This document shows positions 1-64,000 of a DNA stretch of 64,000 nt, piece after piece. A model generated the notes under the pieces. That model was not told the DNA's origin. It was given only the letters and a program-made list of their open reading frames with translations, and did no database searches. The DNA is from Acaryochloris sp. CCMEE 5410 (GTDB taxonomy: Bacteria; Cyanobacteriota; Cyanobacteriia; Thermosynechococcales; Thermosynechococcaceae), in contig NZ_AFEJ02000001.1 of assembly GCF_000238775.2 (NCBI RefSeq), positions 3,658,001-3,722,000 on the forward strand, given 5' to 3'. How positions within the stretch are numbered: position 1 is the first letter of the stretch; each line of letters opens with the position of its first letter. The position numbers and the translations under genes are program-made.

Positions 1-1
1 T

Positions 2-1897
2 GCCATTTGTATGTATGGATCTGGGCAGTTTCAGACGGAAGATTATTACATTGCTCAAAAATTACTGAAAGGGTGCCTAGGCACTAATAATTTTGATGCC
101 AATTCTCGTCTGTGCATGTCTTCAGCCGTGGCTGGGTATATCCAAAGTTTTGGCTCTGATGGTCCACCGGCTTGCTACGACGACTTAGAGCTGACGGACT
201 GTGCCTTTTTAATTGGAACGAATACAGCAGAATGTCATCCGATCGTTTTTAATCGGTTGCTCAAGCATCACAAGAAAAATCGCCACGTCAAAATGATTGT
301 GGTTGACCCGAGGCGCACTAAAACTGCAGAAAAGGCCGATTTACATCTGGCGATTAAACCCGGTACCGATATTAATTTGCTCAATGGCATTGCCCATTTG
401 CTGATGCGGTGGGGCAAGTTTGACTCTTTATTTATTGATGAGTGTACGTCGGGCTTCGCCAGTTTTGCTGGCGTTATTAGCCAATATCCACCGGAATTAG
501 TTGCCCGAGACTGTGGCATTCGCGTTGATGAACTGGAAAAAGCAGCGCGTTACTGGAGCGAATCCCAGCGAGTTCTCTCCTTATGGTCCATGGGCATTAA
601 TCAATCTTCAGAAGGAACGGCCAAATGTCGCACCATCATCAATTTGCATTTGATGACGGGCACTATCGGTAAACCTGGCTGTGGACCGTTTTCTTTAACC
701 GGGCAACCCAATGCCATGGGAGGCCGAGAAGCGGGGGGCTTGGCTCATATTCTGCCCGGATACCGGGTCGTTAAAAATCCCCAACATCGACAAGAAGTGG
801 AGCAAGCTTGGCAACGCCCCCCAGGCAGTATCTCTTCTCAGCCCGGTTTAGCCGCTTGGGATATGATTTTGGGACTAGAAAATCAAAATGTGGGCTTTTT
901 CTGGGTGGCAGCCACCAATCCTGCCGTTAGTATGCCGGATATTAAGCGCACTAAAGCTGCTTTACTCAAATCCCGGTTTACGATCTGTCAGGATGCTTAC
1001 TATCCAACCGAAATGGCCGACTATGCCCATGTTCTTCTCCCCGCAGCTCAGTGGGGTGAAAAAACAGGGATTATGACCAATTCTGAGCGGGTGGTGAACT
1101 ACTGCCCGGCCTTTCGAGATCCAGTAGGAGAAGCCCGAGCGGACTGGGAAATTTTTGCCGAAGTCGGGCGACGCTTAGGATTTGAAAAGGAGTTTGCCTT
1201 TGCCAATTCCGCTGAGGTCTATGCCGAATTTGTGCAACTAACCCGCGATCGCATCTGCGATATGAGCGGCCTCAGCCATGATCTGCTGAAAAACGGCCCT
1301 ATTCAATGGCCCTTCCCCGCTTGTGCCCTAGGGGATACCATCGATGCCACCGCAACGGGTAAACGCCTCTATACCAATCACCGATTTCCCACCGAAGATG
1401 GCCGGGCTAAGTTCGCAGCGTTTCATGCTAAAGGATTAGCCGAAGCCCCCGATCCGAACTATCCGTTTGTGCTGACCACAGGTCGACTCTATGGCCATTG
1501 GCACACCCAAAGCCGTACGGGACGGATTGAGAAAGTGGCGGGGCTGCATCCCAATCCCTTTGTCGAGATCCATCCTCGGGATGCAGCCCGCATTGGTATT
1601 CAGGACGGGGAAGTATTGGAGGTGCGATCGCGCCGAGGTTTCGCCCGCGTCCCCACCAAAATTACGAAAGCGATTGCGCCTGGCACCGTCTTTATCCCTA
1701 TGCATTGGGGAGCCTTATGGGCAAAACATGCTGAGGTGAATGCACTAACCCATCCAGAAGTCTGCCCCATTTCCTTAGAACCTGAGTTAAAAGCCTGTGC
1801 CGTACAGCTGATCCCGACTAAAAATTTATCTATCGACTCTGACAAAGATACTTCTGATCAACTGGCTTCCTCTCTAGTCACTCCTTCTCATTCTTAG
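2..1897 (+). CDS. narB: Ferredoxin-nitrate reductase, 5' end outside window
   Basis: Reduces nitrate to nitrite in the cytoplasm with electrons from ferredoxin, using a Mo-bis-MGD cofactor. The frame is open from base 2, before the first ATG at 11, and that ATG lies inside a conserved stretch ([15 protein letters not shown]), so the start and the N-terminal 4Fe-4S cysteine domain (roughly 100 residues) lie upstream of the window. Visible are the central molybdopterin oxidoreductase domain ([32 protein letters not shown]-like block) and the C-terminal dinucleotide-binding domain ([17 protein letters not shown], then FIPMHWG). The Ser/Pro-rich tail ends before a TAG. It is probably the end of a nitrate assimilation operon, because the next gene, pepA, starts 260 bp later with no related function. 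Confidence 0.95.
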
Positions 1898-2157
1898 AAC
1901 AATACATCTAAGATATTTGCAGAAATTTTTTGCATCTGAGGGCTTGAGCATCCATCAGGAAAGAGCCAACCATCATCCTACCCAGACAGCTTGTGTCGTT
2001 CCCTAGATAGCGGCTGTTCAATTACCCTCGTTGACCCTGTGTTCTCAACGGAACTGATTGCTATGATCAGAACGACGGTTTGGCTTTTGGGAGGAAAAAC
2101 TCGCAAAGTCAGCGACTTACGGTTTGAACATTCAGCGTTGAAGGATATGGGTTGAGG

Positions 2158-3636
2158 ATGAAGATTCAGGCAATTGAGACAGTGGCGACCGGCTGGTCAG
2201 GCGATTATTTAGGCATTGGTTTTTTCGAAGATTCCGCAGCAATAGACGCTGGTTTAACCCAGCTAGACTCATCCCTCCGAGACATTCTCCAAGATCTGGT
2301 GAGCGAAACTGAATTTCAAGGCAAAGTGGGAGAACAGCCCTGGACTCGAATCGCAGGACTCGGCTCTATCCGTAAAGTTATGCTGATCGGCCTTGGCTCT
2401 CAAGAAGCATTCACATTAGACAGTCTTCGCCAAGCTGCCGCCGCCTTTGCCAAAGCTGCTCAAAAACAGAAAGCTGCCTCTGCAGGTCTGCAGTTGCCCT
2501 TATGGCACGATGATGCCCCAGCTTCCACTCAAGCTATGGCCGAAGGGGTTGAACTTGCCTTACATCAAGACATTCGCTTTAAGTCTGATCCTGATGCGAA
2601 AAAGCCTGGCGAATTCCCGCAAGAGGTTCATGTGTTAGGTCTTGCCAATCAAGCTGCCGCTATTGAAAAAGCCCAACAGATTTGTGCAGGGGTTATTCTC
2701 ACCCGTGAACTTGTGGCAGCCCCAGCCAACGTGGTCACTCCCAGTGCTTTAGCAGAAACTGCAGCCCAAATTGCTGAGGACCACGGTTTGACCCTAGAAG
2801 TTCTAGAGCGAGAAGAATGCGAAGCCCAAGGCATGGGTGCTTTTCTGGGCGTTTCACTCGCATCTGAGCTGCCTCCCAAATTTATCCACCTGACCTACAA
2901 GCCCAGCGGCACCCCTCGTCGCAAACTCGCCATTGTAGGTAAAGGGGTTACGTTTGACTCCGGTGGCCTCAACCTCAAAGTTGGGGGCAGCGGCATCGAA
3001 ACCATGAAAATGGATATGGCAGGGTCTGGTGCGACGTTAGGAGCTGCCAAAGCCATTGGTCAACTCAAGCCTGATGTGGAAGTTCATTTCATCGTCGCAG
3101 CAGCCGAGAATATGATTAGCGGCCATGCCCTCCATCCTGGCGATATCCTGACTGCATCCAATGGCAAAACCATCGAGATCAACAATACTGATGCGGAAGG
3201 GCGGCTCACCCTTGCCGATGCTTTAGTCTTTGCGGAAAAGCAAGGCGTCGATGCCATTGTTGACTTGGCTACCTTAACCGGAGCCTGCATCGTCGCCTTA
3301 GGCAATGATATTGCGGGCATGTGGACCCCAGAAGATAGCTTGGCAGAAGAATTGAATCAAGCGTCTGAACAGGCGGGAGAAAAGTTTTGGCGGATGCCCT
3401 TAGAAGAGAAATATTTTGAAGGACTGAAATCTCCCATCGCCGATATGAAAAACACTGGACCTCGTCCTGGAGGTTCCATTACCGCCGCTTTATTTCTCAA
3501 ACAATATATTGAGAACACACCCTGGGCTCACTTAGATGTGGCAGGCCCCGTCTGGACAGAAAAAGAGAACGGTTATCTCAATGTGGGTGCAACAGGGTTT
3601 GCAGTCCGAACTCTAGTCAATTGGGTAATGGGTTGA
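2158..3636 (+). CDS. pepA: Leucyl aminopeptidase (M17)
   Basis: A cytosolic dinuclear-metal aminopeptidase that removes N-terminal residues in peptide turnover; M17 enzymes are normally hexamers. The N-terminal regulatory half lacks motifs. The C-terminal catalytic half has [14 protein letters not shown] (metal and substrate Lys/Asp), [13 protein letters not shown] and the signature [14 protein letters not shown]. At 492 residues it has the normal family length. I chose the ATG at 2158 over the in-frame TTG at 2152 because a GAGG lies just before it, although the spacing is short. It stands alone on this strand, flanked by about 260 and 318 bp of noncoding DNA. Confidence 0.95.
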
Positions 3637-3954
3637 TGGCCTTCCTCTATCGATAGAAGCCACTTCGGCAAAATCCAAATCCACCTCACGCCACACCTCG
3701 AACAGGTCTTAGCGGCCTATTGCACACTGCTCATCTCGACCATTTAGCCGTTGAGCCCTGTCCAGGAAACTCCACTTACTTCTGGCTGAAACACCAACAC
3801 GCAGTAGCTTTACCATGCAGAGCTACCTGATATGCAGCTACTTTCTTAATCTGAACGGGCTGCTCTCTGCTTTTCATAGGTGATCCGCTAACTGTTCTCA
3901 GCGTCCAAATATGTGATGCTTTTACCATCTACCCTCTTCTAGCCTATATCTGTT
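3637..3954. other. Gene-free intergenic stretch
   Basis: About 318 bp between pepA and the nitroreductase gene. I see no open frame with coding character, no strong terminator with a T tract and no repeat shared with the rest of the window. Confidence 0.5.
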
Positions 3955-4617
3955 ATGAGTGATTCCACCCTGACCCCTGAACAACTTCTGCACCAACTCC
4001 AATGGCGCTACGCCACCAAAAAATTTGACCCCACCCAAAAAATTCCCACAGCCACTTGGGAGGCCCTGGAACAAAGTTTAGTGCTCACCCCGTCCTCTTT
4101 TGGACTCCAACCCTGGAAATTTTTGGTCGTTCAAAACTCACAAATTCGCCAGCAACTCCTGGAATATTCTTTCGGCCAAACTCAAGTCGTGGACGCCTCT
4201 CATCTAGTCGTCTTAACCATTAAAAAAGCAACCAATGCCGACGATGTCGATCGCTATATGCAGCGCACTGCAGAAGTCCGTCAAGTCGACATCGACTCTT
4301 TAACGGGCTTTGCCAATGTCATTAAAAACTTTTTAGCCAATCCCCATAACCCTGACTTTGATCCAGATGAATGGGCAACCCGGCAGGTTTATATTGCCTT
4401 AGGCCAACTCATGACCAGTGCTGCAGTCCTTGGCATTGATGCTTGCCCTATGGAAGGCATTATCCCTGCCAAATATGATGAAGTCTTAGGCCTGACAGAC
4501 ACGGAATACAAAGCAGTCCTAGCCTGTCCTGTAGGATATCGTCATCCCGAAGATAAATATGCCGCTCTTCCTAAAATCAGATATGAGCAACAAGAGATCG
4601 TGACTCATATTGCCTAA
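3955..4617 (+). CDS. NAD(P)H-dependent nitroreductase family protein
   Basis: An FMN-dependent oxidoreductase of the NfsB/NfnB type that reduces nitro-aromatics, quinones or similar acceptors; the native substrate is unknown. The early block RYATKKFDP is the usual FMN-phosphate contact. TPSSFGLQPWKF follows (residues about 46-57), and near the C terminus ACPMEGIIPAKYDEVLGL is typical of the NfsB-like subgroup. At 220 residues it is full length. The ATG is the first in frame and leaves a normal N terminus. It is a single gene with no operon partner. Confidence 0.9.
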   Translation: MSDSTLTPEQLLHQLQWRYATKKFDPTQKIPTATWEALEQSLVLTPSSFGLQPWKFLVVQNSQIRQQLLEYSFGQTQVVDASHLVVLTIKKATNADDVDRYMQRTAEVRQVDIDSLTGFANVIKNFLANPHNPDFDPDEWATRQVYIALGQLMTSAAVLGIDACPMEGIIPAKYDEVLGLTDTEYKAVLACPVGYRHPEDKYAALPKIRYEQQEIVTHIA

Positions 4618-4730
4618 GGCATAAATCATTACGGCGTAGGGTTCGATTTAGATATCTCACCCCTCTAGGTTATTAACCCCCTAGAAATGTCTAGACTAAG
4701 ATGAGAAAAACATCTATAGGGGTTTCCGCC

Positions 4731-4964
4731 ATGGCTTTAGAACCCTGCCGAGTCTGCGGTACGTTGAATAGTACGGAAACAGAAATTTGCCTCAGCTGTG
4801 AATTTCCCACCAAAGGTCGTCGCCGCCCTGCTATTTTCCAATGGGCTGCGATTGGCTTGTTTGTGCTATTCACCATTCCCGTCATCATGACGGTGATGAA
4901 TCAGTTTAAACCCAAGCCCCAGACTCCAGCTCCCCAGCCTGTCTCCCTTCGCCACCCTCGATAA
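4731..4964 (+). CDS. Small zinc-ribbon membrane protein
   Basis: A protein of about 77 residues with an N-terminal four-cysteine zinc ribbon (CRVC, then CLSC) followed by one hydrophobic helix (FQWAAIGLFVLFTIPVIMTV) and a Pro-rich tail. A membrane-tethered zinc-binding protein is inferred and no enzymatic role can be read. The ATG at 4731 is preferred over the one at 4701 because a G-rich TAGGGG lies about 8 bp before it and the extra ten residues look noncoding. The protease gene starts within 10 bp of its stop, so the two are probably co-transcribed. Confidence 0.7.
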   Translation: MALEPCRVCGTLNSTETEICLSCEFPTKGRRRPAIFQWAAIGLFVLFTIPVIMTVMNQFKPKPQTPAPQPVSLRHPR

Positions 4965-4970
4965 CGTTTG

Positions 4971-6134
4971 ATGATGACCAACCTGAAATTACCCCGTCGC
5001 CGCCTGTTACAAATGGCAGGGGGCTTAGCATTAACATTACTATGGCCGCACCAAGCCTATGGTCAAACCGGACGACAAATACGAGATCTGGCCAAAGCTG
5101 TCACGGTTTTGGTCTCTCCCCAAAGCAGTTCTGGGTCAGGGGTCCTGATCAAGCGGGAAGGGAATAGCTATTACGTGCTCACTGCCAAGCATGTTATTGA
5201 GTCTACCCGTGCGGGGGAAGAGGCAGATGTGATTACAGCGGATGGCCAGTCTCACGCCATCAATACCCAAGCCATCCTATATCTTTCTGGGGTAGATTTA
5301 GCCTTGATTCGCTTCGATAGCGATCGCAACTATCCGGTCGCCACCCTGGGTAACTCAGAATCCATCTCCGAAACTGATACCGTTTACATCGCTGGATTTC
5401 CCCTACCGGGCCAAGCCATCACTTCATCCACCTTTACGATTACAAAGGGTGCCATTACTGGCAAAGGTCAGTACCAACGGGGATACGGTTTAATTTATGA
5501 CAACGTCACCCAACCGGGGATGAGTGGTGGCCCCATTCTCACTGCAACGGGTCAAGTGATTGGCATTCACGGATTAGCAGAGGGTGAACGGGTGCAAGGG
5601 GTAGCCATCAAAGCAGGCTTGAACTTAGGCGTACCTATCAATACGATTTTAGATCTCACCCCGCTAGCCCTTAAACAAACGCCTAAGGCTGATTCATCGC
5701 CAACACCTATTACCTCTACTAGTGATGCAGAACAAACCTTTCGTGCCTTTCTAGATCAGCATTATGCGGCAATGGCTCCCTTGGTTGAAACGCGGGATGC
5801 CGCTCGGCTCTTTAACTACCTGCCCATCGATAAAGAACGCTTTCGCTACACCCAACATACAGGGGTGGTCCAAAACTACAACGATCGAGTGGCTGGGGCC
5901 TCTAAGTTCTTTGCAAAAAAATCGACTCGAGAAAAATGGAAGCTCTCTTACGAAATTACTGATTTGCAAATGCCCACGGCTGATCAGGCCATTGTGTCTC
6001 ATATTGAAACGGTGAAATGGTCTTTCTGGCCAGGAATACCCCGAGGAGTGTTTCGTCGCCGTGAAATAATTTCCTGGGAGCGCATCAATGGTCAATGGAA
6101 AATTGTCTCAGTGGAAGAAGGGGAAAGGCTATAG
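4971..6134 (+). CDS. Trypsin-like serine protease with Tat-type signal
   Basis: An exported S1-type protease. The N terminus has a twin-arginine-like block (PRRRLLQMAGG) with a hydrophobic stretch ending near AYG. The catalytic triad is visible: His about 74 (LTAKHVI), Asp about 109 (SGVDLALI) and Ser about 185 (QPGMSGGPI). There is no PDZ domain. The last 130 residues (from about AEQTFRAFLDQHY) resemble an NTF2/SnoaL-like fold, which could gate or localise the protease. A TTG at 4968 and ATGs at 4971 and 4974 are all possible starts. It follows the zinc-ribbon gene almost without a gap, suggesting a shared transcript. Confidence 0.85.
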   Translation: MMTNLKLPRRRLLQMAGGLALTLLWPHQAYGQTGRQIRDLAKAVTVLVSPQSSSGSGVLIKREGNSYYVLTAKHVIESTRAGEEADVITADGQSHAINTQAILYLSGVDLALIRFDSDRNYPVATLGNSESISETDTVYIAGFPLPGQAITSSTFTITKGAITGKGQYQRGYGLIYDNVTQPGMSGGPILTATGQVIGIHGLAEGERVQGVAIKAGLNLGVPINTILDLTPLALKQTPKADSSPTPITSTSDAEQTFRAFLDQHYAAMAPLVETRDAARLFNYLPIDKERFRYTQHTGVVQNYNDRVAGASKFFAKKSTREKWKLSYEITDLQMPTADQAIVSHIETVKWSFWPGIPRGVFRRREIISWERINGQWKIVSVEEGERL

Positions 6135-6323
6135 CGTTGGCATCACTGGACATTAACGCTCACAACTCACGGATTTTGGTGCAAGAAACCCCATATATTG
6201 CCCTCCATGTGATGAAAGTCCTAGCCATCGCCTAGCCAAAATAGCCAAAATGGATAAGATGATTTGATGGCAATGATCGCCAGACTTACACTGTTGTAGC
6301 TGGGCATTCAGTCATTGTTGTCG

Positions 6324-6740
6324 CTAAAGATTGAGCCATTTTTCAAACTTTCCCAACATCTTCCGTAGCGACTTCATCTCGACCAATTTATATGCTTTGG
6401 CCACAGAAACCACCCGTCTTTCCCGCTCATGATCCTCTTGCCACTCTCGATGCAGCTGGGTGACCACCAAGGGAAACACTTGCACCGTACAGGTACTCCC
6501 CCATTTTTGATGAGCATAGGTGCCTAAGGGTTCAGTCGCAATCAAGCCTTCAATCCCCGCTTCTTCCCAGGCTTCTTTCGCTGCAGAATCCCAAGCCGTC
6601 AGATCCGGTTCAATTTCTCCTTTAGGGATAATCCACCGACTTCGCTTACGGGATGTAATTAAGATCACCTTCAAACCATCCGGCTGAATCAGGTAAGGCA
6701 AGGCAGCAGAGTGCTGATAGCGCCCCTCGACTGGTGTCAT
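6324..6740 (-). CDS. Nudix hydrolase
   Basis: Hydrolyses a nucleoside diphosphate linked to another moiety; the substrate is not readable. The Nudix box runs from GEIEPD through AKEAWEEAGI, with the REUXEEXG core present as KEAWEEAG. The Lys/Arg-rich approach (SRKRSRWIIPKGE) resembles the diphosphoinositol-polyphosphate phosphohydrolase or Ap4A subgroup. It has 138 residues, normal for a single-domain Nudix protein. It lies downstream of the signalling operon on the same strand but 78 bp after it, so membership in that operon is doubtful. Confidence 0.9.
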   Translation of the reverse strand: MTPVEGRYQHSAALPYLIQPDGLKVILITSRKRSRWIIPKGEIEPDLTAWDSAAKEAWEEAGIEGLIATEPLGTYAHQKWGSTCTVQVFPLVVTQLHREWQEDHERERRVVSVAKAYKLVEMKSLRKMLGKFEKWLNL

Positions 6741-6818
6741 AACAGGTTATTTACAAGGTATAAGATGATCGACCGTTGTCTAAGAGCGTAGCGAGAACTA
6801 TCCTCTTTGCCAACTTTT

Positions 6819-8564
6819 TCACCAATCTTTGAGACCGTTCGTCATCTTTTCCTGCAGCAGCGCCACCGCCATTTGTCCATCGACCGGTTTCGAGAACAAA
6901 TGACCTTGCGCTTCTTGGCAGCCCATATCTAGCAGAAAGCGCCGCTGTACCGGAGTTTCAACGCCTTCAGCCGTCACACTGAGCCCCAAATCATGGGCTA
7001 ACTCAATGATAGAGCGCACTAGATCGAGATTCTCCACATCCATCCGTTTAATAAAAGACCGATCAATCTTTAACGTATCCACCGGTAATTGCTGCAAATA
7101 TTGCAAAGATGCATAGCCTGTCCCAAAATCATCGATACAGAGGCTAACCCCCATATTTTTGAGCTGATGAAGTGTATCGATCGCCGCTTGGTCTCGACTA
7201 AACAACACACTCTCCGTAATTTCAATCATGAGCTGCTGCGGAGAAATGCGGGTTTCCAGCAACACTTGTCGGACTTGCGACACTAAATCGGGTTGATCGA
7301 ATTGCTTCGCCGAAAAATTGACGCTCACCGCAAGAGGTTCTTCCGTAAATCGGCGCCACTGCTGAATGCGAAAACAGGCCTCTTTCAACATCCACTGATC
7401 GATCTCAAAAATCAGCCCCGTTTCTTCAGCAATTGGAATGAACTCCATGGGAGACACCATGCCCAGTTTGGGATGCATCCATCGAACTAAGGCTTCAAAT
7501 CCAATAATTCTTTGATCGGCTAAACAAACAATCGGCTGAAAAAATAAATTGAGTTCCTGCTCGCGCAGCGCTCGCTTCAGATCATTTTCAAGCTGCAGCA
7601 GTCGTACAGCTCGTGCATGCATGGTGGGATCAAACACCACGTAATTGGCCCGCCCCAACCCTTTGGCATAACTGACCGCTGTATTGGCATCCCGGAGTAA
7701 ATCTTCAGCTCGGTCATACTCCATCAGGGTCAAAGCAATCCCCACACTAGCCGTTATGTACAATTCTTGGCCACTCAACCGAAATGGGGTTTGGAACTCT
7801 GCCGAAATTTGGTTGGCAGCCAAGATTGCAGTACTCGTCGCATCAATTTCATCTAACAGAATGATGAACTCATCACCACTCAAACGGGCAAAAATATCAA
7901 ATTCATCCAAGCAATTTTTTAAGCGCCAAGCAATGGCGATCAGCAGTTGATCCCCAGCCAAACGGCCAAAACTATCATTAATACTTTGAAAACGGTCAAT
8001 ATTGACGATCAAAATGGCAAAGTGATAGCTCTTTTTGCGCTTAAACCGTTCAAAGGCATGGGCAAGCTGAATCAGAAAATAGGTTTGATTGGGCAGCCCC
8101 GTCAAGGCATCATAAAACGTCGTTTTGAGAATGCTTTCGCTCGTTTGTTTCCGCTCTTCAATAAAATCTAATGTGCTTTCCCGCGCTTTTTGAATAAAGG
8201 AGAGGAGTTCAATATATTCCCCCTCTGAGGCTTTAATCAGGAGGATTTTCTGAGATCCTAAATTGAGGGCTGCCGCCTCCAAATGAATCTCTTGGTCTCG
8301 ATGATCGGTTTCACACCACATGCCCGACTTATACTGACCCGGCTGATTGTCATGCCAAAACTCCATCGCATCCACCAGAAAGTTAGCCAGAAAAGGCAAT
8401 TTTCTTTCGATCCAAGCCACATCTAAGGTGAGTTGGACCTGGGGATAGAGTTTAGTGAACCAGGATGGCGTTGTTCCTACAATCGTTAAGGAATGCTCAT
8501 TAACCCGCTCTAAAATCAAAATATCTAAAGCAGAGAGTACATTTGCAGGGAGCGATACCGTCAT
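6819..8564 (-). CDS. GGDEF-EAL c-di-GMP turnover protein
   Basis: Makes and/or degrades cyclic di-GMP. An N-terminal sensor-like region (residues 1-140, PAS-like, unassigned) leads into GGDEF with an active-type SGDEF at 229-233. The upstream inhibitory RxxD has lost its Arg (DEFD), so product inhibition may be absent. The EAL domain starts with FEALVRW (EAL at 357-359) and keeps the catalytic set: NFSAKQF, IEITES, DDFGTGYASL, LKIDRSF, TAEGVET and CQEAQGHLF. Both activities therefore look intact. Its ATG overlaps the stop of the cyclase homologue by 4 bp (ATGA), which implies translational coupling and places it as the probable output of the operon. Confidence 0.92.
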   Translation of the reverse strand: MTVSLPANVLSALDILILERVNEHSLTIVGTTPSWFTKLYPQVQLTLDVAWIERKLPFLANFLVDAMEFWHDNQPGQYKSGMWCETDHRDQEIHLEAAALNLGSQKILLIKASEGEYIELLSFIQKARESTLDFIEERKQTSESILKTTFYDALTGLPNQTYFLIQLAHAFERFKRKKSYHFAILIVNIDRFQSINDSFGRLAGDQLLIAIAWRLKNCLDEFDIFARLSGDEFIILLDEIDATSTAILAANQISAEFQTPFRLSGQELYITASVGIALTLMEYDRAEDLLRDANTAVSYAKGLGRANYVVFDPTMHARAVRLLQLENDLKRALREQELNLFFQPIVCLADQRIIGFEALVRWMHPKLGMVSPMEFIPIAEETGLIFEIDQWMLKEACFRIQQWRRFTEEPLAVSVNFSAKQFDQPDLVSQVRQVLLETRISPQQLMIEITESVLFSRDQAAIDTLHQLKNMGVSLCIDDFGTGYASLQYLQQLPVDTLKIDRSFIKRMDVENLDLVRSIIELAHDLGLSVTAEGVETPVQRRFLLDMGCQEAQGHLFSKPVDGQMAVALLQEKMTNGLKDW

Positions 8565-9562
8565 TGCATTGGGTGATAAGAATATAAGCTCGGGCTGTTC
8601 GTTAGAGAATGTTCAGAATGAGACATCGGTCGAAAAGACTTCTGCCTTTTATCTAGCCCATCAAAGGTCAGTTTGTCGATGATCAAGGTCCCACCTTCAG
8701 AATTCTCATTTAAATTCACCGCCATATCCATCGGCTGGCCCATCACCGTTAAGGTTTTGCCGAATCCCACCTGTAGGAGTCCGATAGTAACGATTCCCGT
8801 TGTCGCCACTAGGGCGCATTGAGCCGTTGGGCCAATGGGGGGCTGACGTTCCTCAAATAGTTGGAGAATACGTACACTCGCATCTATCGCTTGCATCGAG
8901 GGGCTACGAGTGGAGGGCAATACGCCAAATACCGCCACAATAGAGTTGCCAATACTTTGATGAATCAAACCGCCTTCATCCAAGATGGAAGGGGAAATGG
9001 CGGATAGGTATGCATCTAAGATTTTAAGGGGATTAGAGGTAACCGTGTTATCGTCTAGGCCCTCGATGTTACAACATTTTACGACTAAAATACTGAGGGA
9101 TTTTTGCTCGCCGGCCGGCCGAATATCGAGAAAGTTTTCTGCCACAATCTCTGATTGCATCAAATGCCCGATGGAGCGAGCCTGTTTCCGCCGCAGCAGA
9201 CTGAGATCATTCACTTTTTGTTGAATCAGAACATGCTCTTCATTTTCAGAGGTGGCATCAAAGAGAATGACCCAATCATGCTGGTCTTCTACAAAAAGAT
9301 GCACTTCGGCAATAATATCTTGGTCTAGCTGCAGGAAGGGAATGTGCATCGCCGCTTCTTGCAAAGGCAATAAACCCGCTAAGAAGAAAATTTGCTCATC
9401 AATCGACTGGTGTAGCTTTAAAGGAGCTAAACCATACCGCTCACAAGCCCCACCAAAAGCCAGTAAATCACCTGTTTTAGTGACTTGTAAATAGGCCGGA
9501 AAGCGATCTCGAACGATTGTAGAACAAAGGAATGTCACAATCGGTTGTGGGAGATTTAACAT
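8561..9562 (-). CDS. Class III nucleotidyl cyclase homologue, probably inactive
   Basis: The C-terminal half has the class III adenylate/guanylate cyclase pattern (SILVVKCCNIEGL, SIGNSIVAVFG, TTGIVTIGLL, TVMGQPMDMAVNL), but both positions that normally hold the two metal-binding aspartates are asparagine (N165 and N206 by my count). Catalysis is therefore unlikely; a role as a nucleotide-binding or protein-interaction domain is inferred. Residues 1-150 form an unassigned, PAS-like region. The gene starts 6 bp after the GTPase stop and overlaps the GGDEF-EAL start, so it sits between the GTPase and the c-di-GMP enzyme. It could still be a diverged active enzyme; only an assay would tell. Confidence 0.75.
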   Translation of the reverse strand: MLNLPQPIVTFLCSTIVRDRFPAYLQVTKTGDLLAFGGACERYGLAPLKLHQSIDEQIFFLAGLLPLQEAAMHIPFLQLDQDIIAEVHLFVEDQHDWVILFDATSENEEHVLIQQKVNDLSLLRRKQARSIGHLMQSEIVAENFLDIRPAGEQKSLSILVVKCCNIEGLDDNTVTSNPLKILDAYLSAISPSILDEGGLIHQSIGNSIVAVFGVLPSTRSPSMQAIDASVRILQLFEERQPPIGPTAQCALVATTGIVTIGLLQVGFGKTLTVMGQPMDMAVNLNENSEGGTLIIDKLTFDGLDKRQKSFRPMSHSEHSLTNSPSLYSYHPMQ

Positions 9563-9568
9563 GGGTAA

Positions 9569-10060
9569 CTAAATCATCATTTGCGCCAATTTTATAAAGC
9601 ACTCTTCTACCCCTAATCCAGTCCTTGCACTCCCAAGACAGTAAGTCCATTGCCGTTGGGATAATTCTTCGAGATCGTCCTCTCCGATTTCCCAATCTTG
9701 GCTTAGATCATACTTATTGAAAATTGTAATAAATGGCACTTTGCCAATAGTGTCTTCCACTTTAGTTTGTAATTGGAAGACTGTTCCTAATGTATCTCGT
9801 CGAGTACCATCTACCACCAAAATATAGGCGGCTGATCCTCGCAAATACGACATTCGAATTTTTTGAAATTCATCTTCACCATGAATATCCCATAGAATTA
9901 AATTTAATTCTTGCCCAGCAACCGCCACACTTTTTTTATCAATTTTGACGCCAACTGTCGTTTGATATTTATCAGAATAAATACCTTGAACATATCGAGC
10001 GACAAGGCTCGTTTTCCCAGTCGCAAATGCACCGATCATACAAATCTTTTTCTGGAGCAT
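9569..10060 (-). CDS. Ras/Rab-like small GTPase
   Basis: A 163-residue single-domain GTPase of the Ras superfamily (prokaryotic Rab/MglA-like branch). Visible are the P-loop GAFATGKTS (10-18), a switch I Thr in YQTTVGVK, switch II WDIHGEDEF, NKYD for guanine recognition and SAR as the G5 element. The normal DTAGQE of switch II reads DIHGED, so the catalytic Gln is Glu; low intrinsic hydrolysis or a need for a GAP is inferred. It lies 6 bp downstream of the roadblock/OmpA gene. Roadblock proteins commonly regulate such GTPases, which supports a functional pair at the inner membrane. Confidence 0.88.
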   Translation of the reverse strand: MLQKKICMIGAFATGKTSLVARYVQGIYSDKYQTTVGVKIDKKSVAVAGQELNLILWDIHGEDEFQKIRMSYLRGSAAYILVVDGTRRDTLGTVFQLQTKVEDTIGKVPFITIFNKYDLSQDWEIGEDDLEELSQRQWTYCLGSARTGLGVEECFIKLAQMMI

Positions 10061-10066
10061 AAGCTA

Positions 10067-11821
10067 TCAATCAGCGTCCGATGGTTGAACAAAAATAACT
10101 TTAAAAGTAACCTTGCGATTGGATTTAGAGATTTTAGCTGAATCTAACTTTTCTACTGCAGGAGGCTCAACACTCACTACCTGAAAAAGGTTTTTATCAA
10201 TGCCCTGTTTGGATAGCAGGGAAATAATCGCCTTAGCACGAGTTTCCCGGACATAGAGATTGATCAACTCAGATCCACTAGTATCGGTATGCCCTTCAAC
10301 GAGAACAGCAACGGTTTGGTTGATGGTTTTAGCTGTTTTAGCCAGTTTTTTAATGTCTTCAGCCACGGTTTTAAGCTTGACATCTTGTTGAGGGACCAAC
10401 TGAGCATTTTGGGTAAAGAAGATGGTGTGAGCCTCAAGTTTGGCCTTAATGTCGGCAAGAGCACCTGCTTCGACAGGCACAATTTGTTGAGTGTTGAATT
10501 GGGTCACATTAGGCAATCGCAAGGCTAGCTGTTTTGCTTCCGTGATCCAGGATTGCGGAGCAGTCCCTGAGGCTTGAATCGCCCCATTAGCATCAACTTT
10601 CAGCTCAACTGTTTCTGGGGGCTGCAACAGCGATATCACTCTGGATTCAATAAATTCAGTATCGAAGGATAGATAAGGTTCCCAACTAAAAGCAACCTTG
10701 TTTGGATCTAGATCTGTCTTTGATATCAAATCAGTGGGCTTAGACGCCAGGGGATCTTTCAGGCCAGATATCACATATTTACCGTTCTGTTTTTTGGTTT
10801 GCAAGACGACGATACCGGATTCCCGATTCAGTTGATCGACAAAGCTTTGAACTTGGTTTCGCTCATAGTTAGACAAAAAGCCCCAGACCCCTAATCCTAA
10901 AATGAGAATTCCAGCTGCTCCGCCAATCCATTTCAACGGAGAAGAGCGCTTCTTTTTCGTTTGATATTGGGACTGTAAACATTCTTCTAGATAAGGCTGG
11001 CTCGGTTCAAAGGCACTGCTATCCCCCTGAAATTCGTGAAGCTGACGCTCTTGGACTAGGTGAATTCGCTCCAGAGCATTTTCCATCATTTGCCGCAGTT
11101 TGCCAGGTGGGTTACCCCGTATAACACAAGCAATAATGGCTTGGGGACCTTCATTCACCCAAATGGTTAATTCTCCGACTTGCAAACTCCCTAAGGCTTC
11201 GTCACTGACGCTAAATGAGTCGCGAACAAAATCTTGAATCGCGGTGAACATGGCAGAGACTAAATCTGCATCCTGAGCAGCAGCCGTTGCGGCGGCAAGA
11301 TGCTGTAAAACTAAGCCTGAGGATTTATGGATAAGAAAAACTTGTTCGACCTGATAGACAAGGGTACGCAACAACAAGACTTCAGCAAAAGATTTCCCTG
11401 TACGCCAGGCTTCAAAGCGCCAACTTAAACTTTGAGGAGAGAGGCTATGTTCTAGACTCTGGTTCAGGGAGTCGGTTAGATTCTGGATTGCCGCTGCGAT
11501 CGCTTTCCGTATCGCTGGTCCCATAATCGGGAACAGGGCTTCAGAGAGAATATTTTGATCGGTATTCACAGACGATTTAATCGCATGCTCCACCGTTGGC
11601 ATCACAGCTTCAGATACAGTCTCATCACTCGTTTTAAGGGTGAGTTGGATCGCTTCGGGTAAAACCCGACTCACGTCTTCCGATCGCAACTGGGCATTCT
11701 CGAATCGTCCTTTCAGATCTGGCCCAATTAGCAAACTTCGCAGCTCATTCAATTCGTTAGCTTGACCAGGTTCTTCTGGATAAGCAGCATCCCGATTGGC
11801 ATTAGTAGGTAAATTACTCAT
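10067..11821 (-). CDS. Roadblock-like / TM / BON / OmpA envelope protein
   Basis: About 584 residues. Residues 1-150 are helical. Residues about 152-255 (HKSSGLVLQHL, VSAMFTAIQDFVRDSF, ACVIRGNPPGKLR) read as a roadblock/LC7-like fold. There is one membrane helix at about 298-317 (WIGGAAGILILGLGVWGFL). The periplasmic part has a BON-like unit (VDANGAIQASGTAP) and an OmpA C-terminal domain with the peptidoglycan-contact residues in EGHTDTSGSE and ETRAKAI. The inferred topology is cytosol-helix-periplasm, linking the cell wall to the GTPase encoded next. The ATG at 11821 is chosen because the upstream extension to 11983 lacks coding character, but no clear ribosome site decides this. Confidence 0.82.
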   Translation of the reverse strand: MSNLPTNANRDAAYPEEPGQANELNELRSLLIGPDLKGRFENAQLRSEDVSRVLPEAIQLTLKTSDETVSEAVMPTVEHAIKSSVNTDQNILSEALFPIMGPAIRKAIAAAIQNLTDSLNQSLEHSLSPQSLSWRFEAWRTGKSFAEVLLLRTLVYQVEQVFLIHKSSGLVLQHLAAATAAAQDADLVSAMFTAIQDFVRDSFSVSDEALGSLQVGELTIWVNEGPQAIIACVIRGNPPGKLRQMMENALERIHLVQERQLHEFQGDSSAFEPSQPYLEECLQSQYQTKKKRSSPLKWIGGAAGILILGLGVWGFLSNYERNQVQSFVDQLNRESGIVVLQTKKQNGKYVISGLKDPLASKPTDLISKTDLDPNKVAFSWEPYLSFDTEFIESRVISLLQPPETVELKVDANGAIQASGTAPQSWITEAKQLALRLPNVTQFNTQQIVPVEAGALADIKAKLEAHTIFFTQNAQLVPQQDVKLKTVAEDIKKLAKTAKTINQTVAVLVEGHTDTSGSELINLYVRETRAKAIISLLSKQGIDKNLFQVVSVEPPAVEKLDSAKISKSNRKVTFKVIFVQPSDAD

Positions 11822-12008
11822 TGAATATAGAACTGCAAAGATTAGATGGGCTGACAGAGCATTCGCATCAGATCTGCCACCATTATTGATATTGCTATAG
11901 TAAAGGCCACAACGATAAACAACTTGAAGATTTATTGCATAGCATCCAGGCTCGCCTGCTAATACGTCCGACAAACCCCGCAAGATGCACGGACCATCAT
12001 CCTATAAC

Positions 12009-12638
12009 CTATGAATTTGAGCGAATATTCAGGGCTAATTGGCTAAAGAGATCCGCTAATTGATCACGGTCTTGAGCATCAACCGACTGAAGAGACTGAA
12101 CTTCACGTTCTAATAAAGCTTTCAGTTCAGCATGCCTATGGTTAAAGTCTGTCCCCAAAGAGGTGACTTTTTCCTCCAAAGTAGACAGGATACTCAGTCG
12201 TTGCCGCTCAACTTCTTCACCCAGTTCTCTAACCTGACCATTGACCGTTGATATCCCACTTTGATAAGTCGCTTCTAGATCCGATACAGACGTAGTTTGA
12301 GACGCATGATTGGATTGCACAATCTGGGCCAAGGTTTGCAAATCATTGCGAATCGCTGTTTCTAGGGCTTGCAGCTGTTGATCCATTTGTTCTCGGATGT
12401 CAGCACATTCTTGATTCAGTCGATTTTCGAGCTGGTCAAGCTTTTGTTCCTGGCTATGTACCTGCTGTCCAAATAACAAATCCCTAATCTTATTGAGGGT
12501 ATTCAGATCAACCTCTTCATTGGGAGAAGCATTGACCAATACAGCCTCATTTGCATGCTGATCACCCTCCACTGGCTGCTCAGAAGATGATGTTGCTAAA
12601 GCTGAAGTTATCTGATCATTAGAGATGGTCATGGCCAC
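12009..12638 (-). CDS. Coiled-coil protein of signalling operon
   Basis: 209 residues with no recognised domain. Residues about 45-190 are rich in Glu/Gln/Leu heptads (QEQKLDQLENRLNQE, QALETAIRNDLQTLAQ), predicting a long coiled coil; the N terminus is Ser/Glu-rich and probably disordered. There is no signal peptide or membrane segment, so it is cytosolic. It is first in a same-strand series with the roadblock/OmpA, GTPase, cyclase-like and GGDEF-EAL genes, though the gap to the next start is about 187 bp. A scaffold role is a guess. A second ATG at 12632 is equally possible. Confidence 0.7.
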   Translation of the reverse strand: MAMTISNDQITSALATSSSEQPVEGDQHANEAVLVNASPNEEVDLNTLNKIRDLLFGQQVHSQEQKLDQLENRLNQECADIREQMDQQLQALETAIRNDLQTLAQIVQSNHASQTTSVSDLEATYQSGISTVNGQVRELGEEVERQRLSILSTLEEKVTSLGTDFNHRHAELKALLEREVQSLQSVDAQDRDQLADLFSQLALNIRSNS

Positions 12639-12835
12639 ATTGCGGTAGTTTACGACTTGATTGAGCCAGTCATGTTCACGGCTTGAGTGGCATTACTGCA
12701 CTATGCACTAGCCATAGATTTCCCTACGTTAGCCTAGATCTTAGCATTGCTTTACAGAACATGACTGGATCCACATGCCATCTCCCGCGACTAGCGTTCA
12801 TCCAGGGTCAATTTAACCCATGCAATGCAGTTAAG

Positions 12836-13645
12836 TCACTCGGCGACCAGCACTAGATGATAGCGATAGAGGGCCACCGGTTGATTCAGGGCTTGAAAAT
12901 AGTTGGGATCTTGAGGGGATAAGTAGATCGCCGTCACTTGATCCGCATCGATTTGGGCCGGACTGGTGTTGATATAGCGATACGACGTCGTATTTTCGAC
13001 TTGGTTGAGATAAATTTGGGAGCTGCTGCGGAACTCTTGCTGAAACAGTTCACTCGCAATCCAGGTATCGTTCTTAGTATCAAGCTCAGTGGTGCGATCG
13101 CTAATGGTCGATACGAGCTGTCGCCCCTGATCGAGCACCGTCGTTTGGCGATTGGGAAAGCGAGGATCAACCTTCACCGTTTGCACAGCCTCCTCACCAA
13201 GGTAAGCAGCAGCTAAACTCCGGCCATTGAATGCTAAGTCAGCAATCACCGAAGGTTTACGAGATAACAACTCCCAAGGGGATGCATTGGCCAGCACTTT
13301 TGCCTTTAAAGGCGTCCGTTCTTCAACAAAGCGCACCGCAAAGGTCACCGGCTGATCCAGCAAACGCTCATTATCAGCATAGCCGGGGGTCACTAAGTCA
13401 GGCGCTAAGGGAGCCGCTAGATCCACGAGGGTACTGGTGACCTGCCAATCTCCTAAAAACCAGTCTGGATAGATCAAGTCTCCAGACGCCGGTTTCAGCA
13501 CCGGTTTTCCTTGCCAATCGGGAAAGGCCGCTAGGCGTTCCGTTAAGGGGCTAGCCAACCCTGGTAGAGACCAGCCGCAGAGCAAAAGTGCCAGACAAAT
13601 ACCCCACCCTTTCACTCTGTAAGGCGGCCAATCTTTACCGTTCAC
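12836..13645 (-). CDS. Conserved secreted protein (DUF6816-like)
   Basis: 269 residues with an N-terminal signal sequence or signal anchor (WGICLALLLCGWSLPGLA) and a beta-rich body containing FPDWQGKP and GDLIYPDWFLGDW, which I associate from memory with the cyanobacterial family DUF6816, fairly loosely. Function is unknown; a lipocalin-like or thylakoid-lumen/periplasmic binding role is possible. It follows thiC by 11 bp on the same strand, so it is probably read through from the thiamine-riboswitch promoter, although nothing in the protein suggests thiamine metabolism. Confidence 0.7.
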   Translation of the reverse strand: MNGKDWPPYRVKGWGICLALLLCGWSLPGLASPLTERLAAFPDWQGKPVLKPASGDLIYPDWFLGDWQVTSTLVDLAAPLAPDLVTPGYADNERLLDQPVTFAVRFVEERTPLKAKVLANASPWELLSRKPSVIADLAFNGRSLAAAYLGEEAVQTVKVDPRFPNRQTTVLDQGRQLVSTISDRTTELDTKNDTWIASELFQQEFRSSSQIYLNQVENTTSYRYINTSPAQIDADQVTAIYLSPQDPNYFQALNQPVALYRYHLVLVAE

Positions 13646-13656
13646 ATCTTTTTCTC

Positions 13657-15129
<1,473 letters not shown>

Positions 15130-15285
15130 ACACAGATCCTAGCATTGACGGGCAAGGCCAACCTCTGCAATTTTGTTTAAGTTTTACAAGAATTTGTGGA
15201 GTTTTGTCCGTTTTCTAAAACAAGTCGGTCAGGGATCTCATATTAACGCTGCCATCAGTCATTTTTTGAGATAAGCACCCCCGGC

Positions 15286-15307
15286 CAAAAAAAGAGTGGC
15301 AACTCTT
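15286..15307 (-). terminator. Possible short minus-strand terminator
   Basis: A six-base stem AAGAGT/ACTCTT with loop TGCC followed on the minus strand by a run of T's. It lies between the divergent thiC leader and the DUF1400 hydrolase. It may block antisense reading but the stem is short. Confidence 0.3.
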
Positions 15308-15432
15308 CGAAGAAACACAGTAGGCTGGCAAACGTAGGGCTATGCTGCCATTGCTGCGCTTCCCTTTAGTAATGGGTGACCGTTGCCGACCGATCTAGTC
15401 TAGCCAATCTTCAAACCGTCCGGAAAACAGTG

Positions 15433-17094
15433 ATGAGACGACCGTACTTTAATTTGCGTCGATATAGCCGCTTGCTGAGTGTCGCTTTGGCTGTAGCTTT
15501 GCTGCAAGCCGGGCCCATGCTAGCGGCTGAGCGTATCTTTTTATCCTTTCTATTTCTAGAGCGTTCCATTCCGATTCGCGACTTAGAACTCTATGCCAAG
15601 GAAGGTCGCAAGAGCAAAGCTTTGGCACCTTATTTGGGCTACTTTACCCCGGAGCAACAAACTCAACTGCGAGCCAGCTTACAAGAGCGTCTCCCCCTCA
15701 ACTCTGTCGCTATTGCCCAATTTCTCTACACCCCTGTGGGGGAAGCCTTGCTCAATCGGGTCCAACAGGTCGTGCGGACCAAGTCTGGACAAGGTAGTTT
15801 CTTCGCCCTCCGTTCTGCCTTGATTCTGGCGGCAAAAGATCCAGAAGGCTTAACGGCCCTGAGCGTTTTGCGCAATTTCCCCAATGCTGGCGTCCAAGTT
15901 GATGTTGATACTGCTCTGGAATTACTCAATCAAGTGCAAACAGCCGTCAAAACGACGAACACCACCGTTAACGCAGTCATTCAGCAATCTAAAGCAGAGC
16001 CCCAAGCCGATAGTCTAGCGGGCTGGTCTTTATCCCAGTCGGGTCTTTACGATTGGGAGCACATCACCTTAGACAACCTAAAGGATGAGAGTGAAAAGCG
16101 CATGAAATACACGGGCAAAGCCCGGGACTTTGCCGCCGATATATATTTCCCGACCACGGCTTCAGAGACGGCCTATCCGGTGCTCGTGATTTCCCACGGA
16201 TTTAACTCGGATCGCACCACCTACGCCTACTTAGCCAAGCATTTAGCTTCTCATGGTTATGTCGTGATCATGCCTGAACATCCTGGCAGTAACGGTCAGC
16301 AAATTTTCGATCTATTGCAAGGGCGGGCTCAAGACGTCACGGATCCGACCGAATTTATCGATCGCCCCTTAGATGTCAGTTATCTCCTCGATCAACTGGC
16401 TCAGACATCTATTCCCGATCCACGCTTCAAAGGCAGTCTCAATTTAGAGCAGGTCGGTATCTTAGGCCATTCCTATGGGGGATATACCGCTTTTGCCTTA
16501 GCGGGGGCGACCCCTAACTACCCGCAGTTACAGAAGGCTTGCCAAACTGGCTTAGAGTCATCCCTCAACATTTCCCTCGCCTTACAGTGTCAAGCCCTAC
16601 AAACGGCGGATAAAACCGTGGATTTGAAGGATTCAAGAATTCAATCCGTCGTGGCCATTAGCCCCATTGGCAGTAATTTATTTGGAGAATCGGGTTATCA
16701 AGCGGTTCAGGTTCCGGTGATGATCGTGGGTGGCAGTGCCGATACGATCGCACCCGTGCTACCGGAACAAATCCAGCCCTTTCAATGGTTAACAACCCCT
16801 GAAAAACGGCTCGTCCTCATTAACAATGGAAACCATAACTCTACGATCAATACCTCTGCCAGTTCTCCCGATGTTTTTTCTGCCTTAGGGACAGGCGACG
16901 GTCCAAGCCCATTAGGCCGTTACTATACCAAGGCCCTGAGTACAGCCTTCTTTGGTCGTTATGTTCAAGGTCAAGAACAGTTCACCTCGTTTCTCACCTC
17001 TAGCTATGCCGCCAATCTCAGTCGAGAACCCTTAACCTTGCATCTCACCCCCACTCTGACCTTCCCTGCAGCTCAAACCTCGCAGGACTCTTGA
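15433..17094 (+). CDS. DUF1400 / alpha-beta hydrolase, secreted
   Basis: Cyanobacterial fusion of an N-terminal DUF1400 region (about residues 30-160 after a signal sequence, LLSVALAVALLQAGPMLAAE) to an alpha/beta-hydrolase of the PAF-acetylhydrolase/dienelactone-hydrolase type. Catalytic features are VISHGFNSDR (oxyanion region), the nucleophile elbow GHSYGGYTAF and a late NNGNHNST as candidate His. The substrate, likely an ester or lipid, is unknown. The ATG at 15433 gives a standard signal peptide; a GTG at 15376 would add 19 residues with no function. Its stop abuts the truB start directly. Confidence 0.85.
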   Translation: MRRPYFNLRRYSRLLSVALAVALLQAGPMLAAERIFLSFLFLERSIPIRDLELYAKEGRKSKALAPYLGYFTPEQQTQLRASLQERLPLNSVAIAQFLYTPVGEALLNRVQQVVRTKSGQGSFFALRSALILAAKDPEGLTALSVLRNFPNAGVQVDVDTALELLNQVQTAVKTTNTTVNAVIQQSKAEPQADSLAGWSLSQSGLYDWEHITLDNLKDESEKRMKYTGKARDFAADIYFPTTASETAYPVLVISHGFNSDRTTYAYLAKHLASHGYVVIMPEHPGSNGQQIFDLLQGRAQDVTDPTEFIDRPLDVSYLLDQLAQTSIPDPRFKGSLNLEQVGILGHSYGGYTAFALAGATPNYPQLQKACQTGLESSLNISLALQCQALQTADKTVDLKDSRIQSVVAISPIGSNLFGESGYQAVQVPVMIVGGSADTIAPVLPEQIQPFQWLTTPEKRLVLINNGNHNSTINTSASSPDVFSALGTGDGPSPLGRYYTKALSTAFFGRYVQGQEQFTSFLTSSYAANLSREPLTLHLTPTLTFPAAQTSQDS

Positions 17095-17964
17095 ATGCTT
17101 GGTTTTTTGAATTTGCATAAGCCTACTGGCATGACCTCTCATGATTGTGTCGGCAAGGTCCGGCGGATCTGTGGCCTCAAGCGAGTCGGTCATGGGGGCA
17201 CCCTGGATCCCTTGGCGACTGGCGTCTTGCCCATTGCCTTGGGACCCGCAACCCGCCTCCTACCCTATTTACCAGAACAGAAGGCGTATCAAGCCACGAT
17301 TCGGTTTGGTCTGACCACCACCACGGATGATTTAGCTGGAGACATTCTGTCAGAACAGTCGGCTAACCATCTCGCTCAAGAGGTAGTTGAAAAAGCGCTA
17401 CCGCAATTCCTCGGTTCCATCGAACAAAGACCACCTGCCTATAGTGCAATCCAGGTTCAAGGTCAGCGCTTATATGATTTAGCTCGCCAAGGCAAAAACG
17501 TAACGGCTCCCCTGCGCCGAGTGGAGGTGTTCGATATTCAGATCTTGGACTGGCAGGGAGGAGAAAAATCGGAATTGGAGGTTGCGATCGCATGTGGTCC
17601 TGGCACTTATATTCGCTCTATCGCCAGGGATTTAGGTGAGGTTTTGGGGACTGGGGCCACCTTGGCCCAACTCACGCGCACCCTAAGTTGTGGCTTTGCC
17701 CTCGCCGACAGTTTGACCTTTGAAACATTAGCAGAGCAGGTTCAAGCCGGAACATTTTCACCCCTGGAGCCATCTTTTTCCCTACAACAACCGATTCTTC
17801 ATTTGCCTCCGGCAGAGGCCCAGCGTTTTTGCTGGGGGCAAAAGCTTCCTCAAGATTGTGCAGATGGCATGATGCAGGTGCATGACACTAGCAATCGCTT
17901 TTTAGGGATGGGGGAAATCATCGATGGGCTGCTCAAACCCAAGGTCGTATTGCCCGCACAATAA
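17095..17964 (+). CDS. truB: tRNA pseudouridine-55 synthase
   Basis: Makes pseudouridine 55 in the T loop of tRNAs. The catalytic block GGTLDPLATGVLPIALG contains Asp 38, preceded by LNLHKPTGMTSHD; YSAIQVQGQRLYDLARQG and GTYIRSIARDLGE complete the family signature. It has 289 residues, slightly short at the C terminus relative to enzymes with a full PUA domain, as in many cyanobacteria. The ATG follows the hydrolase stop without a gap. Confidence 0.96.
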   Translation: MLGFLNLHKPTGMTSHDCVGKVRRICGLKRVGHGGTLDPLATGVLPIALGPATRLLPYLPEQKAYQATIRFGLTTTTDDLAGDILSEQSANHLAQEVVEKALPQFLGSIEQRPPAYSAIQVQGQRLYDLARQGKNVTAPLRRVEVFDIQILDWQGGEKSELEVAIACGPGTYIRSIARDLGEVLGTGATLAQLTRTLSCGFALADSLTFETLAEQVQAGTFSPLEPSFSLQQPILHLPPAEAQRFCWGQKLPQDCADGMMQVHDTSNRFLGMGEIIDGLLKPKVVLPAQ

Positions 17965-18049
17965 AAATTGTGCCGATGACACCACTCCTAAAAGCAGCAA
18001 TGCTATACTCTGAGCCAAAATTATCGTTTCCTCCTCTCCAAACTTCACT

Positions 18050-18820
18050 ATGCGCCGGTTCACGTCGAATTCCCCTCTTTTTAAAGGTCTAGTCTTATTC
18101 ATCGGAGCATTGGTCTGCATCCTTGCCCTTCATACCAATGCCGTTAGCCAAACGGCTCGCTCGGAGCTAGCTAACTTTCGACCGATCACCGTCTGGCGAC
18201 CCGCCCATGAGACGAATTTTGGTAAACGGTATCCCAAAGACATTTACGGTCGGCCTGTAAACAATGAGCCGATTGTGGTGCTTCATGAAACGGTCAGTTC
18301 TGGAGCCAGTACTATCCGCTTCTTTCAGACGCCTCATTACAATGAAGCCGAACAAGCCAGCTACCACGATCTAATTATCCGCAACGGCACGATTGTCCAC
18401 ATCGTATCTAGGGAGAATCGGGCATTTGGTGCAGGGAATTCAGTTTTTAATGGCCCTAACGGCCCTGAGAGCGTCAAAACTCATAAGATCTATTCCGCTT
18501 CGGTCAATAATTTTGCTTATCATATTTCCCTAGAAACCCCCCCTGATGGCCGGCATAATGGCAATCGTCACAGCGGTTATACCCAAGCCCAATACAAATC
18601 CCTTGCCTATTTGGTGGCGAATAGTCAGATTCCCATGTCCCGAGTCACCACCCACAAAGGCGTCGATCGGTCTGGCAGCCGCAGAGATCCTCGGAGTTTT
18701 AACAATCGCTACTTTACCAGTCTGGTTCAACGGTTTAGTCAGGTGAATAACGCTAAAGCAATCAGTCAAACTCCCCCAGCTTTTGTGGAAGCCGAGCCGC
18801 CGAACCTCAACATCCCATAA
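18050..18820 (+). CDS. N-acetylmuramoyl-L-alanine amidase
   Basis: A secreted Zn amidase of the amidase_2/PGRP type that cleaves the bond between MurNAc and the stem peptide. An N-terminal signal sequence (GLVLFIGALVCILALHTNAVS) is followed by VVLHETVSSG (first zinc His), SYHDLIIRNGTIVHIV, a middle FAYHISLETPP and the late TTHKGVD with the last ligand. About 256 residues form a single catalytic domain with no binding repeats. A terminator-like hairpin follows, so it appears monocistronic. Confidence 0.88.
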   Translation: MRRFTSNSPLFKGLVLFIGALVCILALHTNAVSQTARSELANFRPITVWRPAHETNFGKRYPKDIYGRPVNNEPIVVLHETVSSGASTIRFFQTPHYNEAEQASYHDLIIRNGTIVHIVSRENRAFGAGNSVFNGPNGPESVKTHKIYSASVNNFAYHISLETPPDGRHNGNRHSGYTQAQYKSLAYLVANSQIPMSRVTTHKGVDRSGSRRDPRSFNNRYFTSLVQRFSQVNNAKAISQTPPAFVEAEPPNLNIP

Positions 18821-18840
18821 ACCCTACTTTGAACAAGGCC

Positions 18841-18870
18841 GCCTGCATCAATATTGGTGCAGGCCTATTT
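18841..18870 (+). terminator. Hairpin after amidase gene
   Basis: GCCTGCATC pairs with GGTGCAGGC (one G-T) across a six-base loop, followed by CTATTT. It lies 20 bp after the amidase stop. The T tract is weak. Confidence 0.55.
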
Positions 18871-19035
18871 GCTGTAAAGGATTATCTCTTAGCGCCTAGG
18901 ATTTTGCCTCCTTCTCAGGATTCTCATCAATCCCTTAGGGTCTCTTCAGCAAATTACTGGGACTCACCCAGATCGCCATCATTCCAGCTTCAGATACCCC
19001 ACGTACATTAAAGACATTGAAGTTGGAGAACAAAC

Positions 19036-19365
19036 ATGACCCGCATTCATCAAGTCGCTTTTTCAGTCGTCACAAGCTTCACCGTCCTCAGCATTGGTAT
19101 TGCATCCTCGGCACTTGCTGAAACGATTACCGTCACCCGTGGTCCTAATGGCGCTTCCCATCAAGTCAAAGTAGACCGTATCCCTCAAGATGCTCAGGTT
19201 CAGCCCGATACACCTGCAACCTCAGTACCAGCAGTCACCACAAAAGGACCCAATGGTGCTCCTCAGATTGTTCAATCCGAGGCTCGCTCAGTCGCTGCAC
19301 AACCGTCAGGTAACCTACAAGTCGTTAAGCGCGGTCCGAATGGTGCAGCCCATATTGCCAATTAG
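19036..19365 (+). CDS. Small secreted protein with GPNGA repeats
   Basis: 109 residues. The signal peptide ends around ASSALAE. The mature part of about 80 residues contains three copies of (R/K)GPNGA (TRGPNGASHQVKV, TKGPNGAPQIV, KRGPNGAAHIAN) separated by Pro/Val/Gln-rich linkers, with no cysteines. I do not recognise the family. Repeats this regular in a small exported protein suggest either a structural repeat or a modified or processed peptide, but no maturation enzyme is adjacent. A GGAG-containing leader precedes the ATG, and a strong terminator follows. Confidence 0.7.
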   Translation: MTRIHQVAFSVVTSFTVLSIGIASSALAETITVTRGPNGASHQVKVDRIPQDAQVQPDTPATSVPAVTTKGPNGAPQIVQSEARSVAAQPSGNLQVVKRGPNGAAHIAN

Positions 19366-19407
19366 GCCCATTGATCCAAGCTGATACTCAAGTTGTCACC
19401 ACATACC

Positions 19408-19443
19408 AGAGCTGATTTTACCCCCCAATAATCAGCTCTTTTC
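19408..19443 (+). terminator. Rho-independent terminator
   Basis: A perfect ten-base stem AGAGCTGATT/AATCAGCTCT with a C-rich loop followed by TTTT, located 43 bp after the GPNGA protein gene. Confidence 0.85.
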
Positions 19444-19637
19444 TCCATATCAACTTTGCGTTTTTCTCCAACAGATCCCTTACGACTGAGGGGTATGCCC
19501 CTTGGTCGTAGGCTTTTCTTCTGGCGTCGCTTTTGCAAGACCTCCTTCGCAACCTGGAAATGCATCGACGTTAACGCTGTTATGCTCAGCAACCTTTCAC
19601 ATGATGTTTTGAGGTTCGTGAGCATCATTCGCTACCT

Positions 19638-21125
19638 TTAAGGCAACCAGAGGGGTTGAACACCTGGGAGCAATTTCTGGGGTTTTGTCTTCTTAAAGAA
19701 CACAGCGTTAGTCTCCTGTAATGGATATAGCCATACTTGACTTTCACTGACCGTTTGCCCTACTGAATTCAGAACAACGCTCTGGCTGGGCTTATCGGTA
19801 ACGGTCACCTCTTCATAGAGTAGGGCTGAACCATCGGGAGCAAGGCTAAGGGTTCCGCTGGACTGTTTAGGAATCGTCATCAAACGCTGTTGTTTGCCAG
19901 TCTCTAGTTCAATTGCACTGATGTGCAGATCAAAATTGGCTGTTTGACTGCGATTAAAGGTCGTATATAAACAGTAAACGGTTTGTGTACTGGGATTAAT
20001 CTCTGCATCTAAGAGATACCCCCCAATCTTTAGTAATTCTTGTTCTTGACCTTGATTGGATAACAGGTAGAGAGACCGAGTGGAGTCAGGATTATTTTGG
20101 GCCATCAAGGCTGCAGAACCATCCCTGGCAAAATTGAGAATTTGGTCAAACTTGGGCCAAAAATCGACGGGTTTACTTTTTGCATCCCCATTTAGCGACA
20201 CCATCGCTACACCTTGATTTTGAGAAATAACCAAGGTTTGACCATCGGGCGTAATTAAAAATTGGCCATCCGCATTATGTTTCAATCGACGCGGGGGTGC
20301 TGCATCTGTTAACACCCAAAGACTGATGGGTTCATTTTCCCGGCGACTAAACTGTTGGACGATCAGAACTTCTCCATTGGGGGTGATATCAAAGTCTAGG
20401 AGTTGATAGTCTTGATTTTCTAATAAGAGCTGATATTGCGGTTGGGCCTCTTGAGAGGCTAAGGAAACAGCATAGAGTTTTTGCTCAAATAAATCTTGAT
20501 TGGCATTTCCGCGATCGATGGCGGTAAATAGAATGCGATTTCGGGTGGGATCTGCTTTAAAATCCAGCACGGTCAACGTTGCTGGCGTTAGGATCTGATG
20601 GGTGTTTTGAGTGAGATTATGCAGGACTAAACGGCCATTTTCTTCCCCATCGATACCAAGCAAGACTAAGGTGCGATCTCGGCTACGAAACTGTCCCGTA
20701 AACGGCTGCATTTTAACCGCCTCCTCAGGATCACCACGAGTAGCAGCCGTCGCCTGGTCAAGGGTGACTTGAAACGACTGACCATAGGGAATGGGTTGGT
20801 TAAGGGTATAGGCTAAGCGACGACCAGACCAGCTAAACTTGCCCGGAATGGGGGGCTGAATCTTTAAATTCTCCGTCGCCGATTGCCAATCCATGGCTCG
20901 ATTGAAGGTGAGAATAAACGCCGAGTCTTCCACCCCAATCTGCTGATCTTGCCAGCTAAACTCGCGGACCTTGGGAAAAGTATGGTCCCCGCTCCAGATA
21001 ATTCCTCCAATCACCAGACTCAACACCACAATCATGGCAATGGCCATGCGATCTAAAGGGTGCGAATTAGACCAACGGTTTACCCCAATCCACGGGTGCT
21101 TCCAATTATCCTTACCCAATGTCAT
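19638..21125 (-). CDS. Membrane-anchored Ig-like/beta-propeller protein A
   Basis: 495 residues. One N-terminal membrane anchor (MAIAMIVVLSLVIGGIIW, residues about 27-44) precedes an SbsA/Big-type Ig-like unit (FILTFNRAMDW, SGRRLAYTLNQPIPYG) and then a TolB/WD-like beta-propeller built of repeated strands with Asp-Gly turns (ITPDGQTLVIS, LAPDGSALLYEE). It is exported and anchored, and a ligand-binding or scaffold role is inferred. It is a paralogue of the gene at 55948-57408, sharing the anchor, FSWQ, FNRxMDW, SGRRLAYTL and FARDGSAA blocks in the same order. Confidence 0.75.
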   Translation of the reverse strand: MTLGKDNWKHPWIGVNRWSNSHPLDRMAIAMIVVLSLVIGGIIWSGDHTFPKVREFSWQDQQIGVEDSAFILTFNRAMDWQSATENLKIQPPIPGKFSWSGRRLAYTLNQPIPYGQSFQVTLDQATAATRGDPEEAVKMQPFTGQFRSRDRTLVLLGIDGEENGRLVLHNLTQNTHQILTPATLTVLDFKADPTRNRILFTAIDRGNANQDLFEQKLYAVSLASQEAQPQYQLLLENQDYQLLDFDITPNGEVLIVQQFSRRENEPISLWVLTDAAPPRRLKHNADGQFLITPDGQTLVISQNQGVAMVSLNGDAKSKPVDFWPKFDQILNFARDGSAALMAQNNPDSTRSLYLLSNQGQEQELLKIGGYLLDAEINPSTQTVYCLYTTFNRSQTANFDLHISAIELETGKQQRLMTIPKQSSGTLSLAPDGSALLYEEVTVTDKPSQSVVLNSVGQTVSESQVWLYPLQETNAVFFKKTKPQKLLPGVQPLWLP

Positions 21126-21358
21126 TCGTTTCTATGATTTTGATGTACCCATCTACACTCTCCGTTCCTGGCTGATCAATCAGAAGGTTGTATCAGATTG
21201 GGTCTGTCATAACATTGGCATCTTTGCTTCGGCAAGGGATTTAACATCATTTCCATCTTGTTTCTGATAAGCTGAATGCAACTTTTGGGATATTACCGTC
21301 GTCGTGCAGTTGTAAAGCCATTAGTACAAACATTATTGCCTAATCAAGGGGATAGATT

Positions 21359-21787
21359 ATGTGTGTTGGATGCTACGCCATGCCAATTATGACGTTGGTA
21401 TCGCCAGGGCCAGAAGCGCCACCTGCAACAGCGGTTCCCTTGATTGACTCGCCCGAAGCCAAGGTTATGCAGGTTCAACCCCAAGTTAGCGCAACCCAGG
21501 TCAGAGCTGACATTTCCACAATGATTGCGCGGTTGCCCGATTCTGCGGACTCGGTCATTCTACGAGAAGAATTTACAGCGGTTTATCAACGCTTAGAAGG
21601 CGTCACCAATGTAGATGAAGCCAATACGATTGTGGGCGAGGGTATGCTGAATATTGCCGATCGTTTGGGAACGAATCCCAATGCAGATCGGGTGATCAAG
21701 ATTTTGTATGAAATCCAAGAACCTGAAGCTCAAAAACAAGCAACCCATCCTTTACTCAAACAATCCGCTTGGGGCTGGATTTCCTAA
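21359..21787 (+). CDS. Conserved hypothetical protein
   Basis: 142 residues of unknown family. The first 45 residues are Pro/Ala/Val-rich and probably disordered. The remainder is helical with an alternating acidic pattern (ADISTMIARLPDSADSV, REEFTAVYQRLEGV) and ends at WGWIS. No signal peptide is convincing, although CVGC near the start could be a metal site or a lipobox-like coincidence. The ATG at 21359 follows a GGGGATAG leader. Divergent from propeller gene A. Confidence 0.55.
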   Translation: MCVGCYAMPIMTLVSPGPEAPPATAVPLIDSPEAKVMQVQPQVSATQVRADISTMIARLPDSADSVILREEFTAVYQRLEGVTNVDEANTIVGEGMLNIADRLGTNPNADRVIKILYEIQEPEAQKQATHPLLKQSAWGWIS

Positions 21788-21944
21788 AGAACGGTTTGAA
21801 TATTCAAGGCTGAAAAGCCGTGCAGTCCTTAGGGCATATTAGTTTCAATGCCTCTCAGCATGTTTTGGCATCGCCAACACGCCAGGGTTAAGCCATTGGC
21901 AAACTGGCTATACTGGATTAAACCTTCATCACAAGGCTTTAGGA

Positions 21945-22169
21945 ATGATCGATCAAAAAAATATTCTGACGACGTTAGGATGCTCAGGCTCTCTATTGCT
22001 GGCTTTAGCGATACCCCAGTCGGCCTCGGCAACGGCCAATATCCAGAATCAGATCGAGGCTGAGCAGGGTTTCCCCGCTGCGGAAATGTCTCAAAGCGAT
22101 CGCATCGAGGATGCCATTGGTTGTGGCTGTGCCATCTGCCAAAGAGCTCCCATCGAAACCGGTCTGTAA
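21945..22169 (+). CDS. Small secreted Cys-motif protein
   Basis: 74 residues. A signal peptide (GCSGSLLLALAIPQSASA) releases a mature chain of about 45 residues that is acidic and Gln-rich and ends in GCGCAICQRAP, giving three cysteines as C-x-C-x2-C. This could be a metal site or a modified core. An overlapping minus-strand frame (21829-22179) lacks a signal or domain and is treated as a shadow. The family is not recognised. The ribosome site is weak (TAGGAATG just before the ATG). Confidence 0.55.
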   Translation: MIDQKNILTTLGCSGSLLLALAIPQSASATANIQNQIEAEQGFPAAEMSQSDRIEDAIGCGCAICQRAPIETGL

Positions 22170-22206
22170 ATCCGGTCATACTCTAGACTTTAGCTTTTAG
22201 TCATCA

Positions 22207-23067
22207 TTAGATTGGTGTAGTGTTTCCCTGTAAAAAGGGGAGAATCACAGGTGCAATTGCATCACCAAACTCTTCCGCCATACCCAGACTCCCAGGTAAG
22301 TAAGCAGCTTGAATATTCGGCAACTTAGCCATCGCTTCCATTTCAGCTTTGGATCTAGGCGGGGCTTGCTCTCCCACGATTACCATGACTGGCTCAGGTT
22401 GTTGCGCCAAGCCAGCTAAGAATTCTTCTCGCTCATCCACTGGATCTAAGCCCCCTGTGACAAAGGCTGCTGGTGCATACCGAGCACCGGGTTGCTGAGT
22501 ATTTTGATAGCGCTTAGCGATATAGTCAGAGGTCAATTGGGTTTCATCCACAAAGACATGACGGCGATACATCCATTTCAAAAACCCAGGACGAGTATTC
22601 AGCCCATATAGTGCTGAACCGACTACAGGTGCGCTCACTAACTGGCGAATCCCTCGACGCATTGCTACGGGTGCACCCATGACCGCCAGTGGACCTCGCC
22701 AGGTCGGCGCAATCAAGACCATTCGCGACCAAGACTGGAGGGTAAGCGCATACCCAGCAGCATGGCCTGCTGCCACAACAGCCACCTCTTGGGGAAAGGT
22801 GTCCTTAACAAAAGCCTTCAGAAATTGACGATAGACATCCGGCTGGTAGGGAAGTGCAGGACGGTCGGAATCACCAAATCCCGGCCAGTCTAAAAGCGTA
22901 ACCTGAAAATGAGAGGCTAAGGCCTGGGCTAAGGTTGCCAGTTCTGCCCGAGTAGACACCGTACTAAAGGCGGGCAATAGTAATACTGAAGGACCGGATC
23001 CAAAGGTTTCAGTGGCAATGTTTAGGGTGTGATTTTGCCATTGCCAGGTGTAGATGTCCAGTTGCAT
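22207..23067 (-). CDS. Alpha/beta-hydrolase homologue lacking nucleophile Ser
   Basis: 286 residues with the alpha/beta-hydrolase order: VLLLPAFSTVSTRAE (oxyanion strand), LLDWPGFGDSDRP, nucleophile elbow AAGHAAGYALTL, then VTGGLDPVDERE (Asp region). At the elbow the usual G-x-S-x-G is GHAAG, so the catalytic Ser is Ala. A non-hydrolytic or binding role is inferred unless another nucleophile is used. The ATG at 23067 begins MQLDIYTWQWQN, which matches the strand start of the fold; the upstream extension to 23169 looks noncoding and contains a repeat found again at 24080. Confidence 0.75.
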   Translation of the reverse strand: MQLDIYTWQWQNHTLNIATETFGSGPSVLLLPAFSTVSTRAELATLAQALASHFQVTLLDWPGFGDSDRPALPYQPDVYRQFLKAFVKDTFPQEVAVVAAGHAAGYALTLQSWSRMVLIAPTWRGPLAVMGAPVAMRRGIRQLVSAPVVGSALYGLNTRPGFLKWMYRRHVFVDETQLTSDYIAKRYQNTQQPGARYAPAAFVTGGLDPVDEREEFLAGLAQQPEPVMVIVGEQAPPRSKAEMEAMAKLPNIQAAYLPGSLGMAEEFGDAIAPVILPFLQGNTTPI

Positions 23068-23071
23068 AAGT

Positions 23072-23109
23072 GTTAGGGAGACTGGAAGTCCTACTCTACT
23101 TGATTTCTT
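23072..23109 (+). repeat. 36-bp dispersed repeat, copy 1
   Basis: Begins GTTAGGGAGACTGGAAGTC and is matched at 24080 with about five substitutions. It lies directly upstream of the hydrolase ATG, that is, in its leader when read on the minus strand. Confidence 0.6.
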
Positions 23110-23627
23110 CAGGCTGTGATCACTCTTTCTAGTATCGATAGCATCCAGCCCCAAAGTGATAAGCCGCAACTTATTCTGAAAGCAGGCTTGACCACGACAA
23201 CAGTAGTTGAGGTTGTCTAATTTTTGAGCAGCCCATCCGAGCTTAAAAGCCGTCTATACGTCTTTGGCAGTGCTCAAGGATATGTTCATGTCAGGGGTTT
23301 AAGAGCGGTGGCGACAATTAATTCTCGTTACCTATCGCTCAATAACGATAACAACTTTATTGAGCCTATAAGAATAGATTGACCTTAATTTTTAATCAAT
23401 CAAACTTTTAAGATTTGGGGAGCAAAAAAGCATGTGAATTGCCTTGCTTTTTTTGCCAAGTCGATTATTGCTCGGGGGAGATGGCCCGAATAACCGATAT
23501 TGAGAGTCAATTCTTTCTCTTTATTGCTAACAAAAACTGGTGAAGTGATAACTAAACCTGGGTATTACAAAGGAACAGGATACCTTCTAACCTTTAACCC
23601 AGGCGAATCTTAGTTCACAATCAATTT

Positions 23628-23726
23628 TTATCCAATTTGGAGATTAATCCAAATTGAAGCTGCTACTCCTATACCCGCCCAAACTAACAATAACTTAGGC
23701 CAAGGACTTGGATTTGTGTTACTCAT
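23628..23726 (-). CDS. Putative 32-residue single-helix membrane protein
   Basis: The minus-strand frame from an ATG at 23726 to a TAA at 23628 encodes a short Pro/Ser N terminus, then a hydrophobic helix with Trp and Gly typical of thylakoid small subunits (KLLLVWAGIGVAASIWI) and a tail NLQIG. I do not recognise it as a known Psa, Psb, Pet or Ndh small subunit. No good ribosome site is visible; AT-rich DNA surrounds it. It was too short for ordinary ORF calling. Confidence 0.4.
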   Translation of the reverse strand: MSNTNPSPWPKLLLVWAGIGVAASIWINLQIG

Positions 23727-24079
23727 AATATAAAAATTTTAAACATTACTAAAAGACTTAACAAAACCCAACTAAGTTGTCAAGGATGACGTTCTAATGA
23801 GGATCTTTGGAAAATCGGGGCAAGCTTGTCAGTACGTCAATAACAGTATTACAAGCAGATTGACCCACGTTAACCGACCTTAACGCAATGCTATGGATCC
23901 ACCGTCCTTTGGCAGGTAGGATGCAGTCGTTAGGAGAGTGATTAAAATCGGGGAAAGCGCTGATATACCGTCTTTTTAACAACACTTTTTAGGTAAAGAT
24001 TGAGTCAATTGGTGGAAACCCCAAAACCTCGGCTATGACTGGAGGTTACCTATCACAGCAATCTCTCTTTGAAGTAAGG

Positions 24080-24116
24080 GTTAGGGAAGCTGGAAGTCTT
24101 ACTCGACATTGATTTT
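24080..24116 (+). repeat. 36-bp dispersed repeat, copy 2
   Basis: Begins GTTAGGGAAGCTGGAAGTC and parallels copy 1 at 23072. It may be the leftover leader of a lost gene or a small mobile repeat. Confidence 0.55.
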
Positions 24117-24210
24117 CCCTAGTTTTAAGAACTGTCTTGCAAAAGTCCTCCAATCCTCTAGCCCATCAAGTTTTTATAAGCTGGGCAGGTTTGAAACTCA
24201 TATTGTAAAA

Positions 24211-24225
24211 TGATAATCATTATCA
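24211..24225. promoter_or_regulatory. Zur/Fur box
   Basis: A perfect 7-1-7 palindrome, TGATAAT-C-ATTATCA, 25-45 bp before the flavoprotein start. Cyanobacterial Zur binds this type of site; Fur cannot be excluded by sequence alone. Confidence 0.85.
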
Positions 24226-24255
24226 CAACGACAAACCTCACCTCTTCCATTGCTT

Positions 24256-25482
24256 GTGAATCATCGGATTGATATTGCCATTATTGGGGCAGGTCCTCAG
24301 GCGCTTACACTCGTTACCCATTTACTTCAGAAAAAGCCTGCTCTTAAGAGTCGCCTCCAGATTTTTGACCCCAGCGGCACCTGGATGGTCCAGTGGCGAC
24401 AACAATTTGCAGCTCAGGAGATTCCCTATTTACGCTCGCCTGGCGTTCATCACCCGGATGTGAAGCAAACCCTGTTTAACTTTGCTGAACATCGCCAAGA
24501 GGAGTTGTATTACCCTTACAATCGCCCTGGGACCCAACTGTTTCAGGATTTTTGTGAGACGGTTATTGATCGGTGGAAATTACGGGATCAGGTGACTGCC
24601 GCTCAGGTGGTTCAACTAACGCCGTTGGCAAAGGGATTTCAGCTGCAGCTGGATACGGGGGAACAGGTTGAGGCCCGGCGAGTGGTGTTGGCAACGGGTG
24701 GGGGAGCCGCCCAGGTCCCCGGTTGGACCGCCGAAGTGAATCCACATCCACCCGGACGGTTGTGCCATAGCCAGGATATTAATCTGCCCAAGCTACCCGA
24801 TCTAAGGGGTGAGACGATTCTGATGATTGGCAGTGGTCAATCCAGCGCTCATTTGGCCGTGGGGGCAATTAAGCGCGGAGCCAAGGTTTTGATGATGGCT
24901 CGACGAACCCTGAACGAAAAACTGTTTGATGCAGAACCGGGATGGCTGGGACCAAAGTATCTCAAGGGATTTCAGGCAGAACCTGACTGGCAGGTGCGCT
25001 GGCAAATGATCCAAGACGCTCGCAATGGTGGATCTATCGCCCCTGAATTACTAACCCAGTTACGGCGGTTGTCCCAGTCCGGCCAAATCACCTTTTATGA
25101 ACAGTGCCAGGTGTCTCGTGCCCTTTGGCAACATGAAGCCTGGCAGGTGCAGTGTAATGTGACCAATACTCATGATTGTCTGGCCCATCAGCAGATCAAG
25201 CGGATCTGGTTAGCCACGGGCACCGCCACGGATATCACGGCTCATCCTTTGATGGGTGAGGTACTGGTGCGATACCCCAACCAGATTGTTAACGGATTGC
25301 CAGTGCTAGATGAACATTTGCGCTGGCCCGGATGCGATCTGTTTTTGATGGGACCCTGGGCCGCATTGCACGTGGGTCCTGTCGCTCGAAATTTGCATGG
25401 TGGACGGATGGCTTGTGAACGTATTGTTCCAGCACTCACCAAAGCCAGTGTTGCCCGAAGCGTGATTCATTCCCCCAGATAA
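24256..25482 (+). CDS. FAD/NAD(P)-binding flavoprotein, SidA/IucD-like
   Basis: A flavin monooxygenase-like protein of about 408 residues. The FAD site IAIIGAGPQALTL is at the N terminus, followed by WMVQWRQQF and PYLRSPGVHHPD as in ornithine/lysine N-monooxygenases; a second Rossmann motif ILMIGSGQSSAHLA is near residue 195, and a closing VGPVARNLHGGRMA block is at the end. The substrate is unknown. The position under a Zur box suggests a zinc-starvation role, perhaps metallophore-related, but no synthetase is nearby. The start is GTG 24256 or TTG 24250; neither has a clear ribosome site. Confidence 0.8.
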   Translation: MNHRIDIAIIGAGPQALTLVTHLLQKKPALKSRLQIFDPSGTWMVQWRQQFAAQEIPYLRSPGVHHPDVKQTLFNFAEHRQEELYYPYNRPGTQLFQDFCETVIDRWKLRDQVTAAQVVQLTPLAKGFQLQLDTGEQVEARRVVLATGGGAAQVPGWTAEVNPHPPGRLCHSQDINLPKLPDLRGETILMIGSGQSSAHLAVGAIKRGAKVLMMARRTLNEKLFDAEPGWLGPKYLKGFQAEPDWQVRWQMIQDARNGGSIAPELLTQLRRLSQSGQITFYEQCQVSRALWQHEAWQVQCNVTNTHDCLAHQQIKRIWLATGTATDITAHPLMGEVLVRYPNQIVNGLPVLDEHLRWPGCDLFLMGPWAALHVGPVARNLHGGRMACERIVPALTKASVARSVIHSPR

Positions 25483-25533
25483 GCATCTCCGCTTATTCTG
25501 ATGGTATGTTTCGCCCTTTCCCGGTCTTCCATT

Positions 25534-26007
25534 ATGTCTGTTGATCCGTCTCTACCCCCTGCCCTTGCCAAAATCGTGAAGCGCTTCCAATCCATTACAG
25601 ATACCAAGCGTCGGTATGAGTATTTACTGTGGTTTGCCAAGCAACTCCCGCCTTTTCCAGAGGCTGATAAGCAGCCTGACAATAAAGTCGTGGGTTGTGT
25701 ATCTCAGGTGTATGTCACGGCAACGATAGAGAATGGTCTCGTTCATTTCCAAGGTGACTCGGACGCCCAAATGACCAAAGGGTTAGTGGGGTTACTGATT
25801 AAAGGGTTGGATGGGCTACCCCCAGAACAAATCGCTCGGGTCACGCCTGACTTTATCCAACAAACCGGACTCAATGTGAGCTTGACGCCGTCTCGGGCCA
25901 ATGGGTTCTACAACATCTTCACGACTCTACAGCGGCTCGCCCTGACGCTCTCAGCTGCATCATCAGATTCTTTCCCCACTCAGCAATCGGAGGATACCAT
26001 TGACTAA
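25534..26007 (+). CDS. SufE-like sulfur acceptor protein
   Basis: About 157 residues matching SufE/CsdE: RRYEYLLWFAKQLPPFP, the sulfur-accepting cysteine in NKVVGCVSQVYV, then FQGDSDAQMTKGL and the C-terminal GFYNIFTTLQRLA. In the Suf pathway SufE takes persulfide from SufS for Fe-S assembly. It lies in the Zur-box operon and overlaps the COG0523 gene by 8 bp, so this copy may serve under zinc limitation. The ATG at 25534 is preferred; the one at 25501 adds residues unlike the family. Confidence 0.88.
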   Translation: MSVDPSLPPALAKIVKRFQSITDTKRRYEYLLWFAKQLPPFPEADKQPDNKVVGCVSQVYVTATIENGLVHFQGDSDAQMTKGLVGLLIKGLDGLPPEQIARVTPDFIQQTGLNVSLTPSRANGFYNIFTTLQRLALTLSAASSDSFPTQQSEDTID

Positions 26008-27073
26008 TTCTTCTACAAGCATCCAACCATCCCCATCCCTCGACATCAAGCTGCCCAAAAAAGGCATGCCTGTTACGATTATTACGGGGTTTTTGGGGAG
26101 CGGCAAAACCACGCTCCTTAACCATATTCTCAATACCAGCCAAGACCTGAAGGTGGCTGTACTGGTCAATGAGTTTGGCGATATTGATATTGACAGTCAG
26201 TTGTTGACCACCATTGATCAAGATATGGTTCAGCTGACCAATGGCTGTATCTGCTGCACCATCAATGACGACCTGGTGGAGGCGGTCTATTCCGTCCTAG
26301 AACGTGAGGAAAAAATTGATCATGTCGTTATCGAAACCACGGGGGTAGCGGATCCGCTACCGATTATTCTCACCTTTGTCAGTTCCCAACTGAAAGACGT
26401 CACGACGTTAGATTCCATTATTACCTTGGTGGATTCAGAAACCTTTACCCCAGAATGTTTTCAGAGTGAAGCGGCTTTGAATCAAATCACCTTTGGCGAT
26501 ATTGTCGTTCTCAACAAAACTGACCTGACCACCGAGCAAAAGGTGGAAGAACTAGAGGAGTGGATTCGTGAACGCAAATGGGGTGCACGATTATTGCGAT
26601 CGCAACAGGGCCAAGTTCCCCTACCCCTAATTCTGGATACCGCTCTCTTTGATCCAAAGGCGTATGAAGCGGAAGCCAAAGCCTTTGCAGAGCAAGAGGC
26701 GCACCACGATCATGACCATCATGGTCACGATCATGACCATCACCATCACCACGATCATGACCACCACCATCATTCGGATCACCTCACCGTCGACGGCTTC
26801 TCATCGATGGTCTTTGAAAGCGATCGGCCTTTTATCCTAGAAAAAATGCAGGCTTTCGTCACCGATCAGCTACCAGAAGAAGTCTTTCGTGCCAAGGGTT
26901 TTATGTGGTTTGAGAAAAATACATCCCGCTATATTTTTCAGCTCAGCGGCAAACGCTATACGATGGATGCCGATCAGTGGCCTAATGCCCCAAAAAATCA
27001 GTTGGTCTTTATCGGGCGCAATATTGACACCGCACAGCTAAAACAGCTGCTAACGGATTGTTTGGCTTCCTAG
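26000..27073 (+). CDS. His-rich COG0523 GTPase (zinc metallochaperone)
   Basis: A G3E-family GTPase of the CobW/ZigA/ZNG1 type that delivers zinc to client enzymes. Motifs are GFLGSGKTTLLNHIL (Walker A), the metal site NGCICCTIND, ETTGVADPLP and NKTDL. Residues about 230-260 are an extended His/Asp run that would store or sense zinc, followed by the CobW C-terminal domain (FRAKGFMWF, QLVFIGRNID). The start is a TTG at 26000, supported by GGAGG six bases upstream. Third gene of the Zur-box operon. Confidence 0.92.
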   Translation: MTNSSTSIQPSPSLDIKLPKKGMPVTIITGFLGSGKTTLLNHILNTSQDLKVAVLVNEFGDIDIDSQLLTTIDQDMVQLTNGCICCTINDDLVEAVYSVLEREEKIDHVVIETTGVADPLPIILTFVSSQLKDVTTLDSIITLVDSETFTPECFQSEAALNQITFGDIVVLNKTDLTTEQKVEELEEWIRERKWGARLLRSQQGQVPLPLILDTALFDPKAYEAEAKAFAEQEAHHDHDHHGHDHDHHHHHDHDHHHHSDHLTVDGFSSMVFESDRPFILEKMQAFVTDQLPEEVFRAKGFMWFEKNTSRYIFQLSGKRYTMDADQWPNAPKNQLVFIGRNIDTAQLKQLLTDCLAS

Positions 27074-27234
27074 TAAAAGATCTTTTGTACGCTAACTTCC
27101 ACAGTTTTATGTCGTAGTAAATAGTGGAACAGTGAAATGCTGGGTCAGCAGCATTGAGAATTGCAAAACTAACGAATTATTTGACCTTGTACACTTATGA
27201 GAGCCATTAAGTATAGGCATTAATCTTGCCTGCT

Positions 27235-27951
27235 TCAAAACGTTGATTCACATAGGCTAAATCTTTGTATTTGGCGCTCTCTCCCGGGTTTAACACCGAT
27301 CGCAGCGATGCACATCCATTTCGACCAGCCAGTACCATAGTCAAACGATCGCACGGCCTCCAGTCTTGCTGTTTCCAGGAAAACGTTTAGCTGCTGTAAG
27401 ATCCTCGGTTTTGCCACCGCAGGAACAGGAGGACTTGCCCCATTCCTTTGCGAGTCACGGAGCATATCAAAGGGGCACCCGGTTTCAGGACCCGGACCAT
27501 CTCACATAGCGTTGCGACAGGGTCGGCCATGTGTTCTAAAGCATGGGCAAAGATGACCGCATCGAAGGATTCATCGGCAAAGGGCAAGTGCCTGATATCC
27601 CCTTGCCTCAATTCGAGAGTCCTGCAGCGATGTTCCAGGAGCTTATGAGCTTGGGCCAACATGGAATTGGAAATATCAACGCCGGAGACATGAGCGGGCT
27701 GATCAACACTTTCCAAAAGCGCCAGACTGAAGGCTCCTGTTCCGATTCCACAGTCGAGGATATGGAATGTCGGGTCAAGATGACGTAAGCGGTTGCGCAC
27801 CGACGGGCTTGCAAACAAAAGCTGATAGTTATAAACGGGCCAAGTTGTCTTGCCATTGATGGGCCGATGAGTCTTAGATCGATCGCAGGGTGTCGGTACT
27901 GGGAGCAGTCCTCCAGCGTTCTGATATGGGGATTGTTGTGTTTAATTGCAT
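27235..27951 (-). pseudogene. Broken SAM methyltransferase gene
   Basis: A class I methyltransferase reading frame in pieces. From the ATG at 27951 (MQLNTTIPISERWR) it meets a TAA near 27876, resumes in another frame after TTTATAAC (about 27830), runs through the intact core ILDCGIGTGAFSLAL and FDAVIFAHALEHMADP, then shifts again near 27410 so that the natural C terminus (FLETARLEAVRSFDYG, GWSKWMCIAAIGVKP) lies in a third frame. Three lesions make function unlikely. It lies downstream of the zinc operon in a region of other decayed genes. Confidence 0.75.
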
Positions 27952-28120
27952 GGTCAAGTTGACCCCCTGTTTATAGAGGGCGAAATGTTGCGTGGATTTG
28001 ATTGTTAGAAAGCTATGGCCAGCCGAGAGCACGGAGTGGAATGCTCAAGCAATACAGAGTCGCGCAATTAAAAACGGAGCTAACCACAATATTCCTGGGT
28101 ATTCCAAGCTATCGAACCAG

Positions 28121-28567
28121 TTAAGAGCGACGCACCGCCATGAACCAGACCCACCACAATAAGAAAAGTTGTAGGGGTACACGAAAGAACAGGTAGCGAG
28201 GGCCGTTAATATTTCCACCAAAGTCAACGGAATTTAAAGCCGCATAGATATTAGATGGAAGTACAGCAATCAAGAAGGTAAGTGTCAATAGACCACTCAT
28301 ACGTCGGACTGATGGCCATAAAAAGCCAAGTCCCAGAATAATTTCCATGATTCCGGTGATGTAAATGATTGGATAGCGCCCCGGAACCCATTCAGGCAGC
28401 ATCTGCACCATGCCTGCGGCCAAAGAAAAATGGCTGATCCCTGTGAAGATAAACAAAGCCGCAAAGGCAATACAGCCAGCAGTCCGAATCTGGCGGGGAC
28501 GTTGGGTGATCGCTAATAGTCCCCAAGTCACAGCAAATACGCTGAGTAGTACAACTAAAACAACCAT
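28121..28567 (-). CDS. DoxX-like membrane protein
   Basis: 148 residues with four hydrophobic segments (VLLSVFAVTWGLLAI, AFAALFIFTGISHF, YITGIMEIILGLGFL, PLQLFLLWWVWFMA). The first loop FTGISHF and the GIMEIILG block are characteristic of the DoxX/DoxD family. Members act in membrane redox or sulfur chemistry but this one's role is unknown. AAGGA six bases before the ATG supports the start. Next on the strand comes the broken methyltransferase; upstream are a methyltransferase and a kinase-like gene, all facing the same way. Confidence 0.75.
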   Translation of the reverse strand: MVVLVVLLSVFAVTWGLLAITQRPRQIRTAGCIAFAALFIFTGISHFSLAAGMVQMLPEWVPGRYPIIYITGIMEIILGLGFLWPSVRRMSGLLTLTFLIAVLPSNIYAALNSVDFGGNINGPRYLFFRVPLQLFLLWWVWFMAVRRS

Positions 28568-28699
28568 GTCGCTTCCTTATTGAGAGTTTTCCTGCCTCGT
28601 GGCGTTCGAGAAAAAGTCCTGTTCAAGCAGCAGATCAGCCACCTTAGCTTCCGGCTCCACCAATATAAAGACGTGATCCAGTGTCATCTTCATGGTCGT

Positions 28700-29347
28700 T
28701 TATGCAGGCTTTTGGGCGACAATGAACACTGCTTTACCCTTGCTCGGTTGCCACTGGTAGTCCAGCTCAAATCCGGCCTGGGTTAAGCTGTCTGCTAACG
28801 CTTGGGTGGTTAAGACCGCAACGAAAGGGAAAAACCCGAGGAATCGGCCAATGGGCGCGATCAGCTTAAACCAGCCCATGGTGTCTCCGATGCAGACGGT
28901 ACTGGTTACAAAAATGCCTCCCGGTTTGAGCATTTGGTAGACCCATGAGATTACCGAAGGTAGGCCGGAGGCCATCGTACCCTCTTTGTCTTCCAACAAA
29001 TGCAAAATGCTAAGGCCCAGCACCGCATCCAGACTCTGATCAGGAATAGCGAGGTCTTCAATGGTGGCCTGTTCAAAAGTGACGTTATGGATATTTTCAG
29101 CCTCGGCCTTGCCCTGGGCAATAGCAATCATGTTGGTCGAGAAATCAATAGCGCGGATGTGCTTCACGTAAGGGGCATGGAGAATGGCTGTTGACCCCGT
29201 ATCGCAGCCGATTTCTAGCACTTCCATATCGGGGCGAAAGTAATCGCGAGCGACCGCTAGTTTCTTCTGATAGGCGGCCTCATCGGCAATGGGCTGCTTG
29301 GAATACTTGTCGGCAATCTTGTCCCAAAATTTAGTTGATTGAGCCAT
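28700..29347 (-). CDS. Class I SAM-dependent methyltransferase
   Basis: 215 residues. Motif I is EVLEIGCDTGSTAIL, motif II the acidic AIDFSTNMI, and motif IV SLDAVLGLSILHLLED, followed by LKPGGIFVTSTV. These fit methyltransferase families 11/25. The substrate is unreadable. AGGAG seven bases before the ATG decides the start. It is 10 bp after the P-loop kinase-like gene, so the two are co-transcribed. Confidence 0.88.
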   Translation of the reverse strand: MAQSTKFWDKIADKYSKQPIADEAAYQKKLAVARDYFRPDMEVLEIGCDTGSTAILHAPYVKHIRAIDFSTNMIAIAQGKAEAENIHNVTFEQATIEDLAIPDQSLDAVLGLSILHLLEDKEGTMASGLPSVISWVYQMLKPGGIFVTSTVCIGDTMGWFKLIAPIGRFLGFFPFVAVLTTQALADSLTQAGFELDYQWQPSKGKAVFIVAQKPA

Positions 29348-29357
29348 GGTTCAGCTC

Positions 29358-29888
29358 CTATATAGTGTTGGTGTGTGTGGCTATAGTCTTGTAAAACTGG
29401 ACGATATCTGGATGCGATCGCAAATGGTAAACCTGCTTTGTTGCCTTCGCCTGATCTACATAGTCCCGATATCTGGGTGTCAGCTTGGTATGGCATAACC
29501 GGACAATGGCGTAGGAATTCAGCGTTCCTTTCAATAACGGACTCTGCTCGGGCCAACCTGCGGGTTTTACCCAGGCCCCTTCGAAGAATCGCTTCGTGAC
29601 CCACCAGTAGTGCCGCAGCACAGGCATATCGAGATACACCAAGGTGTCGGCCACCGCCAAACGATTCCATACGGTATCTGGTGAGCCAAAGCCATCGATG
29701 ATCCACTGGTCTTGCTTCAAAAGCGCATCATGGGCAGCTTTGAACTCGGCATGGGGGACTTCGCCGCCACCGGGCTGATACTTCAGCGAATCCAGCGGCA
29801 CCCAGGGCAAGCCAGTCATGTAAGCCAGCCGTTTGCTTAAGGTGGATTTACCACCGCCCGCATTCCCAAATACAGCAACTTTGTTCAT
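29358..29888 (-). CDS. Adenylate-kinase-like P-loop protein
   Basis: 176 residues. Walker A GNAGGGKSTLSKRLA at the N terminus, DSLKYQPGG, and DQWIIDGFG in the position of the NMP-binding segment; DTLVYLDMPVLRHYWW is typical of the small P-loop proteins often annotated as topology modulation protein/FlaR-like or adenylate kinase-related. A nucleotide-dependent phosphotransfer is inferred, the substrate unknown. First gene of a same-strand group with the methyltransferase. Confidence 0.8.
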   Translation of the reverse strand: MNKVAVFGNAGGGKSTLSKRLAYMTGLPWVPLDSLKYQPGGGEVPHAEFKAAHDALLKQDQWIIDGFGSPDTVWNRLAVADTLVYLDMPVLRHYWWVTKRFFEGAWVKPAGWPEQSPLLKGTLNSYAIVRLCHTKLTPRYRDYVDQAKATKQVYHLRSHPDIVQFYKTIATHTNTI

Positions 29889-29959
29889 CGGTTTGCTCTC
29901 TCATAATTACTGGTATAACGACACTCCCTGACTGATTACACGCTGATTGGGAGAAGGAT

Positions 29960-30152
29960 TGTGCCACCGGAGGTACCATTAATCAACACCCTTTGCCCCG
30001 TACGAATCTACCCACATTCCCGCAGCGCCCGTAGGGCGGTAATCACCGATGTAGGGACAGCAGCAGCCTCAAACGTGAGGTTGGAGGGTTTAGCGACATC
30101 GGCCAATTGCAAAACGTCGGGGGCCATACTGAAGTTGTGTAATCGCTTTCAT
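29960..30152 (-). pseudogene. Remnant of a quinone oxidoreductase (MDR) gene
   Basis: From an ATG at 30152 the start MKAITQLQYGP is typical of zinc-free MDR oxidoreductases. A one-base shift then gives DVLQLADVAKP, and the next recognisable block (NLTFEAAAVPTSVITALRAL, then a stop, then RTGQRVLINGTSGG) belongs about 60 residues further into the family. So an internal deletion, a frameshift and a stop are all present, and the NAD(P) domain is cut off. Confidence 0.7.
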
Positions 30153-30318
30153 GGTGCAGACACCTGGAGCTGGAGTAACAGAACGGGTCGATGGCATAAC
30201 ACGAGATTCCATACGAAGGGAACATGCAGGGAAATCAAGCTGAGATATTGCTGTATGGGCGTTGTGGGTTAGTTGATCAGAACAATAAGTTCACCCTTTC
30301 GGCAAAACAGCACAACCA

Positions 30319-30726
30319 TTATTCATGGGAGTTCATCGTCCATTGTTCGCACCAAAGACACAACAAGCAGAGCAGTCCTAGGCCAAGTTCAATCCCTGCA
30401 GACCAGACTAAGGATGAACTGGGAACACCATCAATGGCCATTCCTGCGAATCGAGAGCAACCATAGGATAGGTAAATCAACGTCGCCAGGATAGTAGACG
30501 TGAAGGTGAGTGAAGTCATAAACACACCGAGCAGCATCACCAGACCGCTGGCAAACAAGGCTCCAGCAGGCGCACGGATTTCGCTGAGAAGGTTTATGTT
30601 GCCCCCGAGATCGATGTGGTTCAGGGCATAGAAATCAGAGGGAGAGTAGAGCACAAGCCCACCAATTGTGATCGCAATTCCTCCAGTAAGGCACAACAGA
30701 ATTCGTGAAAAGTTAGACACTCGCAT
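30319..30726 (-). CDS. DUF4345 membrane protein
   Basis: 135 residues with four hydrophobic segments. The block LSEIRAPAGALFASG after the first loop is the hallmark of DUF4345, a small membrane family of unknown role. AAGGAGG eight bases before the ATG at 30726 fixes the start; the longer frame to 30852 is not needed. It follows the DUF1772 gene by 26 bp on the same strand, and both probably share a promoter. Confidence 0.8.
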   Translation of the reverse strand: MRVSNFSRILLCLTGGIAITIGGLVLYSPSDFYALNHIDLGGNINLLSEIRAPAGALFASGLVMLLGVFMTSLTFTSTILATLIYLSYGCSRFAGMAIDGVPSSSLVWSAGIELGLGLLCLLCLWCEQWTMNSHE

Positions 30727-30752
30727 GATCGTTAGCCTCCTTCTCGTTACAA

Positions 30753-31220
30753 CTAGCCATAAACTCTGAGGCTGAGTAACAGTGCCGCTGCTAAGCAAGC
30801 AACCGTTCGTACATGGTTCCATCCCGTCCATTGGGCTAGATAATGGCTCCATAATGCTGCGCCTTGGGATGATTCGGGATCAACTCGGGCAAGCTTTTCA
30901 TTGAGGGGCACATTCCCGAATATAGTGACCACAAGACAACCCATCAGATAGACAAGACCACTGCTCAGCAGGTAGACAGAATCCGGTGAATTCCACTGCC
31001 AGAGGCCATAGAGTCCTAAGCTGATGAACGTTAATGGCAATCCCAAAAATAAAAGCGTAAATGACCAGCAAAAGACATCAATATTGATGCGCTGCATTGC
31101 TCGAATCCCTTCAGAAGGCTGGAGGTTGCCAAAGGCCGTCATTATGAATGAAGAAAAGGCTAAGAAGATGCCTCCCATTGCGGCGGCGGCAATTGCAATT
31201 GCCAAGGTCAGTGTTTCCAT
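30753..31220 (-). CDS. DUF1772 (anthrone-oxygenase-like) membrane protein
   Basis: 155 residues with four membrane segments. AMGGIFLAFSSFIMTAF and AMQRINIDVF match DUF1772, which includes fungal anthrone oxygenases; later FGNVPLNEKLARVDP and HYLAQWTGWNHVRT complete it. A role in oxidation of aromatic compounds is possible but not shown. The AGGAGAAAG ribosome site decides the ATG at 31220. The leader shares an element with the broken ORF upstream at 31549. Confidence 0.82.
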   Translation of the reverse strand: METLTLAIAIAAAAMGGIFLAFSSFIMTAFGNLQPSEGIRAMQRINIDVFCWSFTLLFLGLPLTFISLGLYGLWQWNSPDSVYLLSSGLVYLMGCLVVTIFGNVPLNEKLARVDPESSQGAALWSHYLAQWTGWNHVRTVACLAAALLLSLRVYG

Positions 31221-31312
31221 TGTTCTTTCTCCTAAATTCTCTGTCAGTTTTGCTTGAAAGAGTAAAGCTTGCAGACATTGCCCCTTGTTTTGAGCTGGAT
31301 TTTGATAGCGCA

Positions 31313-31549
31313 TTATTGATTCACAAGGTTCCATGCGCCATGAGAACCACGCTGTTCAAGATGAGCCTCCTTTACAAGCGTCGATACCCCGTGGGTTTTC
31401 CTAAGTTGTAGATGGGGAAAAGGTGTGGCGCTAGCTGGTGTTGTAAAGGAGAGCGGGCTGCTTAATAACATGAGGCAACGCACAACTAGGAATGTATGAC
31501 TGATTAAGTTAGCAGTGTTGGGTTGTTGGGTTGCAAACGTGTTAGTCAT
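31313..31549 (-). pseudogene. Short ORF with good ribosome site, probably a remnant
   Basis: A 78-codon frame begins at the ATG at 31549 with CAGGAGAAAG in the same position as in the DUF1772 gene, and the two leaders share a 25-bp block. The translation (MTNTFATQQPNTANL, a hydrophobic LMLLSSPLSF, then low-complexity) matches no family I know. Either a leader duplication stranded a decayed gene, or this is a small membrane protein. Confidence 0.35.
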
Positions 31550-31590
31550 GATCTTTCTCCTGCGGTCGACAAGGTAAATCTGTGTGTTTG

Positions 31591-31620
31591 GAGGGGTAAA
31601 GTTTGCAGGCATTACCCCTC
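31591..31620. promoter_or_regulatory. 30-bp palindrome in leader
   Basis: Perfect nine-base arms GAGGGGTAA / TTACCCCTC around a 12-base centre. A degenerate copy is at 31259-31286 upstream of the DUF1772 gene. It could be an operator for a nearby regulator (AraC type at 32427) or an RNA hairpin. Confidence 0.5.
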
Positions 31621-31638
31621 AGTTGATTGGGGAACGCT

Positions 31639-32301
31639 TTACCCCGAGATAGTGACTGATTGGCCCACGTACGCTTCCTCGTGGGCGGCTAAGGCTAAGA
31701 ACTTCGCGACCGTCTGACGAGCAACCTGCATCAATCGGGTTTCCCCTTGGGTTGAGAGAAAAGGCTTAGTGGCTTCGTCATCCTTCAGATGGACAGGCTG
31801 GGCCAACACCCAATCAAGTCCGCTGGCACGCACATACTGCTCTTGGATTTCGGTATCTGCGATTTGAGGTTTCAGCAGCAAGCTGAAAAGGAGTTGATCC
31901 GTGAAGCCAAGGAATCCCTGAGTCTCGCCGACACCGTAGGAACTCTGCACGATCAGTCGTCGCGCCCCATGCTTTTTCATCGCAGAGATCACATGCTTCG
32001 TCCCTTGGGAGCGCACATTAATTGGGGTTCGGGCTGGTCCCAGAAAGCGCACGCGGAGCGGATTTTCTGTAATCCCCAGCGTGACAATCACAACATCCTG
32101 ACCTGCGACAGCTTGCTCAACAGCATGTGGATCGGTGACGTCACCATTGACAGTGGTGATGCCATCGATTTCGTTAGCGAGGCGATCTGCACTACGAGAG
32201 AAGGCGGTAACGCGGTGCCCCTCAGCGGCAAGCCGTTCGACGGTCGCACGTCCTGTACCGCCAGTGGCACCAACAACGAGAACGTTCAGTAATTCAGACA
32301 T
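31639..32301 (-). CDS. NmrA-like NAD(P)-binding protein
   Basis: 220 residues of atypical SDR fold. VLVVGATGGTGRATVERL is the dinucleotide site; VTAFSRSADRL, DVVIVTLG and RRLIVQSSYGVGE follow, and there is no classical YxxxK catalytic pair, as in NmrA/NAD(P)H-binding epimerase-like proteins. It could be a redox sensor or reductase. AAGGAG seven bases before the ATG at 32301 sets the start. It lies downstream of the AraC regulator on the same strand, with a 125-bp gap. Confidence 0.85.
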   Translation of the reverse strand: MSELLNVLVVGATGGTGRATVERLAAEGHRVTAFSRSADRLANEIDGITTVNGDVTDPHAVEQAVAGQDVVIVTLGITENPLRVRFLGPARTPINVRSQGTKHVISAMKKHGARRLIVQSSYGVGETQGFLGFTDQLLFSLLLKPQIADTEIQEQYVRASGLDWVLAQPVHLKDDEATKPFLSTQGETRLMQVARQTVAKFLALAAHEEAYVGQSVTISG

Positions 32302-32426
32302 CTTGGATCTCCTTTGCGGGATTGAGTTGATGTCTACGAAGATATCCGGGGGCACCCCTGGATGTATTGACCGTCTCTGCCAAGTCATTGGCTTTTGCAG
32401 TCAATTGGTTGAAATCCTTTGAGGGA

Positions 32427-33440
32427 CTATAGACTGGCCTTCCGAAACGCGGCTGGTGTTTGCTCGAACCAGCGCTTAAAGGCCCGCTGAAATGAACTTT
32501 GCTCAGCAAAGCCGCTCAAAAAGGCAACATCTGCCAACGAGTAGTCAGTATGCATCAGCAGTGACTGCGCCACATCCTGGCGGGTTTCATCTACTAAGGT
32601 CTGAAATGTGCTGTTTAGATCGGCCAGACGACGATGGAGTGTGCGTTCACTCATCCCTAATCGGCGAGCAACCTGGGCGATCTTGGGCACCCCATCACTG
32701 AGAGCATCTGCTACGGTCTGCTTGACCTGTATTTCTAACGATCTCGACTGCTGGGCTTGTTGCAGATTCTGATCTAAGTGAGCTAGCAGAAATCGAGAAA
32801 GCCCTTCATCACCGAGCGCAGATTTTGTGTCAAGTAGCTCATGGCTGAGCAGTATAGCGTTATGTTCGGCCTCAAAACTGATCGAACAGTCAAAGTAGCG
32901 GTGATGTACGTCTGTGTTAGCCGGACGTTGATGGGTAAATGAGACAGAGAGCGGTGCAACTGGCAATTTCGAGACCTGGCGTAGGAGTGACACAATGGCA
33001 GCCAAGGCACATTCGTTAGCAATTCGCACAGCGGAGCGATCCGGCACGGGCCTATAGAAAATGAACCAGGCACCCTCGGCATGGTCCTGAAATTCATAGT
33101 TGGCAGTGTCTGTTAACAGTAGAAAATAGCGAATGAGTCGCTCCAGCGTTCCGCGCAATGTTTCAGCCGTCTTGAGGGCTAACCCCAGCGCCCCAAAGTC
33201 ATCAGGGGTTGCCCCCAATGCATAGCGGAAAGGAAACTCAGCATCGTTGTCCACACCAAGGTGGTCGATTAGGTCATAAAAAGCATTTGCCGCGACCATT
33301 TGTTGAGTTGCTGTTTCGGAATCAGCCTCGGCAGGTAATCCGACGCTAGCAAGCACACTGATCGGGTCTTCGAGATTCTCCGCAGCCGCCACCAGCTTGC
33401 GAATAAACTGAGAAGAGACTGCACCAATTTGGCCTTTCAT
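32427..33440 (-). CDS. AraC-family transcriptional regulator
   Basis: 337 residues: an N-terminal effector domain of the OruR/ArgR-like (arabinose_bd) type with FPFRYALGATPDDFGALG, then a C-terminal double HTH (IAQVARRLGMSERTLHRRL and LADVAFLSGFAEQSSFQRAFKRWF). It probably controls the neighbouring NmrA, DUF1772 and DUF4345 genes; an operator candidate is the palindrome at 31591. The effector is unknown. Confidence 0.92.
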   Translation of the reverse strand: MKGQIGAVSSQFIRKLVAAAENLEDPISVLASVGLPAEADSETATQQMVAANAFYDLIDHLGVDNDAEFPFRYALGATPDDFGALGLALKTAETLRGTLERLIRYFLLLTDTANYEFQDHAEGAWFIFYRPVPDRSAVRIANECALAAIVSLLRQVSKLPVAPLSVSFTHQRPANTDVHHRYFDCSISFEAEHNAILLSHELLDTKSALGDEGLSRFLLAHLDQNLQQAQQSRSLEIQVKQTVADALSDGVPKIAQVARRLGMSERTLHRRLADLNSTFQTLVDETRQDVAQSLLMHTDYSLADVAFLSGFAEQSSFQRAFKRWFEQTPAAFRKASL

Positions 33441-33576
33441 GAAGACTGTTTTCTTCCAACATTTTTGGACACTAGCATGGTGTCAGCCCACTAAACTGCT
33501 CAGTCAATCTCCATCTTCCTCACAACATAGAAGCGACACCGCATGGAATCCTAGCTAGTTCATGGTTCAGTATTAA

Positions 33577-33700
33577 ACCTTATCGGAAATAAAATGGGTG
33601 AGAATAACTTCAAACGTCTATGTCGTAAGTTTTTGAGGTCGATTTTTCTCCAAAAATAAAACGCTTTCCCAGTAAGGCTTTCAGCTATTTCCGATAAGGT
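33577..33700. mobile_element. MITE-like element, 15-bp terminal inverted repeats
   Basis: ACCTTATCGGAAATA at the left end is the exact complement of the right end; the 94 bp between have no coding frame. The right end supplies the last codons and stop of the saccharopine-dehydrogenase-like gene. No clear target duplication is visible. Confidence 0.6.
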
Positions 33701-34785
33701 CTATTGAAATCTTGACTTGAGATAGAGACACCAAAGTCACTCAAGACTTGAAGAACGCTATCAGTTTGGGGCGCTGTATCTGGATAAACAATGCCGGGAG
33801 CAGGTGGTGGAGTCCCATCCAAACCCAGCAAACGTTCTAGTTGTGTAAGGGCACCTAACGCTGTCAAGTGAGTTTGACCCTTTGGATCTGAGATCATGGC
33901 ATTGGCTGCTATTGGATGACCGTCTCTATCAACCCCAGAGACCGTAATCACAATCTCGTGACTGGCTCCGCTGCCAGGATTGTAGAGTAGCGATCGCCGC
34001 AATGGTGTAAAGCAGTCGCCACTGATTAGTTTCCAAATTCCAGAACGGGTCAGGAAACGGAGAAGGTTCATGGAGGATGCATCATCAAAGGCGATCCGAG
34101 CTGACACAGTTTTTGCCCCTATCGTACTGGGCAGCGTCAGGAGATCCGGCGTATCAAAACGGTAAACTTTTGTGGTGTAACCACCAGGAAACGTGGTAGT
34201 GCGAGGATCTGTGTAGGGGAAAACATGACGGTGTTCACCATCGATCATGACTTCGAATGGTGTCGCTAACCGATCCATATACTCAACGGAATTGGGGCCT
34301 GATTTATCTTTGGTTGAGAACAGAACACTAATGTCAATGCTATTCACCTGATGCTGAGACTGGGCTAACGCCACAGCGATCACGGCTGCAAGACCACCCA
34401 TCCATCCTGACGAGAGGAGAACCGGGGCCTTTAATTTTTCGACTGAGAGCCATGCGATCGCATCTTTGAATCGCTCTGACCAACGGGTGATATCTACATA
34501 GGGAATGCCATTTTTGACGGCATCCCTCAACAGGTAATCATGGGGGTCATTCACCACTGCGATAATCGCTCGGGGCTTTAAACCTTCTAAAGGATTGGGT
34601 TGCTCAACATCCAAGCTGATACTGCTGGCATTACCTAATTGGTGGGCTACCGACTCGGCTTTATCGAGAGTTCGTCCAGCGATAATCAGCGGTAGATCAG
34701 AGTGGCGCTGTCGGATGAGACTTGTAATTTGATGTCCAACGACACCATAGCCACCCGCAATTAAAATTCCATCCTCAGTCCTCAT
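33685..34785 (-). CDS. Saccharopine-dehydrogenase-like protein, 3' end altered
   Basis: 366 residues. The N-terminal Rossmann motif is ILIAGGYGVVGHQI; AGRTLDKAESVAHQLG and the block YVDITRWSERF identify the saccharopine dehydrogenase/carboxynorspermidine-like NAD(P) family, of uncertain substrate. GGAGG nine bases before the ATG supports the start. The last five residues (RPYRK) and the stop are encoded by the terminal repeat of a MITE-like element, so the native C terminus has been lost or replaced; the protein may still fold. Confidence 0.8.
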   Translation of the reverse strand: MRTEDGILIAGGYGVVGHQITSLIRQRHSDLPLIIAGRTLDKAESVAHQLGNASSISLDVEQPNPLEGLKPRAIIAVVNDPHDYLLRDAVKNGIPYVDITRWSERFKDAIAWLSVEKLKAPVLLSSGWMGGLAAVIAVALAQSQHQVNSIDISVLFSTKDKSGPNSVEYMDRLATPFEVMIDGEHRHVFPYTDPRTTTFPGGYTTKVYRFDTPDLLTLPSTIGAKTVSARIAFDDASSMNLLRFLTRSGIWKLISGDCFTPLRRSLLYNPGSGASHEIVITVSGVDRDGHPIAANAMISDPKGQTHLTALGALTQLERLLGLDGTPPPAPGIVYPDTAPQTDSVLQVLSDFGVSISSQDFNRPYRK

Positions 34786-34902
34786 GTCTATTAAGCCTCC
34801 AACATCGACTGGGCTTCAAGTTTTTTCATTAGCCTTAGAAGGATCGAACCCAACCCATCTTGAGATCGAGAATGATCCTTCCAAACAGCTAGAGTACCTG
34901 GT

Positions 34903-35466
34903 CTATAGCCCCATTGCAGAGCGCGTAGCGAAGGTGATAATACCAAGCCCAAGCAGTGCGATGACAAGTGCAGCGGTAAACTGCTTGACCCGAGTAAAGG
35001 AGTGGTTGCCAACCTGAGGGCTAGGAAGCGACAGCTCTCTACTAAGCCATAACCCTTGCACTGAAACGATCATTAAAGGCAACGAAACAATGGTTCCGAG
35101 GACTTCAATCACGAATAGAGCTGAAGACATTGCGTCAGGGGACACCGGGAACAGGCGACCTAAATCAAGTACATACACCAGAAAATAAGACAGGCCAGTA
35201 ATCGCTGATGCTGCATAAGCCCAGCGCTGACGTTGCCAGACAAAATAAATCAACAACAAGCTCAACAGACTTAGAGAGGTTAGAAAGGTATTAAAGCTCC
35301 CTAAAACAATGGGATTAATGTGGGCAAAACTGCGGGTCTCAATGAGTCCTCCTGGCACCAAGCTAGTAAGTAAACCCGATGAAAGAGCAAGTAGAGCAGG
35401 AGCACCATACTGGATTGCTTTTAAGAATTGAGCAGGCTGGTGGTTAGACGAAATGATAGTAGTCAT
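34903..35466 (-). CDS. Polytopic membrane protein, unknown
   Basis: 187 residues from the ATG at 35466 (GAGG eight bases before). About five hydrophobic segments (ALLALSSGLLTSLV, TSLSLLSLLLIYFVW, ASAITGLSYFLVYVL, VIEVLGTIVSLPLMIV, ALVIALLGLGIITF). I do not recognise the family. It lies between the TetR-linked membrane gene and the dehydrogenase, all on the same strand, so one transcript from the TetR-controlled promoter is plausible. Confidence 0.65.
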   Translation of the reverse strand: MTTIISSNHQPAQFLKAIQYGAPALLALSSGLLTSLVPGGLIETRSFAHINPIVLGSFNTFLTSLSLLSLLLIYFVWQRQRWAYAASAITGLSYFLVYVLDLGRLFPVSPDAMSSALFVIEVLGTIVSLPLMIVSVQGLWLSRELSLPSPQVGNHSFTRVKQFTAALVIALLGLGIITFATRSAMGL

Positions 35467-35523
35467 GATGATATCCTCATCCTTTAGGAAAAAAGAACTC
35501 GAAATCGACAAAAAGCAAGTGGC

Positions 35524-36156
35524 CTACAGCTTTTCCCCAGGGCGATAGGGTGTTTCATGAAGTAGGTGGCTAACCAATAGCTTCAGAAAAAGCAGGGGCA
35601 AAAACCACTCCAAACCAGGAGTAGCTGCGAAACAGTAGCGATCACCCAGTAGCGCTATAGCATAAAGCCCCAGAGCAATAGGCCGCTGGAGATAAAGCGG
35701 GCAGCCCAAGATCAACGCCGATGCCCCCAGCAGATAGCCAGATACACCGACAAAGAAAGGCCAATCCCCCCCCCGAAACAGCAGCGCAACAAGACCAATA
35801 TGGACCAAGTGCAGAGCCACAAAATCCATATGCTGTTGCCATCCCTGGCTAGGTCGGTGATACCAACGCTTAGCAGCAGCAGTCGCGTTCGTCAGAACAC
35901 CTCCAACAAAGTCGACACCTAAGACCGAAATGAGTCCCAGTTGTAGTGGTGTCCATGCAATCGGCAATGCCATTGCGTAAGCCGGAGCCGCGATCGCTGC
36001 TAAAAAGGCAGGTACAAACTGAAGAATCATCTCAGCAGCAGTCGCACCGGGACCAATGAAGCGATCCAATGGCCCCCTGAGACCAGGGCGGGGCATTGGA
36101 CTAGACCAGCATTCTTGTGGCTCGAATTGTATTGAGGCTTGAATTGGATCTTTCAT
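35524..36156 (-). CDS. Membrane protein divergent from TetR regulator
   Basis: 210 residues with about six hydrophobic segments and a Pro-rich N terminus (MPRPGLRGPLDRFIGPG). Conserved-looking HMDFVALHLVHIG and ETPYRPGEKL have no known family to me. It starts 9 bp from a 43-bp palindrome that it shares with the divergent TetR gene, making it the most likely target of that repressor. Confidence 0.65.
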   Translation of the reverse strand: MKDPIQASIQFEPQECWSSPMPRPGLRGPLDRFIGPGATAAEMILQFVPAFLAAIAAPAYAMALPIAWTPLQLGLISVLGVDFVGGVLTNATAAAKRWYHRPSQGWQQHMDFVALHLVHIGLVALLFRGGDWPFFVGVSGYLLGASALILGCPLYLQRPIALGLYAIALLGDRYCFAATPGLEWFLPLLFLKLLVSHLLHETPYRPGEKL

Positions 36157-36165
36157 ATTCGCAGC

Positions 36166-36208
36166 ATCATAACAGTTGTTATGTAATTAACATAATGACT
36201 GTTATGAT
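36166..36208. promoter_or_regulatory. TetR-type operator palindrome
   Basis: Outer arms ATCATAACAGT / ACTGTTATGAT are exact, and inner TTATGT / ACATAA continue the symmetry about base 36187. It sits between the divergent membrane-protein and TetR genes. Confidence 0.8.
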
Positions 36209-36248
36209 ATTTGTCAATCGAGTTTGTACTGCGTTGTAGTTAACGTTT

Positions 36249-36836
36249 ATGTCTCAGCAAGACCGGCGTCTTGAAGTCTCTGAAGCCGCCTGGCGTGTCA
36301 TCGTCAGGGAGGGGTTAGACCGTGCCAGTATGCGTGCGATCGCACAGGAAATGAATTGCACAACAGGGGTCGTTACCCATTATTTCCGCAATAAGCAGGA
36401 GCTAATTCTGTTTGCCTTGCATCAAGTCACAGAACGCTTGCAAGTGAGTATGCAGTCGGCGATCGAGAATGTCGAGGGGATTGATCGATTGGCAACAATG
36501 CTATTGTCCTTTCTGCCACTAGACCAAGAACGGCAAGAAATCCTCCGGGTATGGGTTGCTTTTTTAGGCTACGCCGTTGGCCGTGATGGTTTGATGGAAG
36601 AGCATCGACAGAGTGCCGCAGAACTGCGGGCGGTCATTATTCAGGAGTTGCAAGCTCTCCAATCCAAGGGGCTTATTCAGGCAGATCTCGTGCCTCAAGT
36701 GGAGGCCAATGCCCTACTTGCCCTTGTCAACGGCATTGGTATAGATACCTTGATTCAGGCTAACTATCTAGGTCCTAATCAGCAAGAGGCAATCATTCAT
36801 CGGTACATCGCAGGTATGGTGCCAGGTAAGTGTTGA
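36249..36836 (+). CDS. TetR-family transcriptional regulator
   Basis: 195 residues. The N-terminal HTH contains ASMRAIAQEMNCTTGVVTHYFRNKQELI, with the TetR signature HYF-NKxEL. The C-terminal ligand domain is of the BetI-like/TetR_C_6 type (RVWVAFLGYAVG). It should repress itself and the divergent membrane gene through the palindrome at 36166-36208. The inducer is unknown. Confidence 0.93.
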   Translation: MSQQDRRLEVSEAAWRVIVREGLDRASMRAIAQEMNCTTGVVTHYFRNKQELILFALHQVTERLQVSMQSAIENVEGIDRLATMLLSFLPLDQERQEILRVWVAFLGYAVGRDGLMEEHRQSAAELRAVIIQELQALQSKGLIQADLVPQVEANALLALVNGIGIDTLIQANYLGPNQQEAIIHRYIAGMVPGKC

Positions 36837-36945
36837 AGATGATTTAAATTGAACGGACAGAGATCCCTCAATTAATCTTCGATATCTCAGCAAGCCAAGC
36901 GAATGAAATCCTGAAAGCATAGATACACCGCCTATATGACGGCAA

Positions 36946-37563
36946 TTAGACTTGTTGCATCTGTCGCCAGGATTGGGACAATACTTTTGCCGCTGACTGG
37001 GTAAAAACAACTGTTAGCAGCAACCCCACCGCTAAATCCGGCAGGATAGATCGAGTCAGGGAGACTAATCCTGCTGCCGCCAATACAGATGTGTTGGCGA
37101 TAATGTCGTTACGAGAACATAACCACACCGAAGACATATTCAAATTATCTTGCCGATGTCGGGTCAGGAGTAGGAGACAGAACAAATTTGCGAGTAAAGC
37201 AATAATGCCCACTAGGCCCATGGTTGAGGCTTCTGGACTCGCGCCGGTAAACAGTTGATAGCTGGCTCTTGCAAAAACACCAATCGCCAACAAGAACATA
37301 ATCAAACCCTTAAGAAAAGCGGCTCCTGCCTGGGCTTTAACGCTCTTATTGAGGACATACAAACTGCTGGCATAGACCAAGGCATCCCCCAGCATATCCA
37401 ACGAATCCCCAGTGAGGGAGAGAGATTCTGCCCGAATCCCTGCCCCAAATTCAACGAAAAACATTAGAAGGTTGATCAGCAGAACAGCCCAAAGGATTTT
37501 TGCCTGCTGCTGTCTCAGCTTTGACAATTCCTTGGCTTTGGCTTGGCAGCAATGATCGCCCAT
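36946..37563 (-). CDS. CDF-family cation efflux protein
   Basis: 205 residues with about six membrane helices and the CDF pattern LTGDSLDMLGDALVY (metal-site acidic residues in helix II) and CSRNDIIANTSVL in helix V. It lacks the long cytosolic C-terminal domain of ZitB/YiiP. GDHCCQAK at the N terminus may bind metal. GGAG seven bases before the ATG at 37563 fixes the start. It follows a CadC-like repressor gene, with two tandem palindromes between, so Cd/Pb/Zn-inducible efflux is inferred. Confidence 0.85.
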   Translation of the reverse strand: MGDHCCQAKAKELSKLRQQQAKILWAVLLINLLMFFVEFGAGIRAESLSLTGDSLDMLGDALVYASSLYVLNKSVKAQAGAAFLKGLIMFLLAIGVFARASYQLFTGASPEASTMGLVGIIALLANLFCLLLLTRHRQDNLNMSSVWLCSRNDIIANTSVLAAAGLVSLTRSILPDLAVGLLLTVVFTQSAAKVLSQSWRQMQQV

Positions 37564-37580
37564 AGCGATTCTCCACATTC

Positions 37581-37648
37581 AAACATTCAAAGCAGTATTA
37601 GAATGTTACTGCACCCAAATCAAACATTCAAGTCAACATTAGAATGAC
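37581..37648. promoter_or_regulatory. Two tandem ArsR/CadC-type operators
   Basis: AAACATTCAA...TTAGAATG occurs twice, starting at 37581 and 37622, 41 bp apart (about four helical turns). Each copy has an inverted CATTC/GAATG pair. The site lies between the repressor's 3' end and the efflux gene, so it should control the efflux gene. Confidence 0.65.
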
Positions 37649-38014
37649 TTATTCGACCAGTTGGTTCAGGGTATAGTGGAGAATCTCAGCGACACGCTGA
37701 TCCTTGAGAGAGTAGTACGCTAATTTGCCATCATTGCGATACTTCAGAATTTGGAGATCTCGCAGCTTTCGCAGATGATGGGACGCCGTTGCAATCTTCA
37801 TCCCCAGCAAAGACGCCACATCACAAACACAGAGTTCAGTCCCCTCACTCAGGGTATACAAAATTTTTAACCGGGACCGATCGGCTAACGCACTGAACAG
37901 CACTTGAATCTCCGCCAGTAGATCTTCTCCCGGCAGTGCTTCATTCGCTTGGGTGACCAATTCCTCATTAAAACAACGGACTTGGCAAATATCCTTGGGT
38001 TTAGACTGGGTCAC
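37649..38014 (-). CDS. ArsR/CadC-like metal-responsive repressor
   Basis: 121 residues with winged-helix core VASLLGMKIATASHHLRKLRDLQ. The metal site is of the alpha-3N type: Cys10 and Cys14 (DICQVRC) plus Cys62 and Cys64 (ELCVCD), as in CadC and AztR. The alpha-5 zinc site of SmtB is only partly kept. Cd, Pb or Zn release from DNA is the expected response. It precedes the CDF efflux gene on the same strand. Confidence 0.93.
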   Translation of the reverse strand: MTQSKPKDICQVRCFNEELVTQANEALPGEDLLAEIQVLFSALADRSRLKILYTLSEGTELCVCDVASLLGMKIATASHHLRKLRDLQILKYRNDGKLAYYSLKDQRVAEILHYTLNQLVE

Positions 38015-38291
38015 AAATTTTAAGGGGTCACGCCTTACCTGCCCTTAGATTTTAACGGTCAACTGTTGAGGCGTTGTAACTCATGCTGCGATCTAAAGGA
38101 ATAAAATTGCAGAGGTATCTATCCAGGACATAAAGGTTGAAGTTGAGGCACAATCACTTAGGAGCAGATTGTGCGAATTCAGGAGATAAAACAGCCTCAC
38201 CGAAGGTCTGGAGTGTTGTGATCCAGATCTATCCTCAATGAAAAAGTTCAATGTGTCAGATTAGTGATGTAACCAAAGTTTTGGTGACGAT

Positions 38292-38783
38292 ATGACCAGC
38301 ACCCGACTGCCTAGCTCTGCAAAACCTGGTGAGCGCGATCATCGATCTAACGAATCTCTCTATGAAACGGATTTCGTTGAATGGATCGATAAAACGGCTG
38401 AACTACTGAAGCAAGGTAAATTTAGTGAGCTAGATCTTGAGAATTTGATTGAAGAGGTTGAGAGCTTGGGACGCCACGAAAAGAATGCATTGAGAAGTAA
38501 TCTCCGTATTCTTTTAATGCATTTACTCAAGTGGCAGTACCAACCCGGTAAACGGAGTAATAGCTGGCGCGGGACTATCATTGAACATCGTATTCGCATA
38601 CAGGACACCCTAGAAGACAGTCCCAGCCTAAAGAATTTCTACCCACAGATTTTTGATAAAACCTACCAACAGGCCCGTCAAAAAGCAGCAGAAGAAACAG
38701 GGCTTCCTCTAGAAACCTTTCCTGTAGAGTCTCCCTATGCGTCAGAGCAGATGATGGATGCTGAGTTTCTACCAGACGAATAA
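38292..38783 (+). CDS. DUF29 protein
   Basis: 163 residues of the DUF29 family, abundant in cyanobacteria and of unknown function: LYETDFVEWIDKTAELLKQGKF, LIEEVESLGRHEKNAL and LLMHLLKWQYQP are the defining blocks. Cytosolic and helical. It has no operon partner; often such genes sit in accessory regions, as here. Confidence 0.93.
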   Translation: MTSTRLPSSAKPGERDHRSNESLYETDFVEWIDKTAELLKQGKFSELDLENLIEEVESLGRHEKNALRSNLRILLMHLLKWQYQPGKRSNSWRGTIIEHRIRIQDTLEDSPSLKNFYPQIFDKTYQQARQKAAEETGLPLETFPVESPYASEQMMDAEFLPDE

Positions 38784-38844
38784 CAACTGCCACCTAACAA
38801 AACAAATTGGTCTCAGGGGCGCGAGCGTCCCTTGCAGACCCTTG

Positions 38845-39294
38845 CTAGGGTACAACACGACGCACAATCTGCGGCTTTGTGGTTGAAATAACATCAACGC
38901 AATGATTTAGACAACAAAAACCATAGTGGCTGAATGGACCTGGGTAGTCAGAAGTGGCGAACGTGCTAACCTCCATAAACCCTATATAAGCTGAACTTTT
39001 ATAGAGACGAGCCAACTTGCCCACATATGTGTCTTGAGGTGCATTATCGGCATAAGACTCGTTCGTGACGTTGTAACAAATGTACTCAGTAAAAAATATT
39101 TCATAAATAGCACAGCCTTCGGTGGTTTCAATGTTACGAAGCCCAGATATTGTTGTGCCAGCTATTTCCATGTCATGCTCTGGGCCATTCGCTTTAACTT
39201 CGGCTAAGACTAGACGTAGAGTATTATCTTCTGGTTCGGTAATTGATTCGAGGTACAGATACTTACTTCTGTTGATTTGATCGAAAGCTTCCAT
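38845..39294 (-). CDS. Hypothetical protein, unknown family
   Basis: 149 residues, mixed alpha/beta, no signal or membrane helix. Aromatic-rich strands (GCAIYEIFFTEYICYNVTNESYA) and a late CCLNHCVD with three cysteines. Possibly an immunity-type protein by size and context, but I do not recognise it. The facing DUF29 gene is convergent. Just upstream lies an orphan copy of the IS5-like end found in the 53.3-kb MITE. Confidence 0.5.
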   Translation of the reverse strand: MEAFDQINRSKYLYLESITEPEDNTLRLVLAEVKANGPEHDMEIAGTTISGLRNIETTEGCAIYEIFFTEYICYNVTNESYADNAPQDTYVGKLARLYKSSAYIGFMEVSTFATSDYPGPFSHYGFCCLNHCVDVISTTKPQIVRRVVP

Positions 39295-39647
39295 GGGAAC
39301 CTAACTATTCTCAAACAGCCTCTTCATCTTTCAAAGATAGATCGTAGTTATGAGGACCACAATCAAGTTACACATGGAAGACTTTCAAGAATCATGTAAA
39401 AAATTTCCAATGGGTACCTGTTAATTTTTTCTTGGATTGTAATGCGAGACCTAAGGGTGAAGCTAAAAAGAAAGAACTGATCAAATATTCATAATTTGAT
39501 GGATCAATTATGTTTATTACATCATCAAAAAAACAATGTGATGTATCCATGCCACTAACTTGAAGCATGTATATTTATATTATTAGCCATACATCCAAAA
39601 TGGTGTTCAATCATCTACTACTCCAAAATTATTAGGAAGATTAGATA
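39295..39647. other. AT-rich gene-free stretch
   Basis: About 350 bp before the ankyrin gene. The only structure seen is a solo IS5-like terminal sequence (TCAAACAGCCTC at 39311-39322). The rest is AT-rich promoter-like DNA without an obvious -35/-10 pair. Confidence 0.45.
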
Positions 39648-40086
39648 ATGGTCATTGATTCAATATCACACAGGATATTTGAGTATATCAAAATAAATGA
39701 CTTAGATAGCATAAAGTCGATTTCTGATAATGGAGATTATCTTAGAGCAATTAATGACCTTGATTATCCTGGGTACTCCCCTTTAGATTTGGCAGTAGAA
39801 TTTGGTTTTACCAACATAGGTTCTTATCTTATACAACAAGGAGCAGATGTAAATTTCAGTAACATTTCATCTCCGCTACATTTTGCAGTTTGTTCAGGAA
39901 ATACAGAAATTGCGAAGTACTTACTTGATGCAGGTGCTGACTCAGAATTTGAAATTGACGATGGAAGAACACCATTGATGGGAGCTATATGTTCAGATTC
40001 TTTTGATATGGTTCTGTTGTTGGTTGAGTCAGGTGCAAATATCTTGGCTGAAGATAGAAATGGCTGTTCTATTCTCCATCTAGCTT
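39648..40086 (+). pseudogene. Ankyrin-repeat protein, 5' part, cut by IS
   Basis: At least three ankyrin repeats (SPLDLAVEFGFTNIGSYLIQQGAD, then SPLHFAVCSGNTEIAKYLLDAGAD, then TPLMGAICSDSFDMVLLLVESGAN). The frame enters the ISKra4-like element at 40087, which adds an artificial tail. The remaining repeats resume at about 42466. Ankyrin proteins mediate protein binding; whether the original was an effector or a housekeeping protein cannot be told. Confidence 0.8.
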
Positions 40087-41248
40087 GGGAGCGTGTCACT
40101 TCTTTGAGAGGAAAATGATAATTGATCTTAGATGATCCCTCTTATTGACTATGACACCAGAAGAAGAACAAGAATTCAATGCTTGCGTCACACGCATTTC
40201 AGAACTGCTGTATCAAGACTCCCAATCCCAGTCTCTGCCCATGAATACTTTGGCAGAGATTGAATGCACCGTTCGGACTCAACTGCAAACTCATGTGTCG
40301 CCTCAAATGGGTCTTTTTTATCGACCAAGTTAGCCCGCCAGATGTCGGAGAATATCGACGGACCTTAAAAGCATTCTGGGCAAACTCAACCTCACTCGGA
40401 CCCAAGCAACAGCCCTCAAGGTCAAGCCCAACAGTCAGTTAAGCCCCTACTTAGAGATGTGCGCCCTGCGTATTAGTGCCAATGTTTCCTATGCCCATGC
40501 ATCAGAGGATCTAGCAGTTTTAACGGGTATCACAGTCAGCTCCAAAACGCAGCAGCGTCTCGTTCATCGTCAAACCTTCAGTCCACCCTCTTTGACGCAA
40601 GGAGTCACTCAGCTCAGCTTAGATGGGGGCAATATTCGGTTGATTACTCCAAAAGGGGAACCCTGCCACTGGCGTGGTTATAAAGCAGTTCGCATCAATG
40701 GCGATAGGGTTGGCTTGGCCTACTATCAAGACCATACTTCCCTCTGCCTGGCGGTGAACCGCTTCAGATTTGCTGCAAGGGTTTACTGTCTTGGGGATGG
40801 TCATGTTGGGATTTGGAAGCTTTACCGACAGATGAGACTGCCAACTCAACAGGAGCAGATCCTAGACTGGTTCCACTTGATGGAGAATTTACATAAAGTC
40901 GGTGGGTCACTCAAACGGCTGCAGCAAGCTGAAACCTTTTTGTGGAGAGGGAAGATTGATGAGGCCATCGATTTGTTCTGTGGTTTGAGCAAACCTCAGG
41001 CTAAACGGTTCTGTCAGTATTTGCGAGACCACCGAGAGCGGATTCCCAACTATGGTTACTATCAAGCTGAGGGAATACCCATTGGCTCTGGTGCCGTTGA
41101 GTCGCTTGTTAAGCAAATTGACCGAAGGACAAAGATTTCAGGTGCGCAATGGCAAGAAAAACATATCCCCAAAGTCCTAGCTCATCGCTGTGCCTATCTC
41201 AATCGACAACTTGACTCTATTTTTCTCCTGAAAAAGTGACACGCTCCC
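40087..41248 (+). mobile_element. ISKra4-like insertion sequence, copy 1
   Basis: Ends GGGAGCGTGTCACTT...AAGTGACACGCTCCC, flanked by an exact 9-bp duplication ATCTAGCTT (40078-40086 and 41249-41257). 1162 bp. Nearly identical to the copy at 46866; I see one substitution and two single-base losses. Confidence 0.88.
40151..41239 (+). pseudogene. ISKra4-like transposase, copy 1, frame broken
   Basis: The first part (MTPEEEQEFNACVTRISELL) runs into a stop after a T6 run at about 40313-40318, and the second part is reached only from an internal ATG at 40457 (MCALRISANVSYAHASEDL). Compared with copy 2, one T and one A are missing in two homopolymers, so ORF A and ORF B are both out of phase at their joins. 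The catalytic body (LSLDGGNIRL, LGDGHVGIWKLYRQ, GAVESLVKQIDRRTK) is intact. Probably inactive unless slippage restores it. Confidence 0.75.
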
Positions 41249-41340
41249 ATCTAGCTTTCATGTCTACCAATGAAGAAATCACTAAATATATAACTAGTTT
41301 TTATATTAATAATGGTCGGAAAATATACTGCGGACGACTA

Positions 41341-42459
41341 GTGGCTTAACATTGTAGCGGAGAGATTTGGCACACTGGGAGTATCCCCCAACCGACTCTC
41401 CTACTCGCATGATTAAAATTGATTTCACCGCAGAGGAAATCCAACACCTCAACTACGAGCGCTATCATCATCCTCACCCACGGGTGCAGCGACGGATGGA
41501 AGTCCTCTACTTAAAGAGTCAAGGTCTTGCCCATGCCCAGATCTGCCAGCTTTGTCAGATTAGCCGTCCGACCTTAGCCAAAACCCTTCGTTTGTATCAA
41601 CAAGGAGGAATTGAAGGACTGAAGACCCTGGAATATAAAGGTCAACCCAGTTCACTCAACGCTCATAGCGATAGTGTGAGAGCCTATTTTGAGCAACACC
41701 CGCCCCGCACCAGTGCAGAAGCTCAAGCAGTCATTGAACAATTGACGGGCATTAAACGTAGTCCAACCCAGATCAAAGCTTTCCTCAAACGCATCGGTTG
41801 TCGCTATCGAAAAGTGGGGTATGTGCCGGGAAAGTCGAGTCTACCCGAGAAAATTGAGGAGCAAGAGCAGTTCCGAAAACTTGCCTTGAACCCTTATTAG
41901 AGGGAGCTCAACGCCAAGAGCGTCTTGTCTTTTTTGTAGATGCTGCTCATTTTGTTCATCAGGCTTATCTGGGGTTTCTCTGGTGCATCCGTCGGATCTT
42001 CATCCCCTCTCCTTCCGGTCGTCAACGATTCAATGTTCTCGGGGCGCTCAACGCCGTCACTAAAGATATCATCAGCATCACCAACCACACCTACATCAAC
42101 TCTCATAGCATGTGTTTGTTGCTAGCCAAGCTTGCTCTACTCGACCCTGTCATACCCATCAGCGTGATTTTAGACAATGCTCGATATCAAAATGCCAGCT
42201 TGTGACAGACTTTGCTGAGATCGTCGATATTGAGTTAGTCTACTTGCCCTCTTATTCACCCCATTTGAATTTAATTGAGCGGCTCTGGCGCTTTGTGCGC
42301 AAAGAATGTCTCTACTCAAAGTATTATGCTGATTTCCCCGCCTTTAAGGGAGCCATTCAACAGTGCCTCGACCAGTGCAATGGTGAGCATAAGGCGAAAC
42401 TCACAAGCCTGCTATCACTCAAGTTTCAGTCTTTTAAAAAAGTTAATATCTTAGCCGTC
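41341..42459 (+). mobile_element. IS630-family insertion sequence
   Basis: Bounded by TA dinucleotides (41339-41340 and 42460-42461), the usual IS630 target, with imperfect ends GTGGCTTAACATT and its complement near TTAATATCTTAGCCGTC. It lies 92 bp after the ISKra4-like copy, in the same broken ankyrin gene. Confidence 0.75.
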
Positions 42460-42462
42460 TAG
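41409..42462 (+). pseudogene. IS630-family transposase, frames split
   Basis: Frame 1 (from ATG 41409) has the HTH region (ICQLCQISRPTLAKTLRLYQQGG). A -1 step near CCGAAAAC at about 41876 opens frame 2 (LVFFVDAAHFVHQAYLGFL to SVILDNARYQ); this step may be programmed as in other IS630 members. A second break near 42187, where one A appears missing from CAAAATGCC, moves the DDE end (LVYLPSYSPHLNLIERLWRF) into frame 3. The second break looks like a real lesion. Confidence 0.75.
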
Positions 42463-42465
42463 AGT

Positions 42466-42978
42466 ATAGATTATTTATTTGAATGTGTCCAAGCAATACG
42501 TCATGGCAATCTAAAAATCGCTAAGCGACTTATTGAAAATAATGGTGTACAAGTTAATTCTATAGATAATGAAGGTTGGCCTTTATTAAGTATTGCTGCT
42601 TTCTATGCACAGCAAAATATCGTAAAGTTACTCATTGAACTAGGGGCAAATAAAGAACAACACACTGAATCTGGAAAAACAGCCCTAATGATTGCAGCAA
42701 AAGAACAACATGCCGAAATTGTAAAGGTTCTTGTAGAGTCTCAATGCAACATTCATGCTCAAGAACCAGTCCACGGCTATACCCCACTCATGTTCGCGAT
42801 TAGTAGTTCTGCTTATACTCACTCTGCACAAGTTAACCGTCTAGCAACAGTGGAACAGTTATTGAAATTGGGAGCTAACCCTTCAATGTTTAATTTCAAG
42901 GGCAAATCTGCGATCGATATTGCTCAACAAAAAGGGGATCCTGAGTTAATAGACCTCTTGCGATATTTTGTTACATGA
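42466..42978 (+). pseudogene. Ankyrin-repeat protein, 3' part
   Basis: From about 42469 (DYLFECVQAIRHGNLKIAKRL) the frame continues through repeats WPLLSIAAFYAQQNIVKLLIELGAN, KTALMIAAKEQHAEIVKVLVES and TPLMFAISS to a final DPELIDLLRYF. It lacks its own start; a TAG lies just upstream in frame. Joining across both IS elements leaves a one-base shift, so the gene was damaged beyond the two insertions. An ATG at 42688 could give a 96-residue fragment. Confidence 0.7.
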
Positions 42979-43101
42979 TGTGCTAGCCACGCAAACAATG
43001 CCGCGATCTGACCTAGGTTTTTAGTCTTCTACCCTATTGTTAGTTGAATTATGCAAGAGGTCTAATAAGGGTATTCCCTGAGCCATATAGCATAGCCTTC
43101 T

Positions 43102-43917
43102 CTAACCCATGTTATTCGCATCTAAACCGAGCATAAATCTGGATATCCACCCTCGCTGCACCCAGATCGGAAGCAGGGCAGTCACATCAACCTCATCATT
43201 ATGCTCAAACTGGGCGCAAATCTCTCCAAACGGAGCACCGGAGGCAAACGCTTGTAGAAGCTGCCACTCAGCAGCATTGGGCAAGTCAATGCGGGTTTCA
43301 TACTGGTCTCGCCAAAGAAACAGATTCACGTCGCCCTCGTTCAGATCGATGGTTTCGGTACTGGCGGCATCGGCCTGATTCACTTGCCAAATTCGGTGAA
43401 CAGGGTAGGGGGAGGTCATTAACACAGCATTATCAGGAAGCTGGAGCACCAGTTCAGGCCAACGCTCAGGTGGCACTTGACCCAAGGCAGCCAAATCTAA
43501 ACCCGGTTGGTCTGCACTATTAAAAATGCGGTGCCAATGCCACTCTAAACGAGCCACATCCGGCAGGTAGGGTAACGAGGCCGCCGGTTCAAACTGGGCG
43601 ATAAAGGCCGGGAGCTGTTCCCCATAATCCCCGAGGTCAGGGGATTGGGATGGATGGCGGCAGATATATTGCCGGGCCATAGCTGTAAAAAACTGGACCC
43701 CCACCAACCGACAACAGACCGGATAAATATCTTCAAGGGCACGGATTAATTTACCGACAACGCTGCCCTGGTAGGCGGATAAACCTCGTTCAAAGGAGAG
43801 GTGTTCGGTGCTGCGTATTTGGGGTTGGAGCTGCTGGATGCTGTCGGCGTCTTTGGTTGCGATCGCATCATAAAACAACCGCTGTAACTCCCTTAATTCT
43901 GGGGGTGGTGTTGACAT
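43102..43917 (-). CDS. bufC: Bufferin partner protein BufC (DUF2063)
   Basis: 271 residues. The N-terminal DUF2063/HvfC-BufC domain is seen in LRELQRLFYDAI, RGLSAYQGSVVGKLIRALEDIYPVCCRLVG and YICRHPSQSPDLGDYGEQLPAFI; the C-terminal half is a winged-helix-like region (EWQLLQAFASGAPFGEICAQF). In characterised bufferin systems this partner guides the precursor to the MNIO enzyme. It overlaps bufB by 25 bp. Last gene of the operon. Confidence 0.9.
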   Translation of the reverse strand: MSTPPPELRELQRLFYDAIATKDADSIQQLQPQIRSTEHLSFERGLSAYQGSVVGKLIRALEDIYPVCCRLVGVQFFTAMARQYICRHPSQSPDLGDYGEQLPAFIAQFEPAASLPYLPDVARLEWHWHRIFNSADQPGLDLAALGQVPPERWPELVLQLPDNAVLMTSPYPVHRIWQVNQADAASTETIDLNEGDVNLFLWRDQYETRIDLPNAAEWQLLQAFASGAPFGEICAQFEHNDEVDVTALLPIWVQRGWISRFMLGLDANNMG

Positions 43918-44723
43918 AGGTAGGTGTCGGCCTGTTGGGCTTCGGCCATCAAAACATCAAAGCTGGGAATATCCGTATCCCATTCAATCAGTGTTGGCAC
44001 CGGACCAAACCGCCGGAGTGCTTGTTGATAAAGCTCCCAAACCCCAGGCTGGACCGGATAGCCGTGGGTATCAAATAAAAAGTGGTCCTGCTCTTCGTAA
44101 CCCGCCAAATGGATCTCTTTAATCCGATCGACGGGCAACGCATCCAGATAATCCAAGGGGTCAAAGCCATGATTGGTGGCATTGACATAGACATTGTTGA
44201 CATCCAAAAGCAGATGACAATCGGCCTCAACTAAAAGGGCGGCTAAGAACTGCCATTCGGTCAGGCTGTTGTGGCGAAACTGAAGATAGGGCGATAGATT
44301 CTCAATCAAAATCCGGCGACCGAGAAATTCCTGTACCTGCGAAATCCGATCAGCCACGTATTGGAGCACCGATTCCGTATAGGGCAACGGCGCTAAGTCA
44401 TTAAAGTAATGGCCGTTGACGGAGACCCAGGCCAGATGATCGGAGACATGAAATGGCTCGATCCGATCGGCCAGCTGTTTGAGCTGAGTCAGATAGTCCA
44501 TATTCAGCGGATCCGCCGACCCCAGGGACAAACTAACGCCATGCAGCGTGATCGGATACTGGGCTCGGATTTGTTCCAGGTGATACAGGGGCAAACCACC
44601 CCCCAGATAGTTGTCGGAGAGGGCTTCTAGCCAGGGTATGTCGGGTTGATGGGTGAGGATATGGGCGTAATGTTGCGATCGCAACCCAATCCCAGCACCC
44701 TGAATTGCAGTCATGGCAACCAT
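43893..44723 (-). CDS. bufB: MNIO enzyme BufB (DUF692)
   Basis: A multinuclear non-haem iron oxidative enzyme with TIM-barrel fold that modifies cysteines of the precursor peptide. Metal-site blocks are in order: LHGVSLSLGSADP, HVSDHLAWVSVNG, ILIENLSPYLQF, LLLDVNNVYVNA, EIHLAGYEE, DTHGYPV and IEWDTDIPS. At 276 residues it is normal. GGAG six bases before the ATG at 44723 decides the start (a second ATG is 9 bp on). Family knowledge: cysteines become 5-thiooxazoles that bind copper. Follows bufA across a stable hairpin. Confidence 0.95.
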   Translation of the reverse strand: MVAMTAIQGAGIGLRSQHYAHILTHQPDIPWLEALSDNYLGGGLPLYHLEQIRAQYPITLHGVSLSLGSADPLNMDYLTQLKQLADRIEPFHVSDHLAWVSVNGHYFNDLAPLPYTESVLQYVADRISQVQEFLGRRILIENLSPYLQFRHNSLTEWQFLAALLVEADCHLLLDVNNVYVNATNHGFDPLDYLDALPVDRIKEIHLAGYEEQDHFLFDTHGYPVQPGVWELYQQALRRFGPVPTLIEWDTDIPSFDVLMAEAQQADTYLCQHHPQN

Positions 44724-44743
44724 AAAATACTCCAAAACGTAAG

Positions 44744-44768
44744 GTGCCTGCTTTTCACAAGCAGGCAC
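44744..44768 (-). promoter_or_regulatory. Hairpin between bufA and bufB
   Basis: A perfect ten-base stem GTGCCTGCTT/AAGCAGGCAC with a five-base loop in the 70-bp gap. It has only a weak T tract after it, so partial termination or 3' protection of the bufA message is more likely than a full stop, giving more precursor than enzyme. Confidence 0.75.
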
Positions 44769-44793
44769 TCAAACTTTGCATGATTGAAACGAC

Positions 44794-45108
44794 CTAACCT
44801 TCTTTCTTGCCTTCTTCAACTGCCTCAGCAGGAGGCGCAGCCTCTTTCAAGGTTGATCCAACAATCTTTTCGCAGGTGCCAGCAGGGACATAAATCCACT
44901 CTTCTAGATCGTTATCAACGGTGGCTTTACCAGAGCAGTCATGCTTGCTAGTACCACAGTCATTGAGACCAGCCTTGACGATACCCGCACATTTTTCATA
45001 ACCGGGCTTACCGGCAACCGCATCATCCGATTGAGTTGCCACTAGGCCGAGGGCCAGCACACCTGATAAAGCGGTGGTAACAGCAACGGCTTTAGTCGTC
45101 GTTTTCAT
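44794..45108 (-). CDS. bufA: Bufferin precursor peptide BufA (DUF2282)
   Basis: 104 residues. A Sec signal ([17 protein letters not shown], cleavage near DAVA) is followed by a DUF2282 core with four cysteines ([28 protein letters not shown]) and an acidic Ala/Pro/Glu tail. DUF2282 peptides are the BufA1-type bufferin precursors, exported after modification to buffer copper in the periplasm. The C-terminal tail [10 protein letters not shown] is longer and more acidic than I expect for the family. AAGGA ten bases before the ATG. Confidence 0.92.
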
Positions 45109-45532
45109 AATGGAGAATTCCTTTTAGGGGTTTGCATTCGTTGAGTAGCGTAAGCTGGCGCTTGGCTATTGCTCATATTAAAAATACGAATGAATCCTGC
45201 CTTTGGATGTAGATTTCTCGATGTTGTTGTCGTTTGCAACCAGATTCGTTTCCTCAAGAGCGTTTGGAGCATTGCAATTTTCGCCGACCGACCTGCCTCC
45301 AGAAGAAGAGCTAAGTCCTGCGGACGACCTAAAGGTACGCTAACGGTCATCGCAACTCCACTGCCCGGAACGACGGCAGTTTCGAGAATATTACTGCACT
45401 TTCTTCTCGATTACATCGCAAATTAAATATAAATTTTTTCTTAAATCTTATAAAATTGACACAGTTCATATTCTTAAAGTCTAGCTAAAAAATCAGCATA
45501 GACTTTAATTTTTTATTTATTTGGAGATAAAA
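45109..45532. other. Divergent promoter region of bufA
   Basis: About 420 bp between bufA and the divergent secreted-protein gene. It contains a TTGACA at 45456 and AT-rich DNA before the rightward gene. No Zur box, no CopY/CsoR-like palindrome and no Fur box were found. A minus-strand frame (45105-45350) overlaps the bufA leader but lacks any domain. Confidence 0.45.
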
Positions 45533-46045
45533 GTGAAGAAACAAGCATTAACTCTTGCATTAGCTAGTGTTCTCATTCCTGCAAGCGCTTACGCTTCCGA
45601 TATCACCACTGAAGAAGTCGAAGCAGCACAAGCCGCGTGGGGTAATGGCATTGTAGAAATCGGCAAAGCTGCAGACCCTAAACAAGCAGCCATCGCCCAT
45701 ATTGATAAGTTTTACGGGTTTGATATGGGTTCCGTTTTGTTCAAACCCACCTTAGCGTCTGAGGATCAATTCCGAGGGACCAAACAAGAAGCCTTATCCT
45801 ATTTCATTGGTCAAGATTTGAAAGAAGATAAGGGGTTTGCTCTTGCACCTTACACTAAAGTTCGCTGGGAAAACGAAGGCATCATTGTTGACGAGGACTC
45901 AGCTGTAGCAATGGGAAATTACTTCTTCACCAAAACAGATGGTGAAGAAGTAAAAGTGGAGTTTACCCTTGGTTACGTTAAGGATAAAAACGGCAATTTA
46001 AAGATTAATCTGCATCATTCATCCCTACCCTATAGCGCCAACTAA
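45533..46045 (+). CDS. Secreted SnoaL/NTF2-like protein
   Basis: 170 residues from a GTG at 45533, supported by GGAG seven bases before. A signal peptide (LTLALASVLIPASAYA) precedes a domain with AAQAAWGNGIVEIGKA, HIDKFYGFDMGSVLFKPT, RGTKQEALSYFIGQD and NLKINLHHSSLPYS. I recall this pattern in marine-bacterial proteins often (mis)labelled phosphoribosyl-AMP cyclohydrolase; the fold looks like SnoaL/CaMKII-association type. It is divergent from bufA and may share its promoter region, but a bufferin role is speculative. Confidence 0.75.
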   Translation: MKKQALTLALASVLIPASAYASDITTEEVEAAQAAWGNGIVEIGKAADPKQAAIAHIDKFYGFDMGSVLFKPTLASEDQFRGTKQEALSYFIGQDLKEDKGFALAPYTKVRWENEGIIVDEDSAVAMGNYFFTKTDGEEVKVEFTLGYVKDKNGNLKINLHHSSLPYSAN

Positions 46046-46067
46046 TTTAGCTCAGCCTGCATGAAGC

Positions 46068-46102
46068 ATAACGCCCCGCTCGCTTAGGCTACAGGGCGTT
46101 AT
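46068..46102 (+). terminator. Terminator-like hairpin
   Basis: Nine-base stem ATAACGCCC/GGGCGTTAT with a 17-base loop, 22 bp after the secreted-protein stop. No T tract follows, so termination would be inefficient. Confidence 0.5.
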
Positions 46103-46140
46103 ATCACTGGACACTCAGTACAGAAAAAAATTGAAGCCAT

Positions 46141-46261
46141 CATGCCAAATCCGACTAGCAAAACCCCGAAATGATTATATCTACAATACTTTCTATCAAT
46201 GCTATTGAGATTTTTTGGCTTTCTTTTATATCGGGGGTATATAAATCGGATTTGGTATCAT
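46141..46261. repeat. MITE-like imperfect inverted repeat
   Basis: About 34-bp imperfect arms (CCAAATCCGAC...ACCCCGAAATGA versus the complement of TATATCGGGGG...TCGGATTTGG) enclose about 50 AT-rich bases. A non-coding element of about 120 bp. Confidence 0.5.
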
Positions 46262-46330
46262 ATTCTATTTCTATCGTTATTGTGAGCTACGTTTAGAGGC
46301 TGTTTTGAAAGCCCAGTGCATGCTTCATTG

Positions 46331-46822
46331 GCCCCCTAAATCCCCCATTCTGGGGGACTTTGAGGTCTCTAAAGGTGAGACAGGGTTAGGGGTCACAAGA
46401 TGCGAGAGAGGAGAACGCAACACCACTGCATTCACGGCTCGACCCCAGCAGTCGTTGCTGCCGCACGACGACTAAGACTAAATCTGACGACCGCAGAACA
46501 AAAGCTGTGGAAAGCACAGCAAAAACGTCAACTCAGCGGCCTGAAATTCCGTTGTCAACACGCCATCGGTTCGTTCATCATCGATTTCTACTGTCCCCAA
46601 TACCGATGAGTGATTGAACTAGATGGCGACATCCACGATCGGCAAGTGGAGTACGACGAAGCTCATACCAAGCAACTTAACCAGCGTGGTTACCGAGTGA
46701 TCCGATTCCGCAACCCAGATGTTATCCACCCCCTAAACAATGTGCTGAAGCACATCCGACAGGCGAGTGAGCAAAGCATTGAACGACAGTCAAAGTCCCC
46801 CAGAATGGGGGATTTAGGGGGC
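46331..46822 (+). mobile_element. DUF559 gene element with 33-bp perfect inverted repeats
   Basis: Bases 46331-46363 (GCCCCCTAAATCCCCCATTC...) are the exact reverse complement of 46790-46822. Each repeat itself contains a hairpin, CCCCCA-TTC-TGGGGG. The single gene inside encodes a DUF559 nuclease-like protein. A related repeat pair without a gene is at 59451-59602. No clear target duplication. Confidence 0.75.
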
Positions 46823-46825
46823 TAA
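46400..46825 (+). pseudogene. DUF559 (Vsr-like) endonuclease homologue with in-frame stop
   Basis: ARRLRLNLTTAEQKLWKAQQ, LSGLKFRCQHAIGSFIIDFYCP and then, after a TGA at 46607-46609, VIELDGDIHDRQVEYDEAHT and GYRVIRFRNPDVIHPLNNVL. These are the DUF559 blocks of the Vsr/PD-D/ExK-like fold, with the acidic catalytic region ELDGDIH. The stop sits where family members usually have Leu, Val or Ala before VIELDG. The last residues and stop are read from the right inverted repeat. Either nonsense-inactivated or made as two fragments. Confidence 0.75.
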
Positions 46826-46865
46826 TGCAGAATAATTTAGGCTGTTGACTAACAAAGCATCGGAT

Positions 46866-48029
46866 GGGAGCGTGTCACTTCTTTGAGAGGAAAATGATAA
46901 TTGATCTTAGATGATCCCTCTTATTGACTATGACACCAGAAGAAGAACAAGAATTCAATGCTTGCGTCACACGCATTTCAGAACTGCTGTATCAAGACTC
47001 CCAATCCCAGTCTCTGCCCATGAAGACTTTGGCAGAGATTGAATGCACCGTTCGGACTCAACTGCAAACTCATGTGTCGCCTCAAATGGGTCTTTTTTTA
47101 TCGACCAAGTTAGCCCGCCAGATGTCGGAGAATATCGACGGACCTTAAAAAGCATTCTGGGCAAACTCAACCTCACTCGGACCCAAGCAACAGCCCTCAA
47201 GGTCAAGCCCAACAGTCAGTTAAGCCCCTACTTAGAGATGTGCGCCCTGCGTATTAGTGCCAATGTTTCCTATGCCCATGCATCAGAGGATCTAGCAGTT
47301 TTAACGGGTATCACAGTCAGCTCCAAAACGCAGCAGCGTCTCGTTCATCGTCAAACCTTCAGTCCACCCTCTTTGACGCAAGGAGTCACTCAGCTCAGCT
47401 TAGATGGGGGCAATATTCGGTTGATTACTCCAAAAGGGGAACCCTGCCACTGGCGTGGTTATAAAGCAGTTCGCATCAATGGCGATAGGGTTGGCTTGGC
47501 CTACTATCAAGACCATACTTCCCTCTGCCTGGCGGTGAACCGCTTCAGATTTGCTGCAAGGGTTTACTGTCTTGGGGATGGTCATGTTGGGATTTGGAAG
47601 CTTTACCGACAGATGAGACTGCCAACTCAACAGGAGCAGATCCTAGACTGGTTCCACTTGATGGAGAATTTACATAAAGTCGGTGGGTCACTCAAACGGC
47701 TGCAGCAAGCTGAAACCTTTTTGTGGAGAGGGAAGATTGATGAGGCCATCGATTTGTTCTGTGGTTTGAGCAAACCTCAGGCTAAACGGTTCTGTCAGTA
47801 TTTGCGAGACCACCGAGAGCGGATTCCCAACTATGGTTACTATCAAGCTGAGGGAATACCCATTGGCTCTGGTGCCGTTGAGTCGCTTGTTAAGCAAATT
47901 GACCGAAGGACAAAGATTTCAGGTGCGCAATGGCAAGAAAAACATATCCCCAAAGTCCTAGCTCATCGCTGTGCCTATCTCAATCGACAACTTGACTCTA
48001 TTTTTCTCCTGAAAAAGTGACACGCTCCC
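46866..48029 (+). mobile_element. ISKra4-like insertion sequence, copy 2
   Basis: Same ends as copy 1, 1164 bp, with an 8-bp flanking duplication CATCGGAT (46858-46865 and 48030-48037). It lies 43 bp after the DUF559 element. Confidence 0.88.
46930..48020 (+). CDS. ISKra4-like transposase, copy 2, two overlapping frames
   Basis: ORF A (from ATG 46930) reads through a T7 run and ends ENIDGP at a TAA; ORF B is open from 47043 and continues as LKSILGKLNLTRTQATALK through the catalytic region (LSLDGGNIRLITP, LDWFHLMENLHKV, GAVESLVKQIDRRTK) to 48020. The frames overlap at CCTTAAAAAGC, so a -1 step there would join them in register, giving a protein of about 360 residues. Programmed slippage on the A5 or T7 run is inferred. 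It may be the active source of copy 1. Confidence 0.8.
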
Positions 48030-48122
48030 CATCGGATCTAGTTGTGAGGAGTCGTTTTTTCTTTAAAACCCTATCTCTGTATAGCTTAAAGAGTTTTATC
48101 CTGTACTAAACACTGAAAAACC

Positions 48123-48383
48123 CTAACCCAAAGATTTGCTGAGAGCATCAACATCTTGCTGAGCAATCTCATGGACAGCCTGATGGAGCTTATATTGCTG
48201 AGGGGGATGGGTCATGATCGCAATCACCGTTTCTATGGGTGGGCAACCCGGCTTATGACAGGCCAACTGACTAATAGATACTGGTATATCCGCAGGAATG
48301 GCAAAGGCTTCATACACCCAGGCTTTCAGTCGTTCAATCTGTTCTAGATCCGCTTTAGGCGTGGATGCTTTAAACAAATCCAT
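48123..48383 (-). CDS. Small conserved Cys protein of zinc cluster
   Basis: 86 residues: a helical N terminus (LEQIERLKAWVYEAFAIP), then SISQLACHKPGCPPIETVIAIM and a His/Gln-rich end (PPQQYKLHQAVHEIAQQDVDAL). C-H-K-P-G-C is a likely metal or redox site. It follows the WD40 gene by 23 bp, downstream of a Zur-boxed COG0523 gene, so a role in zinc handling is inferred. The name of the family is not known to me. Confidence 0.75.
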   Translation of the reverse strand: MDLFKASTPKADLEQIERLKAWVYEAFAIPADIPVSISQLACHKPGCPPIETVIAIMTHPPQQYKLHQAVHEIAQQDVDALSKSLG

Positions 48384-48406
48384 TGGCAATACTCCCCATT
48401 CAACAA

Positions 48407-49456
48407 CTAGAGAAATCCTTGACCTCGTGCACTTTGGGTCCAAAGCTGCCATTCTCCTTGCTGGCCCCCTAAGGCTAGGGTCTGACCATCTGGACTCCAA
48501 GCCAGCGCTGAACCACTGATGCTTTTTTGTGCTTGGACTAGCTTGGCCCCACCTTGCCACAGACAGAGAAAGTCATCCGCTGCCGCGGATACTAAAAGAG
48601 TGGTATTGGGCTGAAAGGCAATGGCATTGACGGCTTGCGTGTGCTCTTCTAACAGCTCTGCTTCCCAGCCACTTCCTAGGCGGTGCCAAGTGGTAATGCA
48701 GCTACCACTGGCTGCGGACAGCAGGGGTTCAGCATCAGGGGATTCAGCATCCGCTGACCAGGCTATTTGCCGAACTTTGCCTGGGAAACCCGTCATCCGC
48801 CAGGGTACGTCTTCTTCTGAAGGCCACACCACCATGGTGCGATCTAAATTTCCTGACGCTAAATATTGCCCGTCTGGTGACCAAGAGACACAAATACTCG
48901 ACCCTGGAAGCTCTCGAATGGCGGGATCTTGATCCCAATCCTGCCAAATTTTGACCCCTTGATGGCCCCCGACCGCCAGCCAATCCTGTTGAGGGTGCCA
49001 GGCTAAATCTAAAACGGAAGAGTTTTCAAAGGCGAGAGTCGTCAGGACTTGCTGGGTCTCAACCTCCCAGACCTGGGCATAGCGCCCCAAGCTAAACACC
49101 AATTCTTGACGCCGAGGATGCCAGGCCAGCTGATCCACCCAGGTTCGAGGATTCTCTAGACAGGTGAACAGCGTCGGTGCGTCTCCGCTCATCTCCCAAA
49201 TTGAAACACGGCCATCTTGCCCTCCTGCTGCGAGAAAACGGCCATCAGCGGAGTAAGCCAAGGCATCCACTGACTGTCCAGTGCCCGTTTGCAGACAATG
49301 GGTTTGTTGGGTGATTCGATTGAGACATTGAACGTTACCCGCTCCATCGCAGGCGGCCACCTGCTGGCTATCGGGTGACCAGGCAATGGCCGTCACATAA
49401 TCATCTAAACGCCCACGCCATTTGCGCCCAAGTCGTGGCTGAGTTACACGAGGCAA
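48407..49456 (-). CDS. WD40 beta-propeller protein of zinc cluster (1)
   Basis: 349 residues with about seven WD40 repeats, each with a W-S-P-D turn (AIAWSPDSQQVAACD, LAWHPQQDWLAVGG, VSWSPDGQYLASGN, LAWSPDGQTLALGG). No signal or other domain. It overlaps the COG0523 gene by 13 bp, so the pair is co-translated. A scaffold that receives the GTPase or its client is plausible. It is a paralogue of the WD40 gene at 61511-62665, which lies in the other zinc cluster. Confidence 0.88.
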   Translation of the reverse strand: MPRVTQPRLGRKWRGRLDDYVTAIAWSPDSQQVAACDGAGNVQCLNRITQQTHCLQTGTGQSVDALAYSADGRFLAAGGQDGRVSIWEMSGDAPTLFTCLENPRTWVDQLAWHPRRQELVFSLGRYAQVWEVETQQVLTTLAFENSSVLDLAWHPQQDWLAVGGHQGVKIWQDWDQDPAIRELPGSSICVSWSPDGQYLASGNLDRTMVVWPSEEDVPWRMTGFPGKVRQIAWSADAESPDAEPLLSAASGSCITTWHRLGSGWEAELLEEHTQAVNAIAFQPNTTLLVSAAADDFLCLWQGGAKLVQAQKSISGSALAWSPDGQTLALGGQQGEWQLWTQSARGQGFL

Positions 49457-50412
49457 GCTTGGAACCCCTTTCTTAACTGATCTTCATCTAAATTGCGGCC
49501 AATAAACACCAGCTCATTCTTGCGGGTTTCGCTGGCTTTCCAAGGGCGATCCGCACGGCCATCAAACAGCATATGAACCCCCTGAAACACAAATCGCTGA
49601 TCTTCTCCGGCAATATTCAAAATTCCCTTCATCCGAAAGATATCAGGTCCTTTGGTTTGTAACAGATTGCCTAGCCAACCGTTGAGCCGTTCGCCATCGA
49701 TCTCTCCCGATTCTGTTAAGGCCACCGACCCTACGGTTTCGTCATGCTCATGGGCATCTTCTCCCAAAAACTCAGGGTCGATCTCTAAGGCCCGGTCTAG
49801 ATCAAAGGCACTCACGCCTAAAATGGACTCCATCTCCACCGCCGCATCCTGTGTGCGGTAAATTTTGGTCATGGCGTTCATGGACCGGATTCGATTTTCC
49901 AGATCCGCCAAATCCGCTTCACTGACTAAATCGGTTTTATTGAGTAACACCACATCCGCAAAAGCAATTTGCTCCTGGGCTTCATCCGCATCCCAATGTT
50001 GATGAATATGCTTGGCATCCACGACCGTCACCACTGCATCCAGATTGAGCTGGGTTTGCATATCCTCATCTACAAAGAAAGTCTGGATCACGGGAGCTGG
50101 ATCCGCTAGCCCTGTGGTCTCAATCACCATATGGTCGAACTTATCGCGCCGTCGCATTAGGTTGCCAATAATCCGAATCAGATCACCCCGTACGGTGCAA
50201 CAGATACAGCCATTGTTCATTTCAAAGATTTCTTCATCAGCATCGATCACCAGCTGATTATCAATGCCTACCTCACCAAATTCATTGACAATCACGGCTA
50301 CTTTTTTGCCATGTTCATGGGTGAGAATGCGGTTGAGTAAGGTTGTTTTTCCGGCTCCCAGATAGCCCGTTAGGACGGTGACAGGGACGGTATCTATTGC
50401 AGCGGTAACCAT
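49444..50412 (-). CDS. COG0523 GTPase (zinc metallochaperone, second copy)
   Basis: 322 residues. Walker A TGYLGAGKTTLLNRIL, metal motif NNGCICCTVRGD, ETTGLADPAP, NKTDLV and a CobW C-terminal domain (FRMKGILNIAGED, ELVFIGRNLD). Unlike the copy at 26000 it lacks a long His run; only AHEHDE remains. A Zur box 28-42 bp upstream implies expression in zinc starvation. First gene of an operon with the WD40 and the small Cys protein. Confidence 0.95.
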   Translation of the reverse strand: MVTAAIDTVPVTVLTGYLGAGKTTLLNRILTHEHGKKVAVIVNEFGEVGIDNQLVIDADEEIFEMNNGCICCTVRGDLIRIIGNLMRRRDKFDHMVIETTGLADPAPVIQTFFVDEDMQTQLNLDAVVTVVDAKHIHQHWDADEAQEQIAFADVVLLNKTDLVSEADLADLENRIRSMNAMTKIYRTQDAAVEMESILGVSAFDLDRALEIDPEFLGEDAHEHDETVGSVALTESGEIDGERLNGWLGNLLQTKGPDIFRMKGILNIAGEDQRFVFQGVHMLFDGRADRPWKASETRKNELVFIGRNLDEDQLRKGFQACLV

Positions 50413-50439
50413 GACGATGGCCTCATCGGAGAATGGTTG

Positions 50440-50454
50440 AGATAACGATTATCA
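50440..50454. promoter_or_regulatory. Zur box upstream of COG0523 GTPase
   Basis: On the minus strand TGATAAT-C-GTTATCT, a 7-1-7 palindrome with one mismatch pair per arm end. It sits 28 bp before the ATG. Confidence 0.8.
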
Positions 50455-51074
50455 TTCTACAAATATTTCGGCGTCAGTTTGACGGCTTTACCTTAGCTTT
50501 AGCTTTTCAAGGCGATGGGGTTGATCCTAGATTTCTCACCAGCTGATGCCAACGCGCTGACTGAGTGAGCAACATCGGTTAATTTAATCGCAGATCGGTA
50601 GCCGTTTTTGACTCACCCACTCAAGCTGGTCTGTATTGATAATCTTCTACCTTGAGTCAGAGATTTGTCACAATTGGGGCAGAAACCAGGGTGTTATGCG
50701 ATAGGTGGTGTCTAAATATTGATTTATAGGTGTGCTATGCGACAGCCTGACGTATAGCCATAGTTCAGTTAGTTAATGCTCGATGGTGATCACTGGTTAG
50801 GAACTTTCTTTAGACAACTGCAGTTGATAATTCTTCTATGGCCAGGAGATTCGGAACGGATGCCGCTGAGTGTACCGTTAGACCTTCAACTCCAGTTACA
50901 TAATTCATCAATAAATGTCTACTTCACTGAAGACGCTGAGATAGAGCTACTGTACACATACTCAGAGTTGTGTACAAGCTATAAGAATTTGAAACTAATC
51001 GCTACATAGATCTCAAGCAAGACCTTGTATAATGAGGCGCCATATTTACGTTGTTTTTGTAAGAGTTTTAGAGA
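50455..51074. other. Low-content stretch before restriction-modification genes
   Basis: About 620 bp. A 77-codon frame at 50776-51009 has a hydrophobic start (FFRQLQLIILLW) but no family and no good ribosome site; I leave it uncalled. AT content rises toward the methyltransferase gene, which marks the edge of an acquired segment. Confidence 0.4.
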
Positions 51075-52073
51075 ATGAAAAAGCGTGCTCCTCGGAATCG
51101 AACACTTACATGCTCAGAACACGAGCTGGCAAAATTCAGTGAATCTTTATTATCTCTTAATTCTCATGTGTGTATTGAACAGATAGCAGGAAGAGTTATC
51201 AATCAAGACTTTTTTAGTGCAGCGCAATATCTACCAAAAGAGTCTGTTGATCTCCTAGTTATGGACCCTCCTTACAATCTCTCAAAAAACTATAATGGAC
51301 ATCTATTTAGGGAAAAAGAAAAAGGGGAATATAATGACTGGTTTTTATCTGTCTTAAAACTTCTTAAACCCCTACTCAAGCCTACTGCAACGCTTTATAT
51401 TTGTTCTGACTGGAAGACATCTGTAATTATTGCACCACTTCTTGAAAGAGAATTCTATATTCATAGTCGTATCACATGGGAACGTGAAAAAGGTCGAGGT
51501 GCAAAAACGAACTGGAAAAATAATACAGAAGATATCTGGTTCTGTAGCGTTACAGATCAATATACTTTTAATGTTGATTCAGTTAAACAGAAGCGGAAAG
51601 TAATTGCTCCTTATAGGCATAAAAATGGAAAGCCAAAAGATTGGAATGAAGAGGATAATGGAAATTTTCGACTGACACATCCTTCCAATATATGGACAGA
51701 TATCAGTATTCCATTTTGGTCAATGCCTGAAAATACAGATCATCCAACACAAAAGCCAGAAAAATTGATTGCCAAGTTAATTCTTGCAAGCTCTAATCCT
51801 GGTGATGTAGTGCTTGATCCGTTTCTTGGTAGTGGGACTACAGCAGTAGTAGCAAAAAAGCTTGAACGTAATTTTACTGGCATTGAGTTGAATCAGGAAT
51901 ATTGTTGCTGGGCACTAAAGCGTCTTCAATTAGCAGACGATGACTTGTCAATTCAAGGATATGCTGATGGCGTTTTTTGGGAAAGAAACACTTTGAATGA
52001 GCAACAAAAGGAAGGGAAGCTTTTGAGCATGAAGAAATCAGCTCAGAGTAATCAGAAGGAACTATTTGGATGA
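51075..52073 (+). CDS. Type II DNA methyltransferase (beta class)
   Basis: 332 residues. The catalytic motif LVMDPPYNLSKNY (motif IV, N6-adenine or N4-cytosine type) precedes the SAM-binding VVLDPFLGSGTTAVVAKKL (motif I), giving the beta order. HPTQKPEKLIAKLILASS is typical. It overlaps the next gene by 4 bp (ATGA) and its AT-rich codon use differs from the neighbouring zinc genes, suggesting transfer. It protects DNA from the partner nuclease. The recognition site cannot be read. Confidence 0.92.
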   Translation: MKKRAPRNRTLTCSEHELAKFSESLLSLNSHVCIEQIAGRVINQDFFSAAQYLPKESVDLLVMDPPYNLSKNYNGHLFREKEKGEYNDWFLSVLKLLKPLLKPTATLYICSDWKTSVIIAPLLEREFYIHSRITWEREKGRGAKTNWKNNTEDIWFCSVTDQYTFNVDSVKQKRKVIAPYRHKNGKPKDWNEEDNGNFRLTHPSNIWTDISIPFWSMPENTDHPTQKPEKLIAKLILASSNPGDVVLDPFLGSGTTAVVAKKLERNFTGIELNQEYCCWALKRLQLADDDLSIQGYADGVFWERNTLNEQQKEGKLLSMKKSAQSNQKELFG

Positions 52074-52738
52074 GATCTAGCTTTTTCTATGATGGTCATT
52101 ATTTAGAGGTAGCCGAGCAAATTAAAACTTATATCAACTCAGTACCTGACTTTCTCTCGAACCAAACTGCAAGAAGTACGAGAGCAGCCGGAGATGCAAT
52201 TGAGGGGTTGATTTCTGAACGCTTTGAAGGCTTTCTAGGAGAATGGTGTCGAGACTACTCTTCAAATTTTGCTCGTCGTGCTATGGCTGATCTTGCATTC
52301 AGAGACAGAGAAGATTTCTACTGTGTTGTAGACGTCAAAACTCATCGAGAGGATACCAAGTTCAACATGCCAAACCTGACATCAGTGGAAAGGCTGTCCA
52401 GATTCTACGAAGACGATATGAATGTGTTTTCACTGATTATGGTGAAGTACGCAGTTAATGAAAATAGAGTTAGAGCAACTGAAGTTAGTTTTGGGCCAAT
52501 TGAATTTCTGGATTGGGATTGCCTAACTGTAGGGGCACTTGGATGGGGACAAATACAAATTGCCAACTCTAATTTCATTCGAATGAATCATGGATATTCC
52601 AGAAAGGCATGGATGTTGACTCTCTGCGAAACCATGTTTGAGTTCTACCCTAAAGAAATACAGAAAATTCAAGAGCGAATTGGACGTTTTCAAGAAGTTC
52701 AAAATCATTGGGATCATAAAAATGATATTTGGGCCTAA
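52070..52738 (+). CDS. Type II restriction endonuclease (PD-D/ExK)
   Basis: 222 residues with no strong family match by eye. MADLAFRDREDFYCVVDVKTHRED supplies an Asp followed by V-D-V-K, the core of a PD-(D/E)xK site. It follows the methyltransferase with a 4-bp overlap, the usual arrangement of type II pairs, which is the main reason for the call. Low GC like its partner. Activity is not provable from sequence. Confidence 0.75.
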   Translation: MRSSFFYDGHYLEVAEQIKTYINSVPDFLSNQTARSTRAAGDAIEGLISERFEGFLGEWCRDYSSNFARRAMADLAFRDREDFYCVVDVKTHREDTKFNMPNLTSVERLSRFYEDDMNVFSLIMVKYAVNENRVRATEVSFGPIEFLDWDCLTVGALGWGQIQIANSNFIRMNHGYSRKAWMLTLCETMFEFYPKEIQKIQERIGRFQEVQNHWDHKNDIWA

Positions 52739-52746
52739 GAATTCAA

Positions 52747-52887
52747 ATGCAGCGAACTACGAGTTTTCAAGCTTTATATGATGCTTATTTTCTACAAGTT
52801 GCTCAAACGTTATCTAGTCCATTGCTAACTTTAGATACGCGCCTGAAAGCAGTCGCTCAGAATATGAGCATAAAGACATTGGAGTAA
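52747..52887 (+). pseudogene. C-terminal fragment of a VapC-like PIN toxin
   Basis: 46 codons reading SFQALYDAYFLQVAQTLSSPLLTLDTRLKAV, the final third of a PIN-domain protein (Y-D-A-Y and L-T-x-D-x-R-L blocks). The N-terminal part with the first catalytic Asp is missing. It ends just before a Phd/YefM-type gene. It is below normal ORF-calling length. Confidence 0.65.
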
Positions 52888-52890
52888 ATG

Positions 52891-53106
52891 ATGAAAGTTT
52901 ATACTTATTCTGAGGCAAGGCAAAATCTGTCAGAGCTTTTAAATCAAGCGCAGGCAGAAGAAGTAATCATTAAAGGAAGAGATGGAGCCGTTTTCTCTGT
53001 CAAAGCCAAGAAGCCAAAAAAATCTCCCTTGGATGTTGAAGGTATTGAATCCACTGTGTCAAAGAAGCAAATTTTAGCAGCCGTGCGAGAGTCAAGAAAG
53101 TCATAA
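52891..53106 (+). CDS. Phd/YefM-type antitoxin
   Basis: 71 residues. MKVYTYSEARQNLSELLNQAQ is the Phd/YefM DNA-binding start, followed by VIIKGRDGAVFSV. The C-terminal tail (KKPKKSPLDVEG...) would bind the toxin. GGAG six bases before the ATG at 52891 favours it over the one at 52888. No intact toxin follows; the neighbouring PIN fragment may be its lost partner, although the order is reversed. Confidence 0.8.
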   Translation: MKVYTYSEARQNLSELLNQAQAEEVIIKGRDGAVFSVKAKKPKKSPLDVEGIESTVSKKQILAAVRESRKS

Positions 53107-53154
53107 ACGGCGCTGGTGATTTTCCGCATTGATACAGTCTCTTATGCAGCTTTT

Positions 53155-53474
53155 ATGTACTACCAACACATCATCACGATTGAACCTGGACAGCGCAGTG
53201 GTAAACCCTGTATTCGGGGAATGCGAATCACAGTGTATGACATCCTAGAATACTTGGCTGGTGGAATGGCCGAGGCAGAAATTTTAGAGGATTTTTCTGA
53301 ACTCACTCTGGAAGATATTAAAGCGTGTCTTAGAGGCTGTTTGAAAAGTCCTGTCTTTTACGAGAAACATGTATTTCAGGCTCTGTCTGTCAACGAGAGA
53401 TCAAGGGTTTTAGACTACTGACTGACCTTTTCAAACAGCCTCTTACTTTTGCTGCTGAGCTTGAGAAAAAATGA
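53155..53474 (+). pseudogene. DUF433 antitoxin gene interrupted by MITE
   Basis: MYYQHIITIEPGQRSGKPCIRGMRITVYDILEYLAGG is the full DUF433 start with the HTH-like core. The frame enters a 110-bp element at 53333. Skipping the element and one 3-bp duplication restores KACLTFAAELEKK and a TGA at 53472-53474, the normal C terminus. The restored gene would overlap the DUF5615 fragment by ATGA, as in DUF433-DUF5615 pairs. Confidence 0.8.
53333..53442. mobile_element. 110-bp MITE with IS5-like ends
   Basis: GAGGCTGTTTGAAAAG at the left is the exact complement of the right end, with a TTA duplication on both sides (53330-53332 and 53443-53445). IS5-type elements with these ends use 3-bp TNA targets. 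It has no transposase of its own. Confidence 0.85.
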
Positions 53475-53527
53475 TTCATAGCATCAGTGTGAAACTGCTT
53501 TTAGATGAATCTGCTCACATGGCATGA
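53471..53527 (+). pseudogene. N-terminal fragment of DUF5615 PIN-like toxin
   Basis: 18 codons: MIHSISVKLLLDESAHMA, then TGA. The KLLLDES block with the first catalytic Asp is that of DUF5615 toxins; the rest is gone. It starts inside the stop of the DUF433 gene. Confidence 0.5.
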
Positions 53528-53636
53528 GTCAAACCGTTAGCCTTACGAGTCTGAAGTCTGTCTTTGCATCAAAAGTGGGTAACGATGGGTAATGAATTGA
53601 TAAGCTTTAGAATCAACTCGAATTAGCAATCTCGCA

Positions 53637-53984
53637 ATGTCAACCCCAGAAGCGCTTGAAGCTCTTGTTACACAGCTGACCCAGGAGCTTGGCCAAGTTC
53701 AGAAAACTGCCCAGTATGGCCTTGATATAACCCGACAAAAACTTTCAACCTCCCCAGATAACCCTGAACTCACTCAATTGTTTGCAATTTTCAACAATGT
53801 CTCATTCTTTACCGAAAACTATAAGGCACGCATTCAGACAACGGTAAGAGCAGCTTCCGAGACAAATCTACAATCCGAACAACTCCAAGACGCTGGTCAG
53901 GGTCTAGCTACCTTACTTGGAGTCGTTGTAGAAGCTAAACTGTTAGTAGAGAATTCTGTCCGTCGCTTGGATAAGCTACCATGA
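53637..53984 (+). CDS. Helical hypothetical protein
   Basis: 115 residues, almost all helical (ALEALVTQLTQELGQVQKTAQ, LATLLGVVVEAKLLVENSVRRL), no signal peptide and no known family. Its TGA overlaps the ATG of the next short gene, so the two form a translationally coupled pair of small helical proteins. A toxin-antitoxin or structural role is possible but not supported by motifs. Confidence 0.6.
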   Translation: MSTPEALEALVTQLTQELGQVQKTAQYGLDITRQKLSTSPDNPELTQLFAIFNNVSFFTENYKARIQTTVRAASETNLQSEQLQDAGQGLATLLGVVVEAKLLVENSVRRLDKLP

Positions 53985-54136
53985 CACAGGCTGAACAAAG
54001 TACTACCAAGCAATCTGAGCTAAAAGAGATTGTTGCCTTAGCTGAGGCTGCTGAAGCAAAAATGCAGCTATTTGCCCATCAGGCTGAAGAATTTATAGGC
54101 AAGTGGGAGCAGACAGTGAGTCAGCACGATAGCTAA
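53981..54136 (+). CDS. Small helical protein coupled to the previous gene
   Basis: 51 residues, too short for usual calling. From an ATG overlapping the upstream stop (ATGA), it reads MTQAEQSTTKQSELKEIV and then an Ala/Glu helix with FAHQAEEFIGKW. The coupling argues that it is real. No family. Confidence 0.5.
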   Translation: MTQAEQSTTKQSELKEIVALAEAAEAKMQLFAHQAEEFIGKWEQTVSQHDS

Positions 54137-54228
54137 ACCAGATCCACCTATAAAACGAATGCATCGCACACCATGAGACTCAGGCCATTCGTCGAGACTG
54201 CCAGAAAACAATGTCTCTGAGCATCAGC

Positions 54229-54256
54229 CACAATCGATAAACGATGTACGATTGTG
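54229..54256. promoter_or_regulatory. Inverted repeat before antitoxin-like gene
   Basis: Eight-base arms CACAATCG / CGATTGTG with a 12-base centre, 21 bp before the ATG at 54277. A candidate autoregulatory operator. Confidence 0.5.
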
Positions 54257-54276
54257 ACTTTTGCCACGACAAAATC

Positions 54277-54507
54277 ATGACTGAACTCCTTCAACAAGCG
54301 ATCTCCCAAATCCAAAAACTCCCACCCCACCAGCAAGATGCGATCGCGGCTCGATTTTTGGCAGAGTTGCAAAACGAGCAAAAATGGGCAACCCGTTTTG
54401 CTGCTACAACAGACGATCAATGGGATCAGATGGCAGCAATGGTACGGCAGGAGATCGCGGCAGGAGGAACGGTTCCACTTGGTGAAGTATTCCCAACACA
54501 AAAGTGA
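54277..54507 (+). CDS. Antitoxin-like protein of a RelE-type pair
   Basis: 76 residues: LLQQAISQIQKLPPHQQDAIAARFLAEL, then WDQMAAMVRQEIAAGGTVPLGEVF. This is the pattern of short cyanobacterial antitoxins that precede RelE/ParE toxins. Its TGA overlaps a GTG that opens a RelE-like start. The palindrome upstream fits self-repression. The toxin itself is degenerate, so the gene may be an orphan. Confidence 0.65.
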   Translation: MTELLQQAISQIQKLPPHQQDAIAARFLAELQNEQKWATRFAATTDDQWDQMAAMVRQEIAAGGTVPLGEVFPTQK

Positions 54508-54680
54508 AATCAAGGGTCACCAAGTCATTTCGCCAGCGGTTAGACGATTGGTACTCGTTTTACCTAAACTTGAGATCGCATTTAGAGGGCTTCATCTTAA
54601 CTGCAACTTTTCAATGCAATGGAGGGATAAGTTACTTTGCTCACGAGGCACAGTCGCGATCGCAAACACTTCTCAACTAG
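54504..54680 (+). pseudogene. Degenerate RelE-like toxin remnant
   Basis: A GTG overlapping the antitoxin stop begins KSRVTKSFRQRLDD, like the first strand and helix of RelE/ParE toxins. The rest of the frame to 54680 has no toxin features, so a deletion or frameshift is likely. Confidence 0.4.
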
Positions 54681-54725
54681 AATCAGACCATAGGCAACAT
54701 GTGAGACACACTAAGTAGGCTGTCT

Positions 54726-55295
54726 ATGGAAACGCTGACAATCAATGCCTCAAAAGCAGCATTAACTGAAGCGCAGTTTTACAATATTTGTCGTCAAAAT
54801 GAAGGATTGCGCTTTGAGATGACCGCACAGGGAGATCTAATCGTTATGCCTCCAGTTGGCGGTTTAAGTGGAAGTCGTGAATCTGATTTAAATGCAGATG
54901 TGCAGATTTGGAATCGACGCACTGGCTTAGGTCAGGTGTTTAGTTCTTCAACGGTATTTCAATTGCCCAATGGTGCGAAACGATCACCAGATGTTGCCTG
55001 GGTCGAACAAAGTCGCTGGGATACCCTGTCACGAGAAGCGCAAGAAAAATTTCCACCCCTGGCCCCCGACTTTGTGATTGAGTTGCGGTCCCGGACTGAT
55101 GACCTAGCTGTGCTGCAAGCGAAAATGCAGGAATATGTAGAAAATGGTGTGCGGCTCGGTTGGCTAATCAATCCCCAGGATCAGCAAGTGGAGATTTATC
55201 AACCAGGGAAAGATAAAGAGATGACATCGCTGCCAACTCAACTGTCAGGAGAAGAGATATTGCCAGGTTTTACCCTGGATCTACCGCAGTTTTAG
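54726..55295 (+). CDS. Uma2-family (DUF820) endonuclease-like protein
   Basis: 189 residues of the Uma2/DUF820 PD-(D/E)xK family, very abundant in cyanobacteria: LTEAQFYNICRQNEGLRFE, GDLIVMPPVGG, RSPDVAWVEQSRWD (catalytic Asp), FVIELRSRTDDLAVLQAKM (E-x-R/K) and LGWLINPQDQQVEIYQPG. The role is unknown. Its first 21 bases recur exactly at 57418-57438, showing a second copy once existed near the propeller gene. Confidence 0.93.
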   Translation: METLTINASKAALTEAQFYNICRQNEGLRFEMTAQGDLIVMPPVGGLSGSRESDLNADVQIWNRRTGLGQVFSSSTVFQLPNGAKRSPDVAWVEQSRWDTLSREAQEKFPPLAPDFVIELRSRTDDLAVLQAKMQEYVENGVRLGWLINPQDQQVEIYQPGKDKEMTSLPTQLSGEEILPGFTLDLPQF

Positions 55296-55350
55296 GGGTT
55301 AGGATCCTCACCCAGTACTTTTAGTACCTATTAAATGCCCTTACCGCTAT

Positions 55351-55746
55351 TCAGGCGGAAACCCCCACTTCAGCGCAGTTCTGGCATAGACCAAAGAATT
55401 CTAGGGTGTGGTAAAAGACTTGAAATTTCTGAGTTTGGGCAAGTTCCTGTTCTAACTCGTGGACTGGACAGTTCAGCAATGGCATGGAAATGCCACAGTG
55501 GACACAAGTCAGATGATGCCGATGAGCAGAGGCAATACTATAGACTGCTTCACCATTCGTCAAAGTACGCGTTTGCACCTTGCCATGCTGTTGGAGAACC
55601 TTGAGGGCACGGTAAATGGTTGCCAACCCCACTCTTTGTTGCTGCTTTTTTAATTCTTGGTGCAAATCTTGAGCAGAGAATTCTTGGAGAGTGGAAAAAA
55701 GGACTTCCAACACGCGCCGCTGATGAGGGGTTAGTTTCTCTGGCAT
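55351..55746 (-). CDS. zur: Zinc uptake regulator Zur (Fur family)
   Basis: 131 residues. Winged helix RRVLEVLFSTLQEFSAQDLHQEL and VGLATIYRALKVLQQHGKV; metal region SAHRHHLTCVHCG, LLNCPVHELEQELAQ and CQNCA (two CxxC structural sites). The lack of a long His-rich tail and the LTPHQRRVLE start resemble cyanobacterial Zur rather than Fur. AAGGAG six bases before the ATG at 55746. A Zur box 65-80 bp upstream implies autoregulation. It is the probable regulator of the four boxes in this window. Its 3' part is duplicated at 57512. Confidence 0.9.
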   Translation of the reverse strand: MPEKLTPHQRRVLEVLFSTLQEFSAQDLHQELKKQQQRVGLATIYRALKVLQQHGKVQTRTLTNGEAVYSIASAHRHHLTCVHCGISMPLLNCPVHELEQELAQTQKFQVFYHTLEFFGLCQNCAEVGVSA

Positions 55747-55810
55747 GCTCAACTCCTTACTGCACCTGGAATGAGAACAGTTTTTTGGCAAATCACAAGA
55801 CTATCAAACA

Positions 55811-55825
55811 TGATTATCATTCTCA
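55811..55825. promoter_or_regulatory. Zur box upstream of zur
   Basis: TGATTAT-C-ATTCTCA, a degenerate 7-1-7 site, with a further TATGATAAC ten bases on. Self-regulation is inferred. Confidence 0.65.
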
Positions 55826-55947
55826 TTTTATGATAACAGCCGTTCTTAAGAGACCGTCAATATTACGATTTAGCCCTAAGTCTTTTTGGGTTAACGACCA
55901 GAGGAATGCAGCTACTTCAGGTAATTGCAGAAGAGTAATTGTGGCCC

Positions 55948-57408
55948 TCACGGTAACCATTGTGGATCGATACCTGAGCCAACGGAATAAGGCTGCTGAT
56001 TACTACTGTCTAAGGGCAAAATCCAAAGATTACTGGTGGTCACTGAACCACCTTGATTCGTCTGAGCAATCTCTGGATTATCGGGACTCGCTTCAATCGC
56101 TTGGTCGAATAGCAACGCTGAACCATCTGGAGCAAGGGCCATAGTTGTATCACGCTGATTGGGTAGATTTAAGAGCCGAGTTTCTTTTTGGGTAGCTAAG
56201 TCAATTGTGGCCAGATACGGGATTTCTACATACTCTTCGCCAGAGCTAACCTGAGTAAGCAAGCAATAAAGTAACTGTTTTTTGGGGTCAAAGGTCGCTC
56301 TGAGAATTGAGCCGGTTGTCTTGAGCAGTTCGTTTTGCTGGCCCTGAGTCGTGACTAAGAACAAAGACTTGGTGAAATCGGGGTTGAACTTAAGCATCGT
56401 AGCGGCTGATCCGTCTCTTGCGAAGCTTAAAACCATTCCAAATTTGGGCAGAAACTCTAAGGGCTGATCATTCTCACTGCCTTCTAGGGGTAAGATGGCC
56501 AGTCCCTGTCCTTGGGCAATCACAAGCGATCGACTATCTGGGGCAATCAAGAAATTGCCTCCTTCGACCTTCTCTAATAGTTGGATCGATTTGCCTATGG
56601 GGAGTTGCCAAAGACTGACCTGGCCTAAGCCTGCCCCTTCTTTCAGTGCCCGCTGGACAACAATTCGACTGCCGTCTGCAGCTAAGTCGAATTTGAGAAT
56701 TTGATATCTCTGGTTATCCAAGACCTCTTCGATCTCGCCTGGGGGTTTTTGAGAACTGTTATTTAGATCAGGTGGATTGGTCTGTAACCCTGTCGTAACG
56801 GTGTAGAGCTTGGGGTTAAACTCTCCTTCCGAGACAAGACGCTTAGCCGTAGCAGCGAATAAAATACGATCGCCGTAGGGATACGGCTTAAATTCTGTGA
56901 CGACTAAGTCGGCAGGGGTCAGAATCGTTTTTTGGTCTTGGGTTAAATTCTGAAGAATTAACCGACCTGACTCTTCCCCATTCACACCGATATAGACATA
57001 GGCGCGATCGCGACTCCGAAACGTCCCCGAAAACGGCTGCATCACCTTGGGCTGGACATTGGGACTCAAGCCAACTTCCTCTACTTGGCTCAGCTGAACT
57101 TTGAATTCAGTCCCGTAAGGCATGGGCTCAGTTAGCGTATAGGCCAGTCGTCGGCCTGACCAGCTTAATTTTCCCGGCAACTCCGGGGTTAAGGTGAGGT
57201 TTTCTTCCACCTTAGGCCAATCCATCGTCCGATTAAACGACAAGATAAAAGCGGTATCTTCCATGCCAACCTGTTTCTCTTGCCAACTAAAGTCTCGAAC
57301 AATGGGTACTGAATGGTCACCCCCCATGATGATCAAGCCGATCAAGATGGTGAGAACGACCATCACGGTAATGGCAATACGATCTAGGGGGTAAATCCGG
57401 TACTTCAT
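55948..57408 (-). CDS. Membrane-anchored Ig-like/beta-propeller protein B
   Basis: 486 residues from the ATG at 57408. The order is the same as in paralogue A at 19638: membrane anchor (IAITVMVVLTILIGLIIMGG), FSWQEKQVGMEDTAFILSFNRTMDW, SGRRLAYTLTEPMPYG, and a propeller with LAPDGSALLFD and FARDGSAA turns. The longer start at 57438 runs into a 21-bp piece copied from the Uma2 gene and is less likely. It lies between zur and the FeoB-like gene on the same strand; a link to zinc is possible but unproven. Confidence 0.78.
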   Translation of the reverse strand: MKYRIYPLDRIAITVMVVLTILIGLIIMGGDHSVPIVRDFSWQEKQVGMEDTAFILSFNRTMDWPKVEENLTLTPELPGKLSWSGRRLAYTLTEPMPYGTEFKVQLSQVEEVGLSPNVQPKVMQPFSGTFRSRDRAYVYIGVNGEESGRLILQNLTQDQKTILTPADLVVTEFKPYPYGDRILFAATAKRLVSEGEFNPKLYTVTTGLQTNPPDLNNSSQKPPGEIEEVLDNQRYQILKFDLAADGSRIVVQRALKEGAGLGQVSLWQLPIGKSIQLLEKVEGGNFLIAPDSRSLVIAQGQGLAILPLEGSENDQPLEFLPKFGMVLSFARDGSAATMLKFNPDFTKSLFLVTTQGQQNELLKTTGSILRATFDPKKQLLYCLLTQVSSGEEYVEIPYLATIDLATQKETRLLNLPNQRDTTMALAPDGSALLFDQAIEASPDNPEIAQTNQGGSVTTSNLWILPLDSSNQQPYSVGSGIDPQWLP

Positions 57409-57511
57409 AGGGCTGTATATGGAAACGCTGACAATCAAGCATCTGCTGTGGGTTGTTTAGGGAATCTTCAGCCCAGGCGGAAACGACAAAGGCTCGCCGA
57501 ATCACCTTTCT

Positions 57512-57677
57512 TCAGGCTGAAGCCCCTACTTCAATCCGTTTTGGCACAGTCCCAAGAAGTCTAGGATGTGGCAAAAAACTTGAAATTTCTGTGTTTGCGC
57601 AAGTTTCCGTTCTGACTCGTAGACTAGGCAGTTCAGTCATGGCATGGAGTTGACACAGGTCAGATGATGCCGATGAG
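57512..57677 (-). repeat. Duplicated 3' end of zur
   Basis: Aligns with 55351-55526 from the same TCAGGC at the stop, through shared blocks CTTGAAATTTCTG and CAGATGATGCCGATGAG, with about 11 bases missing. In the zur frame it has stops, so it is a zur relic fused to the permease gene. Confidence 0.8.
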
Positions 57678-59347
57678 GGGTGTGCCTCGTTGGCTAATGC
57701 ACCTAAGCACCAGTACCCGCCCCAGGCCAAGATCAAGGAGAAGCAAGTTGCCGCGATTGCCTGGCGACCCATTAACGCCAAGGCAAATTGGAGAGACTGT
57801 TCTCGGGCGATCGTCAGGGCCGTGACTAAACAAGGCAACAAGACACCTGCCAAGTAGACCCCTGTGAGAATTTGCAGCGGTGTGAGAACGGAGAGGGTTT
57901 CAGGTTCAGCAAAGAGCAGCAGACCATCTTTACGAATAGAGGCCAGAATCATGGGCAAGGCTGCTTCTGGAGGGAGGCGAAAGATCTGCATTAGGGGATG
58001 AATTATAGATGCAGCAGCAGTCAGAAGACTCAGCTGATCTAACATCGATGCGATCAAGGTAATGGCCACAAAAATGGGAATGGCACTGGTAAAAAACTGA
58101 TGGAGGGTGCCCTGGGTTTCTCGCCAGATGGTGGCCCAGCGCGGTCTTTCCAAAAACGTGCGGTGTTCAATCATCAGCCGGTTGTGAGGTGAACGAGCCG
58201 ACTTGGGAGCAATCAAGCGAGTGTAGATCAGCGTTGTCACAGTGAGATAACCCAGGTAGGGAATCACCAAACTAGGCCGATGGGCTGCACTAAACACCGC
58301 CAGGGTGGCACCAAATTGGTAAGAACAGGCAGAACCAAAGGCAATTGCCGACATACATGTTTTTCGAGCGCAACTCGAACAGGCACGGGTACTGATCACC
58401 GCTGGCACATTACAGCCAAATCCCATCACGACCCGCACCAGATCACGTCCAGATAAACCCAAGGGGTGCAGCAGTGGATGGAGAGCCACCGTAATCCGCT
58501 CTACCAAGCCACTAGCCTTGTAAGTGCCTAGACATAAGGCATAGAGAATGACGGTCGGCACAGCCCAGATCCATAGCAACGGTCCCATGGTCAGCAAGCC
58601 ATAACGCCCAATCAGCATTTCCCTGGGCAAAGCCAGAGGTATATTAGCCAGAACATCTACTAGAGGTTGGAGCAGCGCTTGCATCAGAGGCTCGACCACT
58701 GCCGCAAAGCTATTGGCAAACCACACCGCAAGTAGGGTCGGTAGTAGTAGAAGACTGATCGCCACCAGCCAACCAAACTGTGGATGTTCTAACACCGTTG
58801 GTCGCGGTTCAATTCGCCATCCCGTGGGAATGGGTTGCCATTCTGGGGAAAATATAGTCGGCTCTTGCAAGGTTGCCCGAATGTCGTGGTGCTGGGCTGG
58901 GGTTAGATGTCTTGCATCAACGGGGATAAACGCCAGGTTAGAGTTCTGTTCCCAGCATTGAACACTCTGCTGGGTCAATCCAGCCTGCGACACTTTGTCC
59001 CAAAACGTGATCACCACAATGCCCCGCTTCCCCACCACCAAGGGCCATAAATCCGCTAGGTCTTCATCAATATGGGTGGCTTTGATCACCAGCAACACGG
59101 TGTCATGGGTGTCTAATTGTGCCAGTGCAGCTTGGGTGGTGACCCGATCAGAACGGTACATAATACCGGGGGTATCCACAACAGTTAGTCCGCCTCCGAC
59201 ATAGGTGTCACAGGCAATCGTAGAGCCACGGAAGTTAATGCTGTAGGGCAAACATCCCGTAAGGGAGGCAACCAGTTGAGATTTGCCTGTATTCTCTTTA
59301 CCAATCACGACGATAGAGCGCTGGGCGGGTGGGGTAAGTAGGGGCAT
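57512..59347 (-). CDS. FeoB-like GTPase-permease with zur-derived tail
   Basis: 611 residues. N-terminal G domain: IVVIGKENTGKSQLVASL, VVDTPGIMY; the G4 motif is degenerate (TFWDK). About eight membrane segments follow with the FeoB gate signature VMGFGCNVPAVISTRAC and a second gate half (IPIFVAITLIASMLDQL). Metal import is expected; iron in classic FeoB, but the zinc-cluster setting leaves the ion open. The last 50 residues after GALANEAHP are read out of frame from a damaged copy of the 3' end of zur (57512-57677), so the native C terminus is lost. Confidence 0.88.
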   Translation of the reverse strand: MPLLTPPAQRSIVVIGKENTGKSQLVASLTGCLPYSINFRGSTIACDTYVGGGLTVVDTPGIMYRSDRVTTQAALAQLDTHDTVLLVIKATHIDEDLADLWPLVVGKRGIVVITFWDKVSQAGLTQQSVQCWEQNSNLAFIPVDARHLTPAQHHDIRATLQEPTIFSPEWQPIPTGWRIEPRPTVLEHPQFGWLVAISLLLLPTLLAVWFANSFAAVVEPLMQALLQPLVDVLANIPLALPREMLIGRYGLLTMGPLLWIWAVPTVILYALCLGTYKASGLVERITVALHPLLHPLGLSGRDLVRVVMGFGCNVPAVISTRACSSCARKTCMSAIAFGSACSYQFGATLAVFSAAHRPSLVIPYLGYLTVTTLIYTRLIAPKSARSPHNRLMIEHRTFLERPRWATIWRETQGTLHQFFTSAIPIFVAITLIASMLDQLSLLTAAASIIHPLMQIFRLPPEAALPMILASIRKDGLLLFAEPETLSVLTPLQILTGVYLAGVLLPCLVTALTIAREQSLQFALALMGRQAIAATCFSLILAWGGYWCLGALANEAHPSSASSDLCQLHAMTELPSLRVRTETCANTEISSFLPHPRLLGTVPKRIEVGASA

Positions 59348-59754
59348 GGCAGATCATTAAACAGAATCGGACAAGATAACGCTGCTCTCTCCCCAGTAGT
59401 AGAGCCACTGGCGAAATCAGCATTTGTTTACATAGCAAAGCCTTTTTCAGCCCCCTAAATCCCCCATTCTGAGGGACTTTGAACCTATAGCTAAGCTGAA
59501 TAATAGGACCGAAGATCTCAAGCATTGTTCTCTCAAATCCGATTTTGCATATCTGTGCGGAGAAATAGGTAAAGTCCCCCACTGGTGGGGGATTTAGGGG
59601 GCGAGTGCAAGGGTGAAAGCCATCGATATAATCGCCCCATATAACTGGACGTGAATTTTGCCAGTAGTATCAGAATTGGGGGGCTGGAGGGTCTAGTGCA
59701 ATCCATAAAGGGTAAGAGCAGCTTCAGGTAGGATTTATGCAAGAGGTCTAGTGA
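59348..59754. other. Gap with MITE and IS-end relics
   Basis: About 400 bp between the FeoB-like gene and the flavoprotein. It holds the 152-bp repeat pair at 59451-59602 and, at 59736-59750, an IS-end-like ATTTATGCAAGAGGTCT that recurs at 43049-43062. No Zur box was found before the permease, so a promoter may have been displaced. Confidence 0.5.
59451..59602. mobile_element. 152-bp MITE related to DUF559 element
   Basis: The left arm GCCCCCTAAATCCCCCATTC and right arm GGGGATTTAGGGGGC match the 33-bp ends of the element at 46331-46822 with few changes; the 85 bp between have no gene. A deletion derivative mobilised in trans is inferred. Confidence 0.7.
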
Positions 59755-60876
59755 TTAGCAGATACAGTCGTTGTCGCAACAAGACAGGTCATCTAGAAAC
59801 ATGCCTTGCTGGCGGTAAGTTTCTAACGGTGCAGGGTCCAGGTCTAAACGACGTGCGATCGCATCAGCCACTACCGCAAACCGCTGACGAAATTTATAGA
59901 TAAAGCAAAAAATAACATCGTGATGACGGACTGAAGGGCCAACCACAAATAGACCTGGCGTCAGCGTCGACTCATCTTCATCATTCAAAATGGCATGCCC
60001 CCCTGACCACAGAAACAGCGATGCAATCTGCTGCAAGCTGGTCTCAAAACCAGTACAGAGAATCGGGGGATGAACCGTCAGCCATTTCTGGTATTCGCTG
60101 AAGACGGCATAGCCCTCTGACACTTTTTTGACTTCCTCAATGGAGGCATTGCCGATCAAGTCGAGACGACCCGTTTGATGGGCCAACATCACGCGCTGCA
60201 GCGTATAGGGTGACAAGGAAATACTCGGATCCGTCTCCTGGTTCCCCCACACCCCAGTCCGATCTAAAACCCTGACGCTCTTTCCTAAGGCAACTAAGTG
60301 GGTCGCGGCATCCATACCACTTTCATAGCCACCGATGATCGTAAATTCATCCCCTGGCAAATTTTTCCAAGAGCGAATCTGAGAATTGTGAATGCAATGG
60401 TCTGCTCCCAAAAATGGATTTAACTTTGGGTATTGGAATTCTCCAGCAGCCCAGATCACAAACTGGGTTTTGACGTCTCCGCCAGAAGTTTTGAGGATAA
60501 AGCCACGACACTGAGAAAGGGGCTCAATGTCCAAAACATCCGTTCCCGTCTTCACAGGCAACTGGAAGTGATCGACCACCGTTTGCAAGTAGAGGGCATA
60601 CTGCTGGCCATTGATATGTTCTCGGCGAAAGGCGATCGCTGGCGATGTTTTCAAGGTAATGGCATTGAGATCGAGTAGGCCAAAACCATGACTCGGAAAC
60701 GAGGGGGTGATTAAATTCATCTCCGCTGGCCAGCGACTAAAGGAGGCTCCCACCTGCTGCCGTTCCAACAGGATAAAGTTTTTCAGGCCCAGATCCTGAA
60801 GCGCGACCGCACAACCCACCCCGGCTGGCCCTGCACCGACTATCACCACATCATAGGAAGAAGTTGTCTGTTTCAT
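59755..60876 (-). CDS. FAD-dependent oxidoreductase with Cys-rich tail
   Basis: 373 residues. FAD site VVIVGAGPAGVGCAVAL, NAD(P) site FTIIGGYESGMDAATHL, and LFVVGPSVRHHDVIFCFIYKFRQRFA near the end, as in flavin monooxygenase/thioredoxin-reductase-like proteins. The last residues are SCCDNDCIC, a five-element Cys cluster (four cysteines plus a fifth) that could bind zinc or form a redox relay. A Zur box at 60911 lies 35 bp upstream. The substrate is unknown. Confidence 0.85.
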   Translation of the reverse strand: MKQTTSSYDVVIVGAGPAGVGCAVALQDLGLKNFILLERQQVGASFSRWPAEMNLITPSFPSHGFGLLDLNAITLKTSPAIAFRREHINGQQYALYLQTVVDHFQLPVKTGTDVLDIEPLSQCRGFILKTSGGDVKTQFVIWAAGEFQYPKLNPFLGADHCIHNSQIRSWKNLPGDEFTIIGGYESGMDAATHLVALGKSVRVLDRTGVWGNQETDPSISLSPYTLQRVMLAHQTGRLDLIGNASIEEVKKVSEGYAVFSEYQKWLTVHPPILCTGFETSLQQIASLFLWSGGHAILNDEDESTLTPGLFVVGPSVRHHDVIFCFIYKFRQRFAVVADAIARRLDLDPAPLETYRQQGMFLDDLSCCDNDCIC

Positions 60877-60910
60877 GGATAGACTTGCTGCCAGCAGGAT
60901 TTAAATATAA

Positions 60911-60925
60911 TGATTATCATTATCA
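60911..60925. promoter_or_regulatory. Zur box upstream of flavoprotein
   Basis: TGATTAT-C-ATTATCA with ATAA before and TAG after, a nearly perfect 7-1-7 palindrome 35 bp before the flavoprotein ATG. Confidence 0.82.
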
Positions 60926-60974
60926 TAGTTTTTTAGAATCAGCCAACGCTGCCTCAACGTAAGCAATGCCAGTC

Positions 60975-61508
60975 CTAACGGCCCTTGGACTTGCCAACGC
61001 CCTCATCCCATCGGGTACAGAACGGGTAAGCATAAGCCGGCGGGCCAAATTCTGTAGAAAATTCAAAATTGATCACCTGCCAGCGGGAATCAGCATCGAT
61101 GGCAGGGCTAAATTCTAAAGGCAGCCCATAGAGCCGGGGTTTCGCATAGTAAATCTGTCGCCACCAATCAGATTGGAATTCTAAATGGGGCTGGACTAGT
61201 GCTTCATATCGGCGAGCAAGGGTCAGTTTAACCGCCCGAAAACCCTGGTAATGCAGGTGATCAAGCACTTGGAAAACTTCTATCTTTAGCCCTTCTGGGT
61301 TGCGGTGCTGCTGATACCAGTTGCCCTGCCAGGGATACCAACATCGCTCCGTATCGAGGTGAACGAGACTGCCCGTTACCGGATCGGCTTCAAAGACCCC
61401 ATGACTCGGGCAAAGATACGCCTCGGTTAGCATCAGGGCTGGACTCTGTCGGCGGCAAATCGGACAGCTAATATGGATACCAAAAATGGGCCAATCTAAC
61501 AGGGTCAT
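60975..61508 (-). CDS. Cyanobacterial zinc-ribbon protein (TIGR02652-like)
   Basis: 177 residues. An N-terminal treble-clef/zinc-ribbon-like CPICRRQSPALMLTEAYLCPSHG leads into a conserved body (CWYPWQGNWYQQHRNPEGLK, HYQGFRAVKLTLARRYEAL, FGPPAYAYPFCTRWDEG). I associate it from memory with TIGR02652, a cyanobacteria-only family of unknown function. The ATG at 61508 follows the WD40 stop by 2 bp; an ATG at 61526 would overlap it. It shares the zinc-cluster context. Confidence 0.75.
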   Translation of the reverse strand: MTLLDWPIFGIHISCPICRRQSPALMLTEAYLCPSHGVFEADPVTGSLVHLDTERCWYPWQGNWYQQHRNPEGLKIEVFQVLDHLHYQGFRAVKLTLARRYEALVQPHLEFQSDWWRQIYYAKPRLYGLPLEFSPAIDADSRWQVINFEFSTEFGPPAYAYPFCTRWDEGVGKSKGR

Positions 61509-61510
61509 GC

Positions 61511-62665
61511 TCAGTCCAGCCCCCATTCGTCGTTTTCATAACCCAAACCTTCATAACCCAAGTCAACGGACCAAACTAACACTTCACCCCGTTGCCCCCC
61601 TGCGGCGAGACACTGTCCAGTGGGGTGCCAAGCCAAACATGAAAATCCGTCCATCGCGCCATCGAGCATCTGAGCAGCTTCAACCGCTGCTTTCCACAAA
61701 ATGACCCAACCATCTTCAGATAGAGAGGCAAGCAGACCTGTTTGGGGCTGAAACGCAATATCTAAGACGTTCGCAGTGTGGCTATCTAATATCCAACTTT
61801 GCCAGCCTTCGTCGGGTACTAGCATCGACATCGCTACCAGTTCACGGGTTGCAGCCGCTAAAATAGGGGAGCGATCTGCATCGGGTACATCGGCCCAAGC
61901 CAGTTGGCGGATCTTACCAGGGAAGCCCCGAATGAGGGTTGGTAAATCATCTTCTGCGGTGGAAGCCTGATTGATAAAGGACACCTTGGCCCACGTTAGA
62001 ATACTGACACTTAGATCTTGATTTGCTGTTGCGAGATAAGCCCCTTCAGCAGACCAGGATAGAGACATTGCTGGAGCCATCAGTTCCCATTGATGGAGAG
62101 GGTGATCCCACTGTGGAATCCGCCAAATGTTGACTAGGGTATTGGCTGCCACCGCAAGATGTTGCCCATCGGGCGACCAGCCAATGTCTTGAACTTGGGA
62201 AGCGAGTTCAAGAGTAGTCAGCATTTCAGCCCGATCAGCATCCCAAATTTGCACCGTCTTCCCTCGATTGAAGGCGAGTAAGTTGTGGTGAGGATGCCAC
62301 TGGAGCCGATCAATCCAGGCAGAGTTGCCCATTAGGATCTCTGAGGCTGGGGCTGTCTCTGTCGCCATCTCTATCGTCATGGGCCAAAGGTGAATCTGCC
62401 CTGCTTGGCCACCAGCTGCTAACCACTGGCCATCAGCGGAGAAGGCGATGTCATCGATGGATAAACCACTGGCATCTTGAAGCAATAGTGCACTATCGTT
62501 GTGCAGCAAAAAAACCTCTCCTGCCCCCGACGTCACCGCCAGGGTATTGCCAACGGGCGACCATGCGATCGCAGTAATGTAATCCGATAGTTGATGATGG
62601 CGACTCAGTTCTGCTAGGGGCTTAAGTAGGGGCATCGAAGATGGCGAAGGAGTGAGGGTGAACAT
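61511..62665 (-). CDS. WD40 beta-propeller protein of zinc cluster (2)
   Basis: 384 residues, about seven WD40 repeats with the same opening as the copy at 48407 (SDYITAIAWSPVGNTLAVTSGAGEV versus DDYVTAIAWSPDSQQVAACDGAGNV) and shared inner blocks (IRGFPGKIRQLAW versus MTGFPGKVRQIAW). A cytosolic scaffold. It lies between the Crp-like regulator and the zinc-ribbon gene, all on the minus strand, within 40 bp of each. Confidence 0.88.
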   Translation of the reverse strand: MFTLTPSPSSMPLLKPLAELSRHHQLSDYITAIAWSPVGNTLAVTSGAGEVFLLHNDSALLLQDASGLSIDDIAFSADGQWLAAGGQAGQIHLWPMTIEMATETAPASEILMGNSAWIDRLQWHPHHNLLAFNRGKTVQIWDADRAEMLTTLELASQVQDIGWSPDGQHLAVAANTLVNIWRIPQWDHPLHQWELMAPAMSLSWSAEGAYLATANQDLSVSILTWAKVSFINQASTAEDDLPTLIRGFPGKIRQLAWADVPDADRSPILAAATRELVAMSMLVPDEGWQSWILDSHTANVLDIAFQPQTGLLASLSEDGWVILWKAAVEAAQMLDGAMDGFSCLAWHPTGQCLAAGGQRGEVLVWSVDLGYEGLGYENDEWGLD

Positions 62666-62700
62666 CTTGTCAAGCGGTTACTTCATACATCATTCCGCCA

Positions 62701-63324
62701 TTAGTAACGACAACGTTTGAAGGGATACTCAACAGGCTTTGTTTGGGGACCAGAATGATGACGCAAGACGCAGCCTTTTTTTGACCAGGACAGGGTATCT
62801 TCTCTCTCAAACTCCCCGATTAATCGCGTCACCGTGACTCGGCTGGAGCCAATCACTTCAGCAATATCTTGATGAGTGAAGGGAAGCGGGATAAAGCATT
62901 CATCTCCAGATCGCTGGCCAAATCGGTCAGCTAACCAATTGAGAAACCGACTAAAGCGCGTTTGAACTGAACCATGCTGCATGGTGAGCAAGGCTTGACT
63001 TTGTTGAATGTGACACCACATAGCCTCCTCTAGTGCCTGGTAGTCATTGATCAATAGTCGATGGACTCGAACAGTGCCCAGACATTCAGCTTGGTAAGGT
63101 TCAATGCCAGCGAACAGATGCCCAATGATATCTCCCGCTCCCCAGAGTCCTAGAGTAGTAATATCACCCTCTTCGTGAAGAGTAATGCTGCGAACCATAC
63201 CCGTATCAATTTTCCAGAGAAGGTTCTGAATCATGGGTAAACATTCCCGCCGCTTAAACGTCCGAACGACAGGGCTAGTCTCTGGTGGATGAGTCGTGGC
63301 GTATGTGGGGGTAATCAGTGTCAT
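62701..63324 (-). CDS. Crp/Fnr-family regulator
   Basis: 207 residues from the ATG at 63324. A cupin-like effector domain (GMVRSITLHEEGDITTLGLWGAGDIIGHLFAG) and a C-terminal winged helix with recognition helix HQDIAEVIGSSRVTVTRLIGEFE, as in NtcA/Crp. The cAMP-binding R-S/T pair is not evident, so it may respond to another ligand or be constitutive. It lies upstream of the WD40 gene on the same strand and may link the zinc cluster to carbon/nitrogen status. Confidence 0.88.
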   Translation of the reverse strand: MTLITPTYATTHPPETSPVVRTFKRRECLPMIQNLLWKIDTGMVRSITLHEEGDITTLGLWGAGDIIGHLFAGIEPYQAECLGTVRVHRLLINDYQALEEAMWCHIQQSQALLTMQHGSVQTRFSRFLNWLADRFGQRSGDECFIPLPFTHQDIAEVIGSSRVTVTRLIGEFEREDTLSWSKKGCVLRHHSGPQTKPVEYPFKRCRY

Positions 63325-63625
63325 GCATAAAGACCTAGATTTAGGGATGTGCCGAAGACGCAACTGAGAGCCGAGCGGATCTGGTGTCCTCAGCTAGCAA
63401 TGCACTACATATGTATAAATCTCCAGATAGGTGTCTGGATTGGGTCTACATATTTAGACAATCGCCCGGAAACAGCGCTTTCTCAATGTCATTTCCAGCA
63501 TGATGAGTTCAGACGAGGGATCTGCGCAGAGCAAGTCGAATCGAAATATCTGCATAAAATAGTCTCCTGTGGGATGCAAGGTAGAGGGTCAACCCATTGA
63601 GTCATGGAACAGAGTTCGGATGCGA

Positions 63626-64000
63626 TTACAGACTGGGGTAGGGAATTCTCGCTAGAATCCCTTTTTGCAGCGACTCTGGACGATGCTGACGGGGAACGAT
63701 GCCCTCTGAACTGGAATAATATTGGCGGGCCAGTTGCAAAACTGCCGCGGCACTGTCTAGGGGCAGTAGGTCACCAAACATTAAGGAGTTTTTCCCTGCT
63801 GCTGCTAGGGCAATGGTGCAGGGACGATTGCAGGCACTTAGGCAGTCCACCGCTTCGATCTTGAATTCAGGCGGTAGAGGTGATTGCTCCTGAAGCTGCC
63901 GTAAGCTGCTAAGCAGGTAATAACCACCGCGTTGTCCTCTGTAATCCCGTTGGGTCGGCGAGAAGGCACAGGACCGACAGACGAATAGAGCATGTTGAGT
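63626..64000 (-). CDS. DUF1636 thioredoxin-like [2Fe-2S] protein, N terminus outside window
   Basis: The minus-strand frame is open to the window edge: LFVCRSCAFSPTQRDYRGQR, then KIEAVDCLSACNRPCTIALAAAGK and LMFGDLLPLDSAAAVLQLA. The four-Cys pattern (C-x2-C early, C-x3-C-x3-C later) is that of DUF1636 metal-binding, ferredoxin-like proteins, which occur near cobalamin or zinc genes. About 124 residues are visible and the start lies beyond base 64000. Confidence 0.88.
   Translation of the reverse strand, partial: TQHALFVCRSCAFSPTQRDYRGQRGGYYLLSSLRQLQEQSPLPPEFKIEAVDCLSACNRPCTIALAAAGKNSLMFGDLLPLDSAAAVLQLARQYYSSSEGIVPRQHRPESLQKGILARIPYPSL

Follow-up and report, generated by a model that had tools for sequence, protein, structure and literature searches.

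The five same-strand genes described here, which lie in a window of 64,000 nucleotides (the whole stretch of Acaryochloris DNA that was analysed), are best read as a Group 1 Rup module, the type of system that Wuichet & Søgaard-Andersen put forward as a prediction in 2014 (PMC4316618). In our interpretation, to which we assign a probability of roughly 0.5, a wall-tethered longin-type protein would load the GTPase, which in turn would dock on PAS-like domains and control c-di-GMP breakdown.

Gene set and its relation to Group 1 Rup

The original prediction placed five genes on one strand, and the open reading frame calls confirm both this and the tight spacing of the last four: 6 bp between the OmpA gene and the GTPase gene, 6 bp between the GTPase gene and the cyclase homologue, and a 4-bp overlap of the latter with the GGDEF-EAL gene.

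12009-12638, minus strand: coiled-coil-type protein, 209 aa (ORF; Pfam matches below threshold only)
10067-11821, minus strand: OmpA membrane protein, 584 aa (ORF from ATG; AlphaFold2 model; Pfam)
9569-10060, minus strand: Rup (Ras/Rab-like) GTPase, 163 aa (Pfam; PDB sequence search; motifs)
8561-9562, minus strand: PAS-like domain and class III pseudo-cyclase, 333 aa (alignment, model, fold, profile)
6819-8564, minus strand: GGDEF-EAL enzyme, 581 aa, with N-terminal effector domain, GGDEF (SGDEF) and EAL (Pfam; motifs)

The ORF program starts the OmpA gene at a TTG at 11983, giving a longer protein than from the ATG. The coiled-coil gene lies upstream, 187 bp from that ATG, and may share a transcript with the other four; its product was judged a probable coiled coil only by composition and homology. 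Pfam bears out the Ras-like (2.6e-29), OmpA (3.4e-7), GGDEF (8.2e-41) and EAL (1.5e-77) domains named in the original prediction.

The earlier statement that no described system has this set does not hold. As described in PMC4316618, the Group 1 Rup set comprises a coiled coil, a protein with an unknown domain, a transmembrane (TM) helix and an OmpA domain, a Rup GTPase without the G3 Gln, and an output enzyme with an invariant N-terminal Gln, and a DGC/PDE fusion is among the outputs named there. The same set is present here: the GTPase has intact G1, G4 and G5 motifs and no G3 Gln, its neighbours include coiled-coil and OmpA genes, and the output carries an invariant Gln, Gln125 of the GGDEF-EAL enzyme, which is putatively the residue of figure 4 in the 2014 study. 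Two differences stand out. The 2014 account, in its passages on Group 1, gives four conserved genes and an unknown domain without known fold (PMC4316618), whereas we predict a longin-type fold for that domain, and here a fifth gene encodes a dead cyclase that brings in another PAS-like domain with its own Gln.

A predicted longin-type domain in the OmpA membrane protein

The AlphaFold2 model and searches give the OmpA protein a layout of N-terminal helices followed by four parts:

10961-11359, minus strand: longin-type domain, residues 155-287 (AlphaFold2 model, structure matches)
10862-10930, minus strand: predicted transmembrane helix after KKKR, residues 298-320 (model helix 296-333 and hydropathy)
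10475-10819, minus strand: BON-like region, presumed periplasmic, residues 335-449 (Foldseek rows 2l26, 7a2d)
10085-10474, minus strand: OmpA peptidoglycan-binding-type domain, residues 450-579 (PF00691; VIA Z 14.1)

Hydropathy peaks at 1.85 near residue 299 of this protein and equally in the soluble cyclase homologue, so hydropathy alone is undecisive. The BON domain of the original prediction is retained with reserve: Foldseek matched 2l26 (Rv0899, E 1e-7) and 7a2d (dual-BON DolP, E 2e-5), but the overall rmsd is large. Among the 1216 Foldseek rows, the best 50 comprised proteins of OmpA/Pal/MotB/YfiB type and a single BON entry.

For the cytosolic domain, the model (pTM 0.47; pLDDT 55-68 at residues 181-210) predicts the topology ββαβββαα. 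In VIA comparisons it matched Vamp7 (4afi, Z 13.1, 119 aa, 2.4 Å), Sec22b (1ifq, Z 13.1, 121 aa, 2.6 Å) and Fuzzy-Inturned (9rs9, Z 12.3, 124 aa, 2.9 Å). All 11 matches on this part among the best 50 structural rows were longin proteins or longin-containing complexes, including a TRAPP chain that we take to be a longin protein, and the longin alignments run to residues 281-290, i.e. through the last helix. No roadblocks were among those 50 rows; the model does have a helix (145-153) before the first strand. The roadblock fold is a circularly permuted relative of the longin in which, with the order αββαββββα, the first strand is preceded by an N-terminal helix (PMC6864590).

Sequence profiles were searched as well. 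Against Pfam, 41 domain sequences gave nothing significant for longin or roadblock (single members: Intu_longin_1 0.046, Robl_LC7 0.12, Fuz_longin_1 0.2), and unrelated families scored better (best 0.0021). Neither fold was among the best 25 of 47 Pfam families for 49 full OmpA proteins, and two PDB profile searches returned no longin or roadblock match. When the longin models PF19031 and PF19036 were run over 194 genomes, no OmpA gene was among the matches listed, the top PF19031 match being a 757-aa frame in genome G097 (E 0.0073). Finally, the domain was compared with a cyanobacterial roadblock profile of 12 sequences, left from 19 frames at 28 loci once 7 wrong-frame or non-matching ones had been removed; the result was not significant (P 0.11). 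Given the absence of a significant profile match, we speak of a longin-type fold and assign the domain to no longin family.

The "unknown domain" of the 2014 description is thus predicted to be longin-type, which is new relative to that description, and as a candidate GTPase regulator it looks more longin than roadblock in the model. The domain had earlier been called roadblock-like: structure prediction did return a roadblock-related fold, but the predicted topology is that of a longin. That bacteria have longin/roadblock domains is not an entirely new finding, since a table in PMC4917890 jointly lists "Longin/Roadblock" as present there.

Given this longin look, the likelihood that the domain is an activator (GEF) is no lower than that of a GAP role like that of MglB. 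Were the membrane protein instead a roadblock-type GAP, it would keep the GTPase inactive at the envelope until strain on the wall relieved the inhibition. The relatedness of the two folds, the action of MglB as GEF/GAP for MglA (PMC10933270, PMC11016934) and a ...SAM..A... helix that resembles cyanobacterial roadblocks by eye are consistent with such a role; however, the matches on this part among the best 50 structural rows are longins aligned through the last helix, the roadblock comparison reached only P 0.11, and the 2014 survey, in its account of MglB coupling, has 0 Rup coupled to MglB (PMC4316618). We regard a GAP role of this kind as unlikely.

The GTPase and its candidate docking domains

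Two effector domains, effP and effEAL, head the pseudo-cyclase and the GGDEF-EAL enzyme, respectively.

9875-9877, minus strand: codon of Glu62, at the catalytic-Gln position of the GTPase (WDIHGE; motif reading)
9158-9562, minus strand: PAS-like effector domain effP (model, alignment)
9218-9220, minus strand: codon of Gln115, invariant in effP (47/47 rows)
8564-9112, minus strand: cyclase-fold domain (alignment with relatives)
8145-8564, minus strand: N-terminal effector domain effEAL (alignment)
8190-8192, minus strand: codon of Gln125, invariant in effEAL (61/61 ungapped rows, 62 in total)

The best PDB sequence match of the GTPase is Rab23 (4.2e-24). Gly10, Gly15, Lys16, NKxD and SA are kept in 70/70 close GTPases, and position 62 in these is Glu (66), Ala (2), Thr (1) or Asp (1), with Gln in 0. 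A further 20 GTPases, extracted from 30 loci and mostly of a divergent group, have Ser (6), Glu (4), His (4), Gln (2), Arg (2), Lys (1) or Cys (1) at this position, so that two keep Gln.

The cyclase homologue had no Pfam match by itself. Its earlier assignment is borne out by a class III fold (Z 19.1) and by a profile built from 30 relatives, some of which are less degenerate, that matches class III cyclase at 1.6e-18; the residues of an active enzyme are missing. It has K162 and N206 at the positions of the metal Asp in relative L145, and D279 and N283 at the Asn/Arg positions of relatives L131, L140 and L143; we take positions 162/206 to be the metal-binding Asp and 279/283 the transition-state Asn/Arg of class III cyclases. 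With all four replaced, the nucleotide-binding pseudo-enzyme of the original prediction is unlikely, and it is more likely that the protein acts via its N-terminal PAS-like domain. In many Nostocales this domain alone remains, and some catalytic positions are still kept in relatives. The homologue seems to be under purifying selection despite the four lost positions, by dN/dS values that, with dS saturated, are approximate and in several cases were not computable.

In the GGDEF-EAL enzyme, the GGDEF signature reads SGDEF (residues 229-233). The EAL motifs are EAL 357, NFSAKQF 416, ITES 449, DDFGTGYASL 478, LKIDRSF 498 and EGVET 533; the N, E, DD, K and E motifs with the EAL signature are presumably the phosphodiesterase residues, and by these motifs the phosphodiesterase signature appears complete.

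In hhalign comparisons against six template sequences, effP (P 2e-4, probability 45%) and effEAL (P 1e-4, probability 56%) each match, Gln on Gln, the output N-termini of a divergent cyanobacterial group. Compared directly, the two profiles gave no link, whether built from few sequences or from more (P 0.17 with more), so their kinship is drawn through the shared third profile. Both outputs are predicted to begin with a PAS-like domain bearing one invariant Gln, which is new relative to the 2014 description. Gln115 lies on model helix 104-135, after the PAS-like core; a helix in this place is usually a signalling linker, and a part in dimerisation or docking would suit the residue no less than one in catalysis.

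These glutamines bear on a second alternative, in which the longin-type domain would keep GTPase and output proteins close to the wall while the nucleotide state stays unchanged, and the N-terminal Gln of the outputs would serve as a GAP element, as the 2014 study proposes (PMC4316618). Its invariance in both effector domains, together with the absence of the G3 Gln from close GTPases, suits this view, but the equal fit of Gln115 to dimerisation or docking weakens it, and we consider a pure scaffold improbable.

Conservation of the module

In the class sample of 194 genomes (cut-offs E <= 1e-8 for the OmpA protein and E <= 1e-15 for the GTPase), each protein occurs in 38/194 and both in 37, where about 7 would be expected if they were independent; 37 of the 39 genomes with either thus have both. 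Neighbourhoods were examined by six-frame profile search, with profiles partly from the same loci, at 80 loci found via the longin-type region. Same-strand relatives within 4 kb included the coiled coil at 78 loci, the GTPase at 75, effEAL at 64 and effP at 51. At least one effector domain was present at 69 loci, all four relatives at 46, and coiled coil, GTPase and any effector together at 68; 11/80 had neither effector domain nearby and 5/80 no GTPase, one of the latter (L157) at a contig end. The gene order, far from unique to this genome, recurs in many bacterial phyla. Identity to relative L095 is 94% in the longin part, the best-kept of the stretches measured, 88% in the GTPase and 71% in the periplasmic part.

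Among 29 output proteins scanned (that of the window, 26/61 effEAL proteins and two effP-type), HATPase_c was found in 19, EAL in 5, GGDEF in 5 and HD in 4, and output type differs between lineages. That unrelated wall, GTPase and c-di-GMP genes merely adjoin by chance, as the 187-bp distance of the coiled-coil gene and the inconstant output type might suggest, is very hard to reconcile with this recurrence over phyla and co-occurrence in 37/39 genomes, and we judge it refuted by the neighbourhood data.

Discussion

The circuit from envelope through GTPase to c-di-GMP that was first proposed is supported in part: a domain of peptidoglycan-binding type, a cytosolic domain of longin/roadblock kind, a Ras-like GTPase and c-di-GMP turnover are found together in a single conserved module, but a passage through a nucleotide-binding pseudo-enzyme is unlikely. 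In the Group 1 Rup reading that we prefer, the OmpA protein would be held by its TM helix and grip peptidoglycan through BON-OmpA, with wall state as the putative signal. Partnered by the coiled-coil protein, its longin-type domain would recruit the Rab-like GTPase and probably load it with GTP, analogous to longin-domain complexes acting on eukaryotic Rabs. GTPase-GTP could then dock on the PAS-like domains, where the invariant Gln on the post-PAS helix would either complete GTP hydrolysis in trans or act as a docking residue; the pseudo-cyclase may be a non-catalytic scaffold or a second docking arm. Since the EAL motifs are intact and GGDEF reads SGDEF, the output would be altered c-di-GMP, with breakdown the more probable direction.

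Three known systems invite comparison. First, the best match of the GTPase to Rab23 and the longin fold of its candidate partner recall Rab23 and its GEF Inturned-Fuzzy, although the latter, a heterodimer in which each chain has three longins, serves cilia and planar polarity (PMC6864590), and the likeness does not show common descent of the two pairs. Second, MglA/MglB likewise combines a bacterial small GTPase with a partner of roadblock/longin kind. MglA belongs to another family than Rup (PMC4316618). MglB itself, a roadblock protein, has neither a TM helix nor an OmpA domain, and the outputs of the system are polarity and motility. Finally, the actinobacterial conservons (CvnA-D) also unite membrane sensor, GTPase and signalling enzyme in one gene set, but with an MglA-type GTPase, a separate MglB homologue (CvnB) and a histidine kinase (CvnA), and their description in PMC4316618 does not extend to OmpA or c-di-GMP enzymes.

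PMC4316618 puts the Group 1 Rup proteins near Rab/Ran/Ras/Rho of eukaryotes and states that, as of 2014, none of the Rup proteins had been characterised by experiment. The text of PMC13015309 mentions Rup once, as classification. Among the open-access papers returned by the literature searches, we recognised neither an experimental paper on any Rup nor a longin or roadblock domain named in a Rup system. Extending our reading to the whole group, we suggest more tentatively that Group 1 Rup proteins could be widespread Rab-like GTPases whose switching is done by a longin-domain exchange factor anchored to peptidoglycan, together forming a cell-wall sensor whose outputs, c-di-GMP enzymes and kinases, dock via a PAS-like domain with an invariant Gln.

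If true, this would provide a testable regulator and output for Group 1 Rup GTPases and a route from wall state to c-di-GMP via a G protein. The pairing that activates eukaryotic Rabs would then exist in bacteria as a cell-wall sensor, with consequences for the question whether the Rab-longin pairing predates, or extends beyond, the eukaryote/Asgard line.

Results

The module is real and conserved. It encodes a coiled-coil protein, an OmpA protein (predicted longin-type domain and transmembrane segment, BON-like domain and OmpA), a Rup GTPase, a pseudo-cyclase and a GGDEF-EAL protein, and lies in a genome of 8.09 Mb that is cyanobacterial judging by its relatives; the Pfam domains found in it are Ras, OmpA, GGDEF and EAL.

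6819-12638, minus strand: module of five genes (ORF calls)
6324-6740, same strand as the module: NUDIX gene, 78 bp downstream, position kept in L075 and L095

The gene spacing was as originally described except at the OmpA protein, whose start is most likely ATG 11821, 187 bp from the coiled-coil gene. The NUDIX gene after the module and a DUF6816 gene before it are common to the window, to a genome of the same genus (G188, locus L075) and to L095, which with L152 is one of the closest named loci, both Acaryochloris MAGs; in Acaryochloris the operon may include the NUDIX gene.

The OmpA protein (E <= 1e-8) has relatives in 38 of 194 genomes sampled from the class, and the GTPase (E <= 1e-15) likewise in 38; the two occur together in 37 of the 194 (overlap counted from both lists). 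Clear relatives of the pseudo-cyclase, full or partial, occur in six other sampled genomes (G188, G168, G010, G070, G093 and G107), where they adjoin the same OmpA and GTPase genes; in G107 only the N-terminal domain is left, as a 132-aa gene. A wide scan, in which the OmpA protein's cytosolic region was the query and each species was represented by one genome, confirmed at least 560 stretches. The best 80 span Cyanobacteria, Acidobacteria, Gammaproteobacteria, Desulfosarcina, Verrucomicrobiales, Dehalococcoidia, Latescibacterota, Rhodothermales and others. Misbinning could affect the many MAG contigs in this set, but in an isolate, Thiolinea disciformis (L165), the OmpA protein, the GTPase and an output with the effector domain of the GGDEF-EAL protein (effEAL) adjoin one another. 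Among these best 80 loci, which are those most similar to the window and not representative of all Rup systems, the following had a same-strand relative within 4 kb: the coiled coil (78 loci), the GTPase (75), effEAL (64) and the effector domain of the pseudo-cyclase, effP (51). All four were present in 46 of the 80, and 68 had the coiled coil and GTPase together with one or both effector domains; in 11, no effector domain was found within 4 kb. Desulfosarcina alkanivorans (L166) has OmpA/longin-type and coiled-coil genes, with the GTPase and effector domains not found within 4 kb.

By sequence, the best solved-structure match of the GTPase was Rab23 (4.2e-24). Gly10, Gly15, Lys16, NKxD and SA are invariant in 70 of 70 relatives, in which position 62, where the catalytic Gln would stand, carries Glu in 66 cases, Ala in 2, Thr in 1 and Asp in 1. 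This position is variable in 20 GTPases from 30 loci, mostly of a divergent cyanobacterial group (L053-L074: Ser, His, Arg, Lys, Cys or Gln); it is Gln in two, so the group is not strictly without the catalytic Gln. The genome of the window has a second Rup-like GTPase (L094:7520-8002; G000:C1:47519-47995), 41% identical to that of the window; G188 also has a second one. The neighbors at L094 are transposase-type HTH, beta-lactamase-fold and uroporphyrinogen decarboxylase genes, and no OmpA/longin-type partner was seen in the 16 kb read.

In an AlphaFold2 model of the OmpA protein (49 sequences, mean pLDDT 77.7), residues 157-282 run strand-strand-helix-strand-strand-strand-helix-helix. According to a figure legend in PMC6864590, this succession is the canonical longin order, of which roadblock is a circularly permuted relative. 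Eleven of the 50 VIA-align matches listed fall to the longin-type part.

Examples among the structural matches of the longin-type domain (VIA-align)
Vamp7: Z 13.1, 119 aligned, 2.4 Å
Sec22b: Z 13.1, 121 aligned, 2.6 Å
Ykt6: Z 12.4, 121 aligned, 2.6 Å
Fuzzy-Inturned with Rab23: Z 12.3, 124 aligned, 2.9 Å
CPLANE-RSG1: Z 12.1, 124 aligned, 3.1 Å
TRAPP: Z 12.1, 125 aligned, 2.9 Å

No longin or roadblock sequence profile confirmed the domain, and when 41 domain sequences were scanned against Pfam, unrelated families outscored both. In the comparison with L095, no other part measured is as well conserved as the domain (94% identity; GTPase 88%, periplasmic part 71%). A cyanobacterium lacking a match to the OmpA protein (G097) has a weak Intu_longin_1 match (G097:C1:1451838-1452095, E 0.0073) within a 757-aa frame, and G087 has a weaker one in a 760-aa frame.

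The pseudo-cyclase and the GGDEF-EAL protein are built alike: the first ~135 residues form a domain, and a signaling enzyme follows. In the model of the former, N-terminal strands and helices in PAS order precede a long helix (104-135) containing Gln115; from this strand order and matches to soluble guanylate cyclase structures (residues 1-333, large rmsd), we read the N-terminal part of the pseudo-cyclase (effP) as a probable PAS fold. Gln115 is invariant over all 47 rows aligned, as is Gln125 of the GGDEF-EAL protein over the 61 ungapped rows of 62, the latter being the sole invariant column (mean column identity 16%) in an alignment of 29 outputs (the window's, 26 of 61 effEAL proteins and two of effP type). 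Compared directly, effP and effEAL showed no significant similarity (P 0.17). Each aligns Gln on Gln, over most of its length, with the N-terminus of divergent cyanobacterial outputs (P 2e-4 and 1e-4, at probabilities of only 45 and 56%), which include kinases. By eye, the divergent outputs of G142, G051 and G098 are class III cyclases that retain the two metal Asp, and the output near modules L085, L091 and L093 is an intact class III cyclase instead of a kinase or c-di-GMP enzyme. In a Chromatiaceae MAG, one protein (L156:11211-12698) carries both effector domains and, judged by eye, a phosphodiesterase domain of HD type after them, an arrangement suggesting that the effector domains act as a pair.

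The C-terminal part of the pseudo-cyclase is modeled with the fold of class III cyclases (Z 19.1, 173 aligned, 3.2 Å), to which a profile also matches it (1.6e-18). At the positions that we take to be the metal aspartates and the Asn/Arg pair, an acidobacterial relative (L145) has both aspartates without the pair, L131, L140 and L143 lack the first aspartate but have the second and the pair, and the window and its Acaryochloris relatives have lost all four. In the best-80 set, the N-terminal domain stands alone as a gene of <150 aa at 34 loci, mostly Nostocales, and effEAL is present with effP not found at 18. Because the four positions are lost and dN/dS is about 0.12-0.16 against two relatives (a rough value, dS being high), the cyclase part seems to be kept, but not for catalysis.

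Discussion

Rup, prokaryotic Ras-superfamily GTPases of unknown function, were defined by Wuichet and Søgaard-Andersen (2014; PMC4316618). In the available text of that paper, the G3 glutamine is absent from Group 1 Rup, whose genes neighbor one for a coiled coil, one for an unknown domain (in many cases with TM and OmpA after it) and one for an output. The output, as a rule a DGC/PDE fusion or a histidine kinase, has an invariant glutamine in its N-terminal region; none of the Rup is coupled to MglB. Every feature tested against this text was found in the window, and the original claim that no such system had been described was therefore wrong. New relative to the text are the predicted fold of longin type, the presence of two effector domains that each bear the Gln, and the series of degenerate cyclases. 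No experimental test of this kind of module was found in the literature searched.

The available text of PMC6864590 gives Inturned-Fuzzy as the Rab23 activator; that the domain matches Fuzzy-Inturned and the GTPase matches Rab23 is suggestive only, similarity to Rab23 being no phylogeny. We infer all interactions in the module. In the favored reading, a wall-tethered longin-type protein would recruit the GTPase and probably activate it, and GTPase-GTP would bind the paired N-terminal domains of the outputs. The level of c-di-GMP would then change and probably fall, since the GGDEF-EAL protein of the window has the full set of EAL motifs and reads SGDEF in place of GGDEF. The Lyngbya confervoides version (G168; L109:12095-13855) has an intact GGDEF and has lost the EAL signature; judged by these motifs, its balance of synthesis and breakdown looks reversed, and the sign of the c-di-GMP output may thus differ between lineages.
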